The notes under the pieces: generated by a model
Databases searched by the model: none
The model's input: the letters and a program-made list of their open reading frames with translations, nothing else
Told to the model about the DNA's origin: nothing
Position numbers and translations under genes: made by a program
NCBI GenBank assembly: GCA_003247185.1
Contig: QKAV01000051.1
Location: forward strand, 1 to 56,309
Length of the DNA stretch: 56,309 nucleotides
Source of the DNA: Crocinitomicaceae bacterium
Lineage (GTDB): Bacteria > Bacteroidota > Bacteroidia > Flavobacteriales_D > Crocinitomicaceae
Direction: 5' to 3'
In this document: positions 1 through 56,309 of the stretch, one piece after another
How positions within the stretch are numbered: the stretch's first letter is position 1
How the letters are laid out: every line of letters starts with the position of its first letter

Positions 1-887
1 AATTTTGGTATGATCGCATCACCCCATCTGTGGAACAGACCCATACTTAAACTGGACGGTTTGTTTCTTCCGGTCATTTTAGAGCCTTCTGTTAATGTGT
101 ATCGGTAGTACATTCCATACTGAAGTTCCATTGCAGATCCCTGATAGTTAAAATATACGGCAGGCATTACAGATCCTGGAGAATTACCTATTCCAATCAA
201 ACTATTTGCAAAGACTGTCATGCGCATTTTTAGTTTTTCATTTCCATTTTCAATGAACCCGAAATTTGGGTTATTTACATGAAAAAATGCCACTCCCGCA
301 TTGATTACGCGTTTGTTATTTTGGGTCATATATCCTTCCCCGACACGATTTGTATATAGGATTCCTGCTCCTGCATCCATATAACCGAATGATGCCGAAT
401 TGAATGTTTCTCCCGAAGCTATGGAAGCATCATACGAACTACCGTTATATTGCGAAGCCCACATTCCATTATTTGCGGACAAGGCTCTTTGACCATATCC
501 TCCATAGATTCCCAAACCGATTGTATTTTCCCTGTCCAAAAGCAAATGGTACGCGAGGTTGATGGATACATTCGTTGTACTCACACGGTTATCACCCGAA
601 TTATCATTGTAAAAATTAATACCCCCTGCTATGATACCTTTCTTCTGAAATTGGTTTTCGTTGAATCGGGCATCGTATGAGGCTGAAATCGTGTTGTAAG
701 GAGAAGCAACGCTATTCCATTGGGTACGATAGTTTACGATCCCCATCATTGGCGCATTGGCACCTGCTAAAGCCGGATTCAGGTTAAAAGGTGCATTTTC
801 CACTTGCGAAAAGTGTACATCCTGTGCAACGGAAATCGTTGTGATTAAAAGTGCTGCAACTGAGTTAATTATTTTTAGTGATCTCAT
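1..887 (-). CDS. PorP/SprF family type IX secretion system membrane protein (3' end truncated by window edge)
   Basis: Minus-strand frame from ATG at 887 reads MRSLKIINSVAALLITTISVAQDVHFSQVENAPFNLNPALAGANAPMMGIVNYRTQWNSV..., the typical PorP/SprF N-terminus (signal peptide, FSQ, NPALAG, YR.QW). Absent from the ORF track because its stop lies outside the window. Confidence 0.88.
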   Translation of the reverse strand, partial: MRSLKIINSVAALLITTISVAQDVHFSQVENAPFNLNPALAGANAPMMGIVNYRTQWNSVASPYNTISASYDARFNENQFQKKGIIAGGINFYNDNSGDNRVSTTNVSINLAYHLLLDRENTIGLGIYGGYGQRALSANNGMWASQYNGSSYDASIASGETFNSASFGYMDAGAGILYTNRVGEGYMTQNNKRVINAGVAFFHVNNPNFGFIENGNEKLKMRMTVFANSLIGIGNSPGSVMPAVYFNYQGSAMELQYGMYYRYTLTEGSKMTGRNKPSSLSMGLFHRWGDAIIPK

Positions 888-903
888 AATCTGGATATTG
901 GCA

Positions 904-3900
904 TTATCTTACTAGTGTTATATTTCCCGATGTCTCAATAACATCTCCGTTACTTTTCATGACATATAAGGTGTAAACAAACGTCCCTTCCTGAACAGGT
1001 TTTCCTTTGTATGTTCCATCCCAGCAAATTTCATTTTGCTGTCCGGACGTACTGCTGTAAGTACTCGCTGTCTCAAAGACCATTTCTCCCCATCTGTCAA
1101 ATACTCTGAATTGGATTTCTGTGATGCATTCTCCATAAACACACAAGTATTCGTTTGCTGAAGGACCGGTACCATTCGGTGAGAAGATCGTCGGAACAAA
1201 TAATTCTGCACAATCTTTTTCGACAACAATAAGTACGCTATCGCTTCCCGTACAACCCAGAGCATCTGTTCCTGTTACGATGTACAGAGTAGTTTGGTCA
1301 GGAGTTGCGATCGGATTTGCACAATCAGAACAACTCAATCCGGTGGAAGGTGTCCATACATACGTGTCCGCTCCTGTTGTGGTAATGTCTACACTTGACC
1401 CGCTTGTAATAGTTGCATTGTCTGGCGTCGCATCTACTCCCAGATTTCCTGAATTGGAAACAGTATAGTTTTCTGTGCTTGTACATCCATTGTCATCTGT
1501 TATGGTAACCGAGTAACTTCCTGCCGTCAGTCCTGAAATACCTGAAGTTGTTTCACCGTTCGGAGTCCAGCTATAGGTATAATTTCCAGACCCTCCAGTA
1601 GCATTCAATGTAACGCTTCCAAGGGTTGAATTGGAGCAGTCCACGTCTGTAGCAGCACCATTTCCTGCAATGGATTGAGGTTCGGTGATTGTCCAGTTGT
1701 CTGTGGAGCTACAACCGAGGTTGTCAGTAACAAGAACGGTATAACTTCCAGGAGTAAGTCCTGTAACATCATCAGTTGAGCCTGCATTTGGAGTCCAGCT
1801 GTATGTGTATGGTGCCTGTCCGCCCGTGATCGTTAAATAAATAGCTCCGTCACTGTCACCATTACAAGTTACATTAAACAGTGAGTCAAGAGTAATAACC
1901 GGTGCTCCTGCAACAGGGTCTACGGTGTAGGAAGTAACGGAAGAAGTTGTACAACCTGTGTTAACGTCCTGAACTGTTATTGTATATGATCCGGTAGTTA
2001 ATCCGGTAAATGAAGCAGATGTCTGATAATTTATTCCATCGATACTATACGTGTAATTTGAACCGATCGGATCAGTTACGTCTATAGTTCCTGTTGGAGT
2101 AGAACAGGTTGGCTGTGTTACTGTTCCTGTTGGAGCGGTAGGCCCTGAAGGAATCGGATCAACGGTAGCAGATGAAGAGGTACTTGAAGTACACCCTGCT
2201 GCATTGGTTACCGTAAATGTGTAGGATCCTGAACTTAACCCGGAAACAGTTGCTGTCGTACCCGTACCAGTTTGTGTCGCCCCACCTGGAGTTGTTGTAA
2301 TCGTCCATGATCCTGACGCAGGTAAACCACTTAGATCTATACTTCCCGTAGTATTGATACAATCGGGCTGTGTAATGGTTCCGATTATTGGAGCCGAAGG
2401 AGTTGCCGGTTGAGGATCAATAATAACGTTTGATGAACTTCCGGATACGCATCCTGATGCATCCTCTACAGTAAAAGTATAGGTGGTGTTAGCTGTCAGA
2501 CCTGAAATGGTAGTTGTAGTTCCTGTACCAGTTTGTGTCGCTCCACCTGGAGTTGTTGTGATTGTCCATGTTCCTGATGCAGGTAGTCCGCTAAGATCAA
2601 CGCTTCCTGTTGCAGTGGAACAATCCGGTTGAACAATATTACTGGTCAACGGCGCAGATGGTGCTGAAGGTACAGTGTTAATGACAGCATTTGTTGAAGA
2701 CGTTGAAGTACATCCCGCCGCATTCGTAACTGTAAAAGTATAGGTGGTTCCTGCTGTTAAACCGGTGAAAGTAGCAGTAGTACCTGTTCCAGTTTGCGTT
2801 GCACTACCTGGGGTAGCAGTAATCGTCCATGATCCTGACGCAGGTAAACCACTTAGATCAACACTTCCCGTAGCAACGCTACAAGTAGGTTGAGTAATGG
2901 TTCCGATAACCGGTGCTGTCGGTGTTGCAGGTTGCGCGTTAACTACCGCATTGGCTGATGAACCGGAAGTACACCCTGCTGCATTGGTTACAGTAAATGT
3001 ATAGGTGGTATTATCTGTAAGACCTGAGATAGTAGCAGTAGTACCTGTACCCGTTTGTGTTGCTCCTCCTGGAGAAGTGGTAATTGTCCATGTTCCTGAT
3101 GCAGGTAAACCACTTAGATCAACGCTTCCTGTGGCAACGCTACACGTAGGTTGAGTAATGGTTCCGATAACTGGTGCCCCCGGAGCTGCCGGAATAGTAT
3201 TGATTACAACGTTTCCTGTCGATCCGGAAACACATCCGCCTGAATTAGTTACAGTGAATGTGTAGGTTGTACCAGCCGTAAGACCGGTGAAAGTAGCCGT
3301 AGTTCCTGTTCCGGTTTGTGTTGCACCACCCGGATTTGCAGTAATCGTCCACGTTCCTGACGATGGTAAGTTTCCAAGGTCTACGCTTCCGGTTGTATTT
3401 ATACAATCCGGTTGAACAATATTACTTGTTGTAGGAGTGGAAGGAAGCGAAATAATGGTGTTTGTGAAGTTCTCAGTACATGTTGTTCCGTTGTAGGTAA
3501 TACCAACACTAACATTAAAATTCTGATTGCTTCCGGTCGTGTTAGTTGGGGTATATGTAAATGTCTGACCTGAACCGGAAGTTGGAGAAGCTGAAGTTCC
3601 TCCGGGTGCAGTTACGGTCCAGTTGTAGGTTGCTCCCGTTGATGGTAAAGCTTCAAAATCAAAGGCTGTTCCACTACAAGCAGGAGTGGTAGCAGTAATT
3701 TGGTTCGCTCCCGGAACTGTTACAGTAACCGTATTGGAAGTTGTTTCGCATCCTGTTGTTCCTGCAATAACCTGAAACTGATACGTGCCTTGTGCAGCAC
3801 CACTTGTGTTAATTGTTAATACATCTGTGGTTCCGTTTGCGTAGGTGAATCCTGCAGGAGAACTGTTAGTAACATTTTCCCATGTCCCTCCGTTATTGTA

Positions 3901-5502
3901 TTGCCATTGGTATGGCCCGCCTGACGCTACTACCGATAACACATCAGAATCCGTAGAACACATTGTATTGTCCGTTGGCTGAGTTGTGATCGTTGGAGCA
4001 GTACATACGGTATAAGAACATTGCACGGAGGTTGCGGGTGTAACACTGGCAACAGTCAGGGCAAGGGTTTGAGGTCCGACAGTACCTGTCCAAACATTAT
4101 AGTACGGATCCGCGACTGTTGTAGGTCCAGCTGATGCACTTGGTGTAAATGAGGTTGGTGCACAACCGGATAATGGCGTATCCCCTGAAGGATCTGTTTT
4201 TATTACATGATAATCATAGTTCGCAGCCCCTGTAGTCATTGAGGTCATGATATAACCTCCGTCTGATGTTTGGGACCCTCTAGGCAGAAGAGTGGCAAGA
4301 CTAAAAGTGTAGTATTTTGCCCAAACATTGGATGTTGCGGTACTGTTTACACGATGCAGGGAGTTTGAAAAGACAAAACTCAAAGGTTTAATATACATCC
4401 CCATTGTAACCAGGTCTGTTCCTCCTGCTACTTCGTATATCTGTGAATTGTCAACGGGGTCCGTTCCGAAAAAGCTGGATGAGTAAGTAAAATCCCTGCT
4501 GAATGTCAATCCCCAACCTCCACTTGACGGATATTTAGTGATCCACTCTTTGCTGTTATCATAACCTACAGCTATCGGAGCGCCGGCACTTGTTTTGTTG
4601 ATTGCACCGAAATATTTGCTACTCTGACTCGAACTGAAACTTATGGCATCGAACTGCTTGTGGTAAGTTATAGTTCCTGCAGTAGTTGTTTTTAGTAGAA
4701 TTGCATCAGTTGGAGATTGGTCATTACAGTCGTTACTCGGATCCGGATTCCAATCATTAACATCATAACTACCAACAGCAATATAACCATCGGATACCTC
4801 TACTACGTCCACGAATGAAGCGTCATTATAAATCCGGTCAGTGGCATTCTTGGCTGCGTTGTTGTAATATCTGAAAACTTTGTGCCACAGGTGATTCCCG
4901 TTGTTATCCATTTTAACAATAAGTGGTGAACCGAAATATTCTGTATGAGAGTCACCATTGGAGTCGGTACAGTTTTGCGATGCATAATATATTTCTGCTC
5001 CTCCACCGTCAGGGTCATACCCGATGACATATCCGACAGCAACATACCCCCCGTCTGAAGCCTTAATCACACGGTTAAAGTAAGCGCCATCCGCCTGACT
5101 AATGGAAAATTTGGTTGATGCAAGAACATTACCCGTAGCATCTATTCGCATAAATACTCCGGCATTCGATTCACTACCTCCACAGAGATAATATTCACTG
5201 TTTGCCGCATCTTTTTTGATGTCATTTAACTGAAAGCCTATTGAACCGTCATAATACCTTTTCGACCATACCAGGTTTCCTATATCGTCGATTTGAGTTA
5301 CCGTACCATAAATAGGCAGGAAGTTAAGGTTGGTTCCTGCAAATACATAATTTGAATTCGTTAATGCTTCCACTGCATTTCCCGGAAGATCAAACAGTGC
5401 CTGATCATAATTTACCCGAAAGGCATTTGTGGTTTGTGCTTCTGCCTGAGTGTACAAAAGCACTGAAAAAACTGAAATTAGTAGTAGTCTTATTTTCTTC
5501 AT
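904..5502 (-). CDS. Giant T9SS surface protein: N-terminal repeats, five ~87-aa Ig/Fn3-like tandem repeats, SprB-like repeats, gliding-motility-associated (type B) C-terminal domain
   Basis: 1532-aa ORF with signal peptide (MKKIRLLLISVFSVLLYTQAEAQ), tandem repeats QPxCxxxTGSVDLSGLPASGTWTIT, and C-terminus FVPTIFSPNGTGPSANEYLCVYG...FRVFDRWGEMVFET...GTYKGKPVQEGTFVYTLYV. Confidence 0.92.
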   Translation of the reverse strand: MKKIRLLLISVFSVLLYTQAEAQTTNAFRVNYDQALFDLPGNAVEALTNSNYVFAGTNLNFLPIYGTVTQIDDIGNLVWSKRYYDGSIGFQLNDIKKDAANSEYYLCGGSESNAGVFMRIDATGNVLASTKFSISQADGAYFNRVIKASDGGYVAVGYVIGYDPDGGGAEIYYASQNCTDSNGDSHTEYFGSPLIVKMDNNGNHLWHKVFRYYNNAAKNATDRIYNDASFVDVVEVSDGYIAVGSYDVNDWNPDPSNDCNDQSPTDAILLKTTTAGTITYHKQFDAISFSSSQSSKYFGAINKTSAGAPIAVGYDNSKEWITKYPSSGGWGLTFSRDFTYSSSFFGTDPVDNSQIYEVAGGTDLVTMGMYIKPLSFVFSNSLHRVNSTATSNVWAKYYTFSLATLLPRGSQTSDGGYIMTSMTTGAANYDYHVIKTDPSGDTPLSGCAPTSFTPSASAGPTTVADPYYNVWTGTVGPQTLALTVASVTPATSVQCSYTVCTAPTITTQPTDNTMCSTDSDVLSVVASGGPYQWQYNNGGTWENVTNSSPAGFTYANGTTDVLTINTSGAAQGTYQFQVIAGTTGCETTSNTVTVTVPGANQITATTPACSGTAFDFEALPSTGATYNWTVTAPGGTSASPTSGSGQTFTYTPTNTTGSNQNFNVSVGITYNGTTCTENFTNTIISLPSTPTTSNIVQPDCINTTGSVDLGNLPSSGTWTITANPGGATQTGTGTTATFTGLTAGTTYTFTVTNSGGCVSGSTGNVVINTIPAAPGAPVIGTITQPTCSVATGSVDLSGLPASGTWTITTSPGGATQTGTGTTATISGLTDNTTYTFTVTNAAGCTSGSSANAVVNAQPATPTAPVIGTITQPTCSVATGSVDLSGLPASGSWTITATPGSATQTGTGTTATFTGLTAGTTYTFTVTNAAGCTSTSSTNAVINTVPSAPSAPLTSNIVQPDCSTATGSVDLSGLPASGTWTITTTPGGATQTGTGTTTTISGLTANTTYTFTVEDASGCVSGSSSNVIIDPQPATPSAPIIGTITQPDCINTTGSIDLSGLPASGSWTITTTPGGATQTGTGTTATVSGLSSGSYTFTVTNAAGCTSSTSSSATVDPIPSGPTAPTGTVTQPTCSTPTGTIDVTDPIGSNYTYSIDGINYQTSASFTGLTTGSYTITVQDVNTGCTTSSVTSYTVDPVAGAPVITLDSLFNVTCNGDSDGAIYLTITGGQAPYTYSWTPNAGSTDDVTGLTPGSYTVLVTDNLGCSSTDNWTITEPQSIAGNGAATDVDCSNSTLGSVTLNATGGSGNYTYSWTPNGETTSGISGLTAGSYSVTITDDNGCTSTENYTVSNSGNLGVDATPDNATITSGSSVDITTTGADTYVWTPSTGLSCSDCANPIATPDQTTLYIVTGTDALGCTGSDSVLIVVEKDCAELFVPTIFSPNGTGPSANEYLCVYGECITEIQFRVFDRWGEMVFETASTYSSTSGQQNEICWDGTYKGKPVQEGTFVYTLYVMKSNGDVIETSGNITLVR
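2116..3414 (-). repeat. Five tandem ~261-bp coding repeats (four of 87 aa, last of 85 aa)
   Basis: The T[CT]GTCC core recurs at 2301, 2562, 2823, 3084 and 3345, exactly 261 bp apart; each unit encodes QP[TD]C..TG[SV].DL..LP.SG.WTIT..PG.ATQTGTGTT... Confidence 0.93.
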
Positions 5503-5520
5503 CGTAGTAGCTGTTTAACT

Positions 5521-5535
5521 GGGAAACATGTTCCC
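5521..5535. other. Near-palindrome GGGAAACATGTTCCC in the predicted leader of the 904..5502 gene
   Basis: GGGAA-acatg-TTCCC, 19-33 nt upstream of the start codon. Confidence 0.5.
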
Positions 5536-5560
5536 TAAAACTTTAGTCTTTAACCGATTA

Positions 5561-5568
5561 CAAATTTA
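5561..5568 (-). promoter_or_regulatory. Bacteroidota -7 box TAAATTTG for the 904..5502 gene
   Basis: Plus strand CAAATTTA = TAAATTTG on minus, 59 nt upstream of the start codon; matches TAnnTTTG. Confidence 0.55.
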
Positions 5569-5591
5569 CCATGATTGCATCTTTCAATATA

Positions 5592-5609
5592 GGAGGGTTT
5601 CCCCCTCAA
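5592..5609 (-). promoter_or_regulatory. Shared upstream element, copy 1 (TTGAGGGGGAAACCCTCC)
   Basis: 17/18 identical to 8987..9004, with the same 23-bp gap to the -7 box. Confidence 0.6.
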
Positions 5610-5633
5610 TTTGACATAATGATTTTAACAGTT

Positions 5634-8600
5634 TTAGCGTACAATTGTGATATTTCCTGACTTTTCAATTATTGTATCATCAAATAAGCGTGCATAAATG
5701 GAGTACACATAACTTCCTTCCTGAACAGGTTTACCTCTGAATGTTCCATCCCAGCATATCGTGCTTTTGTCTGCAGAGTTCGATAAATAAGCCTCATCTG
5801 TTTGGAAAACCAATTCTCCCCATCGATCAAATACTTTAAAATTAAGTTCGGAAATACAATTACCATAGACACACAGATATTCATTGGCACTTGGACCGCT
5901 TCCGTTAGGAGAGAACATTGTTGGCACAAAAAGATCTGCACAATTAATTTCCACATAAATAGTAACCGTATCTGCTCCAGTACATCCGGAAAGATCAGTA
6001 CCCGTGACAATATAGGTAGTCGTTACTTCCGGAGATGCGATCGGGCTTGCGCAGTCTGAACAACTTAGTCCGGAACTTGGAGTCCAGGTATATGTATTGG
6101 CACCGGAAGCAGTCAGAATTACCTGCTCACCAGATGTTATAGTAGCTGAACCGGGTGATACAACAACAGGAATTCCTCCAGTAACATTCACTGTATAAGT
6201 GGAAGATGTACTACAGCCATCCTGATCTGTAACCGCAATGGTATAATTGCCGGCAGTTACATTTGAAAGGCCGGTAGTAGTTTCCCCTCCGGGAGACCAT
6301 AAGTAAGTATAGTTCCCTGCTCCTCCTGTTGCTGAAACTGAAACCGCTCCGTTAGATTGACCGCAGTCTTCATCTGTAATGGATTCAGTTAATACAATCT
6401 GCGAAGGTTCTCCGATTGTAACTGTTTCTACCGAAACACAACCTATGGCATCAGTAACAGCAATTGTATAAGTACCAGCAGTCAGGTTAGCAGCTGTAGC
6501 TGCAGTTCCTCCTGTAGGACTCCATGCATAAGTATAGGGAGAAGTTCCTCCTGTAGCGGAAACTGTAGCGGTACCATCAGCAGCTCCGAAACATGAAGCA
6601 TCAGTGGTGTTGGAAATTGAAAGTGTCGGACCTCCGTTAGTTGGAACTACAATATTGATCACTTCTGAACAGGTATTTGCATCAGTTACAGTTACGGTAT
6701 ATGATCCGCCAGGTATGTTATTCGCGGTAGCTGCTGTACCTCCTGTAGGCGACCAGTTGTAGGAGTATGGAGCAGTTCCTCCGGTAGCTGTAACAGTTGC
6801 TTGTCCATCATTGGATCCGCACGTTGCGGCCACAATGTTGCTTGAAGAGAGTTGAAGTGCTGCCGGTTCATTGATCGTGATATTCAAAACGTCCGTACAG
6901 CCTGAAGCATCGGTTACAGTTACAGTATAGGTTCCCGCTGATAATGAGGATTGAACGGCACCACTCAGTGAACCCGGCATCCAGTTGTAAGAATAAGCAG
7001 GTGTCCCTCCGGTTGTTGAAACAGTAGCAGCGCCATCGTTCGCGCCATTACAGGTAATATCTGAACTACTTTGTAATGTTAAAGCCGGTCCGTTTGTATT
7101 GCTGATTGTTGCTGAACCATTTGCGGTACATCCGTTTGCATCTGTTACCACAACAGTATAAGTTCCGGCAGCTAGTGATGAGACGGATGATGAAGTTGCT
7201 CCTCCCGGATTCCATAAATAAGAAAGACTACCTGTTCCACCTGATGCAGATACGCTGACACTTCCATTCGCTTGTCCACATGAAGCAGGTGTGGAATTTG
7301 TGTTGAGCGTTATTACTGTAGGTTCATTGATTGTAACCGTTGTACTTCCCGGGCAAAGATTGGCGTCTGAAACGCTTATCGTATATGTGCCCGGAGCTAA
7401 ATTGCTTTGGCTTGCACCATTCAGGTTTCCTGGAGTCCAGGTGTAAGTGTATCCTGGAGTTCCTCCTGAAGCAGAAGCCGTTGCAGAACCATCAGTTAAG
7501 CCATTACAACTGATGTCATTCACACCGGACATGGTAATGGTTATTGTTGGACATGCAGAACAGCTTGGGATATTATTCAGATCAGGGATAGTAATAATAG
7601 TTCCCACAGCATCTTCCACCTGAAGTGGATAATTTGTAGTTGGTGTTACAGTTGTTCCGGTAGCGAATACCTGGTAACCTGCCGGAACCGAACAACTAGT
7701 GGCTGGTGTAAAGCCATTCAGACAAGTCCCTCCGAACCAGGTATAACCACAGTTCTGACATTCGGTCTGATTCGTTATCGGTGTTGACCCGCCGGCACTC
7801 CATTCACTCCACGTAAACGGACCTGTTCCGCCATTTACGGTTAGATCACCATTTGATTCCATACAGACATCCATACATGGTGCAACGGTAATATCATAGG
7901 AAGTGGAGGTGCCACAAGTTGCATTAAATGTGATGGTATGTACTCCGAATCCTGCAACAGAAGGATCAAAAACCCCGGTACTTGCATTAATTCCTGTTCC
8001 GGACCACGTTCCGGAAATTGTTGTGGAACAGTTACTTATTCCAGGACTGGCGGTGTAGTTTGTTGGACCGTCAGAAGGACATAAGGACTGCGGACCTTGA
8101 ATTTCAACATAGCAGCATTGGTTTTGTTCAATGCTAACATCATCAATGAAATAATAGGCAAAGTAATTTCCAAATCCGTTACCGTTTGCACTGGCGTGGT
8201 TCGTGGTCGCATCATCATGGAAGTTCCCGATAATAAAGTACTGTTCTCCACCGGCAGCAACATAATCCCATTGTAAACGCACCCAGTTCATGGTGTCACT
8301 CAGGACACCACACGTGTTTTCCAGTTGTGGCGTTACATTGAGCTGAGATCCCTGTGAGCATGCATCTCTTAAATAATGGGTATTCGAAAAATAGACACCT
8401 AAGTCTTCAACTGCGTACGGAGAGCCGTCTGCGAGACTAACGTAAAAGGAAACGCAATAGGTTTGTCCTGCTACCAGAGGGCTTGTAGTATGCCCTTGAA
8501 TATATTCTCTGTAGTGATCTTCAATACCGAAAGGAGCAGAATAGGCGATTAAACCAACGTGTCTCGTTCCTGTTCTGGAATATTGCCATCCAATACCAAA

Positions 8601-8894
8601 TGAAGTGGCATTAGGCATATTAGTTGCGGCAATATTACACGCTGAAAACAGATCGGGAGAGGAGCAGCTATCTCCCGGAATATTTGAATTTGCATTATCC
8701 CAGGAAGGATCTAAGTCCTGACGAAAACCTTCACCTCCAAAATTTGAACAATTGGTATTGGTGATTTCGAAACTGGGGTTTACCACTAAATTTTGAGCAA
8801 AAACAGTTACTCTTACAGACACTGTAAGTAGAAACAGTGTCAACAGCAGAAGAAATTTACTTCTATTAAATAGTTGTAGCTGATTTTTTTTCAT
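5634..8894 (-). CDS. SprB-repeat surface protein with gliding-motility-associated (type B T9SS) C-terminal domain
   Basis: 1086-aa ORF with signal peptide, N-terminal LVVNPSFEI module, six SprB-like repeats (SGGTPGYTYTWTPG...GTYTISVSDANLC), C-terminus FVPTMFSPNGSGPSANEYLCVYGNCISELNFKVFDRWGELVFQT. Confidence 0.93.
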   Translation of the reverse strand: MKKNQLQLFNRSKFLLLLTLFLLTVSVRVTVFAQNLVVNPSFEITNTNCSNFGGEGFRQDLDPSWDNANSNIPGDSCSSPDLFSACNIAATNMPNATSFGIGWQYSRTGTRHVGLIAYSAPFGIEDHYREYIQGHTTSPLVAGQTYCVSFYVSLADGSPYAVEDLGVYFSNTHYLRDACSQGSQLNVTPQLENTCGVLSDTMNWVRLQWDYVAAGGEQYFIIGNFHDDATTNHASANGNGFGNYFAYYFIDDVSIEQNQCCYVEIQGPQSLCPSDGPTNYTASPGISNCSTTISGTWSGTGINASTGVFDPSVAGFGVHTITFNATCGTSTSYDITVAPCMDVCMESNGDLTVNGGTGPFTWSEWSAGGSTPITNQTECQNCGYTWFGGTCLNGFTPATSCSVPAGYQVFATGTTVTPTTNYPLQVEDAVGTIITIPDLNNIPSCSACPTITITMSGVNDISCNGLTDGSATASASGGTPGYTYTWTPGNLNGASQSNLAPGTYTISVSDANLCPGSTTVTINEPTVITLNTNSTPASCGQANGSVSVSASGGTGSLSYLWNPGGATSSSVSSLAAGTYTVVVTDANGCTANGSATISNTNGPALTLQSSSDITCNGANDGAATVSTTGGTPAYSYNWMPGSLSGAVQSSLSAGTYTVTVTDASGCTDVLNITINEPAALQLSSSNIVAATCGSNDGQATVTATGGTAPYSYNWSPTGGTAATANNIPGGSYTVTVTDANTCSEVINIVVPTNGGPTLSISNTTDASCFGAADGTATVSATGGTSPYTYAWSPTGGTAATAANLTAGTYTIAVTDAIGCVSVETVTIGEPSQIVLTESITDEDCGQSNGAVSVSATGGAGNYTYLWSPGGETTTGLSNVTAGNYTIAVTDQDGCSTSSTYTVNVTGGIPVVVSPGSATITSGEQVILTASGANTYTWTPSSGLSCSDCASPIASPEVTTTYIVTGTDLSGCTGADTVTIYVEINCADLFVPTMFSPNGSGPSANEYLCVYGNCISELNFKVFDRWGELVFQTDEAYLSNSADKSTICWDGTFRGKPVQEGSYVYSIYARLFDDTIIEKSGNITIVR
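6160..7530 (-). repeat. Six SprB-like repeats of alternating A/B type
   Basis: Repeat cysteine motifs in order: SCNGLTDG, SCGQANG, TCNGANDG, TCGSNDG, SCFGAADG, DCGQSNG, each followed by a GG..xYxYxW..G and GxYT..VTD..GC pattern. Boundaries approximate. Confidence 0.85.
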
Positions 8895-8909
8895 CTAATA
8901 ATAGCGTTT

Positions 8910-8950
8910 AAACTGCTTGGTCAACGAATAAATCGTTAAAGCAGAAGTTT
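8910..8950 (-). other. Leader stem-loop upstream of the SprB-repeat gene
   Basis: Nested inverted repeats AAAC/GTTT, TGCTT/AAGCA, AACGA/TCGTT around loop ATAAA; begins about at the TSS expected from the -7 box at 8956..8963. Confidence 0.5.
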
Positions 8951-8955
8951 GGGCG

Positions 8956-8963
8956 CAAAGTTA
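8956..8963 (-). promoter_or_regulatory. Bacteroidota -7 box TAACTTTG for the 5634..8894 gene
   Basis: Plus strand CAAAGTTA = TAACTTTG on minus, 62 nt upstream of the start codon. Confidence 0.55.
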
Positions 8964-8986
8964 CTATTAGAATAAGCTTGTTTTTG

Positions 8987-9004
8987 GGAGTGTTTCCCCC
9001 TCAA
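8987..9004 (-). promoter_or_regulatory. Shared upstream element, copy 2 (TTGAGGGGGAAACACTCC)
   Basis: 17/18 identical to 5592..5609, with the same 23-bp gap to the -7 box. Confidence 0.6.
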
Positions 9005-9023
9005 AATCAAGGTGAAAGACAAT

Positions 9024-9054
9024 AAAAAAGGGAAACCAGATAGTGATTTCCCTT
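9024..9054 (-). terminator. Rho-independent terminator of the acyl-CoA dehydrogenase gene
   Basis: Minus strand AAGGGAAA-TCACTATCTGG-TTTCCCTT followed by TTTT. Confidence 0.75.
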
Positions 9055-9077
9055 CTATATGTGATAAAAATGATTAG

Positions 9078-10286
9078 TTATTTCATTTTACTTAAATCAG
9101 GCATTTCCCTTGAGAAGGCAGGTATACCTGTAACATCCATTCCTGTGATCAGTAAGTGGATATCATGCGTTCCTTCGTAGGTAACAACTGATTCAAGGTT
9201 CGCCATGTGACGCATGATGGAATACTCATCCGTAATACCCATTGCTCCGTGAATTTGACGCGCTTCTCTGGCAATGTTCAAAGCGATTTCAACATTATTA
9301 CGTTTTGCCATGGAAATCTGTGCAGATGTAGCTTTCCCCTCATTTCTAAGTTGTCCGAGACGGAAAGTCAACAATTGCGCTTTTGTAATTTCCGTGATCA
9401 TTTCAGCCAGTTTTTTCTGGATCAATTGGAAAGATCCGATCGGAACACCGAATTGAGTTCTTTCTTTGGAATAACGCAAAGCCTGATCGTAGCAATCCAT
9501 TGCTGCACCTAAAGCTCCCCACGCAATACCAAAACGTGCAGAGTCAAGACAACTTAACGGTGCTCCAAGTCCGCTTCTCCCGGGTAAAATATTTGATTTA
9601 GGAACTTTTACATTATCAAAAATAAGTTCTCCGGTAGCGGAGGCTCTAAGAGATAATTTACCGTGCATTTCCGGTGTAGAAAAACCTTCCATACCTCTTT
9701 CTACAACCAATCCGTGGATTCTTCCTTCTTCATTTTTCGCCCAAACAACTGCAATATCAGCAAATGGTGCATTGGAAATCCACATCTTAGCTCCATTCAA
9801 AATCACATGATCTCCCGCATCTTTAAAGTTCGTGATCATTCCAGCAGGGTTAGATCCATGATCCGGTTCTGTTAAACCAAAACATCCGATCATTTCACCC
9901 GTAGCTAATTTTGGCAGATATTTTTGTTTTTGTTCTTCTGATCCATATTTCCATATCGGATACATAACAAGAGAGCTTTGTACTGAGGCAGTTGATCGTA
10001 AACCAGAATCACATCTCTCCAATTCCTGCATGATCAGACCGTATGATATTTGGTCTAATCCAGGACCTCCGTATTCTTCAGGAATGTATGGTCCGAAAGC
10101 TCCTATTTCTCCCAAACCTGGCAATATATGCTTTGGAAATGTTGCTTTTTCGTAATGCTCATCAATAATAGGAGACACTTCTTTTTTTACCCATGCTCTT
10201 GCGGCATCTCTAACTAATTTGTGCTCTTCTGTTAAAAGATCATCCAAATTATAATAATCGGGATGTGTGTATAGATCAGTTCTCAT
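9078..10286 (-). CDS. Acyl-CoA dehydrogenase, glutaryl-CoA dehydrogenase-like
   Basis: Full-length ACAD: ITDEYSIMRHMANLESVVTYEGTHDIHLLITGMDVTGIPAF, CFGLTEPDHGSNPAGM. Start set at MRTDLY (10286) because the ORF-track start 10307 falls in a -7 box. Confidence 0.88.
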   Translation of the reverse strand: MRTDLYTHPDYYNLDDLLTEEHKLVRDAARAWVKKEVSPIIDEHYEKATFPKHILPGLGEIGAFGPYIPEEYGGPGLDQISYGLIMQELERCDSGLRSTASVQSSLVMYPIWKYGSEEQKQKYLPKLATGEMIGCFGLTEPDHGSNPAGMITNFKDAGDHVILNGAKMWISNAPFADIAVVWAKNEEGRIHGLVVERGMEGFSTPEMHGKLSLRASATGELIFDNVKVPKSNILPGRSGLGAPLSCLDSARFGIAWGALGAAMDCYDQALRYSKERTQFGVPIGSFQLIQKKLAEMITEITKAQLLTFRLGQLRNEGKATSAQISMAKRNNVEIALNIAREARQIHGAMGITDEYSIMRHMANLESVVTYEGTHDIHLLITGMDVTGIPAFSREMPDLSKMK

Positions 10287-10304
10287 ATGCTGTATTTTGA
10301 GGGA

Positions 10305-10312
10305 CAAATTTA
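10305..10312 (-). promoter_or_regulatory. -7 box TAAATTTG for the acyl-CoA dehydrogenase gene
   Basis: CAAATTTA on plus, 19 nt upstream of ATG 10286. Confidence 0.5.
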
Positions 10313-10357
10313 ACTATATTTTCCTTGTGTGTTAAGTAATATACAAAGACATATAAT

Positions 10358-10365
10358 TACCTTTG
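10358..10365 (+). promoter_or_regulatory. -7 box TACCTTTG for the DUF4271-hemD pair
   Basis: TACCTTTG 20 nt upstream of ATG 10386. Confidence 0.5.
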
Positions 10366-10385
10366 AAATTCACGGATAGAGTTGA

Positions 10386-11048
10386 ATGCAGGAAATGTTT
10401 GAATTATATGGCAGGACAATGTATACCAGAAACTGGTATTATTTGGTTATTGTTCTTTCATTTACATTGATAGCGCTGTCCAGGCTGTCTCAAAGGAGAC
10501 TCCTTATTTCACTTTTTGGAATGTTCGCTAAGTCAAGAGGTATTCGTACGTATGCCAGAGAAACGAATGTGTTCAACCCCCTCTCCAGCGTATTGCTCCT
10601 GCTCAATTTCGTTCTTACAACAGGGTTTTTTACCTATCAGCTTCTTCTTTTATCAGACAAGGGTTTTTCCATTCATAACTGGCAGGTCTCAATCCTTTTA
10701 TTGCTCCCTGTTGTATATTTTCTGTTAAATTTTCTTTCTCTTATTATTATTGGATGGTTATCCGGGGAACATTCCAAACTTCGTTCATTGTTGGATATTG
10801 AGTTTTCAACGATTCTTACTTTAGGAGTGTTTTATTCTTTCTTCCTGCTGTTTTATCTGGTTGGGCAGAATATTCAACAGTATATATTGGAAATAGTTGT
10901 TGTAGTTTTTATCGTTTCAATAACCTGGCGGATACTGAGAAGTTCGTACGCTGCGTGGAGTAAGGGTATACAATGGTATTATATTATTTTATATCTTTGC
11001 ACGCTTGAAATCTTACCCTTGGCAGTTGTATATGATTGGTTTAGGTAA
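10386..11048 (+). CDS. DUF4271 domain-containing membrane protein
   Basis: 220-aa multi-TM protein immediately upstream of hemD, the arrangement usual for DUF4271 in Bacteroidota. Confidence 0.7.
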   Translation: MQEMFELYGRTMYTRNWYYLVIVLSFTLIALSRLSQRRLLISLFGMFAKSRGIRTYARETNVFNPLSSVLLLLNFVLTTGFFTYQLLLLSDKGFSIHNWQVSILLLLPVVYFLLNFLSLIIIGWLSGEHSKLRSLLDIEFSTILTLGVFYSFFLLFYLVGQNIQQYILEIVVVVFIVSITWRILRSSYAAWSKGIQWYYIILYLCTLEILPLAVVYDWFR

Positions 11049-11083
11049 GATTTAGTTGACGAATCAAACTAAAACTGACCAAA

Positions 11084-11836
11084 TTGGCTATTAAAAGGAT
11101 CTTAGTTTCGCAACCAAAACCTGAGGGAACAAAATCTCCTTATTTCGATCTTGCAAATAAATATAATTTGAAGATTGATTTTCGTTCATTTATTCAGGTG
11201 GAAGGGGTTCCGGTTCAGGAATTCCGTAAACAAAAAGTCAATCTCTCAGAACATACGGCAATCATTCTTACTTCCAAGACTGCGGTTGACCATTTTTTCA
11301 GAATAGCTGAAGAGGTTCGGTATGAAGTTCCTGATACCATGAAATATTTCTGCATTTCAGAAGCGGTAGCTTATTACCTTCAAAAATATGTGACGTACAG
11401 AAAACGTAAGATTTTCTTTGGAAAACAAACGATTGTTGATTTGGTTGACGTACTCAGAAAGCACAAGAAAGAGAAGTTTTTACTCCCATGTACGGATATT
11501 TTGCGTGATAAAATTCCGGAAACGCTCTCTGAAAACGAAATTGATTTCACCAAAGCAGTACTTTATCGAACGGTAGCTGCTGATCTTTCGGACCTGGAAG
11601 ATGTATACTATGATATGCTGGTTTTCTACAGCCCGGCAGGTTTGGAGTCATTGTTTAAGAACTTCCCGAACTTTAAGCAAAATGATACGCTGATTGCAGC
11701 CTTCGGACCAACAACTGCAAATGCGGTAGTGAAGCATAATTTGAGATTGGACCTTCATGCCCCTCAGCCAAATGCGCCATCAATGACCGGTGCAATTGAG
11801 AATTTTGTTAAGGAGTATAACAAAGGAAAAAAATAA
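11084..11836 (+). CDS. hemD: Uroporphyrinogen-III synthase
   Basis: HemD-like pattern: VSQPKPEGTKSPYFDLANKY, AIILTSKTAVDHFFRIAEE, VFYSPAGLESLFKNFP, AAFGPTTANAV. TTG start. Confidence 0.83.
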   Translation: MAIKRILVSQPKPEGTKSPYFDLANKYNLKIDFRSFIQVEGVPVQEFRKQKVNLSEHTAIILTSKTAVDHFFRIAEEVRYEVPDTMKYFCISEAVAYYLQKYVTYRKRKIFFGKQTIVDLVDVLRKHKKEKFLLPCTDILRDKIPETLSENEIDFTKAVLYRTVAADLSDLEDVYYDMLVFYSPAGLESLFKNFPNFKQNDTLIAAFGPTTANAVVKHNLRLDLHAPQPNAPSMTGAIENFVKEYNKGKK

Positions 11837-11838
11837 TT

Positions 11839-12525
11839 CTACAGAAACTCTCTGAACTTTTCAATTCCGGTTCCAACATTGGACTTAATCTTAATAAAGT
11901 CCTGAGGTACTGCTAATTCATCCACATTCGGATCGATGATGTATTTCTTACATCCGGGACTTGCATAATGAATAATACCTGCGGCAGGATAAACCTGCAA
12001 AGAAGTTCCGATAACTACCAGAATTTCCGCGCTTTTCATGATTTCAATGGCGTTATCATACTCCGGAACAGCTTCTCCGAACCAGACAACATGTGGGCGG
12101 AGACGAAACCCTTTCGGAGATAGATCATCTGCAGTCAGTTGCCATCCGTCAATTGGGAAATAGGCGTCTTCCTGATCCGGACCGGAGGATTTGGAAAATC
12201 GGATATTCCCGTGAAGGTGCAGTACGTCTTTACTTCCTGCACGCTCATGCAGATCATCTATGTTTTGTGTAATCACACGAACGAAATGTTCAGTTTCCAA
12301 CCTGGCAATGGCAAGGTGAGCTTTGTTGGGTGAGGCGTCAAGGATATTCTTTCTGCGCATGTTGTAAAAGTCTGTTACCAGGTCAGGATCTGCTTCCCAG
12401 GCTTGTGGTGTAGCCACATCTTCAATATTGTAATTTTCCCAAAGACCGCCTGAATCCCGAAAGGTGTTAATACCACTTTCTGCGCTCATTCCTGCGCCGG
12501 AAAACACGACGATTCTTTGTTTCAT
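11839..12525 (-). CDS. cobB: NAD-dependent protein deacylase, sirtuin family
   Basis: GAGMSAESGINTFRD, TQNIDDLHERAGS, HLHG, RPHVVWFGE, GTSLQVYPAAG. Confidence 0.93.
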   Translation of the reverse strand: MKQRIVVFSGAGMSAESGINTFRDSGGLWENYNIEDVATPQAWEADPDLVTDFYNMRRKNILDASPNKAHLAIARLETEHFVRVITQNIDDLHERAGSKDVLHLHGNIRFSKSSGPDQEDAYFPIDGWQLTADDLSPKGFRLRPHVVWFGEAVPEYDNAIEIMKSAEILVVIGTSLQVYPAAGIIHYASPGCKKYIIDPNVDELAVPQDFIKIKSNVGTGIEKFREFL

Positions 12526-12622
12526 TTGAATAATTTAATGTTAGCTTTACAATAATAGACTAAACAATCGAATAAAAAATAGGCTTGCACTGTTGCTAAC
12601 ACGGTTTTGTTTAGGCTAAATT

Positions 12623-12630
12623 TACATTTG
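12623..12630 (+). promoter_or_regulatory. -7 box TACATTTG for the secreted thioredoxin-like gene
   Basis: TACATTTG 22 nt upstream of ATG 12653. Confidence 0.45.
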
Positions 12631-12652
12631 TATCGTTAAAAATGAATGAACT

Positions 12653-14302
12653 ATGAAAAAACTATTACTCAGCTTTGCGCTCCTGTCAGGTACAGTTGCA
12701 ATGGCTCAAACACCGGCAGGAACTGCAGTTGGCAATTTTACGCTGACGGACATCAACGGTAACTCACACACACTTTATGATTATCTGGATGCAGGTAAAA
12801 TGGTTGTAATCGACATTTCTGCAACTTGGTGTAGTCCTTGTTGGTCATATCACAACACAGGTGCATTGAATGATTTTTACAATGCTCATGGACCGTCAGG
12901 AGATAACACTGCAATGGCTTTCTTTATTGAGGGAGATCCAACAACAAACTCTGCCGATCTTCACGGAACAGGAACAAATACACAAGGAGATTGGGTGACT
13001 GGTGAAAATATGCCAATCATTGACCTTGTAAACCAGGCTTCATTTGAAAACTCTGGAATGACAATCGATTATTTCCCTGAAATGTATGTGATTTGTCCAA
13101 ACCGTGTTATTTATAAATCAGGAGTTGCAGGTTCAATTGGTACCCTTTCTCTTTTGAATAGCTACCTTGGACAATGTCCTGCTCCGGCTTCAGATCCGGT
13201 TGACCCTGCATTCTTAGGGTATACAGGAACATCTACGTCTTGTGGAAGCTTTGATCTTGGTGTGAAATTACAGAATAACGGAACTACTCCGCTTACGTCA
13301 GCTACGATCAGCGTAACAGGAATTCCTTCACCAATTACTTATAACTGGTCTGGAAACTTGAATACCTATGATTTCGAAACTGTAAACCTTGGAACAATTT
13401 CGATTTCTTCTTCAGCAACGGCTCACATCACAATTACTTCAACTGATGCGAATACAACCAATTCGACTATTGATCAACAATTGAACTTTATCGATGCGAC
13501 ACAAACAGTTGCGGTGAACACTACTCAGGATTTCTCAGCTTCAGGATTCCCTTATGCTAACTGGCAGGTTGTTAACCCTGATGGAGACATCACATGGGAG
13601 ATTGTTTCGTCTTCTGCTCAAGGTAATTCACTATTCATCCACACATTTAACTATTCTGCTACGGGAGAATTGGATCACGTGGTTACACCGGCTTATGATT
13701 TGACAGGTCAATCTACTCCATCTTTGAACTTTAAGTATGCGAACAAACGTTATAACAGTTCATATTATGACAAAATGATGGTATCTGTTTCTACAAACTG
13801 TGACGGGCCATTTACTAACGTTTGGTCTAAGTCTAATACACAATTGACTACAGGTGCTGATCAGTCAACTGACTTTACTAATCCATCAGCAGCAGATTTT
13901 GTAGACGTTTGTATCGATCTTTCAACCTACGCGAATGCACCGGCATTGTTTGTAAGATTTACAAATGAGAATCACTATGGAAATAACATTTTCGTAGACG
14001 ACATTAGTATTTCTTCTTCAGTATGTTCAGCGGCAGGAATCGATGAGAATGTATCAGCAGACTTCAAAGTTTATCCAAACCCTGCGTCTGATGTTCTGAA
14101 CGTTTCTTTCGAAGGAAATAACTCTGATTATGTAATTACACTTACAGATCTTCAAGGTAGAACAGTTTCTACAATGAATATTTCTAATGCATCAGGACTT
14201 CAAACAGCTACATTCAGTACTTCTGATATCGCTAAAGGAAGCTATTTGATCAATGTTTACTCCAACGGAGTTAAAACAAGTAAAAATGTTATCATTAAGT
14301 AA
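12653..14302 (+). CDS. Secreted thioredoxin-fold protein with T9SS type A sorting domain
   Basis: Signal peptide MKKLLLSFALLSGTVAMAQ; redoxin region with TWCSPCWSYHNTG; C-terminal FKVYPNPASDVLNVSFEG...GSYLINVYSNGVKTSKNVIIK. Confidence 0.88.
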   Translation: MKKLLLSFALLSGTVAMAQTPAGTAVGNFTLTDINGNSHTLYDYLDAGKMVVIDISATWCSPCWSYHNTGALNDFYNAHGPSGDNTAMAFFIEGDPTTNSADLHGTGTNTQGDWVTGENMPIIDLVNQASFENSGMTIDYFPEMYVICPNRVIYKSGVAGSIGTLSLLNSYLGQCPAPASDPVDPAFLGYTGTSTSCGSFDLGVKLQNNGTTPLTSATISVTGIPSPITYNWSGNLNTYDFETVNLGTISISSSATAHITITSTDANTTNSTIDQQLNFIDATQTVAVNTTQDFSASGFPYANWQVVNPDGDITWEIVSSSAQGNSLFIHTFNYSATGELDHVVTPAYDLTGQSTPSLNFKYANKRYNSSYYDKMMVSVSTNCDGPFTNVWSKSNTQLTTGADQSTDFTNPSAADFVDVCIDLSTYANAPALFVRFTNENHYGNNIFVDDISISSSVCSAAGIDENVSADFKVYPNPASDVLNVSFEGNNSDYVITLTDLQGRTVSTMNISNASGLQTATFSTSDIAKGSYLINVYSNGVKTSKNVIIK

Positions 14303-14324
14303 TTGATTACTATTTGATTCGAAG

Positions 14325-14349
14325 AAGGGGGCTTAGGCCCCCTTTTTTT
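14325..14349 (+). terminator. Rho-independent terminator
   Basis: AAGGGGGC-TTAG-GCCCCCTT then TTTTT. Confidence 0.88.
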
Positions 14350-14381
14350 GTTTTATACCCTTAAGTTTCGCAGCTTTTTTC

Positions 14382-14389
14382 TAACTTTG
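14382..14389 (+). promoter_or_regulatory. -7 box TAACTTTG for maeB-ruvA-sprA
   Basis: TAACTTTG 20 nt upstream of ATG 14409. Confidence 0.5.
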
Positions 14390-14408
14390 TCGGCTTCAAA
14401 ACACCATT

Positions 14409-16673
14409 ATGGCTAAGATCAGAAAACAAGACGCTTTAGACTATCATTCATCGGGAAGACCGGGAAAGATAGAAGTTGTACCTACTAAGCCGTATACATC
14501 GCAGAGAGATCTCTCTTTAGCGTATTCTCCCGGTGTTGCTGAACCATGTTTAAGGATCGCAGATGATAAAGAGGACGTGTACAAGTATACCAGCAAGGGA
14601 AACCTTGTTGCCGTTATTTCAAACGGAACAGCGGTGCTTGGCTTGGGGGATATTGGTCCGGAAGCATCTAAGCCGGTAATGGAGGGGAAAGGACTCCTTT
14701 TCAAAATATTTGCAGATATCGATGTTTTTGACATTGAAGTGGACGCAACAGATCCTGAAAAATTTATTGAAACGGTAAAAGCAATTGCTCCCACTTTTGG
14801 AGGGATCAATCTGGAAGATATCAAAGCACCGGAAGCGTTTGAGATTGAGCGTCGTCTGAAAGAAGAACTGGATATTCCTATTATGCACGATGATCAACAC
14901 GGAACCGCAATTATATCAAGTGCGGCCTTGTTGAATGCACTCGAATTGGCAAAAAAGAAAATTGATCGTGTAAAGATTGTTGTTTCCGGAGCCGGAGCGT
15001 CTGCTTTGTCTTGCGCGAAACTGTATCACGCATTGGGGGCGAAGCTTGAAAACATCTTTATGTTCGATTCAAAAGGATTGATACATGCCGGGAGAGAAGA
15101 TCTGGATGAGAACAAACAACTGTTCGCGAAACACAAGAAAGAGGTGTCTTTTGACGAGGCATTTAAACGCGCAGATGTATTCCTGGGGCTTTCTCGCGGA
15201 GGTCTTGTTTCAAAGGAAATGATTAAGGTCATGGCGAAAGATCCGATTGTGTTTGCGCTTGCCAACCCGGAACCTGAGATATCGTACAAAGATGCAACAA
15301 GTGTCAGACAGGATATCATTATGGCTACTGGACGTTCTGATCATCCTAACCAGGTGAATAATGTACTTGGTTTTCCATTTATTTTCAGAGGTGCACTTGA
15401 TGTAAGGGCTACAGCTATCAATGAAGAAATGAAACTGGCTGCCGTTAAGGCTATTGCTTCTTTGGCAAAAGAAACAATTCCGGAAGAAGTGATTGAGGCG
15501 TACGGTGAAAAAAATATCTCGTTCGGACGTGATCAGATCATTCCTAAACCATTGGATCCAAGATTAATCTCTTATGTGGCACCTGCAGTTGCAAAAGCAG
15601 CAATGGAATCAGGAGTTGCAAAAAATCCCATCGAGGACTGGGACCAATATGAAATGCAGTTGTTGAATCGATTGGGATTGGACAACAAACTGATAAGAAA
15701 TATTACAGAGAAAGCTCAACGCTCTCCAAAACGCGTTGTTTTTGCGGAGGCGGACAATATTAAGATTCTTAAGGCGGCACAAACAGCCTGGGAGGAAGGA
15801 GTAGCTCTGCCGATTTTGCTGGGAAAAGCAAATATTATTAACTCCCTGATTAAGGAGTACGGCTTTGAATTTCAGGATGTAGAGATCATCGATCCCAAGT
15901 CTGATGAGGAGAAGGAAAGACGTGTGCGATTTGGAAAAGAATTCTTCAAAAAGCGCATGCGAAAGGGAGTAACGGAATTTGAAGCAATTCAATTCATGCG
16001 CGAGAGAAATCATTTCGGTGCCATGATGGTTGAAATGGGTGACGCCGATGCCATGATATCAGGGATTACAAGAAACTACCGTGATGTGGTACGTCCTGCT
16101 TTACATGTAGTAGGAACACAGCAGGGAGTGAACAAAATTGCAGGAATGTACATTCTGCAAACAAAAAGAGGCCCGTTGTTTTTGGCGGATACGACGATCA
16201 ACCTTGATCCTAGTGCGGAGGATATCGCAGAGATTACATCCAACGTTGCCAAAACAATTCGCAAGTTTAAGGTAACTCCAAGAATCGCATTACTGAGTTA
16301 TTCGAACTTTGGATCTTCTCCGGGAGAAGACGCGACTAAAATGTCAAAGGCAGTACAAATTATCCATGCAAATGACCCTAACCTGGTTGTAGATGGGGAA
16401 ATTCAGGCAAACTTTGCGTTGAATAACGGACTGATGAATGAGAATTTTTCTTTCTCAACATTGGCAAATAAACAAGTGAACACTTTGATATTCCCTAATC
16501 TTTCATCGGGGAATATTGCCTATAAATTGTTGCAGGAAATGACTGAGGGAGATGCAATCGGGCCGGTATTGGTAGGGTTGAAAAAATCTATTCATGTGCT
16601 GCAAATGGGATCTTCTGTTCGCGAGATTATTAACATGGTGAAGGTTGCAGTAGTAGACGCACAAAACAAGTAA
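14409..16673 (+). CDS. maeB: NADP-dependent malic enzyme with C-terminal phosphotransacetylase-like domain
   Basis: [37 protein letters not shown]-terminal PTA-like region [21 protein letters not shown]-type motif. Confidence 0.93.
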
Positions 16674-16674
16674 T

Positions 16675-17250
16675 ATGATCACGCAACTATCCGGAAGGTT
16701 AATCGAAAAGAACCCAACAAGTCTTGTTATTGACTGTGGTGGAGTAGGTTATGAAGTGAAAATATCACTGAATACTTATGGTCGCATTGGTTCTGAGGAA
16801 AATGTTCGCATTTACACGCAGTTTATTGTAAGGGAAGATGCCCAGTTATTGTATGGATTTGCAGACCCCCAAGAGCGTGAAATGTTCAACCTTTTGATCT
16901 CGGTATCAGGAATAGGACCAAATACGGCAATGATCATGTTATCATCATTGCAACCAGGTGAAATTGCGCATGCAATCATTGGAGAAGATGTTCGTACGAT
17001 TCAATCAATCAAGGGAATAGGAGCCAAGACCGCTCAGCGGGTTATAGTAGATCTCAAGGATAAAATGTTAAAATTTGAGGGTTCTGCTGAAATTCTTCCA
17101 TTTGTAGACAATACAGAAAGAAAAGATGCGTTAACTGCATTGATTTCGCTAGGATTCGATAAAAAGAATGCAGAGAAAGCGATTGAGAAGGTGGCTTCCG
17201 GCGGGGAGTCTGTAGAAGAATTAATTAAAGCTGCGCTGAAAATACTTTAA
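16675..17250 (+). CDS. ruvA: Holliday junction branch migration protein RuvA
   Basis: MITQLSGRLIEKNPTSLVIDCGGVGYEVKIS, VSGIGPNTAMIMLS, IKGIGAKTAQRVIVDLKDK. Confidence 0.96.
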   Translation: MITQLSGRLIEKNPTSLVIDCGGVGYEVKISLNTYGRIGSEENVRIYTQFIVREDAQLLYGFADPQEREMFNLLISVSGIGPNTAMIMLSSLQPGEIAHAIIGEDVRTIQSIKGIGAKTAQRVIVDLKDKMLKFEGSAEILPFVDNTERKDALTALISLGFDKKNAEKAIEKVASGGESVEELIKAALKIL

Positions 17251-17276
17251 GATTGATTAGATCTGGCTTGCTACAT

Positions 17277-20200
17277 ATGAAAACTACAGCATTATTTATG
17301 CTGACTACTTTGTTCTCCTGGGCACAGGACGACAGTACTTTGCTTTATCCGATTAATCAGACTTATGATCCAACGCAAACTTCAGAACAAAGCTTTGACC
17401 TCGGGGATCCGTCCAGCATGCAGCAAACCATCGTGTATGATCCTGCTACCGGAACGTATGTCTTTAAAGAAACTCTTGGTAACGGATTAAATTACCGTAA
17501 TCCATCGATGATGACTTTCGAGGAATATCTTGAATACGAACGTCAGAAATCATTGAGAGAGAACTGGAAGGAAAAAATTGATGAGCAAACTGCAGAAAAT
17601 CATCCTTTCGAGTTGCCGATCAAAGTAGGGAGTAAGGTGTTTGAAAACTTCTTTGGTTCCGATCAGATTGTCATTCGTCCTCAGGGAAGTGTGGAATTGT
17701 CATTTGGGATTAACAGCTCAAGATACGATAACCCGATTCTTCCTGTAAAGCAGAGAAAAATAACGCGTTTTGATTTCCAGCAACAGATTCAATTGAACCT
17801 TGTTGGTCAGATTGGTACGAAGCTAAAAATCGGAACCAGTTACAATACTCAAGCGGCATTCGATTTTGACAATATCTCGAAATTGGAGTACGCCGGCGAT
17901 GAGGATCAGATCATACAGAAAATTGCACTGGGTAATGTGTCATTGCAACTTCCGACCTCATTGATTCCCGGTTCTCAAACCTTATTCGGGGCAAGTACAC
18001 AGTTAAAGTTCGGTAGAACAACAGTGGATTTGATTGCAGCTTCTTCGAAAGGGAAAAGACAGGAAATTAATATTACCGGAAAAGCACAGGTGCGTGATTT
18101 TAAGCTGGGGGCAGATGATTACGAGGCGTATCGCCATTACTTTGTGAACTTGTATTTCCATGATCATTATGATGAGGCAATGTCAACGCTTCCGATCCCT
18201 AATACAACGATAAATATTACGAGAATTGAAGTTTGGCTGACAAACAAGACGAACAATACGGAAAACACCCGGAATATTGTTGCTTTCTCGGATCTTGGGG
18301 AAGCAAAGTCCGAAAACTGGGATGGTAATCCCGGATCCACTGCTTCGAGTGAAATTCCGGATAATAGCGCCAACAATTTGTATCAGTGGGCATCCAATCA
18401 ACCGCTCGTTCGAAGCTTTAATAACGCTGTTGCAGCGCTGAGTTCTCAAGTGACATCACCTGGACCATTTGATCAGGCTGTTCATTATGAGAAGGTTGAA
18501 AATGCAAGAAAATTAACCGAACAGGAGTTTACATACAATGCACAGCTGGGATACATCTCGCTCAATCAACCATTGAACAATGATGAGGTATTGGCAGTTG
18601 CTTATGAATACACCTACAGAGGAGAAACATATCAGGTTGGAGAATTCTCTACCGATGGTGTTTCCGGTTCAGAAGCGCTGGTGTTAAAACTATTGAAACC
18701 GACAATCATGAATCCGAGAAAAAGAATCTGGGATCTCATGATGAAAAATGTCTATTCGATTGGTGCATACCAGGTGGATCAACAAGGGTTTAAACTGAAT
18801 GTTTTATACAATAACCCGGAAACATCTGTATTAGTGCCATTTTTCCCAATGACAGGAGTGGATGACAAACAGCTGGTGACGCTTCTGGATATGGATAAAA
18901 TCAATATTACCAATCAGCCTTTTTCTGATGGGGTATTCGATTTTGTCCCGATTGATTTTAATGGAAACAAAGCGCAAAATGCAGGTACCATTAACGTTAA
19001 GAACGGACGGGTATATTTTTCTACCATAGAGCCATTCGGACAGACATTAGCAGGTAAATTGACTACCGCAGGTATTTCCGACCTGATCATTAACAATGTA
19101 GCTTATACGGAATTATACGATTCGACAAAAACGGCCGCGCAACAGATTCCGAGTAAAAACCGATTCACACTTGTTGGACAATACCAATCCTCGATTTCTT
19201 CGGACATTCCTTTGAATGCATTGAATGTCCCTGAAGGTGCCGTTACTGTAACAGCAGGAGGAATTAAACTTACCGAAGGTGTGGACTATACGGTTGATTA
19301 TAACCTGGGCCGCGTAAAGATTCTGAATACAGGGATTCTGGAATCGAATACACCGATTAAGATTGCGATAGAAAGTAACTCGGTTTTTGGTTTCCAGGCA
19401 AAATCACTGTTCGGAGCGAGGGTGGCACACAGGTTTAGCGATAAACTGAATGTAGGAATGACCTGGTTGAGAATGATGGAACGTCCCGTTACTCAAAAAG
19501 TCGACATTGGTAGTGAGCCGTATAAAAACAATATTGTTGGTCTGGATCTTCAGTATAGAACCGATGTGCCTTTCCTTACAAAACTGGTAGATTTACTTCC
19601 GGTAATTTCCACCAAAGAGAAGTCAACGTTCTCCTTCAACGGTGAGTTTGCCCACCTGATGCCGGGGGTGCCAAAGGCGATTAACAAAGACGGAACCTCT
19701 TATATTGACGATTTTGAGGGAGCACAATCTTCTATCGACTTAAGATCTGTATCTGCATGGCGTTTGGCATCAATTCCGCAAGGGCAACCGGATCTTTTCC
19801 CAGAGGCAACTAAAAAGGATTTGTCAGCAGGTTATAAGCGTGCAAAAACGTCCTGGTATACAATCGACCCATTATTTTATCAGAATAATAATACAACTCC
19901 TCAACATATTAAGGATGATCCTACGATGTTGAGCGATAGCCGTATGCGTCTGGTAAACCAAACGGACATTTTCCCGAACCTGCAACAACAATACGGTTCA
20001 ATTCCAAACATTCCGATCCTTGATCTGGCGTACTATCCGAAAGAGAGAGGAATGTACAATTACGATACAACAGCTACGGTAAATGCGGATGGAACTTTTG
20101 TTGATCCGGAAAACCGTTGGGGTGGAGTGATGCGTGCACTGACAACCACGAACTTTGAACAAACAAACATCGAATACATCCAGTTTTGGGTACTCGATCC

Positions 20201-23200
20201 ATTTAATGAGGATGCCGAAGATGCAGATCCGAATTCTGCAATGACCGGAGGGGATTTGTATTTCAACCTTGGAAACATTTCCGAAGATATATTGCCAGAT
20301 TCAAGAAAATCATTTGAAAACGGATTGCCTCCTACAGGTGTATCAACTACAGATAATCTGGATACAACATTGTGGAGTAGAGTTTCTACCCAACAAGTTG
20401 TGGTAAATGCCTTTGATAATGATCCCAATGCACGTCTGAATCAGGATATTGGTATTGATGGGTGGAACAGTGCCGATGAGAAAGTACAGTTTGCGAACTT
20501 TGCCAATTGGGTGCAAAATAATCCGGTTTTTTCTGCTGAAACTAAAGCTGCACTGCTCGCCGACCCGTCAAGTGATGACTATAACTTCTATCGTGACGAC
20601 GATTACGACGCTCAGAAATTAAATATTCTGGAACGTTATAAGCGATATAATGGTATGGAGGGGAACTCCCACACAACCGAATATTCGCAAACGCTGAACG
20701 CTGATGGTTATCCTACGCAGGCTACGAACAACCCGGACAGAGAGGACATCAACCAGGATAACAACTTGTCGGAGTCAGAAAGCTACTTCCAGTATCGTGT
20801 AAGTATGCGCCCGCAGGATATGGTCGTTGGTAAGAATTTTATTACCAACATGCAGACTTATCAGAACGGTACAAAGACGGAGAAATGGTACCAATTTAAA
20901 GTACCTGTAAGGGAATTTGAGAAAAAGGTAAATGGAATTTCTGATTTCAGATCGATTCGTTTCATGCGAATGTTCCTGAAAGACTTTGATGAAGAAGTAG
21001 TATTACGTTTTGCACGTCTGGAATTTATCCGCGGAGAGTGGAGAAGGTATTTCAATGATTTGACGCAGCCGGGGGAAAGTGTTTATGTTGACCCGAATCT
21101 GACGACATTCAACATCGGAGCGCTTAACGTTCAGGAAAACGATCAAAGAAGTCCGATAAAATATGAAATTCCTCCTGGAATTCTTCGTGAGGTAGACCCT
21201 TCACAAACTTTCCAACGCCAGTTGAATGAACAATCATTAACGTTGGAGGTATGTAATCTGGCTGATGGAGATGCCCGTGCGGCTTATCGAAATGTAGAGT
21301 TCGATGTGCGTACATACAAGAAACTGAAAATGTTCGTCCACGTTGAAGAGAAGGATAAAGTAAATTATTCTCTGGACAATGATGACCTGACATTATTTGT
21401 ACGTCTGGGAACCGATTTCACCGACAACTATTATGAATACGAGTTGCCGATGACAGTTACTCCATGGGGTGCGACGGTTGATACGGATATCTGGCCGGAA
21501 GCCAATAATATGGAGATCATATTTGATGATCTGATTACATTAAAAAAGGAGCGTAATGCTAAGATTGAATCCGGAGCAAGTGGTGTTTCTTACATTATTG
21601 AATACTCGAAAGTTGATCCGGCTAATCCGAATCGAATCATTAGGGTGAAAGGTTCGCCGAATATCCAGGGATTAAAGACAATCATGGTTGGAGTACGAAA
21701 TCCGCATAAGAATTCACATGTACTTGACTCATGGTCGGATGACGGAGAAGCAAAATGCGCGATCGTTTGGATCAATGAGTTGCGTCTGACAGATTTCGTA
21801 AATGATGGAGGCTCCGCTGCGATTGCACAAATGCAGGTACAGGCGGCAGATTTCGCTACGGTGAACATGAGTGGAAATTACTCCGGAATTAACTGGGGTG
21901 CCGTTGATAGTAGAGTACAGGAAAGACAACGGAACACGAAAATGGGATTTGATATGAACGCGAATGTTCAGTTAGGTCAGTTCTTTGGAAAGAAAGCCCG
22001 TTTCAATTTACCGTTCTTCTATGCTTATTCATTAGGAGTAGTTAACCCGGAATATGATCCGTTCAATCCGGATGTAAAACTGGCCGGCTATGACAGGGAT
22101 ACCCGAAAGGAAAGACAAAGGTTAGGTCAGGATTACAATGAAAGGCGATCGTACAACTTTACGGGAGTTCGAAAGGAACTGAAGGCAGGAGCTAAACCGG
22201 CATTCTGGCGCGTTTCCAACTGGACAGCTAATTATTCGTTCTCTGAGAATTTGCTTCGCGACTTTAATACAAACTATGACAGAACGAAAACATGGAGCGG
22301 TGGTTTAAGCTATAATTATTCGTTCAATGTAAAACCAATTACACCATTTGCGAAGATTAAGTTTGTTCAAAAGTCAAAATGGTTGACTTTTGTGAAGGAT
22401 TTCAACTTCTATCTGGCACCTAAGAACATCGGTTTCACAAATGACCTGTTAAGAACCTATAACGAGCGACAAATCCGAAATAACCTGGTGCCTGATTATC
22501 AGTTTGATCCGGTTTATGTGAAACGCTTTACATGGAACAGGACGTTTACGCTTGGATACGATATCACGAAGAAACTGAAGTTTAACTTCAATGCTTCTAA
22601 TCAATCCATCTTCCAGGAAGCCGATGGTAGAGTGGACAGAAAGATCGATCCTGTTGGTTATCGCCAGTTTGAGGATTCTGTTTTCACACAATTGAAAACC
22701 TTAGGTAGAGGCTTGGATTATAACCACTCATTTACTTTAAACTGGACGTTACCGCTGGATAAATTACCTGTAACGGATTGGATTAATGCCAACGTTAAAT
22801 ACACGGGTAGCTACAATTGGCAACGAGCTCCACTCGGTCAGAGTGAATTCGGGAATGTTATTCAAAACAGTCGAAATATCAACATGACTGCGCAGGCGAA
22901 TTTCACCAACTTGTACAACAAAGTACCATATTTCAAGCGCGTAAATAATAACGGAAGAACAGGTAATGCAAGGTCAAATGTAAGAGGGCAGCTTGTTTCC
23001 GGAGGAGTTTCGGATGGAGATAAGGACACGAAAAAGGGTGAGCCGGAAGTAAGTCCGGAGGATGAAAAACCGGAGTCGGAAATGACGAAGAAGGAACTCC
23101 GCAAGAAGAAGCGTAAGGAAAGAAAGGAGGAACGTAAGAAGAAGCGGGAAGAAGCCAGAAAGAAACGAAACGGAGAAGTACATCCTGTAGGTGGATTCCT

Positions 23201-24581
23201 TGCGAGATTAGTGATGAGTGTCCGAAATGTTTCCGGAACTTATGGAATCACAGACGGAACGCTATTACCGGGATACAATCAGGAGACATCTCTACTGGGA
23301 TTAAATCGATCATTCGATTCAGGTCTTTCCGGTTTTGTATTCGGACAGCAACCGTACTCTGTTTTTGGTAGACAAAACGGATATGATATTGCTTCTGTAG
23401 CTACTTCCAATAACTGGTTGGTGCAGAACGAAAATCTGAATAAGCAGTATACTCAGAATCACTCTGAAAATCTGAATATCAGAGCAACATTGGAACCGTT
23501 TAAGGATTTCTCGATTGAGATGACCTTCACAAGAACCTACTCAAACAACCGTAGTTCATTCTACAGATGGAATGAAAGCACACAAACGTTTGAAGATCAA
23601 AGTAGAGTGGATATGTCAACGTTAACGTATTCCAACGTTTCATTGAGTTCTGCCTTTGCACTGATTGGTAAAGAGTATGAATCATCTGTTTTTGATCAAC
23701 TTTTAGCGAATCGTAAAGAAGTGTCTTCATTGCTGGGTGCTACTAATTCGAATTCATCCGCATTGACTTCAGGGTATTACAACGGTTACTCAGGTTCACA
23801 ACAGGAGGTAGTGATCGGGTCATTCCTGACTTCATATACAAACAGAGGTGTTAATGAGAAAAACATCAACCCTGTTAAGAATGTACCACTACCGAACTGG
23901 TCTGTGAATTACAACGGGTTAAAGAATTTTGAGTTCATGAAAAAGCACGTAAGAAACTTCGTTCTTCGCCATGCATATAGTTCAACTGTCTCGGTTTCCG
24001 GAATGCAAACAAATTTGAACGCTGAGTTTGATGCGAATGGTCAGGCTACCGCGAGAGATCTCAATAACAACTTTATCGCTTCCATGAACGTTCAAAACGT
24101 TGCCGTAACTGAGCGATTCTCACCTCTGATTGGTCTGGATGCAACATGGAATATCAAGGGACAGGGATTAATCACGAAGTTTGAGTACAAAAAAGATCGT
24201 TCAGCTACACTTTCATTGAACAACAATCAGGTTACCGAAGTTTTGGGTAATGAGTGGGTAATCGGTACGGGATATAAATTCGGTAAAGTGAAATTGCCGA
24301 TTAAGAATGTTAAGGAAAATGATTTGAACGTACGTGTTGATGTGTCGTTCAGAGATAACCTGACTGTGATTCGTAAGATTGTTGAGAACACCAATCAAGC
24401 TACTGCAGGACAGCGCGTAGTTTCTATTAAGTGTTCTATTCAATATGATCTGACGAATAACCTGACGATCCAGTATTACTACGATCAAACATTGAATACA
24501 CCAAAAATTGCAACCTCTTATCCGACAGGTAACTTATCTACGGGGCTTAGACTCCGATTCAATCTGGCGGGAGTTCAATAA
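17277..24581 (+). CDS. sprA: SprA, T9SS outer-membrane translocon (Sov homologue)
   Basis: About 2430-aa ORF with SprA hallmarks: DPSSMQQTIVYDPATGTYVFKETLGNGLNYRNPSMMTFEEYLEYE, SYIDDFEGAQSSIDLRSVSAWRLASIP. Start set at MKTTALFM; ORF track begins at TTG 17253. Confidence 0.95.
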   Translation: MKTTALFMLTTLFSWAQDDSTLLYPINQTYDPTQTSEQSFDLGDPSSMQQTIVYDPATGTYVFKETLGNGLNYRNPSMMTFEEYLEYERQKSLRENWKEKIDEQTAENHPFELPIKVGSKVFENFFGSDQIVIRPQGSVELSFGINSSRYDNPILPVKQRKITRFDFQQQIQLNLVGQIGTKLKIGTSYNTQAAFDFDNISKLEYAGDEDQIIQKIALGNVSLQLPTSLIPGSQTLFGASTQLKFGRTTVDLIAASSKGKRQEINITGKAQVRDFKLGADDYEAYRHYFVNLYFHDHYDEAMSTLPIPNTTINITRIEVWLTNKTNNTENTRNIVAFSDLGEAKSENWDGNPGSTASSEIPDNSANNLYQWASNQPLVRSFNNAVAALSSQVTSPGPFDQAVHYEKVENARKLTEQEFTYNAQLGYISLNQPLNNDEVLAVAYEYTYRGETYQVGEFSTDGVSGSEALVLKLLKPTIMNPRKRIWDLMMKNVYSIGAYQVDQQGFKLNVLYNNPETSVLVPFFPMTGVDDKQLVTLLDMDKINITNQPFSDGVFDFVPIDFNGNKAQNAGTINVKNGRVYFSTIEPFGQTLAGKLTTAGISDLIINNVAYTELYDSTKTAAQQIPSKNRFTLVGQYQSSISSDIPLNALNVPEGAVTVTAGGIKLTEGVDYTVDYNLGRVKILNTGILESNTPIKIAIESNSVFGFQAKSLFGARVAHRFSDKLNVGMTWLRMMERPVTQKVDIGSEPYKNNIVGLDLQYRTDVPFLTKLVDLLPVISTKEKSTFSFNGEFAHLMPGVPKAINKDGTSYIDDFEGAQSSIDLRSVSAWRLASIPQGQPDLFPEATKKDLSAGYKRAKTSWYTIDPLFYQNNNTTPQHIKDDPTMLSDSRMRLVNQTDIFPNLQQQYGSIPNIPILDLAYYPKERGMYNYDTTATVNADGTFVDPENRWGGVMRALTTTNFEQTNIEYIQFWVLDPFNEDAEDADPNSAMTGGDLYFNLGNISEDILPDSRKSFENGLPPTGVSTTDNLDTTLWSRVSTQQVVVNAFDNDPNARLNQDIGIDGWNSADEKVQFANFANWVQNNPVFSAETKAALLADPSSDDYNFYRDDDYDAQKLNILERYKRYNGMEGNSHTTEYSQTLNADGYPTQATNNPDREDINQDNNLSESESYFQYRVSMRPQDMVVGKNFITNMQTYQNGTKTEKWYQFKVPVREFEKKVNGISDFRSIRFMRMFLKDFDEEVVLRFARLEFIRGEWRRYFNDLTQPGESVYVDPNLTTFNIGALNVQENDQRSPIKYEIPPGILREVDPSQTFQRQLNEQSLTLEVCNLADGDARAAYRNVEFDVRTYKKLKMFVHVEEKDKVNYSLDNDDLTLFVRLGTDFTDNYYEYELPMTVTPWGATVDTDIWPEANNMEIIFDDLITLKKERNAKIESGASGVSYIIEYSKVDPANPNRIIRVKGSPNIQGLKTIMVGVRNPHKNSHVLDSWSDDGEAKCAIVWINELRLTDFVNDGGSAAIAQMQVQAADFATVNMSGNYSGINWGAVDSRVQERQRNTKMGFDMNANVQLGQFFGKKARFNLPFFYAYSLGVVNPEYDPFNPDVKLAGYDRDTRKERQRLGQDYNERRSYNFTGVRKELKAGAKPAFWRVSNWTANYSFSENLLRDFNTNYDRTKTWSGGLSYNYSFNVKPITPFAKIKFVQKSKWLTFVKDFNFYLAPKNIGFTNDLLRTYNERQIRNNLVPDYQFDPVYVKRFTWNRTFTLGYDITKKLKFNFNASNQSIFQEADGRVDRKIDPVGYRQFEDSVFTQLKTLGRGLDYNHSFTLNWTLPLDKLPVTDWINANVKYTGSYNWQRAPLGQSEFGNVIQNSRNINMTAQANFTNLYNKVPYFKRVNNNGRTGNARSNVRGQLVSGGVSDGDKDTKKGEPEVSPEDEKPESEMTKKELRKKKRKERKEERKKKREEARKKRNGEVHPVGGFLARLVMSVRNVSGTYGITDGTLLPGYNQETSLLGLNRSFDSGLSGFVFGQQPYSVFGRQNGYDIASVATSNNWLVQNENLNKQYTQNHSENLNIRATLEPFKDFSIEMTFTRTYSNNRSSFYRWNESTQTFEDQSRVDMSTLTYSNVSLSSAFALIGKEYESSVFDQLLANRKEVSSLLGATNSNSSALTSGYYNGYSGSQQEVVIGSFLTSYTNRGVNEKNINPVKNVPLPNWSVNYNGLKNFEFMKKHVRNFVLRHAYSSTVSVSGMQTNLNAEFDANGQATARDLNNNFIASMNVQNVAVTERFSPLIGLDATWNIKGQGLITKFEYKKDRSATLSLNNNQVTEVLGNEWVIGTGYKFGKVKLPIKNVKENDLNVRVDVSFRDNLTVIRKIVENTNQATAGQRVVSIKCSIQYDLTNNLTIQYYYDQTLNTPKIATSYPTGNLSTGLRLRFNLAGVQ

Positions 24582-24582
24582 T

Positions 24583-25026
24583 ATGGAATATCGCAATGCA
24601 CAAAAGGGAGATGAGGAAGGTATTTATGCCCTCGTACGCGAATTGGCAGTTTATGAGAAAGCTCCGGACAGTGTAATCAATACACCTGACGCTCTGAGAA
24701 GAGATATGTTTGAAGATAGGGTCTGCGAAGCCTTTGTTGCTGTTGAGGAGAATGAAATCGTTGGTTTCGCACTATTTTACACGTCCTATTCTACCTGGAG
24801 GGGAAAATGTATCTATCTGGAAGATCTCTACGTTAAACCTGAGTTTCGTGGTCAGAAGATCGGTTATGAGCTTTTTAAGCTAGTGCGTGAGGAGGCCGTA
24901 AAACGAAATTATAAGCGAATGGACTGGCAGGTTCTGGATTGGAATGAGCCAGCCATCAAGTTCTACCGGCAATTGGGGGCAGAACTCGATGGAGAATGGC
25001 TTAATGGGCGTCTTTATTTTGATTAA
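24583..25026 (+). CDS. GNAT family N-acetyltransferase
   Basis: IYLEDLYVKPEFRGQKIGYELFKLVREEAVKRNYKRMDWQVLDWNEPAIKFYRQLGA. ATG at 24583, 1 nt after the sprA stop. Confidence 0.92.
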   Translation: MEYRNAQKGDEEGIYALVRELAVYEKAPDSVINTPDALRRDMFEDRVCEAFVAVEENEIVGFALFYTSYSTWRGKCIYLEDLYVKPEFRGQKIGYELFKLVREEAVKRNYKRMDWQVLDWNEPAIKFYRQLGAELDGEWLNGRLYFD

Positions 25027-26348
25027 AGCAGATCGTTTGCCAGGTTTGCTAATTCCGAGCGTTCCCCTTTTTCTAATTTGATGTGTGCGAAAAGCGGTTG
25101 TCCTTTCAGACGATCAACCAGATAAGCAAGACCGTTACTGTTTTCATCAAGATATGGGGTATCGATCTGATGCACATCACCTGTAAATACAATCTTTGTA
25201 TTTTCACCGGCACGCGTAATGATCGTTTTTATCTCATGTGGCGTTAAGTTTTGAGCCTCGTCAATGATGAACATGATATTGGACAAACTTCTACCTCTGA
25301 TGAAAGCTAATGGGGTAATCAGAATTTTTCCGTTTTCCTCCAGTTCACTGATCGCCTTGTGTTTCTTCTCGTTTTCTCCAAACTGGGATTTGATAAATTT
25401 AAGATTGTCCCACAATGGCTCCATGTAAGGACTGATTTTATCGTTGGCATCTCCCGGAAGAAATCCGATTTCTTTGTTGGATAATGGTACGATTGGTCGG
25501 GCAAGAATAATCTGCTGGTATTTTTTGTTTTGCTCCAGAGAAGCGGCCAAAGCCAGTAATGTTTTCCCTGTACCTGCAACACCTTGCAATGCAACAAGTT
25601 TAACGTTGTCATTCATGAGTGCATTTAAGGCAAAGGCCTGTTCTGCATTTTTAGGTTTAATACCGTAGACAAACTCTTTTTCCACCCGTTCTATTCGGTC
25701 CAAAAAGCTATTGTATACCGCAAGAGAAGATGAATTTCCATTCTTAAGGATATAATATCCATTGGCCGTTTTTTGGTCGCCCAGAATACCATTCTCTTCG
25801 ATGTGTCCTTTCGTAAACAAATGCCTGATTTCATCGGATTCAATTTCTTCAATTACGCGTACACTGCTGGGTTGGATATTATCATTAGAGACGCGTCCCG
25901 TCAGATAATCCTCTGATTTTAGACCCAGGGCTTTCGCTTTAATCCTTAGATTGATGTCTTTGGTAACCAGGATAACTTCCTTTCCGGCATTGAGTTCTTT
26001 CGTGTGAAGTGCAGCATTGATGATCTTATGATCATTCTTGCCCCGGGCATATATGTCTTCGGCGTTAAATGATACGGGAGCTCCCTCCATCACTACCTTG
26101 AATTTACCCAAACCGTCGCCTAACGGAATCCAATCCTGTAAACTGTGACTTCCCGATAATTTATCAATAAACCGGATCACTTCCCTGGCAGAAAAGTTTT
26201 TGGTGTCATTACCAATCTTAAACTTATCCAATTCCTCCAATACGGTAATAGGAACAACAACATCGTTGTTTACAAAATTCGTAATGGACTGGTGGTCATG
26301 TAGCAGGACAGAGGTGTCCAGTACAAAGATCTTCTTCTTTTTAGGCAT
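25023..26348 (-). CDS. PhoH family protein (N-terminal PIN domain plus PhoH ATPase)
   Basis: PIN start KKIFVLDTSVLLHDHQSI; GVAGTGKTLLALAASL; IIDEAQNLTPHEIKTIITRAGENTKIVFTGDVHQID. Confidence 0.94.
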   Translation of the reverse strand: MPKKKKIFVLDTSVLLHDHQSITNFVNNDVVVPITVLEELDKFKIGNDTKNFSAREVIRFIDKLSGSHSLQDWIPLGDGLGKFKVVMEGAPVSFNAEDIYARGKNDHKIINAALHTKELNAGKEVILVTKDINLRIKAKALGLKSEDYLTGRVSNDNIQPSSVRVIEEIESDEIRHLFTKGHIEENGILGDQKTANGYYILKNGNSSSLAVYNSFLDRIERVEKEFVYGIKPKNAEQAFALNALMNDNVKLVALQGVAGTGKTLLALAASLEQNKKYQQIILARPIVPLSNKEIGFLPGDANDKISPYMEPLWDNLKFIKSQFGENEKKHKAISELEENGKILITPLAFIRGRSLSNIMFIIDEAQNLTPHEIKTIITRAGENTKIVFTGDVHQIDTPYLDENSNGLAYLVDRLKGQPLFAHIKLEKGERSELANLANDLL

Positions 26349-26505
26349 AGGTGTTGTTTTGTAGTAAGATACTCGTAATTCTTCGAGAACGAGCAGCAGA
26401 AATCATCATACTTTTCTACATTGATTTGTGAAAAGATGAAAATTCCTTTAAACAGGGCTTTTCAGGCTAAAATTCGGGATATTAATTTTGTATGAACAGC
26501 AGAAT

Positions 26506-27858
26506 TTACTTGCCTGCCTCCGGAATATAGGTGTTTACAAAATGATCAAGAGGGACTCTTATTTTACCATAAACCCCCTTGGTTTTTGTTGAGTCGATCA
26601 CACCTTCAAAACGATAGTAATTGTATCGGACAAATACCTGATTGATACTATCGCGTTCCGTTTTAGGCGTAAAGGTACTTGTGTGCAGCTGAAGATTGTT
26701 AGTACCCTTTTCCAGGTGCAAGGGCGGAGAAAAAATAAAACGGTAGCGATCTCCGTCTTCCGTCAATAGTCCCCTCGTCATTAACTGATCAAGAAAATAG
26801 TCGCGGTAGTTATTGGTACTTAAGTATATACTGTAGCCGGGAACTTTAACCGGTCTGCTTTTTTGGACCTCAGTTACGTTGAAGTTTTCATCCAGTTCAG
26901 ATTCAACGTAATATTCTTTACTGATATGGAAACCTCCCTGACGAACTGCGATATCGCCATCCCATGCTTTGAGAAAGGCATTCACCGGGAAATGTATTTT
27001 TCCTCCTAGTTTCGAAATCAGTTTGAAGAAAGGTTCTTCCGGATTGTTTTTCAATCGCGAAATATCGAGGTGCAGGTTAATCAGGTTATGTGTAAACTCC
27101 TGTGTCTTGTATGATGGCCCGCCACCTTTCTTTAAGCTGAACCAAAGCGTATCTGTTGAATAAACAGCAGTTTCAAAATAGGCACTGGTAGAGTCATTTG
27201 TCATGGAGAGGTTCACGGACTCGATGCCATAATCATTCAGCGCAGGAAACTTCATTTGAAGAATGGTTCCCGAGTTCAGATAGGAGGTGCTGTTTAAGAA
27301 ATCTCTCCATTTGGGAGGTATTTCATTTAATTTGGCTGTGGTAATCTTTTTGAATACATTTTTAGGATTGTTTCCCTGGTAAAGCAGGAACCAGTCTAAG
27401 CCATACGTTGCAAAGAGATTCTTTTTCGGATCATAATAACTTCTTAGTCCTAAAATTGTCGTATCCCGCATAGAGCTGAGTACTCGTATCTTATCTAAGC
27501 CCAAGCGCAATTTACTGCTATCCGCCACGATGCACATGATACCCATGTCCTCCAGTTCCCATTGATTTTGGTTGATGAAGAAAAATGCAGGCTTTTGCAG
27601 ATCCAGTCCGTAGGTTTTACTCTGACTAAGTATAAATTCATTTGTAAGAAACTCCCGCATCGGAGTTTTATAATAATACATCGTTCCCTGCAATGAGCGC
27701 GAAAGATCAAGGATATTTGTTTTTCCAATGATGTCTGCTTCCGGTAAACGGTCGAAAAATCGTGGAGGAGGAGCTTTTTCAGTCCTCCAGGGCTTGAATA
27801 TCAGTAGAAGTGTAAACAGGATCGCAACAATAGCGATCAGCCCGAATTTTTTCGCCAT
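26506..27858 (-). CDS. Uncharacterised single-TM envelope protein
   Basis: 450-aa ORF with N-terminal TM (FGLIAIVAILFTLLLIF); starts at the base immediately after the stop codon of the preceding minus-strand gene. Confidence 0.7.
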   Translation of the reverse strand: MAKKFGLIAIVAILFTLLLIFKPWRTEKAPPPRFFDRLPEADIIGKTNILDLSRSLQGTMYYYKTPMREFLTNEFILSQSKTYGLDLQKPAFFFINQNQWELEDMGIMCIVADSSKLRLGLDKIRVLSSMRDTTILGLRSYYDPKKNLFATYGLDWFLLYQGNNPKNVFKKITTAKLNEIPPKWRDFLNSTSYLNSGTILQMKFPALNDYGIESVNLSMTNDSTSAYFETAVYSTDTLWFSLKKGGGPSYKTQEFTHNLINLHLDISRLKNNPEEPFFKLISKLGGKIHFPVNAFLKAWDGDIAVRQGGFHISKEYYVESELDENFNVTEVQKSRPVKVPGYSIYLSTNNYRDYFLDQLMTRGLLTEDGDRYRFIFSPPLHLEKGTNNLQLHTSTFTPKTERDSINQVFVRYNYYRFEGVIDSTKTKGVYGKIRVPLDHFVNTYIPEAGK

Positions 27859-29721
27859 TTATTTTGAAATAACGTAAATGCTGTTAATCAGGTCCAGAAT
27901 GTATTTTCCGGAATCATTCAGATCTGCATCGTAATTATAATTCAGATTGAAGGTAGTTCCCGAATTTGTGGTTTTTGTAGAGGTAATTTCAACAATTCCG
28001 TTTTTCCCCCTAACAACATCCACCACGTTGTTTTCCCGCTCTGTAAAGATTTCTTTAGGGATTTTCGCGATAGCATCATCCAGATCAATTTTTGCATAAA
28101 ATGCACCGCTCTTTTTCGCTTGTTTCAGTGCATTCTTATCAATTAAAGAAGAACTGTATCCATTGGAATTGTTCTGAGCAAACTCTCCGTCATTTGAAAT
28201 AAGGAAAATACCTTTTCTAGGGATCAGATAAATTGGTGCGGCATCCAAAATTGCATGATCGATAACCCAGTAGTCATTTTCTACGTGCAGATTTGAATTT
28301 AACTTGGAAATGCGTTTCAGTAATCGTTCCACAATATCCGTGCGTTCAGTGGAGAAACCAAGTGTAAAAATCGGCATGTCCTCTTCAGCTTCCACTTCCT
28401 GCTCCGTATACTCAAATGTATCTTCGTCGTAGTCGAAAACAATCTTCTTGGTTTTTACTTTTTTCACGTCAGTATATGTTCCGAACATACTTCCTTTGTA
28501 GGTTCCGAAAATGGTTTCCTCATCCATTAGAATGTCGAATAACTCCAAAACCATCAGGTCTCCGGCTACATTCGGATCATTGGATTTTTCAAGAATAGGT
28601 GTGAGTACTTCATACGTTTTCTTGTATGCCTGAAGCATGTTCACATTATACGTGAAAAAGGCAGAAGCCTCTTTGGGTATGTATTTTATGATGTGAGAAT
28701 CAAATTTGGAACGTGTCAGCTCCTGATAAATACTTCCCAGCTTTTCACTGTATTTCATATCAATGCTGAAGCCTACTTTACCATTCTGAATGCTTAGATC
28801 ACCAAGAATAAGATTGTCTTCATAAAGCTCTTTAACATCATAGAAGAAAGTAGGGTACAAACTTCTGAAGTACCAGAATTCATCGTCAGTTTCAATTCTT
28901 CGGGAGTTATCAGAAAAAAGTATTGCTTCGGAATTATGTTTCAGCTGTTCGGTAAACTCCGGAGAACGCATCATGAGGTTTTTTCCGTCCACTAAAAGGT
29001 CCTTACTGAATTCAAGGATAAATTCTTCCTGAAGAGCAAAGTCAACAGAGTCTCGCAATTCATAATAGGTTTTATTATCAGGGTCAGCTCCTGCAACCGG
29101 CAGGTATTCTTCAACCGGCGAAGCAGTGTTTTCTTCCGTTTCCATATCCGGTTCTATTGATTCGGACGGCACTTCTACTTCTTCAAAAATTCCTTCAAAA
29201 TCTTCATTATACCATGGATAACCATTTCCTCGGGCATACCAGATCGAATCCGTGATCTGATCAACAAGGCGCATGGTAGGTGCTATTCTGAAAAGAATAC
29301 CCGTATTGCCTTTTATGGCGATGCGATTGAAGTATGAAACATACAGTTCTGTACCGGGATAAGGACTTTCAACTGGCAGGAAGTCATCAAAAGTCTCAAA
29401 CAACTGGTCTTTATTGGCAATTCCGAATGTGAAACCATTTACAGTGTATTGCTCTCCTTTACCATTGAACACATTTAACTTCTGATCGAAATCGATCCCT
29501 GATTCCTTTATGGTTTTTCCGGAAGTGGAGCCGTCAAATAGTTCCTGCTGCAACTCTTCCATGAATTCATATTGTACGAGATCATCTAAAGAGATTTGTT
29601 GCAGAATATTGATGTTGTTCAACGAAAATACGGTTACGGCTTGTTGCGGAACCAGTTCTTCAGAACGTTGAGCAAATAGTGAAAATGAGGCAAAAAGGAA
29701 AATTCCTGTAACGTGTTTCAT
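27859..29721 (-). CDS. DUF4836-like exported protein
   Basis: 620-aa ORF with signal peptide; VPQQAVTVFSLNNINILQQ..., ESGIDFDQKLNVF, FDSHIIKYIPKEASAFFTYNVNMLQAYKKTYE, GIFLISNDGEFAQ resemble the DUF4836 pattern. Recognised by eye only. Confidence 0.6.
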   Translation of the reverse strand: MKHVTGIFLFASFSLFAQRSEELVPQQAVTVFSLNNINILQQISLDDLVQYEFMEELQQELFDGSTSGKTIKESGIDFDQKLNVFNGKGEQYTVNGFTFGIANKDQLFETFDDFLPVESPYPGTELYVSYFNRIAIKGNTGILFRIAPTMRLVDQITDSIWYARGNGYPWYNEDFEGIFEEVEVPSESIEPDMETEENTASPVEEYLPVAGADPDNKTYYELRDSVDFALQEEFILEFSKDLLVDGKNLMMRSPEFTEQLKHNSEAILFSDNSRRIETDDEFWYFRSLYPTFFYDVKELYEDNLILGDLSIQNGKVGFSIDMKYSEKLGSIYQELTRSKFDSHIIKYIPKEASAFFTYNVNMLQAYKKTYEVLTPILEKSNDPNVAGDLMVLELFDILMDEETIFGTYKGSMFGTYTDVKKVKTKKIVFDYDEDTFEYTEQEVEAEEDMPIFTLGFSTERTDIVERLLKRISKLNSNLHVENDYWVIDHAILDAAPIYLIPRKGIFLISNDGEFAQNNSNGYSSSLIDKNALKQAKKSGAFYAKIDLDDAIAKIPKEIFTERENNVVDVVRGKNGIVEITSTKTTNSGTTFNLNYNYDADLNDSGKYILDLINSIYVISK

Positions 29722-29760
29722 ATAAATGAATATAGGATCAAAGGTACAAAAATCTGCTGC

Positions 29761-30438
29761 TTATGGCAGCAGTTCGATTGTGTTATCCAAAAGATTGGGA
29801 TTCTGCATCAGCGAGTAAGGATCCGTACGAAGGAGAACAGCCTTTTTGTTTTTGGAGAGCATTGCTTCCTCGTTGGTAAAAGACTTGATTTCTTTACCAA
29901 ATCGTGTAATAGCCGTGTAGCTTCCGGTCTTTAAAAGGTCGCGATCGGCATCATCCAATTTTTTTGATTGTTTGATCGTGAGTTGCGGAATAGAACGACT
30001 CAATTTGTTGTTTTCAAAACTCACCCAGTCATAGTCGATCTGATTCAAAGGCCGATCACCGCTTTCTAATTTGATTACTGCTTTAACACCATTTTGAAGG
30101 GCTTCCAGCGACGTGAAATCAAAGCTCAGTTTAAGAATAAAATCACTGTAATTGGCATCTACTACTACTTGTGTTATGCCCTGCTGAGAACGTAGTTCCT
30201 GCGAAATTTTGTCTATTCTGTGTTTAATCTCATCCAATGAAGGAACTTTCTTGCCATCCAGACTGTCCAGGGCCAATATGGAGTTCACTTTTACTTTAGA
30301 GGCACTTAAGTTGATGTTGTATTTGAATGTACCGCTGCCATCAGTGTTCAGGGTCAGATCATCGATGATCTCAATGCAACTGCTCAATCCGAACAAAAGC
30401 GATAGAACCAAAAATGTGAATTTTGTTTTCATAGTCAT
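29761..30438 (-). CDS. Uncharacterised lipoprotein
   Basis: 225 aa; lipobox FGLSSC after a hydrophobic stretch. Confidence 0.7.
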   Translation of the reverse strand: MTMKTKFTFLVLSLLFGLSSCIEIIDDLTLNTDGSGTFKYNINLSASKVKVNSILALDSLDGKKVPSLDEIKHRIDKISQELRSQQGITQVVVDANYSDFILKLSFDFTSLEALQNGVKAVIKLESGDRPLNQIDYDWVSFENNKLSRSIPQLTIKQSKKLDDADRDLLKTGSYTAITRFGKEIKSFTNEEAMLSKNKKAVLLRTDPYSLMQNPNLLDNTIELLP

Positions 30439-30502
30439 TTCCTGAGAGCAAATTTAGTACCATTCTCTTATGATTCCACTTCATAGTTAGCTGAATACTG
30501 AG

Positions 30503-30510
30503 TATATTTG
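30503..30510 (+). promoter_or_regulatory. -7 box TATATTTG for the RidA-family gene
   Basis: TATATTTG 16 nt upstream of ATG 30527. Confidence 0.5.
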
Positions 30511-30526
30511 CACAAAAAAAGTTAAG

Positions 30527-30961
30527 ATGGCAGAAGAGAGCAGAATTTCTACCAATAAAGCACCTAAACCGGTTGGCCTGTATCCGCATGCCAGAAGAGT
30601 TGGGAACTTACTTTTTCTTTCCGGTGTGGGACCGCGTGTTGCAGGGTCGGATGATACGGACTCTGCTGTTCCGGGTTTGAAACTGGATAAGAACGGGAAT
30701 TTTATTGAGTTTGATTTTGCTGCACAATGCAGGAGTGTTTTTGACAATGTGCGTACGATTCTTGAGGAATCAGGTTCTTCGTGGGAAAATCTTGTGGATG
30801 TGACGGTTTTTTTAGTGCACATGAAGCGCGATTTTAAGGTGTACAATGAAATTTATGCGGAGTACTTTAAGGATAACCTTCCTTGTCGTACTACTGTTGA
30901 AATCAATTCACTGCCTACTCCTATAGCCATCGAATTAAAATGTATTGCAACCATTGATTAA
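30527..30961 (+). CDS. RidA family protein, 2-aminomuconate deaminase-like
   Basis: PVGLYPHARRVGNLLFLSGVGPR, VFDNVRTILEESGSSWENLVDVTVFLVHMKRDFKVYNEIYAEYF, PCRTTVEINSLPTPIAIELKCIA. Confidence 0.87.
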   Translation: MAEESRISTNKAPKPVGLYPHARRVGNLLFLSGVGPRVAGSDDTDSAVPGLKLDKNGNFIEFDFAAQCRSVFDNVRTILEESGSSWENLVDVTVFLVHMKRDFKVYNEIYAEYFKDNLPCRTTVEINSLPTPIAIELKCIATID

Positions 30962-30964
30962 GTT

Positions 30965-31543
30965 ATGATTGGATTTATTGTACGTACCGTACTTACCCTT
31001 GCGTCGCTGTTCTTTACAGTTTATCTTTTTGCTACCGGCTATTGGGGTTGGGGGATTATGATGATATTCCCAACGGTGATTCTAGGTTTTTCATTTTTCA
31101 GAAATGAGAATATGGTGTTGGCGCTGAATCAAATGAGATTGGGTAATACGGAGAAAGCTAAACACTACATTAACAAAATTTCCGCGCCTCAGTTTTTACC
31201 GAAGAAGCAGCACGCCTATGTACTGTTTTTACAGGCGGTATTGAATACGCAGGAATTGGGGTTTGCAAAGAGTGAACAATTGTTGCGAAAGGCAATAGCA
31301 ATGGGTCTGAGAACTTCACAGGATAATGCTGTTGCAAGAATGCACCTTTCCGGAATTTGTGCACAAACAGGTAGAAGACAGGAAGCTGTTGCTCTGTTGG
31401 CTGAAGCAAAGAAAATGGATACTTCAGGAGCGATGCGCGATCAAATTTCTCAAATGCAAAAGCAATTACAGGTTGCTCCTTCTAAAAATCAAATGAGGAT
31501 GGCTCAGATGATGGGAGGAAGAAGGAAAATGCCTAGACGATAG
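30965..31543 (+). CDS. Uncharacterised membrane protein with helical (TPR-like) C-terminus
   Basis: 192 aa, two N-terminal TM stretches, then helices with TPR-like spacing. Confidence 0.55.
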   Translation: MIGFIVRTVLTLASLFFTVYLFATGYWGWGIMMIFPTVILGFSFFRNENMVLALNQMRLGNTEKAKHYINKISAPQFLPKKQHAYVLFLQAVLNTQELGFAKSEQLLRKAIAMGLRTSQDNAVARMHLSGICAQTGRRQEAVALLAEAKKMDTSGAMRDQISQMQKQLQVAPSKNQMRMAQMMGGRRKMPRR

Positions 31544-31548
31544 AATAA

Positions 31549-32412
31549 ATGCCATTCCAAAAGGTATTTGCTTCCGGGTGGAAAGAGTATGAGCTACTGG
31601 ATGCCGGAGGAGGGAAAAAACTCGAACGCTGGGGAAAGATTATTACGATCAGACCGGAAGTTCAGGCTTATTTTAAGTCAGGGATGCCGTTTGAAAAATG
31701 GTATGAACTTGCGCACTGGGAGTTTATCGAAAGTAAATCACAAAAAGGTACCTGGAAAAAACTGAAACCGGAAGCTCCTGAGGATTGGACCATCAGTTTT
31801 GAAGAACTGTCATTTGACCTGCACCTTACCGGATTCAAACATCTCGGAATATTTCCGGAGCAGAATTACAACTGGAAACTGATCGCAGATGAGATTCATG
31901 AAGGAGATCGCTTCTTAAACCTTTTCGCTTATACCGGTGCGGCTTCTTGTGTGGCTAAAGCTCAGGGTGCTGACGTGTATCATGTGGATTCTGTAAAACA
32001 ATTAATCTCATGGGCATCGGAAAATATGGAAAGAAGCGGGCTTTCAGATATTCGTTGGGTACATGATGATGCACTGAAGTTTGCCAAAAGAGTGGCACGC
32101 CGGGGAGATAAGTTCGACATGATCATTATGGATCCTCCTGCATGGGGAGTGGGTGCAAAAAATGAGAAATGGCGTCTGGAGGATAAACTGGATGAACTGC
32201 TAAGTACGGTTGCTGAAATTCTGTCGGAAGATGGAGTTCTTATCCTGAATACCTATTCGCCAAAAGTTAACGGTGATCTGATCAAGGAATTGGCATCTAT
32301 TTATCTTTCGGGAAGAAAGAATGAAGTTGTGGAATTATGGATGAAGACTTCCTCGGGGAAGGAACTTTACTACGGAAATTTACTGCGATCATTTAACAGT
32401 AGTGCGCAATAA
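31549..32412 (+). CDS. Class I SAM-dependent (RlmI/RlmK-like) methyltransferase
   Basis: FLNLFAYTGAASCVAKAQGADVYHVDSVKQLISWASENMERSG and MDPPAWGVG motif. Confidence 0.87.
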   Translation: MPFQKVFASGWKEYELLDAGGGKKLERWGKIITIRPEVQAYFKSGMPFEKWYELAHWEFIESKSQKGTWKKLKPEAPEDWTISFEELSFDLHLTGFKHLGIFPEQNYNWKLIADEIHEGDRFLNLFAYTGAASCVAKAQGADVYHVDSVKQLISWASENMERSGLSDIRWVHDDALKFAKRVARRGDKFDMIIMDPPAWGVGAKNEKWRLEDKLDELLSTVAEILSEDGVLILNTYSPKVNGDLIKELASIYLSGRKNEVVELWMKTSSGKELYYGNLLRSFNSSAQ

Positions 32413-33331
32413 TTTTATCTGCTAATACATCACTTAGTTTGAAATAACTTTCTTGGGTCCAGCCTCCTACATGCGGACTCAAAATCACCCGCTCGCTCTC
32501 AAGAAGGTACTTGAAGTCTTCAGGAATTTCCTGATCAAAGAAAGATTCAAAACTGCTTTTTTCATATTCCAGAACATCGAGTCCGGCGCCTTTGATCTTG
32601 CCGTTTTTCAATCCCTCCACAAGGGCACTTGTCTTTACGATCTTTCCTCTGGCCAGATTGAGGAGCCAGATCGGCTTATTGAATGAACTGAAAAATGCTC
32701 TGTCTGCAAAGAACAGCGTTTCTTCGTTCTGTGGGATATGAAAACTGACCACATCGGCGCGTTTAAAAATCTCATTCAGCTCAACTTGTTCCACGAATGA
32801 ATCGTCGAAATCAGATTTGTATTTATCATACGCCAGCACGCTGACATCAAAACCACGAAGCTTTTTTGCGAATGCAGATCCGTTGTTCCCATATCCGATG
32901 ATACCAACGGTTTTGCCGTCCAATTCTTCGCCCCTGTTTTCTTCGCGTCTCCACTTCCCTGCTCTTACTTCACGGTCTGCTGTGTGCAGTTTATTCAGTA
33001 AGGAAAGTAACATTCCTAAAGCATGTTCTCCTACGGCATTTCGATTTCCTTCGGGCGCATTGAATAATAGAATTCCACGTTGTTCGCAGTAATCCACATC
33101 AATGTTTTCCATCCCCGCGCCTGATCGGGCGATGAATTGTATATGCGGTAACTTGGAGAGAAATGCTGCATTCATTGGAAATCGCGATCGGATAACAACT
33201 CCTCCACATGAATCGAAATGTGGGGCCATCTCTTCCACAGTCGTATTTTCAAGGTGAATGCACTGGAATCCCTGTTCCGCTAATCGTTTTTCCAGAACTT
33301 CATGTACGGTGTCAAGAAACAGAACTTTCAT
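32393..33331 (-). CDS. D-2-hydroxyacid dehydrogenase (phosphoglycerate dehydrogenase-like)
   Basis: GKTVGIIGYGNNGSAFAKKLRGFDVSVLAYDKY; NLARGKIVKTSALVEGLKNGKIKGAGLDVLE; LSPHVGGWT. Start set at MKVLFLD. Confidence 0.88.
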   Translation of the reverse strand: MKVLFLDTVHEVLEKRLAEQGFQCIHLENTTVEEMAPHFDSCGGVVIRSRFPMNAAFLSKLPHIQFIARSGAGMENIDVDYCEQRGILLFNAPEGNRNAVGEHALGMLLSLLNKLHTADREVRAGKWRREENRGEELDGKTVGIIGYGNNGSAFAKKLRGFDVSVLAYDKYKSDFDDSFVEQVELNEIFKRADVVSFHIPQNEETLFFADRAFFSSFNKPIWLLNLARGKIVKTSALVEGLKNGKIKGAGLDVLEYEKSSFESFFDQEIPEDFKYLLESERVILSPHVGGWTQESYFKLSDVLADKIIAHYC

Positions 33332-34856
33332 TTTTTTTGTTTTCAGGATTAAAAATACCGAAAAAGAATGCGGCAATACTTACGCCGACCTGTGTTTCCA
33401 ATGTGTCTTCCGTAAGATAAGACACGAATAACAAAATAACGACAATAGCCCCGGCAAATGCGTGTCGATTAACGGATTTTACAAAATAGTACATGTGAAA
33501 CCATAGAAACAGAAACAAACCCGGTATTCCCATTGTAATTAACGTTGTAAGGAACATGTTATGTGTCCGTTTGCGATTGTCCGGAACCAATTCTGTTCCG
33601 GTAGCAACATAGGCTTTGTCAAATTCACTTTGAATATCACCTATCCCAACCCCGAAAAATAAGTTAGATTTTGCGATTTTAGATCCGATTTTCCAATATT
33701 CAAGGCGTTCAAGTAAGGAGTGGCCATTCGGATTAGAATTGTTCAGGAGTTGATACCTCAGGCTATACCATCTGGCAAGAAAGCCTTTGGTATACTGACT
33801 TGCTAATCCGTTTTCTATGTTAATCACATCTTCATCGGAGAGGGATTTAACACCTTCTGCATCCTTGTTTAATCCTTTTGAGGCTAAATAGCGGATGAGT
33901 GTAGTTTGAACCAGCTGATTTTTAAGGTCGCGCCCGTCTATAAAAGGAATGGAAGAGCGTTTGTTCCATTCCCGTTCCAATTCTTCCCAGCAGACCATAA
34001 TTTCAGCAGGTTGTCCTGTCTCAGGCTGTATTGTTTCCGGATGGTGATAATAGACATTTCCCTCTGCCGTTGCATAGGGTAACGAATCAATATTCCTGTT
34101 AAGTGAAACAGGTCGGAATAATAAATACGTGGTAAGTATTGATGCTGCAATTATCAGAAGTGAGAGAACTAGTGCGAGTCGCTTGTAGTTTTTATATAAC
34201 AGAATTAATCCGATACAACAGAAGGTAACCATTAATGTCAGATATCCGGTGAGTACCTGGCTGTAATAGGTATAAAATGCCAACCACAATATAATTCCTA
34301 TTTTCAGGTAAGAATTAAATTTGAATGTCCATTTGACAGCATAAACGGCAACGATTGCGAATACTACGATTAACGCAAACCGAACATGCGATCCAAAGAG
34401 TGACATTCCCCGTATATCGTCGTATTCTCTCATTCCAAACACGCCGACATAACTTAAATAATTAATGCAGGTCGCCAGAAGTACGGATGCCACATAGATG
34501 TTCAACACAAATCGACGGCCATTTTCATCCGGTTGCCTTAGGATAAATACAAGAAGAATAAGCAATAGTGAAGTCCGGACTTTAATATCATGTAATCCGA
34601 AACCCAGATTTTCACTCCAAAGAAGGCTTATGAAGTGGAAGACGAGATAAAGCGCAATAATTTGAATCAGCCTGCTTGATACTATCGCTTTCCAATACGA
34701 TTTAAAGTCAGATTCTACCAATAAATGCAGCAATGAAAAAAGGAGGGAGATACTTAAAATAGCTTTTCCAAATACCAATCCTACTGCAATTCCGGAAAGT
34801 CCCAGGATATGCAGATAATCATGTAATTTGTAGCCATGAAAAATACGAAGATTCAT
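33312..34856 (-). CDS. O-antigen ligase family (Wzy_C-like) polytopic membrane protein
   Basis: Multi-TM; NLFFGVGIGDIQSEFDKAYV...KRTHNMFLTTLITMGIPGLFLFLWF matches the WaaL/Wzy C-terminal pattern. Overlaps the downstream gene start by about 20 nt. Confidence 0.83.
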   Translation of the reverse strand: MNLRIFHGYKLHDYLHILGLSGIAVGLVFGKAILSISLLFSLLHLLVESDFKSYWKAIVSSRLIQIIALYLVFHFISLLWSENLGFGLHDIKVRTSLLLILLVFILRQPDENGRRFVLNIYVASVLLATCINYLSYVGVFGMREYDDIRGMSLFGSHVRFALIVVFAIVAVYAVKWTFKFNSYLKIGIILWLAFYTYYSQVLTGYLTLMVTFCCIGLILLYKNYKRLALVLSLLIIAASILTTYLLFRPVSLNRNIDSLPYATAEGNVYYHHPETIQPETGQPAEIMVCWEELEREWNKRSSIPFIDGRDLKNQLVQTTLIRYLASKGLNKDAEGVKSLSDEDVINIENGLASQYTKGFLARWYSLRYQLLNNSNPNGHSLLERLEYWKIGSKIAKSNLFFGVGIGDIQSEFDKAYVATGTELVPDNRKRTHNMFLTTLITMGIPGLFLFLWFHMYYFVKSVNRHAFAGAIVVILLFVSYLTEDTLETQVGVSIAAFFFGIFNPENKKNESSVS

Positions 34857-34883
34857 AGTCGGTAGTCCTACGTTGATTAACGA

Positions 34884-36533
34884 TTAGTTACCGAGAATAG
34901 TATTGTACTTTTCAGAATTATTTAAGATTTCAACCGCTTTTAAAAGGTCCTCATCACCCCGGAAAGCCTGTTGTACTCTTCCTTTCTGATAGTAGTATCT
35001 GGAAACGATTTCATTTTCCAATAGCAGTTTGATTTCCTTTTTAAACTTTTCAAGATCACGCTCCTTAGATGGAACTACTTTAGCCATAAGGTCTTCATAG
35101 ACATCTTTCGATTCATCCATAAACCCTTCTTCCTCTGCAATCTCCCTGAATTTTTTCAAAGATTCTTCTGAAGCAGTGGAATAGTCAAAATCCTGTTCAA
35201 GTACATACGACTTAAACTGATTGTATTCCTCGGTAGTCAATTCGAACTGTTCCGGACTTGCGATACTTTCGTGCTCGTAGTAATACTTCGTTGCGTAATT
35301 AAACAGGATGTTTTTCACAAAAAGCATTGCCGTAAGTCTGCTGTATTCATTTTGTTCCACATCAACGTCAGGTTCAATTCCTCTGCCATCAATTACTTCT
35401 CTGCCATTTACAGTTTTGAACCGGGTAAGCAGCGAGTCGGCAATTTCTGCCGGTTTTGCATTACCTTCCTTGTCATAATACTCCAATCGTTGAACACATC
35501 TTCCTGATGGAGTGTAGTATTTTGCAATAGTTAATTTAATCTTTGATCCGTAATCAAGATCAAGGGTACGTTGTACCAGTCCCTTTCCAAAACTGTTGCT
35601 TCCGACAATCACTGCTCGATCCAGATCCTGTAAAGTCCCTGAAACGATCTCACTCGCAGATGCAGATCCTCCGTCTATTAATACTGCTACCGGAATATTT
35701 AAATCCAATGGCATTCCCATTGTCTTGTAGGTACGGTTTTCCTCAACCACGCGTCCTTTGGTAGTAACCACAAGCTGATCTTTAGGGACAAACATATTGA
35801 CGATCTTAACCGCTTCGATCAATAATCCGCCGCCATTTCCTCTCAGGTCGAAGATGAGTTTTGTCATTCCCTTGGATTTGAGATCGTTGTATGCTGCTAT
35901 CACTTCTGATGCAGCAGTCTGGGTAAAGCTTGTAAGTTTGATGTAGCCAACCTCCTCATCAATCATTCCGGAATAGGGAACATCTTTTATCTTGATTTCA
36001 TCTCTTATAAAAGACACCTTTTCTTTTTTTCCGCTTGGTTTTTCAACTAAAATTGAAACTTCAGTTCCTTTCGGACCTTTTAAAGCCGTGGAAACGTCTT
36101 CACTTGTTTTTCCGACCATTGAATTTCCGTCGATCTCCAGTATTTTGTCTCCTGCCTTTAAGCCAGCCGTTGCAGCGGGATTTCCTTCATACGGCTCAGC
36201 TATAAATACCCCGTCATCTATTTTGCGGATCAATGCACCGATACCTCCATATTGACCTGTTGTCATCAACTGATAATCCTCAATATCCGATTCGTGATAA
36301 TACACCGTGTACGGATCGAGTTCATTCAACATAGCGTCGATTGCAGTTTTTGAAAGTTTTCCTGTCTCGATATCATCCACATAATATTTGTCCAGTTGCT
36401 CAAAAATCTGATTCATGAGCTCCATGCTTCGGATTACTTCGAAGCCATTGCTTTGCGCGCGCAGCTGGAATGTGGAGAGAAATACAACAAGAAGTTGAAG
36501 TATAAATAAATGATATAATTTATTCACGGTCAT
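34884..36533 (-). CDS. S41 family C-terminal processing peptidase (PDZ-containing)
   Basis: GGIGALIRKIDDGVFIAEPYEGNPAATAGLKAGDKILEIDG; KLIFDLRGNGGGLLIEAVKIVNMF; VLIDGGSASASEIVSGTLQDLDRAVIVGSNSFGKGLVQ. Start set at MTVNKLYHLF. Confidence 0.93.
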   Translation of the reverse strand: MTVNKLYHLFILQLLVVFLSTFQLRAQSNGFEVIRSMELMNQIFEQLDKYYVDDIETGKLSKTAIDAMLNELDPYTVYYHESDIEDYQLMTTGQYGGIGALIRKIDDGVFIAEPYEGNPAATAGLKAGDKILEIDGNSMVGKTSEDVSTALKGPKGTEVSILVEKPSGKKEKVSFIRDEIKIKDVPYSGMIDEEVGYIKLTSFTQTAASEVIAAYNDLKSKGMTKLIFDLRGNGGGLLIEAVKIVNMFVPKDQLVVTTKGRVVEENRTYKTMGMPLDLNIPVAVLIDGGSASASEIVSGTLQDLDRAVIVGSNSFGKGLVQRTLDLDYGSKIKLTIAKYYTPSGRCVQRLEYYDKEGNAKPAEIADSLLTRFKTVNGREVIDGRGIEPDVDVEQNEYSRLTAMLFVKNILFNYATKYYYEHESIASPEQFELTTEEYNQFKSYVLEQDFDYSTASEESLKKFREIAEEEGFMDESKDVYEDLMAKVVPSKERDLEKFKKEIKLLLENEIVSRYYYQKGRVQQAFRGDEDLLKAVEILNNSEKYNTILGN

Positions 36534-36534
36534 T

Positions 36535-36915
36535 TTAGTGATTTGTTGATGTGACAATAGTTTTAAATATTCGCTTGAACTTTCTGTCGATCAATGCGGA
36601 TTCGTGTATTTCCTTTGCGGTATAGATAACAAATATAGCGAGTTGTTTGTGCTCAGAAATCATCCGATCTTCTAATTCCTGTTTATTAAGACGAATAGCC
36701 TCTCTGATTCTGCGTTTCACAAGGTTTCTGCTAACAGCTTTTTTATGGTTCCGCTTGGATACGGCTATGGCAAATTGTAATGGAGAGTTGCTGTTGTTAA
36801 TTTCCAGTATTTTGATCAGAAAAGGGTAGTCCTTATGAGTAGTTCCGTTCGCGTAAACGTCCTCTATAAGCTTCTTTCCGGTTAATTTGTAACTTTTACC
36901 AAACAGATTACTCAT
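36535..36915 (-). CDS. rnpA: Ribonuclease P protein component
   Basis: FGKSYKLTGKKLIEDVYANG, QFAIAVSKRNHKKAVSRNLVKRRIREAIRLNK. Confidence 0.9.
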   Translation of the reverse strand: MSNLFGKSYKLTGKKLIEDVYANGTTHKDYPFLIKILEINNSNSPLQFAIAVSKRNHKKAVSRNLVKRRIREAIRLNKQELEDRMISEHKQLAIFVIYTAKEIHESALIDRKFKRIFKTIVTSTNH

Positions 36916-37325
36916 TCCATTTTTCTGTCTAAACGGGGCAAATTGATCTTTTCCTGAACAATGAAACTGGTAGGATATTCTGCTTCTACCTCTACTTTTA
37001 TTTTTTCCGCCTCCAGTCTCGTTCTGAAATCACCTACTTTCAGAATAAAATATGGAGCACTGAATATAATATATGTGTCAACCGTCGGGAACTTAGTGAC
37101 AAATCTGTTTTTAGCATCCTGAACGGCTGATTTATCCGAATCAAAGAACAACTGAATTCTGAATCCGTCGATTTGCGGTTTTATTGCAGGAGGAACGATT
37201 CTTCCTTGTTTCTCTACAAGTGCATCTATTCTGTTATCCTTGATTACTTTAATATTTCCGTCCTGAGCATAAAGTTGAAAAGCTCCGCACACACTTAGGA
37301 TAAATCCGAGTAAAAAAATCTTCAT
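36912..37325 (-). CDS. SPOR-like domain protein, exported
   Basis: Signal peptide MKIFLLGFILSVCGAFQLYAQ; GFRIQLFFDSDKSAVQDAKNRFVTKFP...PYFILKVGDFRTRLEAEKIKVEVEAEYPTSFIVQEKI. ATGA overlap with rnpA. Confidence 0.75.
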   Translation of the reverse strand: MKIFLLGFILSVCGAFQLYAQDGNIKVIKDNRIDALVEKQGRIVPPAIKPQIDGFRIQLFFDSDKSAVQDAKNRFVTKFPTVDTYIIFSAPYFILKVGDFRTRLEAEKIKVEVEAEYPTSFIVQEKINLPRLDRKME

Positions 37326-37496
37326 ATTGTTCAGAAGTATTAATGGTGTAAAAGTAAGATTTCTAAACAATCTCCGTGCCGTTGATCATATTTGAAGATG
37401 AAGGAAATGTTAAAAAATGTTATTTAGAATCTTTCTAAATTAATTTGATGCTGAGCGAAATTGTCATAAAACTGTCACGTGATATCGCAATTCTTA

Positions 37497-37504
37497 TAAA
37501 TTTG
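37497..37504 (+). promoter_or_regulatory. -7 box TAAATTTG for the ACIII-cytochrome oxidase operon
   Basis: TAAATTTG 47 nt upstream of the preferred actA ATG (37551). Confidence 0.5.
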
Positions 37505-37550
37505 TTCCCGTCAAAAAGTGTTAACACAACACGTGACCAAAGGATTTTAC

Positions 37551-38897
37551 ATGAAAATATCTAATAGTCAGATGTTTAGAATTAACGTTAAATGGTGGAT
37601 TGGAATTATAGCTTTCGTGCTTTCATCCACACCAATTACATTCGCACAAGGTGATGCGCTTTTTAAAGCAAAATGTTCGACATGTCACCAGGTATTCAAA
37701 AACAGTACAGGCCCTAAGCTTTTTGAGGTTCGTAAAAAATGGGAAGATGGCGGTGCGAAACCAGGAACAATTTTCCAATGGGTGAAAAACTGGCAAGTTG
37801 CAGTTGCTCAGGATGATTATGCGAAAAGTGTTGAGTCTTGGTCTCCGGCCGCGATGAGTACTTTCCCTGATTTGACTGACGAGCAAATCACTTCTATTTT
37901 CGACTGGGTCGATTCTCAGACAGAAGGTGGTGATCAGGCAGCAGCAGGAACTGCAGTTGCAACACCAACTGACGCTACGGAAGAAGAGTCTGACCTTGGT
38001 TGGGTTTGGGTCGTTATGGCGGTCATTTTTGTGGTGATCATTTTAGCTGTTGGAGGTGTTAGAAGACAACTTAAAGCTGCAGCTGCGGAAGCGGATGGTA
38101 CATCATTCGATCCTGGAATGAGCTATGGTGATGAGTTTAAACAATGGGCTTGGAAGAATCGTAAATATGTTGGAATAGGGGGTCTGGTAATCGTTCTTGC
38201 TGTGATCGTAACTCTGTTCCAAAGTTTATATTCTATCGGGGTAATTGATAATTATCAACCGTCTCAGCCAATTGCATTCCCGCATGATATGCACACCGGG
38301 GTTAATGGAATTGATTGTAAATACTGTCATAACTCAGTTACGAAATCAAGAACTGCAGGTCTTCCAACTGTAAATGTTTGTATGAACTGTCACAAACAAA
38401 TTAACGGTAGAACACCGGTACAACAAGAGAAGATCGCTAAGATTTACGAAGCTGCGGGATGGAGTCCTGAAGGAGCTGGTAAATATACAGGTGAAACAAA
38501 ACCAATTACATGGAATAAAGTGCATGTTCTTCCGGATCACGTGTATTTCAGTCACAAGCAACACGTTGTTGTTGGTGGTGTAGATTGTAAGCAATGTCAT
38601 GGTGATATGACAAAAATGACTGAAACGGCCAAAGTACAGCCGGTTGAAGAGTTGAACAAAGTGGAAGGAAATATTCCTTTAACAAAGAGAACACTTACAA
38701 TGGGTTGGTGTATCGAGTGTCACAAAGAGAAAGAAGTATCACTTGGTTCTCTTGACACGAAGAAAGATGGTTACTACGACGAAATCCACAGACGCCTTAT
38801 GAACAATGACAAGAAACTTTATGAGAAATACCTTGAAGATGGTAAAGTAACAGTTTCTGAGTTGGGTGGATGGGAATGTGCTAAATGTCATTATTAA
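37551..38897 (+). CDS. actA: Alternative Complex III subunit A: multiheme cytochrome c
   Basis: Six CxxCH motifs (CSTCH, CKYCH, CMNCH, CKQCH, CIECH, CAKCH). Start set at MKISNSQMF. Confidence 0.92.
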   Translation: MKISNSQMFRINVKWWIGIIAFVLSSTPITFAQGDALFKAKCSTCHQVFKNSTGPKLFEVRKKWEDGGAKPGTIFQWVKNWQVAVAQDDYAKSVESWSPAAMSTFPDLTDEQITSIFDWVDSQTEGGDQAAAGTAVATPTDATEEESDLGWVWVVMAVIFVVIILAVGGVRRQLKAAAAEADGTSFDPGMSYGDEFKQWAWKNRKYVGIGGLVIVLAVIVTLFQSLYSIGVIDNYQPSQPIAFPHDMHTGVNGIDCKYCHNSVTKSRTAGLPTVNVCMNCHKQINGRTPVQQEKIAKIYEAAGWSPEGAGKYTGETKPITWNKVHVLPDHVYFSHKQHVVVGGVDCKQCHGDMTKMTETAKVQPVEELNKVEGNIPLTKRTLTMGWCIECHKEKEVSLGSLDTKKDGYYDEIHRRLMNNDKKLYEKYLEDGKVTVSELGGWECAKCHY

Positions 38898-38924
38898 TAA
38901 GAAAAGACGAATTCGAATAAAGAT

Positions 38925-41900
38925 ATGGGAATGACTAGAAAATATTGGAAAGGAATTGATGAGTTGCATGAAACTCCACAATTTCTAGAGTCCAGAGACC
39001 AAGAATTTCCAGCTCAGCAAAATGTTGAAGAGTTCCTTGGTGATGAAAATTTGGACGCAACATCGACAAATCGTCGTGACTTCCTTAAGTTTTTAGGATT
39101 CAGCGTTGCAGCTGCAACTGTAGCAGCGTGTGAGGCTCCGGTTACAAAGGCGATTCCTTACGTGAATAAGCCTGAAGATGTTACTCCGGGTATGCCAACT
39201 TGGTATGCGTCAACTTATTATGACGGTACTTCTTATGCATCAATTCTTGTTAAAACACGTGAAGGTCGTCCAATCTTTATTAAAGGTAATAAGGACCAGG
39301 GGATTACTCACGGAGCTGTAAACCCGCGTATTGTGGCTTCAGTTCTTGGGTTGTACGACGGAGAGCGTTTAACAAGTGCAATGGTTGACGGGAATTCAGC
39401 TAAATTCTCTGACCTGGATGAAAAGGTGGGAGATGCGTTGAAGTCAGCTAAGAAAGTTACTTTGGTATCCGGAACAGTGATTAGTCCTTCATTGGGAATG
39501 GCTATTTCTGAATTGGCTGCTTCTGTTGGTGCAGATAAGTTTGAACATATTCAATACGATGCGGTCTCTTATGCCGCTATTCGTGAGTCTCATAAAAATG
39601 CATTTGGTGCGACAATCCCGAACTGGGATGGAAGCGATGCATCAGCTAATGACGGGATCATTCCTAACTATGCGTTTTGTAAAGCTAAAACAATCGTTAG
39701 TGTTGGAGCTGACTTCTTAAATTCATGGTTGTTACCAACTCAATTCTCCAAGCAATACGGATCTCGCAGAAATCCTGACGGAGAATGGATGTCCAAGCAT
39801 TTCCAGTTTGAATCGATTATGTCGATCACAGGATCTAATGCGGACTACAGAGCAATGATTAAACCTTCTCAACAAGCAAGCGTACTTGCATACTTATTGA
39901 AAGGATTCGGAGTTTCTGTTTCAGCACCTGCGTTGGATGAGAATGCTAAAAAGGTAGCTGATGCAGCTATTAAAGCGCTTAAAGCAAGTAAAGAAGAATC
40001 TTTGGTAGTATGTGATTCTAACAGTACGGATGTTCAAATGTTGGTAAACAAGTTGAATGAGGTACTTGGAGCATACACGAAGACAATCAATATTAATGAC
40101 CCGATTAATCTTTACAGATCTGAAGACAAAAAGATGTCTGCATTTGTAAAAGATGTAATCTCAGGAAAAGGATCGGATGCTGTTATCTTCATGGGAACAA
40201 ATCCGGTGTATACGTTACCAAATGGTGCTGCTTTTGGTGCTGCACTTAAAAACGTAAAAACTACTATTTCCTTAAACGCTTATGCGGATGAAACAGGAAG
40301 CTTGTGTAAATTCCAGGCCCCTGACCACCACGCTTTGGAAGCATGGATGGATTTCAATCCTACAATGAGCCATTATGCGGTTGCGCAACCTACAATTCGT
40401 CCTTTACACAACACTGCTTCTGCTATCGAAACAATGTTAGTATGGGCTGGTAAGGCGAAAAGAGGTGGAAAGGATTCAAAAGTAGCTTACGATTATATCA
40501 GAAAGAACTGGGAAGAAGAAGGATTCAATAAGTACAATGATACTCCTTATACTGATTTCCATACATATTGGTCAATGGCAGTTCACAACAGCTGCTTGAA
40601 CTCTAAACCTGCAGAAGCTGCAAATGTTAGCTTTACAGGAAGTCTTTCAGGATTGAATTTCCCTAAAGGTGGAGATACAGAGGTTGTACTTTATCAAAAG
40701 GCAGCTATCGGTACAGGAGATCAGGCTGGTAACCCTTGGTTACAAGAGATGCCGGATCCGATGTCAAAAGTAACTTGGGATAACTACATCACTATGAGTC
40801 CTGCTGATATGGAGAAAGGTGGTTACACACAATACTTCGATCAGGAGCACGGGTTAAACTTAGCTACTGTAAAGGTAGGTGAGATGTCAGTTACTTTACC
40901 GGTATATCCATTACCAGGTCAAATGAGCGGAACAGTTGGTATCGCGCTTGGATATGGTCGTGGTGGAAATGGAGAGAAAATCGGAAAGGCGGCTTATCAA
41001 ACATACCAATATGGTGGTCATATCATGAACGAAGCAGGAAATCCAACTCCGGTAGGATCGAATGTTTATGGCTTCATGAGTGTTGTTGGTGGTTTAATGA
41101 ATACATCAAATGTAGCTTCTATCGCAAAAGCTGAGGGTACATATCTGATTGCTGCAACGCAGATTCATTCAACTGCAATGGGTAGACATTCGGTAGTGCG
41201 TGAAACTACTTTGAATGGTTACAACACATTAGACAAAGAAGCTTATAACCCTACACACATGTTGGGTTATCTGAATAAAGAAGGAGAACACGATGTTAAG
41301 CCTGTTGGTGAATTCGATCTTTGGGATGCACATCCGGTAGAAAATATCGGACACAGATGGGGTATGACTATCGATCTTTCTTCTTGTATTGGATGTGGAT
41401 CATGTTTGATCGCATGTCAATCGGAAAATAACGTACCTGTAGTTGGTAAGGATGAAGTAAGAAGAGGTCGTGAAATGCACTGGTTGCGTTTGGATCGTTA
41501 CTTTGCTTCAACTGAAGAGGCTGCAGTTGGTACGCGCAAGGATATTGAGAAGAGCAGAATGGAGTGGTTTGACGAATTGGAGAATACAGCAGACAACCCT
41601 GCGGTAGTTCACATGCCAATGATGTGTCACCACTGTAATCATGCACCATGTGAAACAGTTTGTCCGGTTGCGGCAACTAACCATAGTAATGAAGGTTTGA
41701 ACCAAATGGCGTATAACCGTTGTATTGGTACTCGTTACTGTGCGAATAACTGTCCGTACAAAGTACGTCGTTTCAACTGGTTCAACTATCCTTCTTACAA
41801 AGCACAAGCTGAGATCAACCCTGCACAGGATGATCTTGGAAGAATGGTTCTTAACCCGGACGTTACAGTACGTACGAGAGGGGTTATGGAGAAATGTTCA

Positions 41901-42251
41901 TTCTGTGTACAAAGAATTCAGGCTACTAAACTGGATGCGAAGTCTGAAGGTCGTCCGGTTGAAGACGGAGAACTTTCTACTGCTTGTTCGGATGTATGTC
42001 CTACAAACGCAATTATCGTAGGTGACTGGAATGATGTGAATTCATCAATTCGTAAGAGTGCTGATGATAAACGTGCATACCAGGCGCTTGAAGAAATAGG
42101 AGTTAAGCCAAATGTTTGGTTCAAGGTGAAAGTTCGTAATAATGAGAACAAGGATCTTGAAGCAATTCAGGTAGCTGAAGCAGAGCACGCTCATGCTCAT
42201 GGTGGACACGAGTCACATGAGGGTGGAGAACATAAAGAAGAAAAACATTAA
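38925..42251 (+). CDS. actB: Alternative Complex III subunit B: molybdopterin-oxidoreductase-like/Fe-S protein
   Basis: Tat motif NRRDFLKFLGFSVAAATVAAC; Fe-S motifs CIGCGSCLIAC, CHHCNHAPCETVCP, CIGTRYCANNCPY, CSFCVQRI...CSDVCP. Confidence 0.95.
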   Translation: MGMTRKYWKGIDELHETPQFLESRDQEFPAQQNVEEFLGDENLDATSTNRRDFLKFLGFSVAAATVAACEAPVTKAIPYVNKPEDVTPGMPTWYASTYYDGTSYASILVKTREGRPIFIKGNKDQGITHGAVNPRIVASVLGLYDGERLTSAMVDGNSAKFSDLDEKVGDALKSAKKVTLVSGTVISPSLGMAISELAASVGADKFEHIQYDAVSYAAIRESHKNAFGATIPNWDGSDASANDGIIPNYAFCKAKTIVSVGADFLNSWLLPTQFSKQYGSRRNPDGEWMSKHFQFESIMSITGSNADYRAMIKPSQQASVLAYLLKGFGVSVSAPALDENAKKVADAAIKALKASKEESLVVCDSNSTDVQMLVNKLNEVLGAYTKTININDPINLYRSEDKKMSAFVKDVISGKGSDAVIFMGTNPVYTLPNGAAFGAALKNVKTTISLNAYADETGSLCKFQAPDHHALEAWMDFNPTMSHYAVAQPTIRPLHNTASAIETMLVWAGKAKRGGKDSKVAYDYIRKNWEEEGFNKYNDTPYTDFHTYWSMAVHNSCLNSKPAEAANVSFTGSLSGLNFPKGGDTEVVLYQKAAIGTGDQAGNPWLQEMPDPMSKVTWDNYITMSPADMEKGGYTQYFDQEHGLNLATVKVGEMSVTLPVYPLPGQMSGTVGIALGYGRGGNGEKIGKAAYQTYQYGGHIMNEAGNPTPVGSNVYGFMSVVGGLMNTSNVASIAKAEGTYLIAATQIHSTAMGRHSVVRETTLNGYNTLDKEAYNPTHMLGYLNKEGEHDVKPVGEFDLWDAHPVENIGHRWGMTIDLSSCIGCGSCLIACQSENNVPVVGKDEVRRGREMHWLRLDRYFASTEEAAVGTRKDIEKSRMEWFDELENTADNPAVVHMPMMCHHCNHAPCETVCPVAATNHSNEGLNQMAYNRCIGTRYCANNCPYKVRRFNWFNYPSYKAQAEINPAQDDLGRMVLNPDVTVRTRGVMEKCSFCVQRIQATKLDAKSEGRPVEDGELSTACSDVCPTNAIIVGDWNDVNSSIRKSADDKRAYQALEEIGVKPNVWFKVKVRNNENKDLEAIQVAEAEHAHAHGGHESHEGGEHKEEKH

Positions 42252-42271
42252 TTGAATTAAAATAGACGCTA

Positions 42272-43831
42272 ATGCATAAGGAAGCAGCAATACGGGAACC
42301 CCTCATTTTAGGTCACAAGACTTATCATGATATTACAGAGGACGTATGTAAGCCAATTGAGGACAAGGCGCCACGAATGTGGTATGTGCTCTTTTCAATT
42401 GCACTGATCATTGGTCTTTACGGTGTTGGATGTATCCTTTACCTTTTGGGTACTGGAGTTGGAGTTTGGGGATTGAACAAGACTGTTGGTTGGGCTTGGG
42501 ATATTACAAACTTCGTATGGTGGGTAGGTATCGGTCACGCAGGTACGTTGATCTCTGCCGTGTTATTATTGTTCAGACAAAAATGGAGAATGGCGATTAA
42601 CCGTTCTGCAGAGGCGATGACAATCTTTGCCGTATTCATGGCAGGATTGTTCCCTTTGATCCACATGGGACGTCTTTGGTTGGGTTACTGGGTATTACCG
42701 ATTCCTAACCAGTTCGGATCGCTTTGGGTTAACTTCAACTCACCTTTGCTTTGGGACGTATTCGCGATCTCTACTTATTTATCGGTATCACTGGTGTTCT
42801 GGTATATCGGTCTTATTCCTGATTTCGCAACTATTCGTGACCGCGCTAAAAAACCGATCTCTAAAAAGATGTATTCAATTATGTCTTTCGGATGGTCAGG
42901 ACGTGCAAAGCACTGGAATCGTTTTGAATTGGTTTCGTTGGTACTTGCAGGTTTGGCAACACCACTTGTATTCTCGGTTCACTCGATCGTATCATTTGAC
43001 TTCGCCACTTCTGTAATTCCTGGATGGCATACTACCATCTTCCCTCCTTACTTCGTTGCGGGAGCGGTATTCTCAGGATTTGCGATGGTACAAACCCTAC
43101 TACTTGTAATGCGTAAAGCAATGCACCTTGAAAACTATATTCATACGAAGCACGTCGAGTATATGAATATCGTAATCATGGTTACAGGTTCAATCGTAGG
43201 TACTGCCTATATCACTGAGCTTTTTGTTTCCTGGTATTCCGGTGTGGAATATGAATCTTACGCATTTATCAATCGTGCAACCGGACCTTACTGGTGGGCT
43301 TATGCATCGATGATGACATGTAACGTGGTTTCTCCTCAGTTGATGTGGTTCAGAAGATTAAGAAGAAGTTTGATCTTTACTTTCATTATTTCAATCGTTG
43401 TAAACATCGGTATGTGGTTCGAACGTTACGTAATTATCGTTACTTCAATACACCGTGATTACCTTCCGTCTTCATGGAGTATGCATTACCCAAGCCACAT
43501 TGATATCGGGGTATATGTTGGTACAATCGGATTGTTCTTCGTGTTCTTCCTGTTGTTTGCGAGATACTTCCCGGTATTGGCATTAAACGAGATAAAAACG
43601 ATTTTGAAGTCTTCCGGAGAATATTATAAGAACTTACCGGATGATCATCATCATGGTGATGACCACGGACACGTAGTTGAAGAGGTTAAAGCAGAAGCTG
43701 CACCCGTAGTAGAGGAAACAGTAGCTCCTGAAACGGAAACTCCTGAAGCGGATAGTACTGAAGAGCCAAAATCTGAGGATAACTCAGATGAGGAATCGGA
43801 TACGGAAGAGAAGGATGAAACCAATGATTAA
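42272..43831 (+). CDS. actC: Alternative Complex III subunit C (NrfD/PsrC family)
   Basis: NrfD-type multi-TM protein: WWVGIGHAGTLISAVLLLFRQKWRMAINRSAEAMTIFA; acidic C-terminal tail. Confidence 0.94.
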   Translation: MHKEAAIREPLILGHKTYHDITEDVCKPIEDKAPRMWYVLFSIALIIGLYGVGCILYLLGTGVGVWGLNKTVGWAWDITNFVWWVGIGHAGTLISAVLLLFRQKWRMAINRSAEAMTIFAVFMAGLFPLIHMGRLWLGYWVLPIPNQFGSLWVNFNSPLLWDVFAISTYLSVSLVFWYIGLIPDFATIRDRAKKPISKKMYSIMSFGWSGRAKHWNRFELVSLVLAGLATPLVFSVHSIVSFDFATSVIPGWHTTIFPPYFVAGAVFSGFAMVQTLLLVMRKAMHLENYIHTKHVEYMNIVIMVTGSIVGTAYITELFVSWYSGVEYESYAFINRATGPYWWAYASMMTCNVVSPQLMWFRRLRRSLIFTFIISIVVNIGMWFERYVIIVTSIHRDYLPSSWSMHYPSHIDIGVYVGTIGLFFVFFLLFARYFPVLALNEIKTILKSSGEYYKNLPDDHHHGDDHGHVVEEVKAEAAPVVEETVAPETETPEADSTEEPKSEDNSDEESDTEEKDETND

Positions 43832-43848
43832 TTCTGAAATTAAAAGAA

Positions 43849-44382
43849 ATGGCAGATAAAGTATTTTACGCAATGTACGATGACGACGATGTACTGAAAG
43901 ACGGTGCAAAGAAGTTGGTGTCGAAAGGAGTGAAGGTAACGGAGGTGTTTTCTCCATTCCCGATTCACGGTATTGATCCGATCATTGGTATAAAAAACAC
44001 ACGTCTTGGAATCATGGCGTTTATCTATGGACTTACCGGATTAACATTGGCAACGATTGGTATGAGATATTTCATGATCGAGGATTGGCCGATGAACGTA
44101 GGGGGTAAACCAAATTTTAGTTACCTGGATAATATTTTGGCATTCATTCCGATCACATTTGAGTTTACGGTATTATGTGCCGCGCACGGTATGGCGATTA
44201 CTTATTTCCTTAGAAATAAAACATTACCGGGTATGCCAGCGCAAAATCCTGATCCGAGAACTACAGATGACCGTTTCGTTATGGAATTGAGAGTATCTGA
44301 AAATTCGAAGTTCTCAGCTGAAGAACTTGAGAAAATGATCAAGGAAACAGGAATTGTAGAATTAGATCAGAAATCGCTTTAA
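43849..44382 (+). CDS. actD: Alternative Complex III subunit D (DUF3341)
   Basis: YAMYDDDDVLKDGAKKLVSKGVKVTEVFSPFPIHGID; two TM helices; operon position. Confidence 0.92.
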   Translation: MADKVFYAMYDDDDVLKDGAKKLVSKGVKVTEVFSPFPIHGIDPIIGIKNTRLGIMAFIYGLTGLTLATIGMRYFMIEDWPMNVGGKPNFSYLDNILAFIPITFEFTVLCAAHGMAITYFLRNKTLPGMPAQNPDPRTTDDRFVMELRVSENSKFSAEELEKMIKETGIVELDQKSL

Positions 44383-44399
44383 TACGGACTAAGAATCTG

Positions 44400-45122
44400 A
44401 TGAAAATGAAATTAAAGAGCATGAAAATAGTAGCATTGTCGGCATTGTCAATCATTGTGTTGGCAGGATGTGGTGCTGATAAGGATAGTCCAGGTTTGGA
44501 ATATATGCCTGACATGTATCGTTCTCCGGCAATTGAGCCTTATGTTGATTACGGTCACATGAAGGAACGTGAAAATATGGATTCTAAAAACCATCTTTCA
44601 GCGTTGGTTCCTCCGGTTGGAACAATTCCTTATTATGGAACAGATTCAGCGGAAGTAATGTTAATGTTACCATATAAAAGATTACCAAATGTTTCCTTCA
44701 AAGAAACGCATGGTGTATATGATGGAATGTTAACTGCGGAGAATGAATATGAGTTAGCTGCTGCTGATGTGAACCCTTTAACCCTAACTGCTGATAACGC
44801 AGATGCTATTTTTAAAGAGGGAAAAGCTTTGTTCACGTCTAACTGTGCTCATTGTCATGGTGAAAAAGGTAACGGTGAAGGTCCGATGGTTAAAAGTGGT
44901 GCCTACACAGGAGTACCTGACTATGCCAATTTAACGAACCTGAGTGACGGTCAGATCTTTTATTCCATATACTATGGTAAGAACATGATGGGTGCACACG
45001 GACCTATTCTAACGAAGAAAGAAATCTGGACATTGGTTCACTATGTTAGAAAGTTCCAGAATCCTAATTACGGGCCTGGAGTTTCTGTAATGGCAGATAC
45101 GGTAAATGCACAGATGCAATAA
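44400..45122 (+). CDS. actE: Alternative Complex III subunit E: lipoprotein cytochrome c
   Basis: Lipobox IVLAGC; PDMYRSPAIEPY; CAHCHGEKGNGEGPMV. Confidence 0.92.
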   Translation: MKMKLKSMKIVALSALSIIVLAGCGADKDSPGLEYMPDMYRSPAIEPYVDYGHMKERENMDSKNHLSALVPPVGTIPYYGTDSAEVMLMLPYKRLPNVSFKETHGVYDGMLTAENEYELAAADVNPLTLTADNADAIFKEGKALFTSNCAHCHGEKGNGEGPMVKSGAYTGVPDYANLTNLSDGQIFYSIYYGKNMMGAHGPILTKKEIWTLVHYVRKFQNPNYGPGVSVMADTVNAQMQ

Positions 45123-45150
45123 TTATTAAGCGACTAGAAAAAAGGAACAA

Positions 45151-46341
45151 ATGGAATTCAAAATTTCGAATAAAGCTAAAACTGTAACACTCGCGTTGAT
45201 TGTAATCGGTGCTGTGTTTATGGGAATAGGTATTGCCTTTAACATGGGGCATGGAGAGCATTTCGGTACAAGATTTTTAGTAGGAGCGCTATCCAATGCA
45301 TTCTTCTATTTTTCAATTGGTCTTGGGGCATTATTTTTCCTTGCCTTACAGTACGCTACTGAAACTGGTTGGTATGCTACGGTAAAAAGAGTAATTGAAG
45401 CAGTTGCCGGTTTCTTACCTTATGGTATTGGTCTTATGGTGCTTATCCTTGTTGTGATCTCTATTATGGATGGAGCTCATATTTACACATGGATGGATCC
45501 GGAAGTTGTAGCTCACGATGAGATGATTCAGGAAAAGAGTGCGTATTTGAATATGATTTTCTTTTGGATCAGAACAGTGGCTTATATGGCGATCTACTAT
45601 ATTTTCTGGAACGGATTTAAAAAGAGATCACTTGAGGAAGACAGAGTAGGTGGAACAGATATCCATTTCAAAAATTACAAGAAGGGGGCATTGTTCCTTG
45701 TTTTCTTCTCTGTATTTAGTTCAACATCTTCCTGGGACTGGATCATGTCTATTGATGTTCACTGGTTCTCTACACTATTTGGATGGTATACATTCGCCGG
45801 AATGTGGGTGTCAACTATGGTTGTTTTAGTTCTTTTGGTATTGTATCTTAAGAAATTGGGATACCTTGAAAAAGTAAATGATAGTCACATTCACGATTTG
45901 GGTAAATGGACGTTTGCAACATCTTTCCTATGGTCTTACCTATGGTTCTCACAGTTCATGTTGATCTGGTATGCGAATATTCCTGAAGAGGTAACTTATT
46001 ACATCAACAGAATCGAAAACTTCAAGGTGTTGTATTTTACGATGTTCATCATCAACTTCGCCTTCCCGATGTTAATCCTTATGTCCAGAGATGCTAAGCG
46101 TAATGCAGGAATCCTGACGTTTGTAGGATTGATTATACTTAGTGGTCACTGGGTGGATGCATATATCATGTTCGCAGGTGGTTCACTTGGAGCATTGGCA
46201 GAAATCGGATGTCTGGAAATAGGAATGGCACTGTTACTTGGTGGAGCATTCATTCGAATCATTCTTATGAATTTATCTAAAGCACCTTTAATGCCTGTAA
46301 ATCACCCATTCTTGGATGAGAGTTTACATCACGAAATTTAA
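45151..46341 (+). CDS. actF: Alternative Complex III subunit F (quinol:cytochrome c oxidoreductase quinone-binding subunit)
   Basis: FSSTSSWDWIMSIDVHWFSTLFGWYTFAGMWVS; YANIPEEVTYYINRIENFKVLYF. Confidence 0.92.
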   Translation: MEFKISNKAKTVTLALIVIGAVFMGIGIAFNMGHGEHFGTRFLVGALSNAFFYFSIGLGALFFLALQYATETGWYATVKRVIEAVAGFLPYGIGLMVLILVVISIMDGAHIYTWMDPEVVAHDEMIQEKSAYLNMIFFWIRTVAYMAIYYIFWNGFKKRSLEEDRVGGTDIHFKNYKKGALFLVFFSVFSSTSSWDWIMSIDVHWFSTLFGWYTFAGMWVSTMVVLVLLVLYLKKLGYLEKVNDSHIHDLGKWTFATSFLWSYLWFSQFMLIWYANIPEEVTYYINRIENFKVLYFTMFIINFAFPMLILMSRDAKRNAGILTFVGLIILSGHWVDAYIMFAGGSLGALAEIGCLEIGMALLLGGAFIRIILMNLSKAPLMPVNHPFLDESLHHEI

Positions 46342-46368
46342 TATTTGATACAGTTAATAGAAAGATAG

Positions 46369-47625
46369 ATGGGAACTAAATTGATCATATTACTAGTTGT
46401 TATTCTGGGAGTACTCGCAATCGCTCAAATGATGCGTATTTATGAACTCTCTTCTAAAATAACAGGTAAAAAGGAAAATGAAATCAGTAATCGCGATAAC
46501 CGTTTCAATGCGAAATTGATGTTATTGTTCATGTTCATTTTCTTTGGCTCATTCATCTACATGATGATTCATTACGGATGGGTTGGACGTGGTGTTGCTG
46601 CCTCTAAGCATGGTAAAGATATTGACTGGTTGTTGAATCTGAATTTGATTATCATCATTTCAGTATTCTTCCTGACAAACGCTTTGTTGTACATCTTCGC
46701 ATTTAGATTTGTTAAGAAACCTGGAGTTCCTGCTTATTATCTGGCACACAATAATAAACTGGAGATGCTTTGGACAGTTGTTCCTGCAATGGTTCTTGCG
46801 GTGATCATCATCCTTGGATTGAAAACATGGAATGAAGCTACTGGAGACGCTCCTGCAGAATCTATTCGTGTTGAGTTGTTCTCGAAGCAATTCGACTGGA
46901 CTGCACGTTACTCCGGTAAGGATAATAAACTAGGTAAGTTTGATTACAAGTTGACATTGGATAATAATGAACTTGCTCTTAAAACTGCCGCTACCATAGA
47001 TTCTGCTATCCGTATGATGGAAGAAGGACCAATGGGAATTAAAACATTGGAAGCCAAATTGAATGATAAAAAGATCATTATGGTTCCTGAGGATAGAGCT
47101 AAAATGGAAGCGGACCTTTCAAGAAAAGAGCGATTGATTCGTCTTCTTTATCAAATGAAAGAAAAGCATGATCCGAAAGATGATGCTGCTGCATGGGATG
47201 ATTTCATTCAGAAGGACACACTTTACTTGTGTAAAGGAAAAGAATATGAATTCAATTTCCGTTCAAAGGATGTAATTCACTCAGCATTCTTCCCTCATTT
47301 CAGAGCTCAGATGAACACGGTTCCCGGCCTGACAACTCGATTTAAATTCACTCCTGACGTAAGTACAAGTGAGATGAGAGAAATCAAGGGAGACGAGAAT
47401 TTCAATTATGTACTTCTATGTAATAAGATTTGTGGAGGTGCACACTACAAAATGAAAATGATGATCGTTGTAATGGAAGAAGATGCCTACAATGATTGGT
47501 TCAAAGGAAAAATGACGAAGACGTTCAGAGACACATATTTCCCTGCAGTTGAACCGGCTCAGCCTGCTGCTGATGCTGAAAATGCAGAAGGACAAACTGA
47601 ACAGGCACAAAACGCGGAAGCTTAA
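46369..47625 (+). CDS. coxB: Cytochrome c oxidase subunit II
   Basis: HNNKLEMLWTVVPAMVLAVIIILGLKTWN; VIHSAFFPHFRAQMNTVPG; CuA motif CNKICGGAHYKMKM. Confidence 0.94.
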   Translation: MGTKLIILLVVILGVLAIAQMMRIYELSSKITGKKENEISNRDNRFNAKLMLLFMFIFFGSFIYMMIHYGWVGRGVAASKHGKDIDWLLNLNLIIIISVFFLTNALLYIFAFRFVKKPGVPAYYLAHNNKLEMLWTVVPAMVLAVIIILGLKTWNEATGDAPAESIRVELFSKQFDWTARYSGKDNKLGKFDYKLTLDNNELALKTAATIDSAIRMMEEGPMGIKTLEAKLNDKKIIMVPEDRAKMEADLSRKERLIRLLYQMKEKHDPKDDAAAWDDFIQKDTLYLCKGKEYEFNFRSKDVIHSAFFPHFRAQMNTVPGLTTRFKFTPDVSTSEMREIKGDENFNYVLLCNKICGGAHYKMKMMIVVMEEDAYNDWFKGKMTKTFRDTYFPAVEPAQPAADAENAEGQTEQAQNAEA

Positions 47626-47651
47626 TTGATTAACGACTTAAATTTAATAGA

Positions 47652-49457
47652 ATGGCTGCAGTAGCACACGAGGCACACGGACATCACGACGATCACGGAC
47701 ATCACGAAGAAAACTTCGTATCGAAGTACATTTTTTCGCAGGATCATAAAATGATCGGTAAGCAGTTTTTAATGACTGCGGTATTTATGGGATTTGTAGC
47801 GATGTTGCTTTCTATCTTGTTTAGAATTCAACTTGCATGGCCGGAAGAAGGTTCAGGATTTCTGAGCTTCTTTTTGGGAGAGCAGTGGGCACCGGATGGG
47901 GTCTTAAAAGAAGATATGTATTTGGGATTGGTAACAATTCACGGTACAATCATGGTATTCTTCCTGTTAACAGGTGGTTTGTCAGGTACATTCTCGAACC
48001 TGTTAATTCCATTGCAGGTTGGTGCACGTGATATGGCTTCAGGATTCCTGAACATGCTTTCTTACTGGTTCTTCTTCTTGTCTTCAGTATTAATGATGAT
48101 CTCTCTTTTCGTAGAGTCTGGACCGGCAATGTCAGGATGGACCGTATATCCTCCATTATCTGCTTTACCACAAGCAGTTAGTGGTTCCGGAATGGGTATG
48201 ACACTTTGGTTGTTCTCAATGGCGATCTTCATTGCTTCGTCTCTGATCGGATCTTTGAACTACATCACTACAGTATTGAACCTTAGAACAAAAGGAATGT
48301 CAATGACAAGATTGCCTCTTACAATCTGGGCATTCTTCGTAACAGCAATTATCGGGGTACTTTCTTTCCCAGTTTTATTGTCTGCTGCGTTGTTATTGAT
48401 CATGGACCGTCTTGCTGGAACAAGTTTCTATTTATCTGATATTATCGTTGGAGGAGAAATGCTTACACAGCACGGTGGTTCACCGATCCTTTATCAGCAC
48501 TTATTCTGGTTCCTTGGTCACCCTGAGGTATATATCGTACTTCTTCCGTCACTTGGGATTACATCAGAGATTATCGCTACGAATTCACGTAAACCGATCT
48601 TTGGTTACCGTGCAATGATCGGATCGATTCTGGCGATCGCATTCCTGTCATTCATTGTATGGGCGCACCACATGTTCGTAACAGGGATGAATCCTTTCCT
48701 TGGATCTGTCTTTGTATTTACAACCTTGTTGATTGCGATTCCATCAGCGGTAAAAGTATTTAATTATTTGACTACTATCTGGAGAGGTTCATTGGTGTTT
48801 ACACCGGCAATGTTGTTCTCTATCGGATTGGTTTCTACATTCATTACAGGTGGTGTTACAGGTATTATCCTTGCTGATGCCGCATTGGATATCACAGTTC
48901 ATGATACGTATTTCGTAGTTGCCCACTTCCACGTGGTAATGGGACTTTCTGCGGTATTCGGTATGTTGGCCGGGGTATACCACTGGTTCCCTAAAATGTA
49001 CGGACGTATGATGAATACGAGATTAGGATATGTACATTTCTGGATCACGTTGATCGGTGCCTACGGGGTATTCTTCCCAATGCACTTCGTTGGTATTGCC
49101 GGAGCACCTCGTCGTTACTATAACTACTCTGTATATAATGATTTTGATGTGGATTCATATAACATGATCATGGATTTGAATGTTATCATCACCATCTTCG
49201 CAATTATTGCAGCTTTAGGACAATTGATCTTCTTGTTCAATTTCTTCTACAGCATCTACAGAGGACCGGTAGCGGAACAAAACCCTTGGAGATCTACTAC
49301 TTTGGAATGGACAACTCCTGTGGAGCACATCCATGGTAACTGGCCAGGGGAACTTCCAACTGTACACAGATGGCCTTACGATCTTTCTAAGCCGGGAGCG
49401 GAAGAGGACTTTATACCTCAGACAGTTCCGTTGATGGAAGGTGAAGAAGAGCACTAA
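47652..49457 (+). CDS. ctaD: Cytochrome c oxidase subunit I
   Basis: HLFWFLGHPEVYIVLLPSLGITSEII; VWAHHMFVTGM; DTYFVVAHFHVVMG. Confidence 0.97.
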   Translation: MAAVAHEAHGHHDDHGHHEENFVSKYIFSQDHKMIGKQFLMTAVFMGFVAMLLSILFRIQLAWPEEGSGFLSFFLGEQWAPDGVLKEDMYLGLVTIHGTIMVFFLLTGGLSGTFSNLLIPLQVGARDMASGFLNMLSYWFFFLSSVLMMISLFVESGPAMSGWTVYPPLSALPQAVSGSGMGMTLWLFSMAIFIASSLIGSLNYITTVLNLRTKGMSMTRLPLTIWAFFVTAIIGVLSFPVLLSAALLLIMDRLAGTSFYLSDIIVGGEMLTQHGGSPILYQHLFWFLGHPEVYIVLLPSLGITSEIIATNSRKPIFGYRAMIGSILAIAFLSFIVWAHHMFVTGMNPFLGSVFVFTTLLIAIPSAVKVFNYLTTIWRGSLVFTPAMLFSIGLVSTFITGGVTGIILADAALDITVHDTYFVVAHFHVVMGLSAVFGMLAGVYHWFPKMYGRMMNTRLGYVHFWITLIGAYGVFFPMHFVGIAGAPRRYYNYSVYNDFDVDSYNMIMDLNVIITIFAIIAALGQLIFLFNFFYSIYRGPVAEQNPWRSTTLEWTTPVEHIHGNWPGELPTVHRWPYDLSKPGAEEDFIPQTVPLMEGEEEH

Positions 49458-49474
49458 AAGAATAAATATTTAAA

Positions 49475-49510
49475 GAAGGCCTCCTGTATACAGGGGGCTT
49501 TCTTATTTTT
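49475..49510 (+). terminator. Rho-independent terminator after ctaD
   Basis: GCCTCCTG-TATA-CAGGGGGC hairpin (one G-U pair) followed by a T-rich tract. Confidence 0.8.
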
Positions 49511-49526
49511 GTAATATACAAGCAGT

Positions 49527-50543
49527 TTGGAAGATTCATTTGACTATAGAGACGAGGCTGAAAAGCAAACGGATATTGATAAGGTCCTTAGGCCAAAGTC
49601 ATTGTCAGATTTCGCAGGTCAGGCCAAGGTGACGGAAAACCTCCAGATTTTCGTAAGAGCTGCTATGCTCCGTAATGAGCCACTGGATCACGTCTTACTA
49701 CATGGTCCTCCGGGGCTTGGAAAAACGACTTTGGCGAACATTATAGCAAATGAGCTTGGAGTGGATTGTAAGATCACAAGCGGGCCTGTTTTGGATAAAC
49801 CTGGGGATCTTGCGGGCCTGTTAACAGGATTACAGGTCGGAGATGTCTTGTTCATAGATGAGATTCATCGTATGAGTCCGGTAATTGAGGAATACCTCTA
49901 TTCTGCAATGGAAGATTACCAGATAGACATTATGATTGACTCGGGCCCCAATGCCAGATCGGTGCAGATTGCTTTAAATCCGTTTACATTAATCGGTGCT
50001 ACTACCCGATCCGGATTGTTAACATCGCCTTTAAGAGCAAGATTTGGAATCAATTCACGGTTAGAATATTATGATTCCAAAACATTAACGCTGATTGTTG
50101 AACGTTCGGCAGGGTTGCTAAATATTCCGATTACAGAAGAAGCTGCTTTTCAGATTGCCGGTAGAAGTAGAGGAACCCCACGTGTGGCCAATGCTTTATT
50201 GCGTCGTGTGCGGGACTTTGCTCAGATAAAAGGTGATGGTACAATAACTCTGGATATAACGAATCATGCACTGGAAGCCCTAAATGTTGATCAGTACGGG
50301 TTGGATGAAATGGACAATAAAATCCTTATAACGATTATTGATAAGTTTAAAGGAGGACCGGTAGGATTAAACAACGTTGCTACAGCAATCGGAGAGAACG
50401 CAGGTACACTGGAAGAAGTATATGAACCATTTCTTATTCAGGAAGGGTTTTTGATGCGTACGCCAAGAGGTAGGCAAGCTACGGAAAAGGCGTACAAGCA
50501 CTTGAATAAAGACAGAGGATTCACACAGGGAGGCCTGTTTTGA
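49527..50543 (+). CDS. ruvB: Holliday junction DNA helicase RuvB
   Basis: [72 protein letters not shown] start. Confidence 0.97.
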
Positions 50544-51487
50544 TGCAAGCGAACAGGACATATAAGGAACTAATACAACGAAGAGCCAATGAACTTGGCT
50601 TTTTTTATTGCGGATTCGCAAAGGCGGACCACCTGGATGAGGAAGCCCCTCGTCTGGAAAAATGGTTAAAAAGTGAAATGCATGGAAAAATGCAGTACAT
50701 GGAAAACCATTTCGATAAGCGTCTTGATCCCCGTTTACTTGTACCGGGAGCAAAAACAGTCATTTCATTATTGTTAAATTACTTTCCTAAGGAGACACAA
50801 ACTAACGATAGCTACAAAATTTCGAAATATGCCTACGGAAAGGATTATCACCTGGTGATCAAAGAGAAATTGTTCGCGCTGTTCGATACTATCCGGGATG
50901 AAATTGGCGATGTCAACGGACGTGTATTCGTCGATTCCGCACCTGTAATGGATAAGGCGTGGGCAAAACGGTCTGGATTGGGCTGGATGGGTAAAAATGC
51001 GAATTTGATTCATCCGAAAACGGGTTCATTTTTCTTCATTGCTGAAATTATCCTTGATCTTGAGTTGGAACCGGATGGTCCGATGAAGGACTATTGCGGT
51101 ACCTGCACACGTTGCATCGATGCCTGTCCTACGGAAGCTATAGTTCAGCCTTATCTTGTGGATGGGTCAAAGTGTATCTCCTATCTGACAATTGAATTAA
51201 AGGACCAGCTTATTCCTGGCGCGTTTAAGAATGAAATGGATAATTGGATCTTTGGGTGTGATGTATGCCAGGATGTATGTCCGTGGAATCGTTTTTCGAA
51301 GCCACACGCAATTCCTGAATTTGATCCGCACAGAAGTCTGATGTCACTTACGAAAAACGATTGGGAAGAATTAACAGAAGAATTATTTCAGGAATTGTTC
51401 AGAAATTCAGCCGTAAAGAGGACGAAATACCCCGGATTGAAAAGAAACATTAATTTTTTAACAAAAAAGGATAATTCTGCATTCTGA
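50540..51487 (+). CDS. queG: Epoxyqueuosine reductase
   Basis: [59 protein letters not shown] overlap with ruvB. Confidence 0.95.
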
Positions 51488-51540
51488 TTTGTCTGAACCA
51501 TACATTCTTTCTAAATTCCGACAAATTTAACTTACTTACT

Positions 51541-53157
51541 ATGCCAGATCAGGGAAATCCAGGTGCCATTTCATACAGTATGACACCTTATACCGGTTCA
51601 TGGACAAAAGCCGAAGCAGGCCATTTGTTACATCGAACAATGTTTGGAGCCACTAATCAGCAGATACTTGACGCCGTTGCCAATGGGATGGATGCTACCG
51701 TCACAGCTTTGATGCAGGTACCCGCAATAGGTGATCCTTTAGCTTTTGATTCCAATGAAACGATTGTGCCTTTCGGATCTACATGGGTAAACGCGGTATA
51801 TCCTGCGAATACCACAGATGCGCAAACGGTGGAAAATGCCAGGGTGATGTCATTGGGAGGCTGGATTATGGAACGTCTGAATCAGGAGTCACTTTCCGTA
51901 GCAGAGAAGATGTGCCTGTTTTGGCAAAATCATTTTGCTGCAACTGCAGTTTCGGATTCGAGAGCCACTTACGATTATCACATGCTGATCAGACAACATG
52001 CGCTTGGTAATTTTAAGCAACTCGTAAAAGACATTACGATTAATCCGACTATGCTACTTTTCTTAAACGGTGCTACAAATAACGTTTTTAGTCCGAATGA
52101 GAATTACGCGCGGGAGTTTCTGGAGTTATTTACAATAGGAAAAGGCCCGCAAATTGGTCCGGGAGATTATACGAATTACACGGAAGAAGATGTTGCCGCT
52201 GCAGCTAAAATATTTACAGGCTATTATGTAGATGGTCTGCGTTCATCTACAGCTACGTCGGTAACTGCGGTGTACAATGGGATTTTGCATGACACGTCAA
52301 CGAAAACAATGTCTGCTCATTTCGGAAATGCAGTTATACCGAATAATGACGGGAACGAATATCAGGATTTAGTAGATGTTGTTTTTCTGCAAGACGAATG
52401 TGCTTACTTCATTTGTAGAAAACTCTATAAGTACTTCGTGAATTACGACCTGACATCTGCGGTTGAGACAAACGTCATCACAGAAATGGCAAACACCATG
52501 ATTGCGAACAACTATGATGTGTTGCCCGTTTTGGATATGCTTTTCAGAAGCCAGCACTTCTACGACATATCTGTAAGGGGAGCCATTATTCGAAGTCCGT
52601 TGGATGCCTATTTTGCAATATTTAATTCAACAGAGTCGACAGCAAATTATACCCTGGATACAAACATGATGATGATGCTCAACATCTATTGGTTGGCAGA
52701 GTCCTCAGGTCAGGCTTACGCCACTCCTCCTGCAGTTGCTGGTTGGCCGGCGTATTATCAGGAGCCATCCTATTATAAAATGTGGGTGAATGCGTCAACC
52801 TTGAAATTGCGTTTCGATGCTGCGACATTTGTAACAATACTGACAGGTATTCCTGTGAATGGGGAATTTTTCAAGGTCAATGCTCTGGGCTTCCTTGATA
52901 ATTTATCTGCTCCAGCTACTGCTGCGACGGTGATTGATGATATTGCGGATATTTTTACACCGAAAGGAATTTCTGCGACACAAAAACTCATATTGAAGTC
53001 GGTTTTAACCGGAGGTCAACCGGATACCGTTTGGGCCTCTGAGTATAACAACTACATTAATAATCCGGGAAATACAACGTATTCCGACCCGGTTAGAACC
53101 CATGTTGAACAAGTGCTTTACCGTGTATTCCAAATGCCGGAATTCCACGTTATGTAA
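51541..53157 (+). CDS. DUF1800 domain-containing protein
   Basis: WTKAEAGHLLHRTMFGAT, FWQNHFA, NENYAREFLELFTIG, FICRKLYKYFV, PPAVAGWPAYYQEPSYY. No N-terminal hydrophobic segment. Confidence 0.92.
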   Translation: MPDQGNPGAISYSMTPYTGSWTKAEAGHLLHRTMFGATNQQILDAVANGMDATVTALMQVPAIGDPLAFDSNETIVPFGSTWVNAVYPANTTDAQTVENARVMSLGGWIMERLNQESLSVAEKMCLFWQNHFAATAVSDSRATYDYHMLIRQHALGNFKQLVKDITINPTMLLFLNGATNNVFSPNENYAREFLELFTIGKGPQIGPGDYTNYTEEDVAAAAKIFTGYYVDGLRSSTATSVTAVYNGILHDTSTKTMSAHFGNAVIPNNDGNEYQDLVDVVFLQDECAYFICRKLYKYFVNYDLTSAVETNVITEMANTMIANNYDVLPVLDMLFRSQHFYDISVRGAIIRSPLDAYFAIFNSTESTANYTLDTNMMMMLNIYWLAESSGQAYATPPAVAGWPAYYQEPSYYKMWVNASTLKLRFDAATFVTILTGIPVNGEFFKVNALGFLDNLSAPATAATVIDDIADIFTPKGISATQKLILKSVLTGGQPDTVWASEYNNYINNPGNTTYSDPVRTHVEQVLYRVFQMPEFHVM

Positions 53158-53175
53158 TCCCTAAACTGAAGTAAA

Positions 53176-54720
53176 ATGAAAAGAAGAGATTTTGTTAAAA
53201 ATATAGCAATAGCTTCAGCAGGGACACCGATCTTGTTGAACAATATCAAAATGCAGTCACTAGGAAAGAAACTATTTGACGTTCCTAAGTCTGCAGAAGA
53301 CAGAGTGTTGGTAATCATTCGTCTGAATGGCGGAAACGATGGACTGAATACAGTGATCCCTCGTGATCAGTACTCGAACTTATCGGTTCAGAGAAACAAT
53401 ATCCTGATCCCGGAAACATCCGTCTTACCATTGACGGCGGAAGTAGGGCTGCATCCGGTTATGACAGGGATGCAGGGAATTTACAATGATGGGAAGTTAT
53501 CCGTGATTCAGAATGTAGGTTATCCTGAGCAGAACAGATCACATTTCCGTTCCATGGATATCTGGACATCAGGATTGATCGATAATGACCCAACGACCGG
53601 ATGGTTAGGGCGCTATTTTCAGGATTATAATCCAAACTACCCGGATGGTTATCCCAATTCAACTTATCCGGATCCTTTTGCGATTAGTATGGGATATGAA
53701 GTGTCAACTACCTGTCAGGGTATTTTGGCCAATTTCAGCCATGCTGTAAGCAATCCGTTTGACAATTATAACCTGCTTACGAGTGGTGCGGTAAATGACG
53801 GAACCTATTATGGTGATCAGGTTGAGTACCTGGCCAACTTAATTGATCAGGCTAATGGATATGGTGCAGAAATCAATGCAGCGGCCAATGCCGGGAACAC
53901 ACTCGCAACGTACCCTTCAACAACATTGGGTCAGCAGTTACAGTATGTAGCTCAAATGATTTCCGGTGGACTGAAAACAAAGGTTTACATTTTAAATGTT
54001 GGAGGTTTTGATACACATGATGCACAGGTAACAAGTACGGACACAACAACGGGAACTCATGCGAATTTGCTTCAAACTGTTTCTGATGCAGTAGCTGCGT
54101 TCCAGAACGACCTGCAGTTGCTGGGGATAGAAAACCGTGTAGCAGGGATGACTTTTTCTGAATTTGGACGTCAGGTAGCATCAAACGGAAGTAGAGGTAC
54201 GGATCACGGAGATGCGGCGCCATTGTTCTTATTTGGAACATGTATAGAAGGTGGTATTGTAGGAGCTAACCCTACGATAGGAAGTACAGTAGTAGATCAG
54301 GCCGGAGTTCCGATGGAATTCGATTTCAGAGATATCTATGCTTCTATTCTGAAAGACTGGTTTGGAGTAGACACTACAACTATTCAGTCATTCTTTGAAC
54401 ATACGGTTACTTACTACAATGTACTTGGTGCTTGTAATCTTGGAGTGGAAGAGAAATCACTTGCGAAAGATGAAGCCATTCTTTACCCGAATCCATGTAG
54501 TAACAGTTCAACGATCAGATTTAAATCAGATGATGAATGGGTTCGAATTGATATTTTCGATTTTTCAGGAAGAAACGTGGGTACGATCTGCGATTCGAAT
54601 CTTACTCCTGGAAGTCATGATATCTTCTTCGAGACAAGAGATTTCCAGCAAGGAGAGTATGTAGTTCAGATTCTCAAGAAGTCAGGAAATGTTCAGACGA
54701 AGTTGATTAAAGTGAGATAA
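53176..54720 (+). CDS. DUF1501 domain-containing protein with Tat-like N-terminus and T9SS type A sorting domain
   Basis: MKRRDFVKNIAIASAGTPILLNN; VLVIIRLNGGNDGLNTVIP; FSEFGRQVASNGSRGTDHGDAAPLFLFG; C-terminal AILYPNPCSNSSTIRFKSDDEWVRIDIFDFSGRNV...GEYVVQILKKSGNVQTKLIKVR. Confidence 0.93.
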   Translation: MKRRDFVKNIAIASAGTPILLNNIKMQSLGKKLFDVPKSAEDRVLVIIRLNGGNDGLNTVIPRDQYSNLSVQRNNILIPETSVLPLTAEVGLHPVMTGMQGIYNDGKLSVIQNVGYPEQNRSHFRSMDIWTSGLIDNDPTTGWLGRYFQDYNPNYPDGYPNSTYPDPFAISMGYEVSTTCQGILANFSHAVSNPFDNYNLLTSGAVNDGTYYGDQVEYLANLIDQANGYGAEINAAANAGNTLATYPSTTLGQQLQYVAQMISGGLKTKVYILNVGGFDTHDAQVTSTDTTTGTHANLLQTVSDAVAAFQNDLQLLGIENRVAGMTFSEFGRQVASNGSRGTDHGDAAPLFLFGTCIEGGIVGANPTIGSTVVDQAGVPMEFDFRDIYASILKDWFGVDTTTIQSFFEHTVTYYNVLGACNLGVEEKSLAKDEAILYPNPCSNSSTIRFKSDDEWVRIDIFDFSGRNVGTICDSNLTPGSHDIFFETRDFQQGEYVVQILKKSGNVQTKLIKVR

Positions 54721-54721
54721 T

Positions 54722-54752
54722 AAAAAAGGGAGCTAAAACAGCTCCCTTTTTT
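54722..54752. terminator. Bidirectional Rho-independent terminator
   Basis: AAAAAAGGGAGCT-AAAAC-AGCTCCCTTTTTTT between convergent genes. Confidence 0.9.
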
Positions 54753-54769
54753 TATCTGTAAATTTTCTT

Positions 54770-55438
54770 TTACTCCTGACCTTCAAAACTATTCATCAAT
54801 TCTTCAGTTGTCGTCTCTGTATATCCTTCAGGGATTTTCATGTCGAACAAACTCTTGTCTTTGATTTTTTTGTCGAATTCAATAGCTGTCATAGTCATTA
54901 CCATATCGTTAGCAAGAACTTCCATTGCTAAAGGGAATCCTGGGATTCGCTTATTCAACATCGTTTGCCCCTCTTTATTGATAGTTACTTTGTCAGTTAC
55001 CCAAAACACACTCTCATTTCCTTCGCTATCAGTAACGATTGCTTTTTTACAGGTGTAACCGAGGATGTCTTTTGTTTCATCTGTAACAGTTACTTCAAAA
55101 TCTTCTTCTACTTCCGGTTGATCTTCATTTTCTTCAAACTTCCCTCTTACAGCAGATTCCCCCATCATACCACTCATTAAGGTCAATGTTTCTTTTTTAG
55201 TAGCATCACTGATGATTGTTGTCGTCATTAATGATCCCATTGACATTTCCGTTCTTGATTTGTCATCTTTGAAATAGATCTCCATAGTAGATCCTTGCAT
55301 CATTGCAATTCCCATTGCCATTTCCGGATTGTCAGATGTCATGTCTATAGTATATTTTACATGTCCTTCTGATACTTGTGCCGATAATGATAGTGTTGTC
55401 AGAACAGCAACTACCAAACTTAAAAATTGTCTTTTCAT
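54770..55438 (-). CDS. DUF4412-like exported protein
   Basis: Signal peptide MKRQFLSLVVAVLTTLSLSAQ; EGHVKYTIDMTSDNPEM..., ILGYTCKKAIV. Start set at MKRQFL. Confidence 0.7.
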   Translation of the reverse strand: MKRQFLSLVVAVLTTLSLSAQVSEGHVKYTIDMTSDNPEMAMGIAMMQGSTMEIYFKDDKSRTEMSMGSLMTTTIISDATKKETLTLMSGMMGESAVRGKFEENEDQPEVEEDFEVTVTDETKDILGYTCKKAIVTDSEGNESVFWVTDKVTINKEGQTMLNKRIPGFPLAMEVLANDMVMTMTAIEFDKKIKDKSLFDMKIPEGYTETTTEELMNSFEGQE

Positions 55439-55555
55439 TTTTTTACAGTTAAATCTGCCACCAAGGTACAATAAAAGTGCCACAATTCTCGTCGAAAATT
55501 GTCGGGTGCCGAATTTTAAAGAAGATCGGATTTGTTTACTTATAAATGGTGTTGG

Positions 55556-56309
55556 TTATCCTCCGGTGAACCACTTTACAAGATCATTTCCATTTGCATA
55601 GATGACCAAAGAAAGGATCAGGAAGAAACCAATATACTGTGCGTATTCCAATACTTTCTGAGGTGCTTCCTTGCCAGTAATGATTTCATATAATAAGAAC
55701 ACTACATGTCCGCCATCCAGTGCAGGGATTGGCAAAATGTTCATGAAGGCCAGAATGATCGAGATAAGTGCTGTATTCATCCAAAAGATTTCCCAATTCC
55801 ATGCAGAAGGGAACATGTTTCCAAGCGATCCGAATCCTCCCATCGAACCAACTCCCTTTTTGGTGAAAAGGAATTTCATCTGACTGGCATAATCACTCAG
55901 TGTTTGATAGCCTTTGCGGATTCCACGGCCAATACTCTCACCAAAGGAATATTTGATCGTTTTAATCTTATCGAAATCGATCGGCTTTTTGTTCACAGGA
56001 GCAAATCCAATGCTCCCAAGATTGCTAACCTGGGTTTTAATCTCAACCTGTTTCCCTGAACGTTCAACAATCAGATCAATCTTTTTTCCTTTGTTGTGAT
56101 ACAGATTTCCAACAATTTCCTCAAAGAACTCCACTTTCGTTCCTGCAACTTCAATAATCTTATCTCCCTCTTCCAATCCTGCTTTCAGAGTAGGGTAGGC
56201 ATCCAAAAGAGCCGTGGTTTCATTTCCGGCAACAGGAAGTTCCATTTTTTCCTTCCCACGTTGAATCTTAATAACAAATTCCTGCTGCTTTCGCAAAGCA
56301 TCCGTGTCC
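55556..56309 (-). CDS. rseP: RIP metalloprotease RseP (N-terminus beyond window edge)
   Basis: PDZ region and NILPIPALDGGHVVFLLYEIITGK; frame stays open to the right edge (codons before the ORF-track TTG read D-T-D-A). Confidence 0.9.
   Translation of the reverse strand, partial: DTDALRKQQEFVIKIQRGKEKMELPVAGNETTALLDAYPTLKAGLEEGDKIIEVAGTKVEFFEEIVGNLYHNKGKKIDLIVERSGKQVEIKTQVSNLGSIGFAPVNKKPIDFDKIKTIKYSFGESIGRGIRKGYQTLSDYASQMKFLFTKKGVGSMGGFGSLGNMFPSAWNWEIFWMNTALISIILAFMNILPIPALDGGHVVFLLYEIITGKEAPQKVLEYAQYIGFFLILSLVIYANGNDLVKWFTGG

Follow-up and report, generated by a model that had tools for sequence, protein, structure and literature searches.

The 18-bp element that precedes each of two giant T9SS surface-protein genes is no chance similarity but a genuine control site, conserved across a family of aquatic bacteria. 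Both copies lie in the window, i.e. the whole stretch of 56,309 nucleotides that was analysed (contig QKAV01000051.1 of a Crocinitomicaceae bacterium). We put at about 80% the probability that the element is the operator of a NarL/LuxR-family response regulator at a primary-sigma promoter, with a regulon of adhesins and small RNAs. Since the element is nearly confined to species that carry this regulator, it is probably the hallmark of a switch, not described so far, that acts on surface adhesins and on some small RNAs. The timing of giant T9SS adhesin production in Bacteroidota is little known, and the one control system found described, PorXY-SigP, concerns the secretion machine. A defined site on the DNA, one named candidate regulator and a few target operons now become available for testing in a cultured strain such as Fluviicola chungangensis (L045). 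A literature search, with subscription journals mostly outside its coverage, retrieved no earlier account of the element.

Two matching elements in the window

The features concerned are the following (window coordinates):

3..887, minus strand: PorP/SprF-family T9SS membrane protein (TIGR03519 4.4e-37, PF11751 3e-29)
904..5502, minus strand: giant T9SS type-B surface protein, 1532 aa, with SprB repeat, Ig_7 and CHU_C (domain search)
5561..5568, minus strand: -7 box TAAATTTG, 23 bp downstream of element 1
5592..5609, minus strand: 18-bp operator-like element 1, TTGAGGGGGAAACCCTCC (PWM score 29.5, top in the window)
5634..8894, minus strand: T9SS type-B surface protein with SprB repeats, 1086 aa (PF13573 9.7e-54, PF13585 4.5e-8)
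8956..8963, minus strand: -7 box TAACTTTG of the TAnnTTTG type, 23 bp downstream of element 2
8987..9004, minus strand: 18-bp operator-like element 2, TTGAGGGGGAAACACTCC (PWM score 26.6)

The two elements, both on the minus strand, agree at 17 of 18 positions with a single differing one, and exactly 23 bp separate element and TAnnTTTG -7 box in both copies, as an earlier sequence-only reading had it. That reading gave 59 and 62 nt from box to start codon, which is one too many in each case: the bases in between number 58 and 61, the ATGs starting at 5502 and 8894. It had also seen no further copy, and a search that allowed up to 3 mismatches indeed recovered elements 1 and 2 only, with a chance expectation of 0.07 matches in the window and no shuffled version containing two; the next unrelated site reached a PWM score of 3.8. 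In the whole draft genome (2.74 Mb, 76.6% complete) the same tolerance yielded the window pair at 0 mismatches and then four places at 3 mismatches, the reversed control pattern likewise giving four, and near-exact copies were found nowhere in this draft except in the window pair. One of the 3-mismatch places immediately follows the gene for the candidate regulator's orthologue, discussed below; the others (L004, L005, L006) were rejected as being at control level. As a side observation, the place at L006:1501-1518 (G000 C211:11708-11725) repeats letter for letter TTGAGGGGGGAACACTTA, the sequence of the site next to the regulator; it precedes a gene resembling thiamine-monophosphate kinase and is followed at 52 bp by TAAATTTG, and by count stands at chance level.

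The identification of both genes as T9SS surface proteins was borne out by the presence of CHU_C (type B) and SprB repeats. In the window the CHU_C C-terminal domain is followed by a PorP/SprF gene: ORF 3-887, which runs off the contig end, lies behind ORF 904-5502, and the same gene order occurs in four relatives (L057, L085, L047, L043). The genome contains 39 CHU_C matches above cut-off, of which only 2 lie behind a near-exact element; the element thus marks a subset of the type-B proteins and not all of them. Sampled 3-kb CHU_C loci of this genome, in which the promoters were only partly covered, contained no element (best PWM 7.5). For a 2.7-Mb draft, 39 CHU_C matches represent a very large T9SS type-B repertoire. 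The window also contains, on the plus strand, an ORF of 2442 aa (17253-24581).

That the two window sites are alike through tandem gene duplication, with no regulatory meaning, is suggested by the adjoining position of the two genes and by the gene order in G010, where the orthologue of ORF 904-5502 directly follows the acyl-CoA dehydrogenase gene, so that ORF 5634-8894 may have been inserted or may have arisen by duplication (this neighbour is conserved in G010, G027 and G004). We nevertheless regard this explanation as very improbable: the flanks of the two elements are unrelated apart from the shared element, as had been noted before, and element plus spacing recur at unrelated T9SS genes and at non-coding transcripts in at least ten genera. 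As the sole explanation duplication is refuted by both 240-genome family scans presented below.

The element is an inverted repeat, which in element 1 reads GAGGG-N5-CCCTC. The repeat could terminate transcription of the gene before it or act as a hairpin in the RNA, given that GAGGG...CCCTC is able to pair and that the site often occurs soon after a stop codon, but it is not followed by a T-run, its spacing to the -7 box is strict, both L020 and the window (~9055-9020) have separate terminator-like hairpins with T-runs upstream of the site, and in L106 the site is divergent and stands in front of the regulator gene. These observations make a terminator or hairpin extremely improbable.

Recurrence in related genomes and the genes behind the sites

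The sequence-only reading had proposed a genome-wide search, with scattered matches or loss at orthologous loci counting against it. The matches are not scattered: they lie ahead of T9SS surface-protein genes, with a fixed -7 spacing, in at least ten genera, and the element is retained at orthologous loci of relatives. A strict scan of 240 genomes of the family (TTGAGGGGGNNNCMCT-N20-28-TAnnTTTG, with the reversed pattern as control) gave 19 places in 17 genomes and 7 genera, against 0 for the control; a looser one (up to 3 mismatches, fixed spacing) gave about 60 places in 46 of the 240 genomes and 12 genera, against 9. In the order set of 306 genomes, which includes other families, up to 2 mismatches yielded 36 places and 0 controls. 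The exact pattern matched 22 times among 84,980 named genomes, and 19 of these matches were judged real, all of them in Bacteroidota, including Fluviicola chungangensis, Brumimicrobium and Crocinitomicaceae MAGs. The matches in Shewanella (L042), Haliotispira (L062) and a soil Bacteroidetes MAG (L059), with no recognisable T9SS gene downstream, were attributed to chance, as were weak matches in genus g43.

The consensus from 50 distinct sites is wTTGAGGGGGyArCCCTCTw plus TAnnTTTGY, and some genomes have a fuller palindrome, TTGAGGGG-N4-CCCCTC. In a tally that allowed 21-23 bp only, the spacing over these sites was 22 bp in 42, 23 bp in 5 and 21 bp in 3; most relatives thus have 22 bp, versus 23 bp in the window. 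Bacteroidota have TAnnTTTG as their primary-sigma -7 consensus (PMC7366714), and their primary-sigma promoters combine -7 TAnnTTTG with -33 TTTG (PMC7366714, PMC2483708), the latter box being necessary for full activity and not essential (PMC2483708). The -7 box is shared with these promoters, whereas here the 18-bp element replaces the -33 TTTG. With its fixed -7 spacing and its coverage of the -33 region the element could be what an alternative sigma factor recognises at -33. We hold this to be highly unlikely, because the -7 box has the ordinary primary-sigma form TAnnTTTG, sigma elements are not usually 18-bp inverted repeats, and the gene that tracks the element encodes a response regulator.

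The genes downstream of the sites mostly encode T9SS surface proteins or PorP/SprF, some of them DUF7948 proteins, and the products begin with signal-peptide-like sequences; the CHU_C and PorP/SprF pairing was encountered in relatives as well. A T9SS sorting domain or PorP/SprF was recognised in 15 of the 16 full-length downstream proteins scanned (among them that of L057, which scores below the curated cut-off), and the remaining one, in L108, matches no family. Relatives of ORF 904-5502 (29-75% identity, tblastn) were found directly behind the element in many genera, and relatives of ORF 5634-8894 behind it in L093 and L053. In several Fluviicola-group genomes the gene behind an intact element promoter appears broken by stops or frameshifts (L045:3591-3800, L111 reverse strand 1445-1700, L025, L027, L029, L049); in L061 this gene (MARNNLLLL..) encodes 1043 aa.

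The earlier suggestion, a site for a transcription factor or an alternative sigma that defines a regulon of surface adhesins, is supported by the family-wide scans, the spacing and the targets. Of its two versions, the transcription factor is preferred to the sigma factor on the strength of the primary-sigma -7 box, the inverted repeat, and the co-occurrence and linkage with a NarL-type regulator described below. The proposed regulon would also include non-coding transcripts, and it takes in only a subset of the type-B CTD genes.

A NarL-type response regulator as candidate binder

Beside many sites lies a gene for a 219-aa response regulator with a GerE HTH, in which Response_reg (PF00072, 3e-23) and GerE (PF00196, 4.4e-12) both score above cut-off. 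In the window's genome a kinase with HisKA_3 and HATPase_c is encoded directly upstream of it; the kinase motif also precedes the regulator in some g29, g30, g34 and g38 genomes, and was not seen upstream of it in the other genomes within the locus DNA examined. With a profile (A1) built from element-adjacent regulators, and for that reason leaning towards the element-linked clade, the window's genome was found to have a single clear orthologue (326.7 bits, next 122.8), and an orthologue (>250 bits; next paralogues ≤198) is present in 53 of the 240 family genomes.

The distributions of element and regulator largely coincide: both were found in 41 family genomes, the element alone in 6, the regulator alone in 12 and neither in 181, i.e. 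the orthologue occurs in 41/47 element genomes versus 12/193 others (Fisher 6e-29). A within-genus permutation, which lessens without removing the effect of phylogenetic relatedness and in which the genomes are drafts, gave a mean of 28.6 and a maximum of 36, so that none of 20,000 permutations reached the observed 41. The six genomes with the element alone comprise five with the weak matches in genus g43 and one that is 79% complete (G141); in the twelve with the regulator alone, several of them in genus g36, the element is absent by the patterns used. Within genera the same genomes have both parts (5/10 in g25, 11/14 in g29).

In 31 of the 53 genomes, from 10 genera, the regulator gene has a site no more than 1.3 kb away, often 2-100 bp past its stop codon, and the arrangements vary: directly behind the regulator, divergent (L106) or convergent (L045, L111). 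In the window's genome the site is located 11 bp behind the orthologue; it is degenerate (PWM 14.5 versus 26.6-29.5), has the opposite orientation and lacks a -7 box at 22 bp. No element was found near the paralogous response regulators of this genome (best PWM 4.6).

These observations also bear on a rival in which the element is the operator of another transcription factor, and the NarL-type regulator is merely a regulon member or a carried-along neighbour. Co-occurrence and adjacency would look alike in that case, a binder and a co-regulated neighbour being inseparable by co-occurrence, and the site lies mostly behind the regulator gene, unlike classical autoregulation, where it lies in front. 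We consider this rival unlikely: the regulator is itself a DNA-binding protein, almost all genomes with a true element have it, including those in which its gene is not beside the adhesin gene, and element and regulator are kept or lost together within genera. In addition, the C-terminal segment of the regulator (GGSN/GESN versus DARNN) goes with position 12 of the site (A/T/C versus mostly G), a match that derives from few independent events and is no more than suggestive.

With the NarL-type regulator as the preferred binder, the element (consensus TTGAGGGGGyArCCCTCT) would occupy the position of the -33 box, 22-23 bp upstream of TAnnTTTG, where a phosphorylated regulator dimer would bind and most likely activate the primary-sigma RNA polymerase. 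This would switch on operons for large T9SS surface adhesins and their PorP/SprF partners and, in many relatives, also a short non-coding transcript beside the regulator's own gene. What the sequence data show directly is the element with its spacing and conservation, the kinds of target, and the co-occurrence and linkage with the regulator; binding by this regulator, activation rather than repression, and a function of the short transcripts as sRNAs are inferred. Activation appears likelier than repression because the -33 TTTG, the box described as needed for full activity (PMC2483708), is missing, and the inverted repeat would fit a dimer-binding activator.

Predicted short transcripts and resemblance to known systems

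Many sites have no gene downstream and are followed by a leader of about 50 nt and then a strong hairpin with a T-run; in genera g25, g27 and g29 the leader contains ATTTAACTTACTACTAC. Promoter and terminator signals suggest that these gene-less regions are transcribed. Nine short-transcript loci gave 0 Rfam matches over the gathering score. In the window's genus a different conserved block, TTTAGGTAATACGTTGAATAGTAGTTATAGTC, ends in a terminator behind the regulator, the adjacent site is reversed and lacks a -7 box at 22 bp, and two relatives (L011, L012) have a TAnnTTTG at a distance of 37 bp from it. This block and terminator behind the response regulator can be seen in L159 (2141-2400), L156 and L148.

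The nearest parallel is a GacA-like logic, although the family-membership tests fail. GacA (UvrY/SirA family) acts through a palindromic upstream activating sequence at the rsmX/Y/Z sRNA genes of Gammaproteobacteria (PMC7911923, PMC2375449); the likeness consists of a NarL-family regulator, a palindrome of 18 bp that precedes the promoter and short non-coding RNA targets. It differs in the sequence of the site, in the large T9SS surface-protein operons that are targets here as well, and in the position of the site beside the regulator gene. The L003 regulator reached 100.6 bits (9.5e-29) against a GacA/UvrY equivalog cut-off of 280, and no CsrA/RsmA match was found in the window's genome, which is incomplete. 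If the proposed role of the transcripts is true, they would constitute a new response-regulator-driven small-RNA class in Bacteroidota.

PorXY-SigP of Porphyromonas gingivalis controls the secretion-machinery (por) genes through an ECF sigma factor (PMC4800418, PMC8265659). The likeness is a two-component control of T9SS-related genes in Bacteroidota, and the difference is that machinery genes and an ECF sigma are involved there and surface adhesins here. The regulator scored 45.3 bits against a cut-off of 300 for the PorX equivalog NF052313, in the receiver domain only.

CTACTAC-type words occur in 18 of 50 element transcripts versus 20 of 383 background starts. Part of the TTTAGGTAATACGTTGAATAGTAGTTATAGTC block (TAGTAGT) is the complement of CTACTAC words near the starts of adhesin mRNAs, a pairing that is not significant. 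When the regulator-adjacent RNA was ranked by duplex energy against 35 window genes, ORF 904-5502 came 8th and ORF 5634-8894 fell outside the top ten, which leaves a pairing between this RNA and the adhesin mRNAs unsupported. It is a tentative and rather doubtful idea that the regulator might control adhesins twice, at their promoters and via short RNAs that mimic or partner the adhesin mRNAs sharing CTACTAC, in a Gac/Rsm-like manner without CsrA. Finally, a Brumimicrobium genome (L086, reverse strand, 1455 and 1734) has two element promoters in tandem. A separate short transcript and terminator belong to each of them, and the pair follows the regulator gene and a small conserved gene whose product resembles a membrane protein.
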